Shown here: positions 1-32,173 of the stretch, piece after piece
Numbering within the stretch: the first letter of the stretch is position 1
How the letters are laid out: each line of letters opens with the position of its first letter
Source: Phycisphaerales bacterium
GTDB lineage: Bacteria > Planctomycetota > Phycisphaerae > Phycisphaerales > UBA1924
Assembly: GCA_030680655.1 (NCBI GenBank)
Contig: JAUXUZ010000513.1
Location: 1 to 32,173 of the forward strand
Length of the DNA: 32,173 nt
Direction of reading: 5' to 3'
Program-made: the position numbers and the translations under genes
Notes under the pieces: model-generated
Told to the model about the DNA's origin: nothing
Seen by the model: only the letters and a program-made list of their open reading frames with translations
The model's database searches: none

Positions 1-176
1 GGCTTGGTTCATCATGCGCAGGTACTCCGTGGGGCCGGGTGGCCCTTGCCTCAACGGGCGTTGGTAATAAGTATATCCGATAAACGGACAAGTAATTCAC
101 GAAAAACGGTGATTCTGAGCCCGCCAAGGACAGCCGAAAGAGGCCGCGGAGATCAAAAAAACGACACCAGTGGCCT
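1..176. other. Left-edge intergenic sequence, nothing recognised
   Basis: No convincing coding frame, RNA gene or terminator could be supported in this stretch. It is more A+T-rich near positions 60-120 than the genes that follow, as expected for a promoter-proximal region. I looked for FNR/ANR-type TTGAT-N4-ATCAA boxes, which often control cbb3 oxidase operons, and found none. Confidence 0.4.
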
Positions 177-205
177 TTGACAAGACGATAAAAGGACCAT
201 ATTGT
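177..205 (+). promoter_or_regulatory. Sigma70-type promoter of the cco operon
   Basis: TTGACA at 177-182 matches the -35 consensus 6/6. It is followed after exactly 17 bp by TATTGT at 200-205, which matches the -10 consensus 4/6. The predicted start lies near 212, giving a short leader of about 23 nt that contains GAGGAG (224-229), 5 nt before the ccoNO ATG at 235. The sequences are seen directly; promoter function is inferred. Confidence 0.55.
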
Positions 206-234
206 CGCGTTCAAAGATGACTTGAGGAGCAGGT

Positions 235-2613
235 ATGGGTGCGACTGGAACGACGGTCATTCGTGCAACGGGCGAGCCTTCGGCGGCGACAGGGGGAGGC
301 GAAGCGGGAGTTGCCGAAGGGGGTTTTCCCGTTGAACGGTTCGTCTACGACGACAAGATCGTCAGGGCGTTCATGCTGATGACGCTGGTGTGGGGGCTGG
401 TCGCCTTCCTGGTGGGCATCATCATCGCCGTGCAGCTGGCGTTCCCGGCGGCCAACCTGGGACTCTCGTTCACCTCGTTTGGGCGCCTGCGCCCGCTGCA
501 CACCAACGCGGCGATCTTCGCGTTCGCCGGGAACGCGATCTTCGCGGCGATCTACTACAGCACCCAGCGGTTGTGCAAGGCGCGGATGTTCTCCGACAGG
601 CTCAGCTGGCTCCACTTCTGGGGCTGGCAGGCGGTGATCGTGTCGGCGGCGTTGACGCTGCCGCTGGGGATCACCCAGGGCAAGGAGTACGCCGAGCTTG
701 AGTGGCCCATCGACTTGCTGATCGCGGTCGTGTGGGTGGGGTTCTTCGGCGTCAACTTCTTCGGCACGCTGGCGCGGCGGCGCGAGCGGCACATGTACGT
801 GGCGCTGTGGTTCTACATCGCGACGATCGTGACGGTCGCGGTGCTGCACGTGTTCAACAACATCTGGGTGCCCGTCGGCTTTGTCCACCTGCTCAACACC
901 GGCGAGTTTCTCAGCGCCGAGGTGTTCATGAAGTCGTACCCCGTGTACGCGGGCGTGCAGGACGCGTTCATGCAGTGGTGGTACGGGCACAACGCCGTAG
1001 CGTTCTTCCTGACGACGCCGTTCCTGGGCATGATGTACTACTTCATGCCCAAGGCGGCCAACCGCCCGGTCTTCAGCTACCGGTTGAGCATCATCCACTT
1101 CAGGTCGCTGGTGTTCATGTACATCTGGGCCGGCCCGCACCACCTTCATTACACGGCCTTGCCCGGCTGGGCGAGCACGCTCGGCATGCTCTTCAGCGTG
1201 ATGCTGTGGATGCCCAGCTGGGGCGGGGGCATCAACGGCCTGCTGACGCTGCGCGGCGCGTGGGGGCGGGTGACGGCCGATCCGGTGCTGAAGTTCTTCG
1301 TCGTCGGCGTGACGTTCTACATGATGTCGACCTTCGAGGGGCCGATGCTCTCGATCAAGACGATCAACGCGCTCTCGCACTACACAGACTGGACGGTCGC
1401 CCACGTGCACGGCGGCACGCTCGGCTGGAACGGGTTCATGGTCTTCGGGATGATCTACTACCTGATGCCCCGCCTGTTCCAGACGCAGGTCTACAGCCAG
1501 CGGCTCGTCGGTGCGCACTTCTGGATCGCGACGATCGGCATTCTCCTGTACGTCATCCCGATCTACGTGGCTGGGCTGACGCAGGGGCTCATGTGGCGCG
1601 CGTTCGACGAGAGCGGCGTGCTGAAGTACCCGGAGTTTGTCGAGACCGTCTCGGCGGTCATCCCGTTGTACTGGGTGCGCGTTGCCGGGGGGCTGCTCTA
1701 CTTCGCCGGGGCGGTGATGTGCGCGTACAACATGCTCCTGACGTGGCGGGCGCGTCCGGCCCGGTTCAAGGAGCAGGTCCACGAAGCGCCGTCGCTGCGG
1801 TTTGTGCCCATCGTCGATCCCCGCCGCCCGGTGAGCGAGTTGACATCGAACGTCGAGTGGGGCAAGGCGTTTGACGTCTGGTCGACGGGCTGGTGGCACC
1901 GCATCTGGGAGCGCAAGCCGCTGCGGTTTACGCTGTTTGTGGCCGTCGCGGTCGGCGTGGCGTCGTTGTTTGAGATGATCCCTACGTTCCTGATCCGCTC
2001 GAACGTGCCGACGATCGCTTCGGTGAAGCCGTACACGCCGTTGGAACTGGCCGGGCGCGACATCTACGTCGCGGAGGGGTGTTACAACTGCCACTCGCAG
2101 ATGATCCGCCCGATCTACGCTGAGACCAAGCGGTACGGCGAGTACTCAAAGCCGGGTGAGTTTGTCTACGACCACCCCTTCCAGTGGGGCAGCCGGCGGA
2201 TCGGCCCGGATCTTGCGCGCGAGGGCGGTGCGAGGTCGGACCTGTGGCACCTGCTGCACCTGCGGGCACCGGCCGACACCATGCAGGGATCGATCATGCC
2301 GCGGTACCCGTGGCTTATCGCAACGGACCTTGACTTTAAGGCCGTTCAGGCACGCGTGAACGCGATGGCGATGCTCGGCGTGCCGTACGGCAAGGCCGTG
2401 CTCGACGGGGCGGCCGAGAAGATGGCACGCGAGCAGTCTGCGGCGATCGCTCAGCGGATCCGTGAGCAGGGCGCGGGCTCGCTGCCGGGCGATGTGCCGG
2501 CGGACATTGAGAACAAGCAGGTGATTGCGCTGATCGCGTACCTGCAGCGGCTCGGCACGGACATCTCGTCGCCCACCGGTGCGGCTGCTCCTGCCCCGGC
2601 CACCACCAAGTAA
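235..2613 (+). CDS. ccoNO: cbb3-type cytochrome c oxidase, fused subunits I and II (CcoN-CcoO)
   Basis: This is the catalytic core of the high-affinity cbb3 oxidase, which reduces O2 to water at the cytoplasmic membrane and pumps protons. The first ~500 residues form the multi-helix CcoN domain. Candidate metal ligands are visible: H89 in a LHTN segment, H252 in WWYGHN, H302/H303 in AGPHHLHY, and H390/H392 in AHVHGG. The last ~230 residues are CcoO: a membrane anchor, then a c-type heme site C616-x-x-C619-H620 (GCYNCHSQ), the family segment DHPFQWGS, and a MPRYPWL stretch with the likely Met ligand. The two subunits are joined in one frame with no internal stop. Such I/II fusions are known in some phyla, including Bacteroidetes-type and planctomycete lineages. 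GAGGAG sits 5 nt before the ATG. It is the first gene of the cco operon. Confidence 0.96.
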   Translation: MGATGTTVIRATGEPSAATGGGEAGVAEGGFPVERFVYDDKIVRAFMLMTLVWGLVAFLVGIIIAVQLAFPAANLGLSFTSFGRLRPLHTNAAIFAFAGNAIFAAIYYSTQRLCKARMFSDRLSWLHFWGWQAVIVSAALTLPLGITQGKEYAELEWPIDLLIAVVWVGFFGVNFFGTLARRRERHMYVALWFYIATIVTVAVLHVFNNIWVPVGFVHLLNTGEFLSAEVFMKSYPVYAGVQDAFMQWWYGHNAVAFFLTTPFLGMMYYFMPKAANRPVFSYRLSIIHFRSLVFMYIWAGPHHLHYTALPGWASTLGMLFSVMLWMPSWGGGINGLLTLRGAWGRVTADPVLKFFVVGVTFYMMSTFEGPMLSIKTINALSHYTDWTVAHVHGGTLGWNGFMVFGMIYYLMPRLFQTQVYSQRLVGAHFWIATIGILLYVIPIYVAGLTQGLMWRAFDESGVLKYPEFVETVSAVIPLYWVRVAGGLLYFAGAVMCAYNMLLTWRARPARFKEQVHEAPSLRFVPIVDPRRPVSELTSNVEWGKAFDVWSTGWWHRIWERKPLRFTLFVAVAVGVASLFEMIPTFLIRSNVPTIASVKPYTPLELAGRDIYVAEGCYNCHSQMIRPIYAETKRYGEYSKPGEFVYDHPFQWGSRRIGPDLAREGGARSDLWHLLHLRAPADTMQGSIMPRYPWLIATDLDFKAVQARVNAMAMLGVPYGKAVLDGAAEKMAREQSAAIAQRIREQGAGSLPGDVPADIENKQVIALIAYLQRLGTDISSPTGAAAPAPATTK

Positions 2614-2628
2614 CGAAGGGAGTCCCCC

Positions 2629-2835
2629 GTGCGATTGAGCGACATCATGGGCAACATGGACCTTGCGATCTACCCGACACTCGCCTTGGTGCTGTTCGCC
2701 GGCGTGTTTGTGCTGGTGACGGCCAGGGCGCTGCGGACGGACCGGCGGACCCGCGCCGGTTGGGCGCGCCTGCCGCTCGAGGTGGAGGGTTCAGCACAGG
2801 CGGACCGCTCGACGGCCCAGGAGACATCACGGTGA
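2629..2835 (+). CDS. ccoQ: Small single-helix CcoQ/FixQ-like subunit
   Basis: This 68-residue protein has one predicted transmembrane helix (about residues 12-33) and then a charged, Arg-rich tail. That architecture and its place between subunits I/II and III match CcoQ/FixQ, a small accessory subunit that stabilises the cbb3 complex. Sequence similarity in this family is too low for a call on sequence alone, so position carries most weight. The start is GTG at 2629, preceded by AAGGGAG (2616-2622). An internal ATG at 2647 would give a shorter version. It begins 15 nt after the ccoNO stop, and its TGA overlaps the GTG start of ccoP. Confidence 0.75.
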   Translation: MRLSDIMGNMDLAIYPTLALVLFAGVFVLVTARALRTDRRTRAGWARLPLEVEGSAQADRSTAQETSR

Positions 2836-3470
2836 GCAACGAAGCAAGCACAACGCGGGCCGCCGCGCCGGACTCGCTGACCGGGCACGTCTACGACGGG
2901 ATCCAGGAGTACGACAACCCAACGCCGGGGTGGTGGACGATGATCTTCGCGCTGTCGTTCGTCTGGGCGTGCTTCTACTGGGTCAGGTACGAGTTGAACA
3001 CCACACCGCCGACGGTATTTGGTGAATGGGAGGACGACGTCGCGGAGGCGAACAGGGCGATGTTCGCGAAGCTCGGGGATCTGAAGGGGGACGAGCAGAC
3101 GCTGCTGTCGATGGGGCGCAACGCCGATTGGATGCCCGTGGGAGCGAGCATCTTCAAGGCGAACTGCGCCGCGTGCCACGGGCGACAGGGCCAGGGTGAC
3201 GTTGGATCGAACCTGACCGACGACGCTTTCAAGAACGTCAAGGTGATCACGGACATTCCCAGCGTCGTTCGCGCCGGGGCGAACAACATGGCGATGCCGG
3301 CGTGGCGGGGCCGGTTGACCGAGAACGAGATCATCCTCGTCAGCGCGTACGTCGCGTCGCTCCGCGGCACGAACGTCCCGGGACGGGTACCGGAGGGCAC
3401 GGTGATCCCCGCGTGGCCCGCGCTGGTTTCACCCGCCGCTCCGGTCATGCCGACCGGCGCCGCCAAGTAG
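2832..3470 (+). CDS. ccoP: cbb3-type oxidase subunit III, mono-heme CcoP
   Basis: This membrane-anchored c-type cytochrome passes electrons to the CcoNO core. The 212-residue protein opens with the typical CcoP segment (GHVYDGIQEYDNPTP followed by GWW and one transmembrane helix at about residues 35-55). It has one heme site, C112-A-A-C115-H116, with a likely axial Met at 153 or 155 in a NMAMP segment. Proteobacterial CcoP carries two such sites; here only the C-terminal type is present and the protein is correspondingly shorter. The start is GTG at 2832 with AGGAG at 2819-2823 (8 nt spacing). An upstream ATG at 2760 is rejected because it lies inside ccoQ and lacks a ribosome site. GTGA overlap with ccoQ suggests translational coupling. 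Confidence 0.93.
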   Translation: MSNEASTTRAAAPDSLTGHVYDGIQEYDNPTPGWWTMIFALSFVWACFYWVRYELNTTPPTVFGEWEDDVAEANRAMFAKLGDLKGDEQTLLSMGRNADWMPVGASIFKANCAACHGRQGQGDVGSNLTDDAFKNVKVITDIPSVVRAGANNMAMPAWRGRLTENEIILVSAYVASLRGTNVPGRVPEGTVIPAWPALVSPAAPVMPTGAAK

Positions 3471-3496
3471 ACGCGGGCGAACTTTCAGGAGATGCA

Positions 3497-4948
3497 TTGG
3501 AGAGCCTGCTACAGCCCGAAGCGAGAGTCCTCTCGACGCTCAACAGCGATGGCTCGCGCCGCTGGCTGACGCCGCGTCCTTCGCGGGGCCGCTTCTGGCA
3601 CCGCCGCCGGGCGGTGGCGTACGGGTTGATCACTCTCTTCGTCGGGCTCCCCTACCTGCGGATCAACGACAAGCCGGCCGTGCTGCTCGACATCGTCCAC
3701 CGCGAGTTCACGCTCTTCGGCCGGACGTTCCTGCCCACTGACACGCCGTTGCTGGCGCTGCTGATCGTGGGCGTCTTTGTGGCCGTGTTCTTTGCGACCG
3801 CGGTCCTGGGCCGGGTGTGGTGCGGCTGGGGGTGCCCGCAGACGGTGTACCTTGAGTTCGTGTTCCGGCCGCTGGAGCGGCTGCTCCAGGGCGAGCCGGG
3901 CAGCCCGCGCAAGCCCGCGGCGTGGCTCGCTCCGTTGAAGTTGCCGATCTACCTGTTCCTCTCGGCGTTGCTGGCGCACACGTTTCTCGCCTACTTCGTC
4001 GGCATCGAAACGCTTCTTGGTTGGGTGCAGCAGTCGCCGCTGCGGCACCCGGTCCCCTTCATGGTGATGGCCGTCACAACGGGCCTGATGATGTTCGACT
4101 TCGCGTTCTTCCGCGAGCAGATGTGCATCATCGCCTGCCCGTACGGGCGAATGCAGTCGGTGATGCTCGACCGAGGCTCGCTTGTTGTTGGCTACGACCG
4201 CTCGCGCGGCGAACCCCGCGGCAAGGTCAAGCGTGGCGACGTGCGGCTGAAGATCGCAGGCGCCGACGAACCCCGCGCGGTCGGAGACTGTGTCGACTGC
4301 CTGCGCTGCGTGACGACCTGCCCCACGGGGATCGATATCCGCGACGGGCTGCAGATGGAGTGCGTGGCGTGCACACAGTGCATCGACGCCTGCGACGATG
4401 TGATGACAAAGCTCAAGCGCCCGACGGGGCTGATCCGGTACGCCTCTCAGCGGTCGATGGAGGGCAGGCCGGGCACGGCGTTCAGGCCGCGCGTCCTGAT
4501 CTACAGCGTCATGCTGCTGGTGATCATCGGGGCGCTGGCGACGCTGCTGCTGACCGCCTCACCCGTTGACGTTCGGCTGCTGCGCGGGCGCGGCCAGCCG
4601 TACTCCATCGGCACCGACGGACGGGTAATGGGCACGGTGCAACTGAAGCTGACCAACCGGACCGATCGGCCGGCCGCCTACTCGGTTCGCGTGATCCAGC
4701 CTGTGGGCGGGGAGGTGCACCTGGACGAGAACCCGATGTCCGTTGAGCCCGGCCAGATGCGCACGCAGGGCGGCTCGGTTGTCCTTGGGCGCGATGAGTT
4801 CGGCGCACTGGGGACGTGCCCGGTTCAGATCGAGATCACCGACGCGAGCGGGAGCACAAAGCGCGTGTCGTTCACCGCGCTGGGGCCGGCGGGAACCGGC
4901 CGATCAGTCGAGCCCTCGACGCCAATTCGAGAGGGAGGCCGGAAATGA
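3497..4948 (+). CDS. ccoG: cbb3 oxidase accessory iron-sulfur protein CcoG (RdxA/FixG family)
   Basis: CcoG is a membrane polyferredoxin proposed to reduce Cu(II) for assembly of the CuB centre of cbb3 oxidase. The 483-residue product shows the N-terminal family segment VLSTLNSDGSRRW, several membrane helices, a conserved WCGWGCPQ segment, and two clustered ferredoxin motifs: C265/C268/C271/C275-P and C289/C292/C295/C299. The C-terminal third is an Ig-like FixG domain. The start is chosen as TTG at 3497, preceded by AGGAG (3487-3491, 5 nt spacing). This gives the N-terminus expected for the family, while longer versions would run back into ccoP. Its TGA overlaps the ATG of ccoH (ATGA). Confidence 0.95.
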   Translation: MESLLQPEARVLSTLNSDGSRRWLTPRPSRGRFWHRRRAVAYGLITLFVGLPYLRINDKPAVLLDIVHREFTLFGRTFLPTDTPLLALLIVGVFVAVFFATAVLGRVWCGWGCPQTVYLEFVFRPLERLLQGEPGSPRKPAAWLAPLKLPIYLFLSALLAHTFLAYFVGIETLLGWVQQSPLRHPVPFMVMAVTTGLMMFDFAFFREQMCIIACPYGRMQSVMLDRGSLVVGYDRSRGEPRGKVKRGDVRLKIAGADEPRAVGDCVDCLRCVTTCPTGIDIRDGLQMECVACTQCIDACDDVMTKLKRPTGLIRYASQRSMEGRPGTAFRPRVLIYSVMLLVIIGALATLLLTASPVDVRLLRGRGQPYSIGTDGRVMGTVQLKLTNRTDRPAAYSVRVIQPVGGEVHLDENPMSVEPGQMRTQGGSVVLGRDEFGALGTCPVQIEITDASGSTKRVSFTALGPAGTGRSVEPSTPIREGGRK

Positions 4949-5499
4949 CGCCTCTTCCGATTTCCCCGGCGCGAGACACCTCTGGTTCTGGCAAGGGCTG
5001 GCCCGCGATGATCATCGGGCTGCTCTCGCTCAACGTCTGCATCGTCGCCGTCACCGTCGTGTGCGCAACACGCGACGCCTCGTTTGCGATCGAACCCGAC
5101 TACTACCAGAAGGCCGTCGAGTGGGACCGTTCGGCGCGCGAGCGCGACCGCGGTGTTGCGCTCGGCTGGGGCGTGTCCGTTGAGCGAGCCGACCCGCGCG
5201 AGGGTGCGCTCTTGCCCGTGCTCCGCGTCAGGGTCTCCGGGTCATCGGCCACCGGCGGCGGCGGTGCGCCACTCGACGGTGCCGAGGTACGGTGCGAGGT
5301 GTTCGCTCAGGCCAGGTCGGGGCAGCGATTCAACGTGGTCGCTATGGGAGTGGGGGGTGGCGTGTACGAGGCCGAGGTTCCGCTGACCCGCGGCGGAGTG
5401 TGGGAGGTGCGCGTGAGGGTCAAGCGCGGACCCGATGCGATGGCCTGCGTCCGCTCGCTGCTGGTGCCCGGCGCCGCGACCGAAGGGGGGGAGCGATGA
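4945..5499 (+). CDS. ccoH: FixH/CcoH family oxidase assembly protein
   Basis: This 184-residue protein has one N-terminal transmembrane helix (about residues 21-44). The next segment, with a PDYYQKAVEWD motif, is characteristic of FixH/CcoH. An Ig-like periplasmic domain follows. In proteobacteria CcoH is needed for stable assembly of the cbb3 complex and stays associated with it. The start ATG at 4945 overlaps the ccoG stop by four bases and is preceded by GAGGGAGG (4931-4938, 6 nt spacing). A glycine-rich insertion (TGGGGAP) lies in the periplasmic part. Its stop overlaps the next start in the same way, so ccoG, ccoH and the SafE gene are likely translated as a coupled unit. Confidence 0.9.
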   Translation: MTPLPISPARDTSGSGKGWPAMIIGLLSLNVCIVAVTVVCATRDASFAIEPDYYQKAVEWDRSARERDRGVALGWGVSVERADPREGALLPVLRVRVSGSSATGGGGAPLDGAEVRCEVFAQARSGQRFNVVAMGVGGGVYEAEVPLTRGGVWEVRVRVKRGPDAMACVRSLLVPGAATEGGER

Positions 5500-6263
5500 C
5501 CGCGCTGTTCATCGCGGTGCTGTCGGCGAGCCTGCTGGGCAGCTTGCACTGCGCGGGCATGTGCGGCGCGTTTGTCGTGCTGGCCGTGAGCGGGGATGGG
5601 TCCGCCGCATCGCGACCGTGGTCGCTCCAGATGGCCTACCACGCGGGTCGCTTGCTGACATACGTCGTCCTCGGTTTTATTGCCGGAACGATTGGCGCAA
5701 CGCTGGACCTGGGCGGATCGCTGGTGAGTGTTCAGCGCGTTGCCACCGTCGCAGCGGCCGTCACGCTCGTGGTGTTCGGTCTGCTCACGCTGCTCCGGGT
5801 GCTGGGCCTTCGCCGCGCAACGCACGCCGCCCCTGCCTGGATGGCGCGGCTGGCTCAACGCGGGCACAGGGCGGCATGGCTGCTCGCCCCGCTCCCTCGG
5901 GCGCTCGCGATCGGTCTGCTGACCACGCTCCTGCCGTGCGGCTGGCTCTACGCGTTTGTGGTGACGGCCGCGGGCACGGCACACCCGGCTACCGCGGCGG
6001 CGGTGATGGGTGTGTTCTGGCTCGGCACGCTCCCGGTGATGGCGACCATCGGCGCCGGCGCACGTCGGCTGAGCGGCCCGCTCGGCGCGCACGCGCCGGT
6101 GCTGATGGCATCGCTGCTGATCGTGGTGGGCCTGTTCACCCTCGTACACCGGGCAAACCTGATCGGGCTTCCGTTGCCAGCGGGTTCGGAGGTATCCAAC
6201 GAGTCGGGCCAGCCCCTCGTGCCGAGCGCCAGTTCACCACTCCCATGCTGCGATGACCACTGA
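5496..6263 (+). CDS. SafE/DsbD-like membrane protein of the cco assembly cluster
   Basis: This 255-residue polytopic membrane protein belongs to the sulfite exporter TauE/SafE family in its DsbD transmembrane-domain-like branch. Visible features are HCAGMCG at residues 18-24 in the first helix, LPCG with Cys148 in a later helix, and a Cys-Cys-Asp-Asp-His C-terminus. Pairs of Cys in two helices are the arrangement used by DsbD-type proteins for thiol transfer across the membrane; the HC...MC motif could equally bind copper. Homologues sit between ccoH and ccoI in many bacteria, suggesting a part in copper or thiol supply for oxidase assembly, but the substrate is not established. Start ATG 5496 overlaps the ccoH stop and follows a G-rich ribosome site (5483-5492). 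Confidence 0.85.
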   Translation: MTALFIAVLSASLLGSLHCAGMCGAFVVLAVSGDGSAASRPWSLQMAYHAGRLLTYVVLGFIAGTIGATLDLGGSLVSVQRVATVAAAVTLVVFGLLTLLRVLGLRRATHAAPAWMARLAQRGHRAAWLLAPLPRALAIGLLTTLLPCGWLYAFVVTAAGTAHPATAAAVMGVFWLGTLPVMATIGAGARRLSGPLGAHAPVLMASLLIVVGLFTLVHRANLIGLPLPAGSEVSNESGQPLVPSASSPLPCCDDH

Positions 6264-8757
6264 GACACTGCAACTTGAGGCGGTCGCAGCGCCGATCACG
6301 CGGGCGGCGTGCGTGGCGTGCACGCACTGCGGGCTTCCGGTCCCACGGGGGCTTGTCCGCGCATCGGTGGATGTGCAGTTCTGCTGCGGCGGGTGCGAGG
6401 GTGCCTACGGGGTCATCAATTCGTGCGGGCTCGGCGGTTACTACGAGCTGATGGCCCGCACGGGCGACCACGGGCTGCGCTCGCTCAGGGTCAGTGAGGC
6501 CTTTGCGGAGTTCGACGACCCCGCTTTCGCCGCCGCGTACATCCGGCCCGCCGAAGCGGAGGGCCCTGTCGGAGCGAAACGGCTCGACCTTGTGCTCGAG
6601 GGCATGCACTGCGCCGCGTGCGTTTGGCTTCTAGAGCACCTCCCGCGCATCGTTCCCGGCGTTCTCTCGGCCACGGTCTACATCGGGCGTTCGACGGTGA
6701 GCGTCGCGTTCGATCCCCAGCGGGTCGCCCCGTCACGGATCGCCGGCGCTCTGGCAACGCTCGGCTACACGCCGCACGCTCCCCGCGGGAACGCGGCCCG
6801 CGACGCGGTGCGGGTCAGCGATCGGAAGCAGCTCGTGCAGATCGCCGTCGCCGGCGCGTGCGCCGGCAACGTCATGCTCTTTTCGTTCGCCCTCTACGGC
6901 GGGTTCTTCGGTGGCTCAATGTCCGCGACGATCGAGGGCGCGTTCCGGTGGCTCTCGCTCGTAGTTGGCTGCGCCAGCCTCGCCGGGCCCGGGAGGGCGT
7001 TCTTCAAGGGCGCGTGGGCGTCGATCCGCGCCGGCACACCTTCAATTGACGCGCCGATCGCACTCGCGCTTCTTGCCGGTGGTCTGATGGGGCTGTTCAA
7101 CACCGTCTTGAACCGCGGCGAGATCTACTTTGATTCGCTCACCATGCTTGTCTTCCTGCTCCTGGTGGGGCGGTTCTTTGGGGCTCGGCAGCAGCGGATC
7201 GCGGCCAGCAGCGTCGAACTGCTCTTCTGCCTTACCTCAGGCAGCGCTTGGGTTGTCGATCCACATGGCGGTCTGCGCCGGGTGCCGATCGAGGCGATCG
7301 CGGCGGGCGACGCCGTGGAAGTGCGCCCCGGTGAGAGCGTGCCAGTAGACGGCCGGGTAACCAGCGGTCGAACCAGCATCGATCAGGCGATGCTCACGGG
7401 AGAATCGAGGCCTGTGTGGATCGGTGAGGGCGGCGATGTGCTCGCTGGCACGGTGAACCAGTCGGCAACGATCCGCGTGCGAGCGACCGCGACGGGGCGC
7501 CAGACGCGCGCTGGGCGGTTGATGGAGCTCGTCGAGCGGTGCGCCACGCGACGCCCCGCGATTGTGCGATTCGCCGACTCGATCGCGCGGCCGTTTGTGG
7601 TCGTCGTCTCGATCGTGGCGGTGGCGGTCGGCGCTGCCTGGTGGTTTGTCGATCCGGCCCACGCGGTCGATCACGCGGTTGCGCTGCTCATCGTCACCTG
7701 CCCTTGTGCGCTCGGCTTTGCTGCGCCGCTCGCCGTCCACGCGGCGATCGGGCAGGGTGCACGCAGCGGCATCCTGATAAAGGACGGTGAAGTGCTCGAG
7801 CGCCTGGCCAGACCCGGCCTGATCCTGCTCGACAAGACGGGCACACTGACGGAAGGGCACCTCCGCGTGGTTTCTGCGGCGGGTGATCGCCGGGCGATGC
7901 ACCTGGCCGCCGCACTTGAACGCGAAGCGACCCACCCGATCGCCGCCGCGCTGCGCGAGGCCTACGAGACTGGGCTGACTGCTTCACGCGTCGAGCAGAC
8001 CGATCAGGGGGGCATCTGCGGCGAAGTTGACGGCCACCGTGTGGCCGTTGGCAACGAGGCCTTTGTGATGGGTCGGTCGGGACATGCTCTCCCCCGGGGT
8101 CTTGCAAACGTGATCGAGCAGGCACGGGCCGACCTCCAGACGCCCACGCTCATCGCTCTCGACGGGGTGCCCTCCGCCGTGGTTGTGCTGGGCGATCGCC
8201 TGAGGAGCGATGCGGCGGAGTCGGTCGCGGCGCTCAAGGGCGCGGGGTGGCGCGTCGGCATCCTCTCTGGCGATGAACCCGCGATCGTCGCCGGCCTGTC
8301 GGTTCGGCTCGGTCTCGATCCTGCCGACTGCAGTGGGGGCGTGGGCCCCGAGGAGAAGGCGGCGTACGTGCGGCAACGCATGACCGCTGGGCCGGTGGTC
8401 ATGGTGGGCGATGGCGTCAACGACGCCGCGGCCCTGGCAACAGCGACGGTGGGAATCGCGGTGCACGGCGGCGCCGAGGCGAGCATGGCCGCGGCCGACG
8501 CGTATGTGGCGCGGCCGGGTTTGGCGCCGATCGTCACGCTGGTGCGATCCGGCCCGCGGATGATCGCCACCGTCAAACGCATCTTCGCGGCGTCGCTGGC
8601 GTACAACATTGCCGCGGGGTCGCTCGCGGCAGCGGGCCTGATTCACCCTGTTGTTGCCGCCGTGCTCATGCCCCTCTCGTCGCTCACGGTGGTCGCTATC
8701 GCGCTACGTTCCAGGGTGATCGACGATCACGGCACCTTGAGAGAAGGAGGCGCCTGA
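6253..8757 (+). CDS. ccoI: Copper-translocating P-type ATPase CcoI (FixI)
   Basis: This P1B-type ATPase exports copper across the inner membrane for loading of the oxidase CuB site. The 834-residue protein begins with a Cys-rich segment (CVACTHCGLP...FCCGGC) of the metal-binding kind found ahead of FixI-type pumps. A heavy-metal-associated domain follows, with GMHCAAC at residues 117-123, then eight predicted helices with the ion-binding C483-P-C485 motif. Further motifs are the actuator LTGES, the phosphorylation site D527-KTGTLT, and the hinge GDGVND. Family length is normal and all catalytic motifs are intact. ATG 6253 lies inside the last codons of the SafE gene (11-base overlap) with no clear Shine-Dalgarno, so re-initiation is likely. 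Confidence 0.96.
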   Translation: MTTETLQLEAVAAPITRAACVACTHCGLPVPRGLVRASVDVQFCCGGCEGAYGVINSCGLGGYYELMARTGDHGLRSLRVSEAFAEFDDPAFAAAYIRPAEAEGPVGAKRLDLVLEGMHCAACVWLLEHLPRIVPGVLSATVYIGRSTVSVAFDPQRVAPSRIAGALATLGYTPHAPRGNAARDAVRVSDRKQLVQIAVAGACAGNVMLFSFALYGGFFGGSMSATIEGAFRWLSLVVGCASLAGPGRAFFKGAWASIRAGTPSIDAPIALALLAGGLMGLFNTVLNRGEIYFDSLTMLVFLLLVGRFFGARQQRIAASSVELLFCLTSGSAWVVDPHGGLRRVPIEAIAAGDAVEVRPGESVPVDGRVTSGRTSIDQAMLTGESRPVWIGEGGDVLAGTVNQSATIRVRATATGRQTRAGRLMELVERCATRRPAIVRFADSIARPFVVVVSIVAVAVGAAWWFVDPAHAVDHAVALLIVTCPCALGFAAPLAVHAAIGQGARSGILIKDGEVLERLARPGLILLDKTGTLTEGHLRVVSAAGDRRAMHLAAALEREATHPIAAALREAYETGLTASRVEQTDQGGICGEVDGHRVAVGNEAFVMGRSGHALPRGLANVIEQARADLQTPTLIALDGVPSAVVVLGDRLRSDAAESVAALKGAGWRVGILSGDEPAIVAGLSVRLGLDPADCSGGVGPEEKAAYVRQRMTAGPVVMVGDGVNDAAALATATVGIAVHGGAEASMAAADAYVARPGLAPIVTLVRSGPRMIATVKRIFAASLAYNIAAGSLAAAGLIHPVVAAVLMPLSSLTVVAIALRSRVIDDHGTLREGGA

Positions 8758-8963
8758 TGGAGGTGCTTGTCATCGTGTTGCCGATCGCACTCCTGATGGG
8801 CGCGGGGTCGTTGTGGGTGTTCGTGCGCTGCGTGCGTTCAGGGCAATACGACGATCTCGACACGCCGCCGCTTCGGGTGCTCAGCGACGAGAAGCGGGTC
8901 GGTAGCGACGGGGGGCGAGGGAGTGACGAGCAATCAAGCGGGCGCGGCTGCTCCGAAAGGTAA
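8757..8963 (+). CDS. ccoS: cbb3 oxidase assembly protein CcoS
   Basis: This 68-residue protein has one N-terminal transmembrane helix (residues 3-22) and then the family signature VRSGQYDDLDTPPLRVL. CcoS is needed for cofactor insertion into cbb3 oxidase. The ATG overlaps the ccoI stop (TGATG) and has a strong AAGGAGG at 8744-8750 with 6 nt spacing. The tail after residue 45 is Gly/Ser-rich and longer than in short CcoS proteins. It is the last recognisable gene of the oxidase operon. The same reading frame reopens after its TAA stop and leads into a dockerin-like ORF. Confidence 0.93.
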   Translation: MEVLVIVLPIALLMGAGSLWVFVRCVRSGQYDDLDTPPLRVLSDEKRVGSDGGRGSDEQSSGRGCSER

Positions 8964-8972
8964 GCCCGCAGG

Positions 8973-8994
8973 GGTTCGAGGCTCGAGTCGAACC
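8973..8994 (+). other. Hairpin-forming inverted repeat behind ccoS
   Basis: Arms GGTTCGA (8973-8979) and TCGAACC (8988-8994) are perfectly complementary and enclose an 8-nt segment that contains CTCGAG. The element starts 10 nt after the ccoS stop. No T-run follows, so it is not a standard intrinsic terminator. It may be a processing or stabilising hairpin at the 3' end of the cco transcript. Confidence 0.4.
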
Positions 8995-9008
8995 GACCTG
9001 GCGCGCGA

Positions 9009-9365
9009 GTGAACTTCGTGGGCGCGGGCCTCGCGGCGGCGCGGGCCATGGCGCTGGTGCACGATGTGGGCAGCAGCCCGGCGGACATGGGGCGGCAGGC
9101 GGGCGTGCTCGGCGGCTATGGCCTGCTGGCCAACAACGATTTCATCGGTCTCTTCTTTGAGGACGCGCCGCTCGCTGATGTCGGTCGCCAGGGCGGCATC
9201 GCGCCTGGTGACGGGGTGTTCGATAGCAACGACTTCGTCGTGTGTTTCGACGCCTTCGTTACCGACGCGCTTCGAGCGTCTGCCAGCGTGCAAGCGGCGA
9301 GGGACCGGGATACAGGACAAACCCCGAAAACGCCTAATGCCAACTGCATAATGCAGTTGCTTTAA
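9009..9365 (+). CDS. Orphan ORF containing a two-repeat dockerin-like module
   Basis: The 118-codon frame contains two gapless 29-residue repeats. The first starts ADMGRQAG and ends in NNDFIGLFFEDA; the second starts ADVGRQGG and ends in SNDFVVCFDAFV. Both align without gaps to the repeats of the dockerin-like domain at the ends of the three downstream secreted proteins. The capping cysteines (GxC...SCR) are missing, no signal peptide is visible, and the GTG start at 9009 has no ribosome site; an ATG at 9048 is an alternative. The frame is the same as that of ccoS, with 45 nt between the ccoS TAA and this GTG. It could be the surviving 3' end of a decayed dockerin gene or a real small protein. 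The repeats are seen directly; gene status is uncertain. Confidence 0.45.
   Translation: MNFVGAGLAAARAMALVHDVGSSPADMGRQAGVLGGYGLLANNDFIGLFFEDAPLADVGRQGGIAPGDGVFDSNDFVVCFDAFVTDALRASASVQAARDRDTGQTPKTPNANCIMQLL
9341..9359. repeat. 19-bp near-perfect palindrome upstream of dockerin gene 1
   Basis: CAACTGCAT and ATGCAGTTG flank a single central A and are perfectly complementary. The element lies 27 bp upstream of the -35 candidate of the following gene and overlaps the end of the orphan ORF. An adjacent 8-bp palindrome CTTTAAAG occupies 9360-9367. It could be a protein-binding operator, or a weak hairpin (7-bp stem, 5-nt loop) ending the upstream transcript. Confidence 0.45.
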
Positions 9366-9386
9366 AGGGTTTTCCCTCGGGAATCC

Positions 9387-9415
9387 TTGACAAGTGCTCA
9401 GGCATCGTGTCCACT
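9387..9415 (+). promoter_or_regulatory. Candidate promoter of dockerin gene 1
   Basis: TTGACA (9387-9392) is a full -35 match. After 17 bp comes TCCACT (9410-9415), a poor -10 (3/6) but similar to the TCTACT and TCTAGT hexamers at the same place before the two sister genes. The -35 is preceded by a small inverted repeat TTCCC-TC-GGGAA (9372-9383). Confidence 0.4.
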
Positions 9416-9445
9416 CACAGGTAAGGCCGCGCCGCCATTCCGAGG

Positions 9446-9464
9446 GATCGGCATTCTGCCGGTC
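9446..9464 (+). promoter_or_regulatory. Leader hairpin of dockerin gene 1
   Basis: GATCGGCA (9446-9453) pairs with TGCCGGTC (9457-9464), 8 bp with one T-G wobble around a TTC loop, in the 5' untranslated leader. Its position (about 30 nt after the -10 and 41 nt before the ATG) resembles that of the leader hairpins of the two sister genes, and the loop region again reads ATTC. Confidence 0.4.
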
Positions 9465-9505
9465 GAGGTGCGCCGCAATCACGTGCTCGCAAAGGGAGAA
9501 GTGAC

Positions 9506-11020
9506 ATGATGTCGATGAATGTGAAGAAGGGTCTGTTCGCTGCAACCGCCGCCGCCACGCTCTGCGCTGGTGCCACCGCGGACGTGGTCATTGTTCTGCC
9601 GTCGGGCAACTTCGGTGCTGGTCAGGACTTCAGCATGACGAGCCCGCCGCTCAGCGGCACGCTCACCGGCATCATCTTCTCATACGAGTACTCCAACGCC
9701 GCCGGTGCATCGTGGGCCGCCGACATGGCCGCCACAGTCGGCGCGAGCCAGTGGGGCTACTTCAACCGGTTCTGCAACGGGGCCAGCATCAACGAAGGCG
9801 CCACCGGCGCTCCGAACAATGGCACGCCGATCAATTTCACGTCTGCCACGCTCCCGATCGGATCGCCCGTCACGTACACCAACGAGACGGTACTTGTCGG
9901 CTGGGGCAATAGCTGGAACGGCGGCTCAGGCACCATGGCCAACGTCACCCTCACGCTCGTCGGCGTGAGCGTCGGTAACGGACCGACCAACCCCACCGGT
10001 CTTGGCGCGTCCACGAACTTGGGGAGCGGCTCGGTCCTTCTCACCGTCACGACCTTCGGCGGCATCAATCCCGCCAGCACGGGCATCTCCGTCAACGGCG
10101 ACCTGTCGGCGCTGGGCGGCGGCGGCTCGGTGGCGTTCTTTGACAACGGCACCAACGGTGACGTGACGGCCCTTGACGGCGTGTTCTCGTACACAACCAG
10201 CGTCGGCAGCCTCGCCGATGGCGACGCGTATTCAGTGGGCTTCACCGTGTCTGACGCTGAATCGCGATCCTCAAGCGGCGCGATCAACGGGACAGTTGAC
10301 CTGGCGGGCCAGACGCTCGCGACGGCGGCTGTTCCGAGCGGCGCCGGCGCGCTGGATGCGATCTCGGGCTTCTTCGGGCCCAACGACGTCGACATTTACA
10401 AGATCAATATCTGCGACGCCGCGAACTTCTCGGCGACAACCTTCGGCGGCACCACCGCCGACACGCAGTTGTTCCTCTTCAACACCGACGGCTTTGGCGT
10501 CGTGGCTAACGACGATGTACCAGACGGTCTTCCCGGCGACGCCACGCTGCAGTCAACCATTACCAGCGCCCTGATCCCCGGCAACGGTGACTACTACTTG
10601 GCGGTGACCCGCTACAACACCGATCCGGTCGATGCCGGCGCGGCTCTGATCTGGGCGAACACCCCCTTCAACACCGAGCGATCGCCCGACGGCGCCGGCG
10701 CGGGGAACCCCCTCGCGGCCTGGACCGGCGCATCGGCCGGCACCTCGACCTACACCATCGCGTTCACAGGCACGTGCTACCCGTCGAGCGGCCCGATCTG
10801 CGGCCTGGCCGATGTGGGCGGCGTCGGCGGTGCGCCGGGCGCTGACAACCACCTGGACAACAACGATTTCGTTGTGTTCATCGACTACTTCTTCTCGCAG
10901 AACCCGATCGCCGACCAGGGCTCAACCGGCGGCGTTGCGGGTGCCGACGGGGTGTACGACAACAACGACTTCATCGTCTTCATCGATAACTTCTTCAACG
11001 CCCCGGCCTCGTGCCGCTGA
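9506..11020 (+). CDS. Secreted protein with PPC-like domain and C-terminal GC-type dockerin-like module (gene 1)
   Basis: The 504-residue product has an N-terminal signal peptide (about residues 1-25, ending ATA|D). A beta-rich N-terminal region follows, then a choice-of-anchor-X-like domain with DNGTNGDVTALDG (near residues 160-265). Next is a PPC-like domain beginning near FGPNDVDIYKINICD (about 290-425). The C-terminal 73-residue dockerin-like module (432-504) has two EF-loop-like repeats, each ending NNDF(V/I)VFID.FF, capped by Cys at both ends. Domain names are family inference; the repeats and signal peptide are visible. No enzyme motif was recognised, so the function is unknown, probably an extracellular or cell-surface structural or binding protein. 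AGGGAG (9493-9498) supports ATG 9506; ATG 9509 and 9518 are in-frame alternatives. It has its own promoter and terminator. Confidence 0.88.
   Translation: MMSMNVKKGLFAATAAATLCAGATADVVIVLPSGNFGAGQDFSMTSPPLSGTLTGIIFSYEYSNAAGASWAADMAATVGASQWGYFNRFCNGASINEGATGAPNNGTPINFTSATLPIGSPVTYTNETVLVGWGNSWNGGSGTMANVTLTLVGVSVGNGPTNPTGLGASTNLGSGSVLLTVTTFGGINPASTGISVNGDLSALGGGGSVAFFDNGTNGDVTALDGVFSYTTSVGSLADGDAYSVGFTVSDAESRSSSGAINGTVDLAGQTLATAAVPSGAGALDAISGFFGPNDVDIYKINICDAANFSATTFGGTTADTQLFLFNTDGFGVVANDDVPDGLPGDATLQSTITSALIPGNGDYYLAVTRYNTDPVDAGAALIWANTPFNTERSPDGAGAGNPLAAWTGASAGTSTYTIAFTGTCYPSSGPICGLADVGGVGGAPGADNHLDNNDFVVFIDYFFSQNPIADQGSTGGVAGADGVYDNNDFIVFIDNFFNAPASCR
10799..11020 (+). repeat. Dockerin-like module coding repeat, copy 1
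   Basis: This 222-bp coding repeat (73 codons plus stop) recurs at 12713-12934 and 14722-14943 with high nucleotide identity. Most differences are at third codon positions. Within it two 29-30-residue half repeats (starting LADVGGVGG and IADQGSTGG) align without gaps. Confidence 0.85.
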
Positions 11021-11051
11021 ACCGCGGCTGACTTGAACCCGTCCCCCGTTG

Positions 11052-11088
11052 CGCCCCGCGCGGCTCCGGCTGCGCGGGGCGTTTTCTT
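11052..11088 (+). terminator. Intrinsic terminator of dockerin gene 1
   Basis: Perfect 10-bp stem CGCCCCGCGC (11052-11061) / GCGCGGGGCG (11072-11081) with a 10-nt loop, followed by TTTTCTT. It lies 31 nt after the stop codon. It is almost identical to the terminator of gene 3. Confidence 0.9.
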
Positions 11089-11107
11089 GCGGCCAAGAGA
11101 GGAATTT

Positions 11108-11128
11108 GCACTACGCAGTAGTGCGTAG
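11108..11128. repeat. Two interleaved inverted repeats
   Basis: GCACTAC (11108-11114) pairs with GTAGTGC (11118-11124), while CTACGCA (11111-11117) pairs with TGCGTAG (11122-11128). The two perfect 7-bp dyads overlap and exclude each other in single-stranded form. The element sits between the gene 1 terminator and the gene 2 promoter; no function is known. Confidence 0.5.
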
Positions 11129-11157
11129 GGCGGGTAGTGGGCAGATGATTAAGTTTA

Positions 11158-11173
11158 AATTAGCCTTCTAATT
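11158..11173. repeat. Small AT-rich dyad upstream of the gene 2 promoter
   Basis: AATTAG (11158-11163) and CTAATT (11168-11173) are perfect inverted repeats around CCTT. The dyad ends 12 bp before the -35 candidate, the same distance as the larger dyad ahead of gene 3. It is a possible operator. Confidence 0.4.
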
Positions 11174-11185
11174 GCCGCACGGGCA

Positions 11186-11214
11186 TGGCCATTCGTCGTT
11201 TCTTGAGTTCTACT
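11186..11214 (+). promoter_or_regulatory. Candidate promoter of dockerin gene 2
   Basis: TGGCCA (11186-11191, 4/6) and TCTACT (11209-11214, 4/6) are separated by 17 bp. The pair aligns without gaps to TTGCTA/TCTAGT upstream of gene 3 at a constant offset of 1888 bp. This co-conservation is better evidence than either weak hexamer alone. Confidence 0.45.
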
Positions 11215-11239
11215 TGAGCGTCCGGTGCGGCGTGTGTCG

Positions 11240-11261
11240 CGCGGCGGTATTCACCGCCGCG
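11240..11261 (+). promoter_or_regulatory. Conserved 5' leader hairpin of dockerin gene 2
   Basis: CGCGGCGGT (11240-11248) pairs perfectly with ACCGCCGCG (11253-11261) around an ATTC tetraloop. It starts 25 nt after the -10 and ends 50 nt before the ATG. The equivalent hairpin before gene 3 keeps all nine pairs through two G-U wobbles. Confidence 0.7.
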
Positions 11262-11311
11262 GCTCCTCTCTGGAGTCGCTGCCCGGTTTCGCTTGTAACA
11301 GGGAGAAATGA

Positions 11312-12934
11312 ATGAAAACGAGACTTATGGCCCTTGCTCTGGCTGCGTGCGCAGGAACCGTGTTCGCCAGCCCTCGCGAGTCGCAGGTTGCGCCGACGCC
11401 GCTTGATAGCGACGATCCGGGTGGGACGTTCAACATGACGTTCGCCAACAGCGACGGCGGCGGCGCATATACGGCCTTCCGCGTTCGCTTCACTGGCATG
11501 CTGACGTCGAACGTCGGGGGAACGTACGCCCAGGAAGTCGCTATCGATGTCACGCCCCCGGGTGGCGCGGTGCAGACGTTCCTTCTCGGAGCAGGCTTTA
11601 CCTACTCGACTCAATCCTTCGATATCGTGCGCACCCTCGCCGCCCCGGTCGCGACCGGTGGCACATGGACGTTTGCCTTGCGTGAGACCTATGACGACGC
11701 GGCCGGCATTCCCGATTCGACCGTCTCAGACCTGGTCGTCACGCTTGACGACGCGGCTGCTGAGCCCCCCACGCACACCAATCTCGGCACGCTGGTTGAC
11801 GGCGTGCCCGTCTCACAGGAGGTTGTCCTCGAAGCGGGCGAGGTGAAGTGGTTCAAGGTCACCACCGCCGAAGCCTCCGAGGCGGCGCACCGCAAGCTCG
11901 ACATCAACACGCTCGCTTCGACCTTTGGCGGCGACAGCGAGATCGGCGTCTACACCAGCACCGGCACCGGGCTCTTCGCCAACGACGACGCGGGCGGCGG
12001 GCTCTACAGCCAGCTCACCTTTGGTGAAGAAGGAGCGGCCGGGACGCTCGCTGCCGGCACGTACTTTGTTGCCGTCAGCTCGTACAACGCGACGTTCCTT
12101 GTTGCCGACTGGACCGTAACGAGCACGGGTCCCGGCGGCACGTTCCAGCTTACCCTGGCTCAGACCGTCTTTACGCCTCCCGTGGGCATCTGGAGCGAGT
12201 CGGCTGACGGTGGCGGCGACGCGGGCCAGGAACTCGCTAGCGCGCAGGTTGTGAGCGGCACGGGCGACCTTCCCCGAATCACCGGCTCGTTCGGTGTTGA
12301 CGATGTCGACATCTACAAGATCAACATCTGCGACACCGTCAGCTTCAGCGCCAGTACTGCTGGCACAGCGCCCGTCCTTGACACACAGTTGTTCCTGTTC
12401 AATGCGGACGGCACCGGCGTCGTGATGAACGACGACAACACCCTCGGCGGCGGCGGCCTCTGGTCGGCGCTGGACAACACCACCGGCTTCATCGCCGCGG
12501 CCGGTGACTACTACCTCGCCATCAGCCGCTACGACATCGACCCCACCAGCGGTGGGCTTGAGATCTGGGCCGACACCCCCTTCGCGGCCCAGCGTCAGCC
12601 CGACGGCGCCAACGCCGCCGGCATCCTTGACGGCTGGATCGGTGCCAACGCGGCCACCGGCAACTACCGCATCGACTTCACCGGCACCTGCCGCGTCGGC
12701 GCGGGACCGGCCTGCGGTCTGGCCGATGTGGGCGGCGTCGGCGGTGCGCCGGGTGCTGACAACCACCTCGACAACAACGACTTCGTCGTCTTCATCGACT
12801 ACTTCTTCACCCAGAACCCCATCGCCGACCAGGGCTCGACCGGCGGTGCGCCCGGCGCTGACGGCTCGTACGACAACAACGACTTCATCGTCTTCATCGA
12901 CAACTTCTTCAACGCCCCCGCCTCGTGCCGCTGA
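11312..12934 (+). CDS. Secreted protein with PPC-like domains and C-terminal GC-type dockerin-like module (gene 2)
   Basis: The 540-residue product starts with a signal peptide (residues 1-19, VFA|S). A beta-sandwich follows (about 20-145) with a WTFALRETYDDAAG segment that recalls proprotein-convertase P-domains. Two PPC-like regions come next (about 155-285 and 320-465). The second, from DVDIYKINICD to the QRQPDGAN segment, is nearly identical to the one in gene 3. The module at residues 468-540 is the Cys-capped dockerin-like domain. No catalytic motif was recognised, so a surface or extracellular adhesive role is possible but unproven. AGGGAG (11300-11305) lies 6 nt before ATG 11312. The gene is monocistronic, with its own promoter, leader hairpin and terminator. 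Confidence 0.88.
   Translation: MKTRLMALALAACAGTVFASPRESQVAPTPLDSDDPGGTFNMTFANSDGGGAYTAFRVRFTGMLTSNVGGTYAQEVAIDVTPPGGAVQTFLLGAGFTYSTQSFDIVRTLAAPVATGGTWTFALRETYDDAAGIPDSTVSDLVVTLDDAAAEPPTHTNLGTLVDGVPVSQEVVLEAGEVKWFKVTTAEASEAAHRKLDINTLASTFGGDSEIGVYTSTGTGLFANDDAGGGLYSQLTFGEEGAAGTLAAGTYFVAVSSYNATFLVADWTVTSTGPGGTFQLTLAQTVFTPPVGIWSESADGGGDAGQELASAQVVSGTGDLPRITGSFGVDDVDIYKINICDTVSFSASTAGTAPVLDTQLFLFNADGTGVVMNDDNTLGGGGLWSALDNTTGFIAAAGDYYLAISRYDIDPTSGGLEIWADTPFAAQRQPDGANAAGILDGWIGANAATGNYRIDFTGTCRVGAGPACGLADVGGVGGAPGADNHLDNNDFVVFIDYFFTQNPIADQGSTGGAPGADGSYDNNDFIVFIDNFFNAPASCR
12713..12934 (+). repeat. Dockerin-like module coding repeat, copy 2
   Basis: Second copy of the 222-bp coding repeat. It differs from copies 1 and 3 mainly in the linker (FFTQNP) and in the start of the second half repeat (GGAPGADGSYDNND instead of GGVAGADGVYDNND). 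Confidence 0.85.
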
Positions 12935-12966
12935 TCCGCGGCTGAGCTGAGACAGTCTTCCTTTGG

Positions 12967-13003
12967 GCCCCGCGCGGCTTGTGCCGCGCGGGGCTCTTTG
13001 TTT
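12967..13003 (+). terminator. Intrinsic terminator of dockerin gene 2
   Basis: Perfect 12-bp stem GCCCCGCGCGGC (12967-12978) / GCCGCGCGGGGC (12983-12994) with a TTGT loop, followed by TCTTTGTTT. It lies 32 nt after the stop codon. Confidence 0.92.
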
Positions 13004-13031
13004 GGCGGCAAACGTACGGGATTTGTTTGGA

Positions 13032-13061
13032 GCATTCGGTAAAGAATTCCTCATCGAATGC
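13032..13061. promoter_or_regulatory. 30-bp three-part dyad, candidate operator of gene 3
   Basis: Outer arms GCATTCG (13032-13038) and CGAATGC (13055-13061) are perfect inverted repeats. The central GAATTC (13044-13049) is itself palindromic and lies on exactly the same axis (13046.5). The dyad ends 12 bp before the -35 candidate, a position typical of an activator or repressor site. Symmetry is seen; binding is inferred. Confidence 0.5.
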
Positions 13062-13073
13062 GACCTAGGGGTA

Positions 13074-13102
13074 TTGCTACCGGGCCGGTCCTGTGGTCTA
13101 GT
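13074..13102 (+). promoter_or_regulatory. Candidate promoter of dockerin gene 3
   Basis: TTGCTA (13074-13079, 4/6), 17 bp, TCTAGT (13097-13102, 4/6). It aligns without gaps to the gene 2 promoter, and the distance from the -10 to the leader hairpin is 25 nt in both. Confidence 0.5.
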
Positions 13103-13127
13103 AGAGAGGTTCGTGCTGGTGGGATCA

Positions 13128-13149
13128 CGCGGCGGTACTCATCGCTGCG
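13128..13149 (+). promoter_or_regulatory. Conserved 5' leader hairpin of dockerin gene 3
   Basis: CGCGGCGGT (13128-13136) pairs with ATCGCTGCG (13141-13149) around an ACTC loop. Compared with gene 2, two C-to-T changes in the 3' arm turn G-C pairs into G-U pairs, so the RNA stem is kept. The hairpin ends 33 nt before the ATG. Confidence 0.65.
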
Positions 13150-13182
13150 GCCAGTGCGGTAGTTCTCAAGGGAGGCCTCATC

Positions 13183-14943
13183 ATGCAATCGAAGATGTTT
13201 GTACTCGCGTTGGCGGTCGCTGCGGGAAGCGCGTTCGCTCAGAACTCGATCGTGGACAACATCGCCGGAACGTTCGTCGATATATCGACAATGGGGAGCG
13301 TCAACAGCCTCGTTGCGTTTGATTCTGACGACGCCAGCTACGCGTTTACCAGTTCAGTGACCAACGGGATCTTCGCGTCAACGACGGTCCGCGTCTGTAC
13401 GAACGGTTACGCCCAGTGGGGCGGCGCGACGGGGGGGACGGCCTATTTCAATGGCGCGATCGCCAGCGGCACGGCCAGCCCGATGGCACCTGTTGATAGC
13501 CAGTGCCTCATGCCGCTTTGGGATGACCAGTACGTGCGTCCCGGTGGAGGGGCCAACCTCCACTGGATTGAAGGACCGGCGTCAAGCTTTGGCCTGCCTT
13601 CAGCGGCCGGCAACGTGCTGATCATCCAGTGGACGAACGTCGAGCACTACTTTACCTCGACGGGGCTGGCGACGTATCAGATCCAGGTGTTCCAGAACCC
13701 ACTCGGCGGGAGCGTCGCCGCGCAGATGCTCTACCAGAACGTGAACTTCGGCAACGCCGCCTGGGACAACGGGGCAAGCGCGACCATTGGCTTTGCCTCG
13801 GGCACGACCGGCGGCGCTGCGTCAATCAACAACGTGCAGTGGGCGTTCAACAGCGCTGGGAGCGTCAACAACGGCGACGTGTTGAGCCTGCTGATCCCCA
13901 CCGCCTCGGTGCCGCCGTCAGGCGTCGGCTCGTCTGTTGCGGCCGGTTCGAGCGTGCTGCTGCGCGTGAGCACCGCGTCCGGCTTTAACCCCAGCAGCTC
14001 GAGCATCACGGTGACCGGCAACCTGAGCACGAGCATGGGTGGGCCCGCGTCGGTCGCGTTCCAGGATGATGGCCTGAACGGTGACGTCACCGCCAGCGAC
14101 GGCACGTATTCCTACCTCGCTTCATACCCGTCGGGCACCACGGACGGAACGGCGTTTACCGTCCCGTTTACGGTTACGGACAATCTCGCACGCAGCAGCA
14201 GTGGCAGCATCAACTTCACTGCCGATACGGCCGGTGATCTTCCTGCGATGGCGGCGGTCCTGCCTGGCAGCGGCGACCTCTCGTCGATCACGGGTGTGCT
14301 GGGCGCCAACGACGTGGACATGTACAAGATCAACATCTGCGACATGGCGAACTTCAGCGCCACGACGCAGAACACGGCGCCGACGATCGACACCCAGCTG
14401 TTCCTGTTCAACGCCGACGGCACCGGCGTGGTCATGAACGACGACAACCCCGCAGGCACCGGCGGTCTGTGGTCGCGCATCGACAACACCACCGGGTTTA
14501 TTGTGGCCAACGGTACGTACTACCTGGCGATCAGCCGCTACGACATGGACCCCACCAGCGGGGGTCTTGAGATCTGGGCCGACACTCCTTTCGGCGCTCA
14601 GCGTCAGCCCGACGGCGCTAACTCAAGCGGCATCGTGGACGCTTGGAACGGGGCCAACGCCAACACCAACGGCTACCTGATCGAACTGACGGGCACGTGC
14701 TACCCGTCGAGCGGGCCGATCTGCGGCCTGGCCGACGTCGGCGGCGTGGGCGGTGCGCCGGGCGCTGACAACCACCTGGACAACAACGACTTCGTCGTGT
14801 TCATCGACTACTTCTTCAACCAGAATCCCATCGCCGACCAGGGCTCAACCGGCGGGGTTGCCGGCGCCGACGGCGTGTACGACAACAACGACTTCATCGT
14901 CTTCATCGACAACTTCTTCAACGCCCCCGCCTCCTGCCGCTGA
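13183..14943 (+). CDS. Secreted protein with nidogen-like, PPC-like and C-terminal GC-type dockerin-like regions (gene 3)
   Basis: The 586-residue product has a signal peptide (residues 1-19, AFA|Q). Its N-terminal region (about 20-240) has a conserved pattern of NGYAQWGG, MPLWDDQY and IIQWTNVEHY that recalls nidogen-like extracellular domains. A choice-of-anchor-X-like region with DDGLNGDVTASDG follows (about 245-345), then a PPC-like domain (about 365-505) nearly identical to gene 2, and the 73-residue Cys-capped dockerin-like module (514-586). The protein looks like a mosaic of the modules of genes 1 and 2 behind a unique N-terminus. No enzyme motif was seen. A GGGAGG ribosome site lies just upstream of ATG 13183. 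It has its own promoter, leader hairpin and terminator. Confidence 0.88.
   Translation: MQSKMFVLALAVAAGSAFAQNSIVDNIAGTFVDISTMGSVNSLVAFDSDDASYAFTSSVTNGIFASTTVRVCTNGYAQWGGATGGTAYFNGAIASGTASPMAPVDSQCLMPLWDDQYVRPGGGANLHWIEGPASSFGLPSAAGNVLIIQWTNVEHYFTSTGLATYQIQVFQNPLGGSVAAQMLYQNVNFGNAAWDNGASATIGFASGTTGGAASINNVQWAFNSAGSVNNGDVLSLLIPTASVPPSGVGSSVAAGSSVLLRVSTASGFNPSSSSITVTGNLSTSMGGPASVAFQDDGLNGDVTASDGTYSYLASYPSGTTDGTAFTVPFTVTDNLARSSSGSINFTADTAGDLPAMAAVLPGSGDLSSITGVLGANDVDMYKINICDMANFSATTQNTAPTIDTQLFLFNADGTGVVMNDDNPAGTGGLWSRIDNTTGFIVANGTYYLAISRYDMDPTSGGLEIWADTPFGAQRQPDGANSSGIVDAWNGANANTNGYLIELTGTCYPSSGPICGLADVGGVGGAPGADNHLDNNDFVVFIDYFFNQNPIADQGSTGGVAGADGVYDNNDFIVFIDNFFNAPASCR
14722..14943 (+). repeat. 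Dockerin-like module coding repeat, copy 3
   Basis: Third copy of the 222-bp coding repeat. Its protein sequence differs from copy 1 at a single linker residue (FFNQNP instead of FFSQNP), and similarity continues through the stop codon into the terminator. Confidence 0.85.
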
Positions 14944-14974
14944 TCGTCGGCTGACTTGAACCCGTCCCCCTTTG

Positions 14975-15011
14975 CGCCCCGCGCGGCTCCGGCTGCGCGG
15001 GGCGTTTCCTT
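14975..15011 (+). terminator. Intrinsic terminator of dockerin gene 3
   Basis: Perfect 10-bp stem CGCCCCGCGC (14975-14984) / GCGCGGGGCG (14995-15004), followed by TTTCCTT. Stem, loop and the preceding spacer match the gene 1 terminator almost base for base. On the opposite strand no T-run follows, so it does not obviously stop convergent thrC transcription. Confidence 0.88.
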
Positions 15012-15038
15012 GTGGCTGAAGACCGGTGCGCCATGCGG

Positions 15039-16511
15039 TCAGGGGGTCGGGCCGACGCCCATTGCCGTGAGAATCGCCTCGAGGTTGTCGGCGACCTTCA
15101 CCGGAGGGTTCGCCCATGCTCCATCCGGCCGATTGGCGGGCAGCGGTTGCGGTGCGGCCTTGGTTGTCAGGCCGGTGTGGTAACCGACGGTGATGTCAGG
15201 GTCCTTGAGCGCGTGGCCGGTGAGGATGCACGCGACGGTCTGGTCCGGCCTGATCAGGCCCTGCTGCAGCAGCATGTGGGCGCCGGCCACGCTGGCCGCG
15301 GAGGCCGGCTCGCAGCCGAAGCCGAACGCGCCGACCATGGCCTTGTAGTGCCTGATCGTGTCGTCGTCGACCGCGCGAACCACTCCCCCTGACGGGTCAT
15401 GTGCCGATGTCCCGCGCCCGTCCATCACTTCGAGCGCGCGGAGCGCCTTGGTGAGGTTCACGGGCCGGTTAATCTCGATCGCGGTGGCGATCGTGCTGGC
15501 CCGCTCGCCGGCGGTGTCCATCCTTGCGTACTCCTGCTCCACCTTTGCCGCGCCTCCGTCGTGGAAGTAGGCCCCCCCGTTCCAGCGGACGCCCAGCGTG
15601 TTGTACACGGTATCGAGCGTCCTGGCGCCGGTCGCGTTCACGACCGCCAGACGCGGCACCCGGTCAACAATGCCCAGCGCCAGCAGTTCCATGAACGCCT
15701 TGCCGAACGCCGAGCAGTTGCCCAGGTTCCCACCCGGCACGATCACCCAGTCTGGCACCTTCCAGTCGAGCCCTTCCATCACGCGGTACATGACTGACTT
15801 CTGTCCCTCGAGCCGGAAGGGGTTGACAGAGTTCATCAGGTAGACGCCGGCCTTTGGGATGTTCTCGGCGATGTGCCGGACGCGTGCCAGGCACGCGTCG
15901 AAGTCGCCCGCCACCTGCAGCGTCAGTGCGCCGTAGTCGAGCGCCTGCGCGAGCTTGCCGTAGGCGATCTTGCCGTCGCCGATGAAGACGACCGCCTTCA
16001 TGCCCACCTGCGCCGCGTAGACCGCCATGCTCGCGCTGGTGTTGCCGGTGCTGGCGCATGCGCACACCTTCGCGCCGACCATCCGAGCGTGCGTAAACGC
16101 AGCGGTCATGCCGTTGTCCTTGAACGAGCCGCTCGGGTTCAGCCCTTCATACTGAAGGTAGAGCCCACCCCCGGCCCTCCCAGAGGCCGCGAAGCCGAGT
16201 TGCGCCCCGAGCAGGTCGGCCCTCTGCAGGACTGTCCTCCCTTCACCGATGGTCGCGATCTCCTCGGGTGATGAGAAGAATGGCATCAGCCGGCGGAAGC
16301 GCCAAACGCCGGAAGAGTCGGGGTTCCCGTAATCAAAGCGGGGCGTGTGGGCGATCGAACCGAGCGGGCCGCGCACGTCGCCTGCGAATGTGTAGTGCAC
16401 GTCAAGCAGGTTGCCGCACGAGCGGCAGGCGACGAGCGTGTCGGAGATCGGGTAGGTCGCACCGCAGCGCGGGTCGGTGCAGCGCTGGAGGGCGGCTGTC
16501 GTGGTGGGCAT
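15039..16511 (-). CDS. thrC: Threonine synthase
   Basis: This PLP enzyme converts O-phospho-L-homoserine to L-threonine in the cytoplasm. The 490-residue product has an N-terminal zinc-ribbon-like Cys set (C11, C16, C29, C32) as in plant-type/archaeal-type threonine synthases. The PLP lysine is K131 in NPSGSFKDNG. A GGNLGN phosphate-binding loop lies near residue 250, and a conserved ILTGHALKDP segment near the C-terminus. Length is normal for the longer class. ATG at 16511 has no Shine-Dalgarno; a TACCCT hexamer 5 nt upstream hints at a leaderless start. It lies 33 nt downstream of aat on the same strand, so the two could be cotranscribed. It is convergent with dockerin gene 3. Confidence 0.95.
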   Translation of the reverse strand: MPTTTAALQRCTDPRCGATYPISDTLVACRSCGNLLDVHYTFAGDVRGPLGSIAHTPRFDYGNPDSSGVWRFRRLMPFFSSPEEIATIGEGRTVLQRADLLGAQLGFAASGRAGGGLYLQYEGLNPSGSFKDNGMTAAFTHARMVGAKVCACASTGNTSASMAVYAAQVGMKAVVFIGDGKIAYGKLAQALDYGALTLQVAGDFDACLARVRHIAENIPKAGVYLMNSVNPFRLEGQKSVMYRVMEGLDWKVPDWVIVPGGNLGNCSAFGKAFMELLALGIVDRVPRLAVVNATGARTLDTVYNTLGVRWNGGAYFHDGGAAKVEQEYARMDTAGERASTIATAIEINRPVNLTKALRALEVMDGRGTSAHDPSGGVVRAVDDDTIRHYKAMVGAFGFGCEPASAASVAGAHMLLQQGLIRPDQTVACILTGHALKDPDITVGYHTGLTTKAAPQPLPANRPDGAWANPPVKVADNLEAILTAMGVGPTP

Positions 16512-16544
16512 GGGCGAGGGTAGCTGGGGTGCCGCAGAGTGAGG

Positions 16545-17216
16545 TCACGCGGGCGGCGTGCCCGCCACGAAGGGCCCCCAGACCGACGGCACCTCGAGCG
16601 CTGCCGCCAGCATCGGGCGGAACTCCGCGAGCCGGTGCTCAACAACCCCGAACCTGCGCATGTGGTCGTTTGCGAACTGCGTGTCGAGCATCACAAAGCC
16701 GCGACGCCGGAGGTGGTGCCAAAGGTGCACCAGGCACACCTTGCTCGCTCCCGTTGCGTCATCTTGCGCGCTGCCCCTCTCCGTGAACTTGCTCTCGCCG
16801 AAGAACACACCGCCGATGTGAACGCCGTACAGGCCGCCGACCAAGCGCCCGGTCCGGTACGCTTCGACGCTGTGGGCGTGCCCGGCCGCGTGCAGGCGGT
16901 CGTACGCGTCGATGATCCAATCGTTGATCCATGATCCCCCCCGAGGCTGGTCTGCGCATGCGCGGATCACCCTTCCGAATGCGCAGTCGCTGCGGACTTC
17001 GAACCGCCCGGATCTCACCAGCGCTCGCAGCGACCGCGGCACGTGCAGGCATCCATCACTCAGCGGGAGCACGGAGCGCGGGTCGGCCTCGTAGAACGCC
17101 ACTTTGCCGCGTCGGCCGTCGGCCATAGGGAACATGCCCTGCGACCAGGCACGCAGCAGCATGGGCACCGGGTCAGGTTGTCCAGGTTCCGCGCCCGATG
17201 GGGTTCGCTCGGCCAC
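16545..17216 (-). CDS. aat: Leucyl/phenylalanyl-tRNA--protein transferase
   Basis: Aat transfers Leu or Phe from aminoacyl-tRNA to the N-terminal Arg or Lys of proteins, marking them for ClpS/ClpAP degradation (N-degron pathway). The 223-residue product carries the family signature LYGVHIGGVFFGESKF, followed by ASKVCLVHLWHHL and RGFVMLDTQFAN. Family length is about 230, so this is complete. The chosen start is GTG at 17216 with no ribosome site; a TACGGT hexamer lies 5 nt upstream, compatible with a leaderless transcript. It is upstream of thrC on the same strand and downstream of the PEGA/SHOCT lipoprotein gene (25 nt gap). Confidence 0.95.
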   Translation of the reverse strand: MAERTPSGAEPGQPDPVPMLLRAWSQGMFPMADGRRGKVAFYEADPRSVLPLSDGCLHVPRSLRALVRSGRFEVRSDCAFGRVIRACADQPRGGSWINDWIIDAYDRLHAAGHAHSVEAYRTGRLVGGLYGVHIGGVFFGESKFTERGSAQDDATGASKVCLVHLWHHLRRRGFVMLDTQFANDHMRRFGVVEHRLAEFRPMLAAALEVPSVWGPFVAGTPPA

Positions 17217-17241
17217 GGCCGACCGTAGCCACAGAGCGGCG

Positions 17242-17940
17242 TCAGGGTTGTGTGCCAGCGCCGGCGAGCGCTGCGGCGCTCAGGGCCGCCGCGGTGAGCA
17301 GGTCGTGCTCGCGCTCTGTGATCACACCCTGCTCGAGAAGCCGGTCGATGCGTGCAATCTGCTCGGCGAGCACCGTTGCGGACGCAGGCTGGGGCTTCGC
17401 GGTCGGCGTGGGCTGCTGCACGATCGGTGGTGTGGCAACGGCGGGCACCGCTGCGACTTTGACAGGTGATGGACTGCTCGTGACGGGGGGCGCGCCGGTG
17501 ACAGCCGCCACAGTCGTCCCGACCGTCGGCACAGCGGACTCGAGTTGAACGGTCAGGCGGTCCGGGTAGAGTTCAAACGCCGCTCCGCTGGCCGAGTCGA
17601 GTGCGGCCGCAAGTAGATTGGAGTTACTCGCGTCGGCGTTCCCTCGCTGGCTTGTCAGCGTTGTGGTCACGTCTTTGTACCCGTCCTTGCTCAGCCGCAC
17701 GGTGTGCGAGTGCCCGCGTGCGAGCATGATAAACGTCGGGGTGGTGCGGGCTGGGTATCCGGCAATACTGACCTTTGCTCCCGCCGGGTCGGACCTGATC
17801 TCAACCATCTGCTTGTTCCCCTGCAGAACAGTCTGGCTGGTCGCCAGTGGCAGGGCGACCTGGGTCGCCGCAATCGGGATCGCCAGCTGGCAGGCCGCCA
17901 GCGGCAGGAACAGGAAGAGAAGGGGGATGATGCGCAGCAT
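17242..17940 (-). CDS. Lipoprotein with PEGA domain and C-terminal SHOCT-like segment
   Basis: The 232-residue protein starts with a lipoprotein signal ending in LAAC, lipidated Cys17. Residues 45-95 form a PEGA domain (DPAGAKVSIAGYPARTTP and then RLSKDGYKD), a small beta-fold common in surface proteins. A Pro/Thr/Val-rich linker follows (about 135-190), and the C-terminus holds a SHOCT-like helix pair (RIDRLLEQGVITEREHDLL). SHOCT segments are short oligomerisation-type modules; having one at the end of an exported lipoprotein is not rare but its role is unknown. The start ATG at 17940 has GGAGG 5 nt upstream. No specific function can be assigned. Confidence 0.85.
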   Translation of the reverse strand: MLRIIPLLFLFLPLAACQLAIPIAATQVALPLATSQTVLQGNKQMVEIRSDPAGAKVSIAGYPARTTPTFIMLARGHSHTVRLSKDGYKDVTTTLTSQRGNADASNSNLLAAALDSASGAAFELYPDRLTVQLESAVPTVGTTVAAVTGAPPVTSSPSPVKVAAVPAVATPPIVQQPTPTAKPQPASATVLAEQIARIDRLLEQGVITEREHDLLTAAALSAAALAGAGTQP

Positions 17941-18064
17941 GGGTGCCTCCGGTCGTGCGCCTTATCGGCGGCCCGGGAGGGGGAGATAACCCAGTGGGCG
18001 CAGGGCCCACCCGCTTGCTGAAGTTGTGCTTATCGGGCCGTTGAGTCTTGCGCGGCGGACCCGA

Positions 18065-18934
18065 TCACCAGCCGTTCAGGGCAGCGAGGATGCTCGCGGC
18101 GTTGAACAGCGCGTGCACAACGATCGGCGTGACGACGGAGCCGGTGCGGGCGAAGAGCAGCCCGAGGCAGACTGAGAGGGAAAAGAGCAGCGAGGCGGCG
18201 GCCCAGAACGACCCGGCGGGGATCGCGCCGGCGTGCATGACGGTAAAGAGCGCCGATGTGAACACGACCGCCGGCCAGGTGGCGCGGGTCAGCGTCATGA
18301 GCCCCCGCTGCAGCAGCGCCCGGTAGCAGACCTCTTCGATGATCGGCGCACCGATCACCGCTGCCGCGATCAGGAACCAGCGCCACTGAGGCTCGTTGGT
18401 CGGCTCGACGATGCGCTTGAGCAGGCTGTGAGCGGTACGGTCAACCGGCTGGCCCAGCACCTCGCTGAGCTTGGTTGCAATGACGCCAATGGCGAACACC
18501 ATCGGCAGCACCAAAAACGCCCAGAGCATTGCGCTGCCCGCGATGGCCGGCAGCCGCGACGGCGAAGGGTCGAAGGGTTGGAGCACCAGTCGGCGTGACC
18601 ACCAGGCGATCGCCACGACGGCGGGCATGCCCATCAACATCGCGAGCACCACCGTGTGCGCGACCATCTCCAGAGGAGGCTCTATCGGCCCACCGGGGAT
18701 GGCGCGGAACGCCGCCTGGCCCGAGAGCACCGAGGCGATCCAAGCCAGCAGGATCGAGACTGAGTACGCGGCGAACGCGCCGAGCAGGAGTGGGGGCGCG
18801 AGTTCGCCCGCCTGCCCCGGCTTCCGCGGCACAAACGACGGGAGTTCGGGCGAGAACAGCCGCAGCCGCACCGCCAGCGCTGCGGCGAGCGCAGCGGCGA
18901 TGATCAACCCGAGTAGGGGGAGAGATGCTGTCAC
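18065..18934 (-). CDS. CPBP family intramembrane glutamic endopeptidase
   Basis: This 289-residue polytopic membrane protein belongs to the CPBP (CAAX protease and bacteriocin-processing, Rce1-like/Abi) family. The catalytic motifs are present: E200-E201-VCY-R205, FTVMH with H234, and H274-ALFN with N278. Family members cleave substrates inside the membrane; bacterial substrates are mostly unknown, and roles in bacteriocin self-immunity or signalling exist in other species. The start is GTG at 18934, without a clear ribosome site. It is transcribed divergently from the exported-protein gene at 19146, separated by 211 bp. The flanking gene on the other side is 124 bp away. Confidence 0.92.
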   Translation of the reverse strand: MTASLPLLGLIIAAALAAALAVRLRLFSPELPSFVPRKPGQAGELAPPLLLGAFAAYSVSILLAWIASVLSGQAAFRAIPGGPIEPPLEMVAHTVVLAMLMGMPAVVAIAWWSRRLVLQPFDPSPSRLPAIAGSAMLWAFLVLPMVFAIGVIATKLSEVLGQPVDRTAHSLLKRIVEPTNEPQWRWFLIAAAVIGAPIIEEVCYRALLQRGLMTLTRATWPAVVFTSALFTVMHAGAIPAGSFWAAASLLFSLSVCLGLLFARTGSVVTPIVVHALFNAASILAALNGW

Positions 18935-19065
18935 GAGGAAGAACCGGGGGCCACCAGCGTAGGTGTTTGTTGGGGGGCGCGAGAGAAACTGCAGGGTTTA
19001 GACGGAGTTTGGTCACAAAGAACGATGCGGGGCTGCATCCAGCATACCACACCGCCGAACACCCT

Positions 19066-19094
19066 TTGGGCGGGCCCGGTCCCGCCGTTCTACC
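19066..19094 (+). promoter_or_regulatory. Weak candidate promoter of the exported-protein pair
   Basis: TTGGGC (19066-19071, 3/6) and TCTACC (19089-19094) are 17 bp apart, about 50 nt before the ATG at 19146. The TCTAC -10 resembles that of the dockerin genes. TACCAT, shifted by 2, is an alternative -10. Support is only positional. Confidence 0.25.
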
Positions 19095-19145
19095 ATCGGT
19101 CAAATGCCCGGTTCTCGGGCCATCACCGGCTTTCAGGAGCTGTCT

Positions 19146-20123
19146 ATGCGGTTGCCAATATGGATGGGGATGCTGTCGGTCGCGGGCGTGGTGTGGGCGG
19201 CCGGCACGGCCAACGCGCAGGTTGACCCAGCGGCCAAGAAGGCGCTGGACGAGTCGGCCGACGCCATCAAGAACATGGGGCCCTGCACCTTCACGGTCAA
19301 GATGGGCACCGAGGGGCTGGGCAAGTTCGGCCTCAGCGCCGAGATGCAGGTGAAGCTCATCCGCGGCTCCGGCAAGAACGGGCACAGCTTTCAGATGCTC
19401 GGCGAGTTCAACTCACCCGGCGGCAAGCCGGAGGACATCAAGGTCAACTCGGCGTACATCGAAGCGAAGATGGGCGAGTGGATCGATGAACCCGCCAAGA
19501 CCCTTTTTATCCGCCCGCTGAGGGCCGTCAAGGCCGACCCGGCTTCGAAAGAGGTGCTTTCCAAGGTGCAGACCCCCAGCAAGGCCTTTGAAGTGCTCTT
19601 CCTTGAGAGTGACCCGTTCAAGAGCGAACTGGCCGCGCCAGAGCTCACGATGGAGAAGGCGGTTGCGGTCAACGGCGAAGAGTGCCAGGTGGTGAAAGCA
19701 ACGCTCGCCGGTGGTTCGGCGTATCGCATGGTCTACATCTCGGCGCTCGACAAGCTGCCGCGCAAGTACGAGCAGTACATGGGCAAGCCGGGCGGCCTGC
19801 AGCAGATCCGGCACTTCGAAGTCAAGGACCTCAACACCGAGACGAAGTTGACGGTGGCGGACATTCACCTCAAATTGCCCGCCGGCTTCAAGACCGACAA
19901 GGTCGATCTGCCCCCCCCGCCTCCCCCGCCCCCGCCCGCGCCTCCGGCCGGCCAACGCGGCGACAGCAAGGACAAGGAGAAAGGGGAGCCCGAGAAGGAG
20001 AGCGACAAGGAAAAAGAGAAGCGGTTGGAGGAGCAGCGCGAGAAGATCAAAGAGAAGCAGCGCGGCAAGGCCCCCGAGGAGCCCTTCGTTCCACAGTCTG
20101 CTCCCCCGGGTAAGGCGGGCTGA
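19146..20123 (+). CDS. Exported protein with polyproline hinge and Lys/Glu-rich tail
   Basis: The 325-residue protein has a signal peptide (residues 1-24, ANA|Q). The globular region (about 25-255) is related to the N-terminal half of the next gene: both contain an IK/IN-x-MGP segment near the start and an identical DKLPRKYEQ motif later. The fold pattern (YIEAKMGEWID, VYISALDKLPRKYEQY) is reminiscent of LolA-like/DUF2092 periplasmic proteins, a weak match. A run of nine prolines follows, then a strongly charged tail of about 50 residues rich in Lys and Glu, likely extended or coiled-coil. The start is ATG 19146 with AGGAG at 19135-19139; an upstream in-frame ATG at 19104 lacks a ribosome site. 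Function unknown; a lipid- or polymer-binding role is possible. Confidence 0.85.
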   Translation: MRLPIWMGMLSVAGVVWAAGTANAQVDPAAKKALDESADAIKNMGPCTFTVKMGTEGLGKFGLSAEMQVKLIRGSGKNGHSFQMLGEFNSPGGKPEDIKVNSAYIEAKMGEWIDEPAKTLFIRPLRAVKADPASKEVLSKVQTPSKAFEVLFLESDPFKSELAAPELTMEKAVAVNGEECQVVKATLAGGSAYRMVYISALDKLPRKYEQYMGKPGGLQQIRHFEVKDLNTETKLTVADIHLKLPAGFKTDKVDLPPPPPPPPPAPPAGQRGDSKDKEKGEPEKESDKEKEKRLEEQREKIKEKQRGKAPEEPFVPQSAPPGKAG

Positions 20124-20210
20124 GGTGCACGTTGTTTGGCGATCGCCAGGCGGCGATTGCCGAGGTCTTGATCAGGATTGATCGGCAGGGGGGTTTCTTT
20201 AGGAGTGTCC

Positions 20211-21542
20211 ATGCGTTTGAGCATCAAGTTGGCGGCGGCGAGTGCATCGTTGATCCTGTCGTGGTCTGCGTTTGCGCAGCCCGTCGTCGCACCGGCCGGG
20301 CAACCGGGCGGCGCGGTGGAGTTGAGCGATACGCCAAAGGACGACCCCGAGGCTCGGAAACTGCTTATCGAGAGCGTCGCCGCGATCAACAAGATGGGTC
20401 CGATCAGCTTCAAGGGCCGCTACGCCTCCGCCGGCGCCGCGATGGTGATCGACGGCAACGCCGACGTTCGCTTCGTGCGCAACAACGCCGCGCCGCAGGA
20501 GTCGCTGTTTTGGAGCAAGGGCCGCCTGCAGATGCCGGCCCTCGACAAGCCCGACTTCCATGTCTCCCGCTACACTGATGACAAGGGTGCCAAGCGCACC
20601 GCCTGGCAGGACGATCTGGCGAAGGCTGTCTTCGACCGGCCCGAGGGGCCCGGCCCCGATGGCAAGGAGACCGAGGGCGGGCGTCAGCTCGGCCTGGTCC
20701 TGCGGAGCATGCTGCTGCCGGCGATGATCTCGAACACCCCCTTCGCCGACGAGCTCAAGGAGAGCCACGCCGGCGGGGACGTGATCAAGGCACCGTGCAT
20801 CTTCCTCGCCGACGAGGTGATCGGCGGCGAGCCGTGCAGGGTCATCAGCGTCATCTTCAAGCAGGGCTCGGCGATGCGCAAGATCTGGGTCAGCCCCAAG
20901 GACAAGCTGCCGCGCAAGTACGAGCAGTTCCGCAACGGCCTCTCGCGCTACTGGGAGCTCGACGGGCTCGTCGCCCTTGATGCGTCCAAGGCCGCCGAGG
21001 CCGCCCGCATGCCGACCCCCGACGGCTACCGGCTCGATCAGAGCAACGTCGGGGGTGTTCAGGCACCGGTCGTGACCTCTCCGAGCGCCCCCGGCGTGCA
21101 GCCGGCTGTCACCAGCGGTGGGCCCCAGAACGGGCAGCTTGCGCCCGACTTTGACCTCAAGGCCGCCGGCGGATCGAACCTTACACTCGCCGGGCTGAAG
21201 GGGCAGACCGTGGTCGCCACCTTCGGCGGCAGCGTCTTCCCGCAGAGCTGGAGCAACCAGTCGGCGGCGGCGACTTCACTGGCGGGAAAGCCCGTCAAAG
21301 TGCTCGCGCTCGCCTGCCGCGAGAGCGACCCGGCCCGGGCCACCAAGGCCTTTTCAGACGCTCACGGCGCCGGTCAGCTTCTGCTCGACGCCGACGCCAC
21401 GGCCACTCTCTACAACGTGCGGGGCTTTCCCAGCACCGTCGTGATCGGTCCCGACGGGAAGGTCGCCGCGTTCTTTGAAGGTGTCGTGTCCGAAGCGGAT
21501 CTCGCCGCGGCGGTAGCCGCCGCATCTGCTCCCGCTCACTGA
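20211..21542 (+). CDS. Exported protein: paralogue of the preceding gene fused to a Cys-less thioredoxin-like domain
   Basis: The 443-residue protein has a signal peptide (residues 1-22, AFA|Q). Its N-terminal domain (about 25-285) is paralogous to the upstream gene (INKMGP, DKLPRKYEQ). After a Pro/Ser-rich linker, residues ~305-443 look like a TlpA/AhpC-type thioredoxin fold: QLAPDFDLKAAGG, LKGQTVVATF, and the cis-Pro segment GFPSTVVIGPDGK. The active-site WCxxC is absent; the equivalent segment reads GGSVFPQSW (residues 339-347). The only Cys in the domain lies elsewhere (LACRESD). Classical disulfide exchange is therefore unlikely, so the domain may be structural or binding. AGGAG (20201-20205) precedes ATG 20211 by 5 nt. 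It is probably cotranscribed with the upstream gene and is followed by a strong terminator. Confidence 0.87.
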   Translation: MRLSIKLAAASASLILSWSAFAQPVVAPAGQPGGAVELSDTPKDDPEARKLLIESVAAINKMGPISFKGRYASAGAAMVIDGNADVRFVRNNAAPQESLFWSKGRLQMPALDKPDFHVSRYTDDKGAKRTAWQDDLAKAVFDRPEGPGPDGKETEGGRQLGLVLRSMLLPAMISNTPFADELKESHAGGDVIKAPCIFLADEVIGGEPCRVISVIFKQGSAMRKIWVSPKDKLPRKYEQFRNGLSRYWELDGLVALDASKAAEAARMPTPDGYRLDQSNVGGVQAPVVTSPSAPGVQPAVTSGGPQNGQLAPDFDLKAAGGSNLTLAGLKGQTVVATFGGSVFPQSWSNQSAAATSLAGKPVKVLALACRESDPARATKAFSDAHGAGQLLLDADATATLYNVRGFPSTVVIGPDGKVAAFFEGVVSEADLAAAVAAASAPAH

Positions 21543-21569
21543 TTGCTCTTCACCACAGGACTGCTTGAG

Positions 21570-21594
21570 CCCCTCCAACTGGAGGGGTTTTTTT
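21570..21594 (+). terminator. Intrinsic terminator of the exported-protein pair
   Basis: CCCCTCC (21570-21576) pairs with GGAGGGG (21581-21587) around AACT, followed directly by seven T. It is a textbook intrinsic terminator on the + strand, 28 nt after the stop. The T-run overlaps the TAA stop of the convergent protease gene. Confidence 0.95.
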
Positions 21595-22510
21595 ATGGGC
21601 GGTTGCGCCGCCGCGCGGCCAGGGCGATGCCCAAAGCCAGCGCGCCGGTCGCTCCCGGAGTCGGGATCACGCTGTCAATCCACGCGGCATGGGCGCCGCC
21701 GATCAGCACATCCGCCGCGCCCGTTCCGTAGCCAAACGGCGCGGCCGCCCCGGCACCGGTTGTGAACGTAAACGAGTGCACACCCGCGAGCAGCCACGAG
21801 CCCCCCATCAGCACGAACGAGCCACCGCCGCTGTCGCCGGTCGCCGGAGAGCCCTCCATGGCCGTCGCATCGGTGCTTCCAAAGCGGTTGAAGACGCTGG
21901 TGGCCGGCGCATCAAAGTCCATCAACGCCAGCGATGAGGACCACGACGGGTAGACCGACGAGGCAGGAGCGTCGAACGTGTTGGTAACGGCACGGAGCGT
22001 CCCGGGCGGATCGATCAGGCCGATTGAGCCGAAACCGAACGCGCCGTACCCGGTCAGCACAAGCTCCGAGCCGAGCGGCACCGCCCCGCTCAAGCGCGCA
22101 GCGGGTGTGACCGACGTCACAGGTGCGGTCAGTTGCACCAGCGCAAGGTCTGTGCCCGCCGTGAAGTTGCTGCCCGTCCAGCCCGGGTGGACCGCGATCG
22201 CCGTGACGCCGCGGCTCTCGCCGTTGATCGAGACAGAGATCGACGCAAGCGAGAGCGGCGCCCCGCCACTGCCGGTCACGACGTGGGCCGCCGTGAGCAC
22301 CCAGCCCGGCGCGATCAGCGTGCCCGAGCCGATCCCCCCCGCGATCGAGAGCCGGACGGAGCCGGCGAACGCGGGTTGCGCTGCCAACGCCCGCGCGGCG
22401 GCATCGCCCGCATCGTCACGGATGACCGAAGCGGCCGCCCATCCGGCGGTCGATCCAAGCAGCAGCACGGTGATGAGAGTTGGCGACGCCATCGGCAGCT
22501 TGTTCAACAT
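21593..22510 (-). CDS. Exported trypsin-like serine protease with PEP-CTERM-like sorting tail
   Basis: The 305-residue product has a signal peptide (about residues 1-28), then a chymotrypsin-fold S1 domain with an intact catalytic triad: H76 in VLTAAHV, D121 in GTDLALVQL, and S227 in TGDSGGG. The C-terminus (IPTPGATGAL, a short hydrophobic helix, then RRRNR) has the tripartite form of PEP-CTERM-type sorting signals, with PTPGA replacing the usual PEP. It is probably processed or anchored at the cell envelope by an exosortase-like enzyme. The start is placed at ATG 22510; ATG 22492 is an alternative, and neither has a clear ribosome site. Longer frames upstream overlap the kinase gene on the same strand and are rejected. 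No cysteines are present. Confidence 0.88.
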   Translation of the reverse strand: MLNKLPMASPTLITVLLLGSTAGWAAASVIRDDAGDAAARALAAQPAFAGSVRLSIAGGIGSGTLIAPGWVLTAAHVVTGSGGAPLSLASISVSINGESRGVTAIAVHPGWTGSNFTAGTDLALVQLTAPVTSVTPAARLSGAVPLGSELVLTGYGAFGFGSIGLIDPPGTLRAVTNTFDAPASSVYPSWSSSLALMDFDAPATSVFNRFGSTDATAMEGSPATGDSGGGSFVLMGGSWLLAGVHSFTFTTGAGAAAPFGYGTGAADVLIGGAHAAWIDSVIPTPGATGALALGIALAARRRNRP

Positions 22511-22578
22511 ACAACACGCCCGGCCCCGGGGCGACCAATCGTGCCGATAACCAACGGGGATTGAGGGGGTCTGCGCCG

Positions 22579-23586
22579 TCAGTGCGAGGCCATGGCCAGG
22601 TTCTTGCGGATGATCTCCAGCGCCGCATCCAGGTAGGCCTTGTTCCCTTCCCGCTCGATCAGCGCCGGTGCGCACGAGGCCGTCAGCACGCGCCTCACCG
22701 CCGCCAGCCGCCCGTAGTCGCCCTCGCAGTTGAGCCCGAGTTCGCGCCGGTGCAGCGCCAGCTCTTTCAACGGGTTCACGCCGCACATCGCCCCCGGGTT
22801 GCCCCAGTACACGCGCTCAAAGTACAGCGAGTCTTCGATCCAGTGCCCCGCGTGCACCAGCGCCAGGTCGATCAGCACGACGCGCCCGTGCTCGTCGCGC
22901 ACCGCGTTTCCGCCGTGCAGATCGCCGTGGCACCAGTCCACCTTGGATCGAGCCTCCCAGCGGGCCAGCAGGGCGGGGAGCACCCGGTGCACGGCCTTCA
23001 GCTCGTTGTTCCAGACCTGGGCGTCGTGTGGCGAGAGCACCGTTCCGCGGTGCAGCGCATCACGTGACCGGCGCATCATCATTTCCCAGTCGGTCCGTCG
23101 GGGCTGCCGCGCCGAGGCGTCCTCGACCTGCGGGCACAGCTGCTGGAGCCTTGCGCACGCCTCAAGCACCCCCCGCACGGTCCCCTCGTCCATCGAGTTG
23201 CCGATGGTCTTGCCGGGCAGCCGCTCGATCACGAGCCACGCCAGGTCGTGCCCGCCGAGCTCCAGGCCGCACTTGAGCACCCTTGGCGTCACCGGTCGCT
23301 CGTCTTGCTCTTGCAGCGCCGCGAGGCGCGTCGTCCACTTCCATTCCTGATAGCCCACCGGCAGCTTGACGATCACGGGCGCTTCGCGTCCGTCGTCACC
23401 GCGGAGCACCGCCGATGCGGTCGTCCCCCCTCCACGCTGCTGGTCAGAGCGGAACCACGTCAGGTTGCTGAGGCGCCCATCGCCGCCGCACTCGCGCACC
23501 AGCGCCGGGGCGAGCGCTTGCGCCAGCGGCGTGTGCCCGCGCGACGGCGGGGGTGCGGCGTGATGTCCGGCAGACTCTCCGGCCAC
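22579..23586 (-). CDS. Aminoglycoside-phosphotransferase-like (APH family) kinase
   Basis: This 335-residue protein has a protein-kinase-like fold of the APH/choline kinase family. It contains a probable ATP lysine K74 (VIVKLP), the catalytic loop WCHGDLHGGN (D222, N227), and the metal-binding D240 in VVLIDLALVHAG. The substrate is unknown: the family covers antibiotics, small molecules such as choline or homoserine, and fructosamines. Context gives no resistance cassette or mobile element, so a housekeeping metabolic role is more likely than antibiotic resistance. The start is GTG 23586. A good promoter (TTGGCA-17-TATGCT) ends only 6 nt before it, suggesting a leaderless mRNA. Confidence 0.87.
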   Translation of the reverse strand: MAGESAGHHAAPPPSRGHTPLAQALAPALVRECGGDGRLSNLTWFRSDQQRGGGTTASAVLRGDDGREAPVIVKLPVGYQEWKWTTRLAALQEQDERPVTPRVLKCGLELGGHDLAWLVIERLPGKTIGNSMDEGTVRGVLEACARLQQLCPQVEDASARQPRRTDWEMMMRRSRDALHRGTVLSPHDAQVWNNELKAVHRVLPALLARWEARSKVDWCHGDLHGGNAVRDEHGRVVLIDLALVHAGHWIEDSLYFERVYWGNPGAMCGVNPLKELALHRRELGLNCEGDYGRLAAVRRVLTASCAPALIEREGNKAYLDAALEIIRKNLAMASH

Positions 23587-23592
23587 GCTGGG

Positions 23593-23621
23593 AGCATACC
23601 ACCCGCCGCAGCGAGTGCCAA
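23593..23621 (-). promoter_or_regulatory. Leaderless promoter of the APH-family kinase
   Basis: Read on the - strand: TTGGCA (23621-23616, 5/6), 17 bp spacer, TATGCT (23598-23593, 4/6), then CCCAGC and the GTG start. Transcription would begin at or within a base or two of the start codon. It lies between the rsmA stop and this gene. Confidence 0.55.
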
Positions 23622-23639
23622 TGCCGCCACCGAAAACGA

Positions 23640-24479
23640 TCAGGCCGGCTCAGCCTCGATCAGCTCCAGCAGCTGTACAAAGGCCTGAGGCGAGAGCTCC
23701 TCCGGCCTCTGCGTGGCGGACACGCCCGGGGGCAGCGGGTGGTCGCGTCCGAGGATCGAACCGAGCTGCTTCCGGCGCTTCGAGAACGCGCGCTGGCACA
23801 GCGCCGCCAGGCCCGCGCCGTCGCGCGTCAGCGGGTCGGGGCGGCGTCGCACAACGACCATCGCGCTGGTCACCTCCGGCCGGGGCCAGAAGCACTCGGG
23901 CGGCAGCGACGCCACCGTCTCGACCGTCCCCAGCGCCTGCGTCACCACGCTCAGCAGGCCGTACTCCTTGCACGCAGGCCGCGCGCCCATCCGCTGGGCG
24001 ACCTCCTTCTGGATCGTCACCGCCTGCGACGAGCACCGCGGGTGATCGATCAGCAGGTTCAGCATCAGGGGCGTTGCCGCGCCGTAGGGGAGGTTGGCGA
24101 CCAGCTTGAACGGCGTATCGCCGATCGCCGCGGCGGCCGTTTTGTTCAGCACCTTGCCCTTGTCGAGGCAGTCACCCTGCACCAGGCGGAACCGCTCGCC
24201 ACCGCCGTAACCCATCGCGGGCATCCGTTCACCCAGCATCGCCGCGAGCGAGTCGTCCAGCTCGCACGCAACGACGTTGCACCCACGCTCCAGCAGCGCT
24301 TCGGTCAATGTGCCCGTCCCCGGGCCGACCTCGAGCACGAGCTCGCCGGGCTTGACCTCGGCGGCGTCGAGCAGCTTGCCGAGCAGGTTCTTGTCGATCA
24401 GGAAGTTCTGGCCCAGTGCGTGGCGCGGGTGAAGCCCGCGTTCTTCAAGCATCGCTTTGATCTGCGCGAGCGTCTGCAC
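23640..24479 (-). CDS. rsmA: 16S rRNA dimethyladenosine transferase RsmA (KsgA)
   Basis: RsmA dimethylates the two adjacent adenosines in the 3'-terminal hairpin of 16S rRNA (A1518/A1519 in E. coli numbering) using S-adenosylmethionine, a late step in 30S assembly. The 279-residue product shows GQNFL (23-27), the SAM-binding motif EVGPGTGTLT (50-59), the catalytic NLPY (129-132), and the C-terminal FSKRRKQL segment. Length matches the family. The start is GTG 24479; no Shine-Dalgarno is visible, and AACAAT lies 5 nt upstream. It lies 75 nt downstream of the HAD-family gene on the same strand. Confidence 0.95.
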   Translation of the reverse strand: MQTLAQIKAMLEERGLHPRHALGQNFLIDKNLLGKLLDAAEVKPGELVLEVGPGTGTLTEALLERGCNVVACELDDSLAAMLGERMPAMGYGGGERFRLVQGDCLDKGKVLNKTAAAAIGDTPFKLVANLPYGAATPLMLNLLIDHPRCSSQAVTIQKEVAQRMGARPACKEYGLLSVVTQALGTVETVASLPPECFWPRPEVTSAMVVVRRRPDPLTRDGAGLAALCQRAFSKRRKQLGSILGRDHPLPPGVSATQRPEELSPQAFVQLLELIEAEPA

Positions 24480-24554
24480 GGGTCATTGTTGGACCGTCGC
24501 CCGACCTTCGCAGGCCGGGATGGCCGGGGTCCATGACGCCCTGGTGAGTGGAGC

Positions 24555-25442
24555 CTACCACACCCCATCGAGGATCTGCTCCAGCGCGTGCCCCACGCCA
24601 CCCTCTTCGCTCCGCAGGGTCGTCCGCTTGCTCACCGCGGCCACCTCGGGCGTTGCGTTTCCCATCGCGATCCCCAGCGCCGCACCCTCGATCATGGTCA
24701 GGTCGTTGTGCTGGTCGCCGATGGCCGCGACACGCTCCGGAGGCACGTTCATGCGCTGGGCGAGTCGCTGCAGCGCCATCCACTTGTCGGCGTGGTGATG
24801 AAACAGCTCGACGATGTGCACGCTCTCGATCCCCTGGTCGCGGCGCTCGTCGGGCAGGAGCACGCCCTTGAAGTGCTGGATCTGGGAGCGCCCGTCGAAC
24901 CTTGCCCGCAACGTCGTCGCCAGCGAATCGATCGGCCGGTTCGCCAGGTATGCGCCCACGCGAACGGTGTCGCGCGGGTGCGGGTCGTCCTTGACGTGCG
25001 TGACGTGGCGCGTCCGTACCTTCATCCGCTCGAACCACCAGCTGCTCGCCCGGTCGATCGTGCCCGGGCCGTTGGGCGCGACGATCAGGTAGTCGTAGCC
25101 GGTCACGGCGGGGTCTTTCAGCAGCAGCGCCGGGTGGTTGTGCGACTGCAGGTGCTCGACCGCCTCGCCGACGATCAACTCGTCGAGGGCGAACCGCTCG
25201 AGCGTGCCGCCGGTGAGTGGACAGGCCACCATCGCGCCGCCGCTGACGATGACAGGGTCGACGCTCCCGATCCGCTCAACCGTTGGTGTCGTCTCGATCA
25301 ACGCCCGACCGGTGCAGAGCGTGACGCAGATCCCCGCCGCATGGGCGGCGCGGATCATCTCAATATTGCGGGGATGGATCGAACCGTCCGGTCCGATCAG
25401 TGTGCCGTCCAGGTCGACGGCGATGAGGTCGTAGCGGTGCAT
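24555..25442 (-). CDS. Cof-type HAD-IIB family hydrolase
   Basis: This 295-residue haloacid-dehalogenase phosphatase of the Cof subfamily has the nucleophile motif D10-L-D12-GT, a CTGRA segment (motif II region), and the motif IV segment GDQHNDLTMI. The IIB cap domain lies between them. Members dephosphorylate sugar phosphates, flavin or PLP precursors; the substrate cannot be told from sequence. A TAGGAT hexamer (25454-25449 on the - strand) lies 6 nt before the ATG, without a Shine-Dalgarno and without a convincing -35, so the transcript may be leaderless. The gene sits between the GGDEF gene (49 nt upstream) and rsmA. Confidence 0.93.
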   Translation of the reverse strand: MHRYDLIAVDLDGTLIGPDGSIHPRNIEMIRAAHAAGICVTLCTGRALIETTPTVERIGSVDPVIVSGGAMVACPLTGGTLERFALDELIVGEAVEHLQSHNHPALLLKDPAVTGYDYLIVAPNGPGTIDRASSWWFERMKVRTRHVTHVKDDPHPRDTVRVGAYLANRPIDSLATTLRARFDGRSQIQHFKGVLLPDERRDQGIESVHIVELFHHHADKWMALQRLAQRMNVPPERVAAIGDQHNDLTMIEGAALGIAMGNATPEVAAVSKRTTLRSEEGGVGHALEQILDGVW

Positions 25443-25491
25443 CGGGGCATCCTACGGGTTCGTGAGGGACGGTGGGGGGCCCGTTGGACGC

Positions 25492-27081
25492 TCAGCCGAT
25501 CACGATCGAGTTCTTGCCGTGCCGCTTGGCTTCCAGCAGCGCTCCATCGGCCACGGCCAGCACCCGCTCTGGGGTCAGGCCGTCCCACGGGAACGTCGCC
25601 AGGCCGCCGCTGATCGTCAGACGTCCGACCGCTTCTGGCCCAAGGCGGGGGAACCGGTGCGACTCGATCGCCGCCTGGAACCGAGCGGCGGCGCCCTGCG
25701 CCGTCGTCGGGTGCTTGCTGCCGGGCGCCCGTGGCCCGTGCGGCTCGAAGAACACCACGGCGAACTCATCGCCGCCGATCCGGCAGACGCGGTCCTCGTT
25801 GCGAACAAGCGAACGCAGCAGGCGAACCGTCTCGGTCAGAATCTGGTCCCCCGCCGCGTGCCCGTAGCGGTCGTTAAACGTCTTGAAGTTGTCAACATCG
25901 AGCATCAGCACCGAGAGGTCGTGGCGCTTCCGCCCGGCCTGCTCCATCGCCGCGGGGAGGAATCGGTCGAAGAACCTTCGGTTGTACGCGCCGGTGAGTG
26001 CGTCAGTCAGCGCGCTGCGGCAGGCCTGCGCGTGCGCCTGGCGCAGCACCAGCCAGCCGCCGAGCCACGAAGCGCCGTCGGCGAGCTGGTCGGGCCGAGC
26101 GGTCGAGCTCGTCAGGTGCCCGACCACCTCGTCGCCCACTCTCACCGGCGCTCCCGCGGGCGTGTGTGTTGCCGCACCGGCGGACGCAAGGAAGCTCACG
26201 TCGGGAGCGGCCATCCGGTGCCTCAGCAGCGCGACCGCCGCCGGCAGCGGGTTGCGCCCCGCCGTTACCTGCACCAGCACATCCCGATCGTCGATCGTCG
26301 AACGCAGCGGGACGTCGATCGGGCCCTCTACCGAATCGAGCGCCATGCCCTGCAGGTCAAGGGCGATCGGGTCGCCGAGCAGGTCCGCCGGTGCCTCGGT
26401 CGGGCGGCCCGCCGGGCCTTCACCGCCAGCACCAACTTCGTTCATGCGGACCGCTGAGCCAATCGGACGCGGCACAATCGGCTGGCGAGCCGCGGGCGTC
26501 ACGACGACCACCGGACGGGTCGCGGCCGGCTGCTCCGGGGCGGCCTGTGCACGCGCGGGTGTACTCGCGTGAGGGGCGCGAACCTGTGGCGGGATCGCGC
26601 TGCCGACGATGAACCCCTGGGGGACCGCGCCGCCCTCAGTGTCGAGCATCAGCCCGGGCGTTGCCTGCCGGTAGGCGGGGCCTTCGTTCGCACCGTTGCG
26701 GCCGTTCGTCCCCGCGACGGCGGGCAGACGGCGCAGCAACTCACGCAGCGACTCCGCGGAAGCCTCGGGACGGATCACGCCGTCAAAGCCGTGCTGGCTC
26801 GGCGCAGTCGCGGTGCTCACGATCACGCGGACGCGCGGGCAGATCATCCGCAGCGAACCGACCATGTCGGCGGCGTCCACCATCGACTCGACCTCCGGCC
26901 CGATGATCACCACCGCGTCGGCGGGGGACTGATCGTCGATCGGCTGGCTCAACTCTCCGACGAGCTCCACCGGCGTCTTGACGCGAAGCAGTTCGATCGC
27001 CGGGTCGCGGCGCAGCGTGGCGTCAAGCCCCGTCCGCCCCGCCAGAATGACACGTAGTGACGCCTCCTGCACCTGACTCAA
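25492..27081 (-). CDS. Diguanylate cyclase (GGDEF) with degenerate receiver-like N-terminus
   Basis: The 529-residue protein ends in a complete GGDEF domain (about 355-529): signature GGDEF at 436-440, substrate-binding DVDNFKTFND, and an inhibitory-site RNED (427-430) exactly five residues before GGDEF. It should therefore make cyclic di-GMP and be product-inhibited. The N-terminus (1-120) has the alternating pattern of a receiver domain (VVIIGPE, VRVIVST), but no clear phospho-acceptor Asp was recognised. A Pro/Ala/Arg-rich linker (about 165-235) and a GAF-like segment (about 240-350) follow. The start is TTG 27081, supported by AAGGGAG 7 nt upstream. It overlaps the stop of the preceding gene by three bases (TTGA), indicating translational coupling. 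Confidence 0.92.
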   Translation of the reverse strand: MSQVQEASLRVILAGRTGLDATLRRDPAIELLRVKTPVELVGELSQPIDDQSPADAVVIIGPEVESMVDAADMVGSLRMICPRVRVIVSTATAPSQHGFDGVIRPEASAESLRELLRRLPAVAGTNGRNGANEGPAYRQATPGLMLDTEGGAVPQGFIVGSAIPPQVRAPHASTPARAQAAPEQPAATRPVVVVTPAARQPIVPRPIGSAVRMNEVGAGGEGPAGRPTEAPADLLGDPIALDLQGMALDSVEGPIDVPLRSTIDDRDVLVQVTAGRNPLPAAVALLRHRMAAPDVSFLASAGAATHTPAGAPVRVGDEVVGHLTSSTARPDQLADGASWLGGWLVLRQAHAQACRSALTDALTGAYNRRFFDRFLPAAMEQAGRKRHDLSVLMLDVDNFKTFNDRYGHAAGDQILTETVRLLRSLVRNEDRVCRIGGDEFAVVFFEPHGPRAPGSKHPTTAQGAAARFQAAIESHRFPRLGPEAVGRLTISGGLATFPWDGLTPERVLAVADGALLEAKRHGKNSIVIG

Positions 27082-27662
27082 CGCTGATCTCCCTTCGCGT
27101 TCCCGTCCCCGTCGAAACCCTTTGGCCCGTTCCGGCCGAGCAACATCGCCAGTTCGTCGGCGCTGAGTACATCAGAGGCCGACGACGTGTGCTCAGTGAT
27201 AGGCAGACTCGGCCCGATCGGGCGCGGCGCATCGTCACCGGTCAGTCGCAGGTGCGGCTTGCCGATCGCCCGCGCGGGCGCCGGCCTGGGCTCTGGCGCG
27301 GGCCGCTCGGGGGCGCCCCAGTTCACAAGGTCCTGGTCCTCCACCATGCGAAGGACCTGCGCACCCCCCGGCTCGTAGGCGTACACCACCACGCCCGGCG
27401 CGTACTTCCGCAGGGCGAGCGCAAGCTGCGCTGCGCCGGTCAGGCGCTGCGGCTCGCACATCACCAGCAGCGTCCCCGCGCCCATCACGCACGCGTGGGC
27501 CATGGCCCAGAGGTCGCTCTCGACCACAAGTGGTTCTACACCGCGCTTCCGCAGGCTCTCCAGCAGCGAGGCGGCCGCATCCGCACCGGCAGCGCGCGCC
27601 ATCCATACGACAGCCCTAGGCGTTGCCTGCTGCCTGCTGTCGGATTCGCTGCGCGCGCCCAT
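27078..27662 (-). CDS. Uncharacterised protein coupled to the GGDEF gene
   Basis: I do not recognise a family for this 194-residue soluble protein. Residues 1-110 show an alternating alpha/beta pattern (AVVWMARA, PLVVESD, GTLLVMCEP, GVVVYAYEPGG) like one receiver or Rossmann-type half-domain. The second half is Pro/Arg-rich and disordered-looking, ending in a short SADELAMLLGR helix. The gene overlaps the GGDEF gene by four bases on the same strand, so its product probably acts with or regulates it. ATG 27662 is preceded by GAAGGG. Its N-terminal pattern resembles that of the GGDEF protein, so the pair may share a degenerate receiver-like sensor fold; this is inference. Confidence 0.72.
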   Translation of the reverse strand: MGARSESDSRQQATPRAVVWMARAAGADAAASLLESLRKRGVEPLVVESDLWAMAHACVMGAGTLLVMCEPQRLTGAAQLALALRKYAPGVVVYAYEPGGAQVLRMVEDQDLVNWGAPERPAPEPRPAPARAIGKPHLRLTGDDAPRPIGPSLPITEHTSSASDVLSADELAMLLGRNGPKGFDGDGNAKGDQR

Positions 27663-27754
27663 ACCACGCCCTTCGAGGAAGGAAGTTACCGGTCGTCTGA
27701 CCTACGCGCAAAGTCTACCTCAAAGTTCGGACGATGGTGGGGTATTACCGGACC

Positions 27755-28909
27755 TCAGGCCTCATTCTGTGCAAGAAACCGGGCAACAACCTCCGCCCCG
27801 TCGGCTGGAGGCAGCCCGGCAGCCCTGCTGGCGAGGTCGGCCAGGCGGTTTGGGTCGAGCAGCAGCCCCTCGATTACCCGCCCCGCCTCCGCGAGGTTGG
27901 CGCCTGCGTCGATGCGATCGGTGCAGACCACGGCTGCGCCCCGCTCGACCAACGGACGTGTGTTGTGCTGCTGGTGGTTGTCGGCGTGATACGGATAGGG
28001 CAGGAAGACGCAAGGCACACGATTGCACCAGGCCTCCGCGACGCCCCCCGCTCCCGCCCGCGAGACCGCCAGGTCAGCCGCGCCCCACCAAAGACCCATC
28101 TGCCTGGTGAACGGCGTGACCACCGCCTGAATGCCCGCGTTTGCGTACGCGCCAATCAGTTCATCCGCGCCGTCGTTTCCGCACTGGTGAATCACCTGCC
28201 ACCGGCGGTCGGTGAACGAGTCGGGATGCGACTGGGCGATCGCCACCATGAGCGTGTTGATCGACGTTGCGCCGAGGCTCCCGCCCGTGACCATCAGCAC
28301 AGGACGATGCTCGTCGATCCCCAGTGCGCGTCGGCACGCTCCCTTGTTGCCGGGTGCCGCAGCGGCCGCCCGCACGATCGGGCTGATCAGTTGCCACGCG
28401 GGATGGGCGGCGTCCGCGTAGGTCGTAAACGCCACGCCGGTGCAGCGCCGGGCAATCCAGTTGTTCGCCTTGCCCGGGGTGGCGTCGATATTGACAAGCG
28501 TGACCGGCACACGCTCAACGCGTGCGGCCTGCACCGCGGGAGCCGCGACAAAGCCGCCCAGCGCGACCATCCGCACCGCTCCACCCTCGCTGCGAGCAGC
28601 ACGGATTGCGCCGCGCGCTGCGCGCACCGATCCCGGCCAGTTGCTGATGAACTTCCAGAGTGCCCGGGGGCGCACACCGGCCGGTTTGGCCGAAAGCGCG
28701 GTAAAGGCGACGCCCTCCGCCTCCAGCACCCGCCGGTCGATGTCGCGGTCGGAGCAGAGAAAGAGTACCTTCGCGTTGGGCAAAATGGCCCGGAGCTTTT
28801 CGGCGATCGCCAGGCCCGGGTAGAGGTGCCCGCCTGTGCCGCCGCCGGCGAAGATGAACGTGGGTGTTGTTGCGGTTGGCGCGGGTGGGGGGATGTCAGT
28901 AGATGGCAT
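27755..28909 (-). CDS. murG: UDP-N-acetylglucosamine--N-acetylmuramyl-(pentapeptide) pyrophosphoryl-undecaprenol GlcNAc transferase
   Basis: MurG adds GlcNAc to lipid I to make lipid II on the cytoplasmic face of the membrane. The product (384 residues from ATG 28909) has the N-terminal glycine loop GGGTGGH (22-28), a second loop TGGSLGA, and the donor-site segment SRAGAGGVAEA followed by PYPYHADNHQQHN. The ATG at 28909 is preferred to an in-frame GTG at 28915 because GAGG lies 7 nt before it. It starts 9 nt downstream of the ftsW stop, so the two are an operon, as in the dcw cluster. murC or ddl do not follow; the next gene downstream is the unknown/GGDEF pair. Confidence 0.95.
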   Translation of the reverse strand: MPSTDIPPPAPTATTPTFIFAGGGTGGHLYPGLAIAEKLRAILPNAKVLFLCSDRDIDRRVLEAEGVAFTALSAKPAGVRPRALWKFISNWPGSVRAARGAIRAARSEGGAVRMVALGGFVAAPAVQAARVERVPVTLVNIDATPGKANNWIARRCTGVAFTTYADAAHPAWQLISPIVRAAAAAPGNKGACRRALGIDEHRPVLMVTGGSLGATSINTLMVAIAQSHPDSFTDRRWQVIHQCGNDGADELIGAYANAGIQAVVTPFTRQMGLWWGAADLAVSRAGAGGVAEAWCNRVPCVFLPYPYHADNHQQHNTRPLVERGAAVVCTDRIDAGANLAEAGRVIEGLLLDPNRLADLASRAAGLPPADGAEVVARFLAQNEA

Positions 28910-28918
28910 GCGCACGCC

Positions 28919-30214
28919 TCAGACAGAAAGCGGCTCGCACGCGCCAGCGGCCATTGCCCGGTCGGCCCGGTCCGTCGTGTTGGCGGTGGTTTCCTGCGGT
29001 TGCTCCGCTGTGCTCTCCGTGCCTGTACTGGCGGCGAAGGTCGATGCGATGCGGTCCATGTTGATCAGCAGGCCAAGCGAAGCCGCCGTCAGGATCCATC
29101 CCGTGCCGCCTGAGGAGAGCAGCGGCAGCGCGATCCCCTTTGTCGGCGCCATGCCCGTTACCACCGCCATGTTGATCACCGCCTGCAGGCCAACGGTCGA
29201 GACCACACCGAGCCCGATCAGTTTCAGGATCAGCGGCTTCTGCCGGCTCACGATCGAGAGCCCGGCCCACACGATGGCGCCATAGAGCACCGCGACCAGG
29301 AGTGCGCCGGGAATCCCCATCTCCTCGCAGATGTTGGCGAAGATGAAGTCCGTCTCGGTCTCGGGCAGGTAGCCGAACTTGTTCAGCCCGTTGCCTAGAC
29401 CGCGCCCAAACCCCTCACCGCTGCTCACCGCGACCATCGACTGGATCATGTGGTACCCCTTGCCCTGCGGGTAGAGGTAGGGGTTGATGAACGAGGTGAT
29501 CCGCTCAAGGCGGTAGGGGCTCGTGATCACCGCGGCGACAAAGGCCAGCGCGCCGACCGGGATCGCCGCCGCAAAGTGCCAGATCTTCGCCCCGGCGGCC
29601 ATGAACATCGTGGCGGCCACCAGCACGATCAGCACGGCGGTCCCAAGGTCTTCTTTGACAATGACGGCGCACACGATCGCCACGGCCGCCAGCCCGGGTA
29701 CGACACCCTTCCAGAGGTCGCTGATGCGTTCGCGCCCGCCCTGTCCGCTCCCGATCCGCCAGCAGTACCATGCGACGAGCCCGATCATCGCCCACTTGGC
29801 GATCTCAGAGGGTTGAACGGAGAGTTCCCGCATGCCGGGAATAGGCACGTTCAACCAGCGGTTTGCGCCGTTAACGTGCCGCCCAAAGCCGGGGATGTAC
29901 ACAAGCAGCAGGCAGCAGATGACAAGGCCGGCACCGATCCACAGCGGCTTGAGCGTCCACCCTCCCCAGCGATCGTCGATCGGACCGGTCGCAACCGGGT
30001 TGTTGACCCCCGGGGCGAGCCGCAGAAGCGGAAGCCGCGCCGTCAGGATCATCGCGAGTACGGCAAGGACGGCGTACACGCTCGACCGGCTGGTCAGCAC
30101 GCTTTGAATTGAGACCGGGCGGCCGACGTCCATCAGCGAGCTGTTGACCATCACCACGCCCAGGCAGAGCAGGCCGAGGACCGAAAGCGCAACAACGTGA
30201 CCGGGTTTGAGCAT
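28919..30214 (-). CDS. ftsW: SEDS peptidoglycan glycosyltransferase FtsW
   Basis: This 431-residue SEDS-family membrane protein polymerises lipid II at the division septum with its cognate class B PBP. Visible features are about ten hydrophobic helices, ANRWLNVP, the QPSE motif (134-137), KEDLGTA, and the active-site loop GNGLNKFGYLPETETDF with the catalytic-type Asp289. FtsW rather than RodA is chosen because murG follows directly, the usual dcw arrangement. The C-terminal ~35 residues are hydrophilic and Thr-rich. ATG 30214 has no Shine-Dalgarno; GATACT lies 9 nt upstream, compatible with a very short leader. It is divergent from raiA. Confidence 0.94.
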   Translation of the reverse strand: MLKPGHVVALSVLGLLCLGVVMVNSSLMDVGRPVSIQSVLTSRSSVYAVLAVLAMILTARLPLLRLAPGVNNPVATGPIDDRWGGWTLKPLWIGAGLVICCLLLVYIPGFGRHVNGANRWLNVPIPGMRELSVQPSEIAKWAMIGLVAWYCWRIGSGQGGRERISDLWKGVVPGLAAVAIVCAVIVKEDLGTAVLIVLVAATMFMAAGAKIWHFAAAIPVGALAFVAAVITSPYRLERITSFINPYLYPQGKGYHMIQSMVAVSSGEGFGRGLGNGLNKFGYLPETETDFIFANICEEMGIPGALLVAVLYGAIVWAGLSIVSRQKPLILKLIGLGVVSTVGLQAVINMAVVTGMAPTKGIALPLLSSGGTGWILTAASLGLLINMDRIASTFAASTGTESTAEQPQETTANTTDRADRAMAAGACEPLSV

Positions 30215-30287
30215 CTGGGCTCAAGTATCGGCGCGGTGCTGGGCGCGGGAGCAGAAGTGGCCTCGCATCAACGGCCTGGCCTCTTGT

Positions 30288-30396
30288 CAGTGCCCGAGCC
30301 GGATTCTGTGGCTTGGCGTTTCGTCGGCCGGCTGCTCCCCTCCGCCGCGTCCGCTCCATACACTCCCTCCCGGGCGCGGCTTTGCACTGTCCGGCT
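30288..30396. other. Possible structured RNA or switch in the ftsW-raiA intergenic region
   Basis: Within the 243-bp gap two pairs of complementary segments cross. CAGTGC (30288-30293) matches GCACTG (30384-30389), and AGCCGGA (30297-30303) matches TCCGGCT (30390-30396). They could form a pseudoknot or two exclusive stems, on either strand. An 8-bp palindrome GCACGTGC lies at 30425-30432. The - strand contains ACAGAATCCGGCT, which resembles the 3' end of RNase P RNA, but the rest of that RNA is absent. No known family was identified. Clear promoters for either neighbour were not found. Confidence 0.35.
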
Positions 30397-30457
30397 TGTG
30401 TTCGGTCCTCTTTCATCCCCTGGCGCACGTGCCCTTATTCACGGAAGACCACCCAGC

Positions 30458-30769
30458 ATGCTCATCCTCGTTGTCGGCAAGCACATGGACGTGACCGAGG
30501 CCATCAAGACCTACACCGAAGGCAAGTGCGCCAAGCTGGTTAAGCACTTTGACGGGATCCAGCAGATCACCGTGCGCGTCGAGCAGCAGCCCCACGGCAA
30601 GGGGTTCGTCGCCGAGGTGAACTGCGACGTTGAGAAGCACGCGGACTTCATCGGGAAGGCCGACCACGCCGACCTGTACGCCGCGATCGACGATTCCATC
30701 AGCAAGGTTGACCGCCAGATCGTTGCCTTCAAGGAACAACTCAAGACGGGCAAGCACCACGCCCACTGA
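30458..30769 (+). CDS. raiA: Ribosome hibernation-promoting factor (HPF/RaiA, short form)
   Basis: The 103-residue protein belongs to the HPF/YfiA family, which binds the 30S decoding centre in slow growth and stabilises idle ribosomes. It has the beta-alpha-beta-beta-beta-alpha pattern of the family: LVVGKHMDVTEAIKTYTEGK, then ITVRVEQQ, FVAEVNC, a HADLYAAIDDSISKVDRQI helix, and a basic tail (KTGKHHAH). It lacks the C-terminal dimerisation domain of long HPF. The start is ATG 30458, matching the family N-terminus; GGAAG is 10 nt upstream. It is followed by ptsN (68 nt), as in the proteobacterial rpoN-hpf-ptsN order, but rpoN is not present here. Confidence 0.92.
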   Translation: MLILVVGKHMDVTEAIKTYTEGKCAKLVKHFDGIQQITVRVEQQPHGKGFVAEVNCDVEKHADFIGKADHADLYAAIDDSISKVDRQIVAFKEQLKTGKHHAH

Positions 30770-30837
30770 CCCGATCCAGTGATCGTTCTCCTCCCCGACC
30801 CTTCAGCGGCACCCGAGACAAAGCGAGGTTCCCTGCG

Positions 30838-31308
30838 ATGAAACTCACCGAGATCGTCTCTTCCGGGGCGATCATCGCCAACCTGAACGCCAAGGACCGC
30901 GACGCGGCCGTCGTCGAGCTGATCGATGCGCTGATCGCCGCCGGTTCGGCGCGCCAGGAGGCGCGGGAAGAACTGATCGCGATCCTCCTGGAGCGAGAGC
31001 GCAAGAGCACCACCGGGTTCGGAGCCGGCATCGCGGTCCCCCACGCGAAGCACAAGAGCGTGCGACGCGTGTGCGCAGCGGTGGGCCTCTCGCCGACTGG
31101 GCTCGATTTCGCGAGCATCGATCTTCAGCCGGTCTACAGCGTCGTCCTCCTGCTCTCGCCCGACGACAAGCCCGAGGAGCATCTTCAGGCGATGGAGGCG
31201 GTCTTCAAGGTCCTCTCCCAGGAGACGTTCCGCCGACTCCTCCGCCAGGCCTCGACGCCCGACGAGGTCAAGGCGCTCCTGGAGGAGATCGACGCCCAGC
31301 ACGTGTAA
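30838..31308 (+). CDS. ptsN: PTS EIIA-type (PtsN/fructose family) protein
   Basis: This 156-residue EIIA domain has the phosphorylatable histidine H69 in GIAVPHAK. PtsN-type EIIA proteins accept phosphate from HPr or NPr and act as regulators (nitrogen, potassium, envelope stress) rather than in sugar uptake. Here no EIIB or EIIC partner is seen, which favours regulation. The start is ATG 30838, with GAGG 9 nt upstream. It lies between raiA and the HPr gene, so its phosphate donor is likely encoded next door. A fructose-type EIIA is the alternative name. Confidence 0.92.
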   Translation: MKLTEIVSSGAIIANLNAKDRDAAVVELIDALIAAGSARQEAREELIAILLERERKSTTGFGAGIAVPHAKHKSVRRVCAAVGLSPTGLDFASIDLQPVYSVVLLLSPDDKPEEHLQAMEAVFKVLSQETFRRLLRQASTPDEVKALLEEIDAQHV

Positions 31309-31405
31309 GTGAGGGCGTCGGCGACGGGTGTCCGGCTACGCAAGGGGTCGTCCGCGCCGCCCGCTTCGTTCTTCGAATCATCTTCAACCGCCCGGTCTTT
31401 CCAGC

Positions 31406-31678
31406 ATGCCCACCTGCCGCGCCATCGTGACCATCGTCAACCGGCTCGGGCTGCACGCCCGCCCGGCGATGGTGTTCGTTGACGCCGCGAACCTCTTCCA
31501 GTCGGTCGTCACGGTCAAGCGTGACGATCAGGAGGTTGACGGCAAGAGCATCATGATGATGATGCTGCTCGCGGCCACGCAGGGCACGCAGCTTGAGCTT
31601 GTCGCCGACGGGGAAGACGCCGAGGCCGCGATCGCTCGGCTCACCGCCCTCGTCGCGGCGGGGTTCGACGAAGAGTGA
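31406..31678 (+). CDS. ptsH: HPr family phosphocarrier protein
   Basis: The 90-residue HPr has the active-site histidine H17 in LGLHARPA and a serine S48 in GKSIMMMM, equivalent to Ser46, the regulatory site used by HPr kinase where that enzyme exists. It should carry phosphate from enzyme I to the EIIA encoded upstream. The start is set at ATG 31406 from alignment to the family N-terminus. A GTG at 31328 would add 26 residues that do not fit the family. No good Shine-Dalgarno is visible. Enzyme I is not in the window. Confidence 0.93.
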   Translation: MPTCRAIVTIVNRLGLHARPAMVFVDAANLFQSVVTVKRDDQEVDGKSIMMMMLLAATQGTQLELVADGEDAEAAIARLTALVAAGFDEE

Positions 31679-31708
31679 CAAGCGTCCGCGTCTCTTCGGT
31701 CGGATCAC

Positions 31709-31737
31709 GTGACGTTGATCGCACCGCGGGATAGCAT
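31709..31737 (+). promoter_or_regulatory. Candidate promoter of the SYLF lipoprotein gene
   Basis: GTGACG (31709-31714, 4/6) and TAGCAT (31732-31737, 4/6) are separated by 17 bp, about 38 nt upstream (from the predicted start) of the ATG at 31782. No terminator separates it from ptsH. Confidence 0.4.
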
Positions 31738-31781
31738 CGCTCGGGTCAGGCCACGCCCGGCCGCTTCAGCAAGGAGACCCC

Positions 31782-32173
31782 ATGTCTATCCGCTCCGGCA
31801 GCCTCGCCCGTATCGCCCTCGCCCTGCTCGCCTGCACCGCCCTGGGTGCCTGTGCCACCGCCCCGGCCCTGCAGAGTGAACGCGACGCCCTTGTGACTTC
31901 AGCCGACGCCGCGGTCGCCAGGGCCAAGTCGGCCGATCCGTCGATGGCGACGATCCTCGGCGCGGCGGACACCTACGCCGTGTTCCCCACGATCGGCAAG
32001 GCCGCGATCGCCATCGGCGGCGCGTACGGCAAGGGCGTTCTCTACGAGAACGGGGCGTTGGCGGGGTACTGCGACCTCGTTCAGGCCTCGATCGGGCTGG
32101 CGCTTGGGGCGCAGTCCTACACAGAGATCATCGTGTTCAAGTCGCCCGAGGCCCTCGAGCACTTCAAGGCCGG
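31782..32173 (+). CDS. SYLF (YSC84-like) domain lipoprotein, truncated by the window edge
   Basis: The frame is open to the end of the window (130 codons visible). ATG 31782 has AAGGAG at 31771-31776, 5 nt upstream. The N-terminus is a lipoprotein signal with LGAC (Cys24) as the likely lipobox; LLAC (Cys18) is an alternative. The mature part matches the SYLF/YSC84 lipid-binding fold: YAVFPTIGKAAIAIGGAYGKG, then GYCDLVQASIGLALGAQSY and EIIVFKSPEALEHF. Such proteins are found in many bacterial envelopes; their bacterial role is poorly defined. Confidence 0.88.
   Translation, partial: MSIRSGSLARIALALLACTALGACATAPALQSERDALVTSADAAVARAKSADPSMATILGAADTYAVFPTIGKAAIAIGGAYGKGVLYENGALAGYCDLVQASIGLALGAQSYTEIIVFKSPEALEHFKA

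Follow-up and report, generated by a model that had tools for sequence, protein, structure and literature searches.

The leaders of E. coli ompA and papA and of B. subtilis aprE are stabilisers of mRNA that work as stem-loops at the 5' end of the transcript. The two leaders analysed here resemble them in that a predicted stem-loop lies between the putative transcription start and the ribosome site, in a message that encodes an exported or surface protein, with the Shine-Dalgarno sequence 3' of the stem. They differ in consisting of one long, bulged hairpin and in coming from a different phylum, and the likeness is one of predicted fold, with no sequence relation shown. Stabilisation of transcripts by 5' hairpins is reviewed in PMC3997798, and ompA-type leaders are cited in PMC3997798 and PMC7509114. 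The latter review also cites a case in which a stem-loop too near the Shine-Dalgarno sequence lowered stability, which by analogy serves as a caution for one of our two leaders, that of gene 2. The cis-regulatory leader RNAs collected in Rfam are likewise structured 5' leaders; unlike them, the RNA described here has two members, no family match and no recognised expression platform. Dockerin proteins of Planctomycetes, with a proposed 'planctosome', are the subject of a passage of PMC6461901. They share with the proteins of our locus the combination of signal peptide and dockerin module, whereas that passage deals with a different planctomycete family and its cohesin/dockerin proteins, and leader RNA does not come up in it.

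A tandem array of dockerin genes

The window, i.e., the whole 32,173-nt stretch of DNA that was analysed, is contig C442 of the draft genome G000 of an uncultured planctomycete-like bacterium (3.4 Mb, 593 contigs), in which the GC-type dockerin model NF041540 gave 119 hits. Four relatives that were also searched had 108-141 such hits each. Three dockerin genes of the window stand in tandem:

9506 to 11020, forward strand: gene 3 (the third tandem gene), with a C-terminal module and terminator in common with genes 1 and 2 and a different leader
11312 to 12934, forward strand: gene 1, a 540-aa signal-peptide protein with a DVUA0089-family region (NF038127) and a GC-type dockerin (NF041540)
13183 to 14943, forward strand: gene 2, a 586-aa signal-peptide protein with a choice-of-anchor X region (NF041940) and a GC-type dockerin (NF041540)

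The dockerins of genes 1 and 2 score 48.3 and 49.6 bits, above the curated cut-off of 29. Across the array (9506-14943) the N-terminal modules differ, while the C-terminal module and terminator are common to all three genes, as if the front halves had been swapped. Genes 1 and 2 agree in 78% of amino acids and 82% of nucleotides over their C-terminal halves, and the terminators of the genes preceding their leaders are homologous over 67 nt (76%); terminators and C-terminal coding halves in the array are 76-93% identical. Because these parts are homologous in addition to the leaders, genes 1 and 2 appear to have arisen by tandem duplication. At fourfold-degenerate sites, the homologous coding ends are about 0.57 identical in two blocks, the best-aligned ones. 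This value marks the leaders as probably old duplicates with near-neutral divergence outside the hairpin.

Two further observations concern the history of the array. Genes 3 and 2 are 93% identical over 181 nt at their 3' ends (10913-11093 and 14836-15016), with near-identical terminators, and gene 1, which lies between them, is about 82% identical at the corresponding end; this points to a possible gene conversion. In addition, a degenerate dockerin match at 9078-9260, upstream of the array (24.4 bits, below the cut-off), is perhaps the remnant of a fourth gene.

Alignment and predicted fold of the two leaders

As claimed in the earlier note, the upstream regions of genes 1 and 2 run in parallel from the -35 to the end of a small hairpin: 11186-11262 and 13074-13150 align without gaps at a constant offset of 1888, with 48 of 77 positions identical. 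Upstream of the -35, identity drops to 21/66, near background, so the homology starts at about this point. The stretch before the hairpin is identical at 28/54 positions, the best among 121 offsets (runner-up 21/54), and the hairpin itself at 20/23. Its 23-nt pattern occurs twice in the window, compared to 0.03 copies expected from shuffling, and identity within the apical hairpin (19/22) exceeds that of the fourfold sites (P about 0.003). The earlier picture of a conserved hairpin in a diverged leader is thus borne out by the counts, but the hairpin is not alone in its homology, which extends to the terminators and C-terminal coding.

The 5' arm of the hairpin, CGCGGCGGT, is the same in both leaders. 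The 3' arms, ACCGCCGCG in gene 1 and ATCGCTGCG in gene 2, have two differences, both of them C/T opposite G and both converting G-C to G-U pairs, exactly as had been reported; the loop reads ATTC in gene 1 and ACTC in gene 2. By themselves, these wobble changes are weak evidence for selection on RNA, since only one side of each pair was altered.

RNAfold, applied to each leader separately from the base after the putative -10, predicted one common architecture: three helices (outer, middle, and inner), an internal loop of 7 nt on the 5' side, and a 9-bp apical hairpin with a 4-nt loop. The features, including the putative promoters, are as follows:

11186 to 11215, forward strand: putative promoter of gene 1, TGGCCA, 17-18 nt, TCTACT; 16/30 positions identical to 13074-13103
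11216 to 11294, forward strand: predicted structured leader of gene 1 (RNAfold -48.2 kcal/mol over 11216-11311, z about -3.0)
11216-11220 with 11290-11294, forward strand: gene 1 outer helix (RNAfold)
11222-11225 with 11283-11286, forward strand: gene 1 middle helix (RNAfold)
11227-11232 with 11277-11282, forward strand: gene 1 inner helix (RNAfold)
11233 to 11239, forward strand: gene 1 internal loop (RNAfold)
11240 to 11261, forward strand: gene 1 apical hairpin, CGCGGCGGT, loop ATTC, ACCGCCGCG; a 9-bp perfect inverted repeat
11262 to 11276, forward strand: extra 15-nt hairpin, GCTCCTCTCTGGAGT, at the 3' junction, only in gene 1
11300 to 11305, forward strand: gene 1 Shine-Dalgarno sequence AGGGAG, separated from the end of the fold by 5 nt
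13074 to 13103, forward strand: putative promoter of gene 2, TTGCTA, 17-18 nt, TCTAGT
13104 to 13167, forward strand: predicted structured leader of gene 2 (RNAfold -35.8 kcal/mol over 13104-13182, z about -3)
13104-13108 with 13163-13167, forward strand: gene 2 outer helix (RNAfold)
13115-13120 with 13150-13155, forward strand: gene 2 inner helix (RNAfold)
13121 to 13127, forward strand: gene 2 internal loop (RNAfold)
13128 to 13149, forward strand: gene 2 apical hairpin, CGCGGCGGT, loop ACTC, ATCGCTGCG; two G-U pairs
13168 to 13174, forward strand: gene 2 Shine-Dalgarno sequence AAGGGAG, immediately downstream of the fold

Genes 1 and 2 are thus predicted to carry a stable stem-loop in their 5' untranslated regions. 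The extra hairpin explains most of the greater length of the gene 1 leader; when it is left out, both structures measure 64 nt and align ungapped. The middle helix is present in both genes with its register slipped by one base, and the internal loop is fixed in size at 7 nt with poorly conserved letters. The short hairpin first proposed as the conserved RNA element is therefore real, but it forms only the tip of a shared fold that spans the whole leader. The leader of the third tandem gene (start 9506) lacks the element and does not share the fold (z +0.48).

The pairing was compared between these two sequences of one genome, with a set of in-register pairs picked after viewing both folds, so that the probabilities derived from it are optimistic. 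All 20 of the 20 in-register pairs are standard in both genes, and four of them have both sides altered. The outer and inner helices contribute 11 pairs outside the apical hairpin, 11/11 standard in both genes; four have changed both letters (C-G/A-U, G-U/U-A, C-G/G-C, and G-C/U-G), three have changed on one side, and four are identical. Outside the apical hairpin the leaders differ at 22 positions; random filling of these, as a model of unconstrained divergence, gave all 11 pairs in 0.22% of trials, and permuting gene 2's own letters at the differing positions did so in 0.38%. Sliding the 3' partners by 1-3 columns reduced pairing from 100% to 30-62%. Shuffling the 3' letters between the two rows reached the observed counts in 34/500 cases, approximately what two sequences allow. 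Shuffles of the arms matched the observed fold energy in 0.35% of cases for gene 1 and 0.7% for gene 2 (P 0.007). Finally, the sense strand of gene 2 folds 17.6 kcal/mol better than the antisense strand (P 0.010 against shuffles), and gene 1 has no such excess; the better fold of gene 2 on the RNA-sense strand speaks against a DNA palindrome. Together, the whole-leader fold with its two-sided pair changes and the strand bias of gene 2 support the view, put forward in the earlier note on the basis of the hairpin, that selection has acted on the RNA structure of the leaders. With two sequences only, the support is moderate.

The promoter assignment for both leaders is tentative. The hexamers are weak, with no 9/12 match to sigma-70, and TCTACT is not enriched on the sense strand (5 vs 7 in 748 leaders). 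A TTGACA-17-TCTACT arrangement occurs upstream of another dockerin gene, C358. Strand bias was observed in the 748 leaders for TTGACA (16 sense vs 2 antisense) and TAGACT (19 vs 5), a hint of what may be the lineage's housekeeping promoter. De novo promoter discovery yielded mostly remnants of dockerin coding sequence, besides a weak motif resembling TTGC-n14-GTAnACT. Assuming that transcription begins 7 nt downstream of the putative, weakly supported -10, the first or second RNA base would already be paired; the outer helix would then be untranscribed, with a z for gene 2 of about -1.5. The Shine-Dalgarno sequence lies outside the main stem in both leaders, and its bases are predicted to be unpaired only in part, with ensemble probabilities of 0.29 and 0.46.

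Distribution of the element

From the genome we extracted 110 upstream regions of dockerin genes; in 93 of these, a signal-peptide start could be used. The hairpin was absent from every other dockerin leader extracted, and no further copy was found in the genome at one mismatch. A covariance model, R1, recovered only the two window copies at the dockerin loci of the genome and nothing convincing at loci from two further dockerin-rich genomes. In two overlapping samples, of 150 genomes from the family and 400 from the order, nothing exceeded chance-expected scores: only the two window copies scored above 29 bits, and the strongest of the other hits that were inspected, at 28.6 bits or less, lay in reading frames, none seen before a dockerin gene. 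The search had been suggested as a way to find the element before other GC-type dockerin genes; with no convincing hit beyond the locus in the 400 order-level genomes and no match among the other dockerin leaders of the same genome, the data give no support to the suggestion of a site at which one regulator would act on dockerin-anchored proteins in common.

None of 4227 Rfam families matched the window at the gathering score. The closest protein paralogue of gene 1 (C137:2-1132, 61% amino acid identity over residues 6-379) has a leader that is unrelated in sequence (z -0.6), and no close orthologue of gene 1 was found in the same genus. Folded in 40-nt windows, the 93 dockerin upstream regions had a mean z just a little below zero, at about -0.1 to -0.3; strong folding is therefore not a general property of dockerin leaders. 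As far as searched, the leader is locus-specific and not dockerin-wide.

Recurrence of the short hairpin in other genomes was considered and rejected: with one mismatch allowed, 101 genomes contained 21 matches to the pattern, a count little higher than that of a reversed-pattern control. Outside the window, long reading frames ran across nearly all of these matches, none of which was observed ahead of a dockerin gene.

Leader hairpins with ATTCT, GTTCT, GCTCG, ATTC, or GTTC-type loops precede several signal-peptide genes, at these places:

9446 to 9464 of the window: loop hairpin of this type
19106 to 19120 of the window: loop hairpin of this type
L192, L193, L198 and L211: loop hairpins of this type

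Leader hairpins with an RYTC loop (RYUC in RNA) numbered 8 vs 1.0 expected before dockerin genes and 4 vs 0.4 before other signal-peptide genes of G000, and 5 vs 0.6 and 8 vs 1.0 in a second set (reverse strand 0 to 4). Early counts, in which upstream coding was retained, may owe part of their excess to dockerin codons of the preceding gene. In a prospective test on three 400-kb stretches of other genomes, 7/88 hairpins had such a loop, as did 3/99 for the reverse strand, a strand difference short of significance (P 0.19), and further leaders yielded 0/29. A general family of RYTC-loop leader hairpins is thus not established, as the enrichment in two sets was not replicated prospectively.

Candidate roles of the leader RNA

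We tentatively read the two leaders as homologous 5' untranslated RNAs whose fold has been kept by selection and which would act as a 5'-end mRNA stabiliser inherited by tandem duplication; among functions for the leader RNA, stabilisation is the most plausible. Duplication within the array would have yielded both leaders. Each RNA would form a single long hairpin with imperfections, beginning near the transcription start and ending shortly before the Shine-Dalgarno sequence; its apical stem-loop is strongly conserved, and selection would have retained this fold while many letters changed. The paired 5' end would block single-stranded entry for decay enzymes, and the ribosome site would stay outside the stem. 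In this scheme the homology, the predicted shared fold, the two-sided pair changes, and the lack of any copy found outside the locus are computed results; where transcription starts, that the transcript is stabilised, and which nucleases take part is what we infer.

The main rival to the stabiliser reading, a real possibility if the less probable one, is that the similarity is a functionless remnant of tandem duplication, possibly renewed by gene conversion, and the fold largely a by-product of GC-rich shared sequence. The comparable identity of array terminators and C-terminal coding halves fits this explanation, as do the 3' ends of genes 2 and 3 with their suggestion of conversion, and an element found nowhere else. 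However, it does not predict that the apical hairpin is conserved beyond the fourfold sites, that the outer pairs are retained despite 22 differences, or that the changes preserve pairing rather than letters.

A cis-regulatory RNA that switches genes 1 and 2 by binding a protein, a small RNA, or a ligand is unlikely. The conserved apical hairpin, the internal loop of fixed size, and the position of the structure between promoter and ribosome site would suit such an RNA, but the leaders match no Rfam family at the gathering threshold, no poly-U terminator was found after the stem in either of them, the Shine-Dalgarno sequence is not in the main stem, the letters of the internal loop are poorly conserved, and the element was found at no other gene. 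It is more speculative still, and improbable, that the pair represents the first two members of an undescribed, fast-evolving family of leader RNAs, conserved in shape and not in sequence, which would be bound by a factor and set the output of particular dockerin-tagged surface proteins. A DNA operator for a transcription factor, or a promoter-proximal palindrome, is suggested by the perfect inverted repeat downstream of the gene 1 promoter, but is very improbable because the hairpin changes are wobble-only, breaking the DNA symmetry in gene 2 and keeping the RNA pairs, with strand-specific folding in gene 2 (none in gene 1) and no further one-mismatch copies in the genome.

For planctomycete-like bacteria, in which leader-RNA structure and mRNA decay appear little explored, the confinement of the putative stabiliser to one tandem pair, as far as searched, guards against over-reading it as a dockerin regulon. 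A fold that is kept despite the change of letters provides a concrete, testable case of 5'-end control in a dockerin-rich genome.
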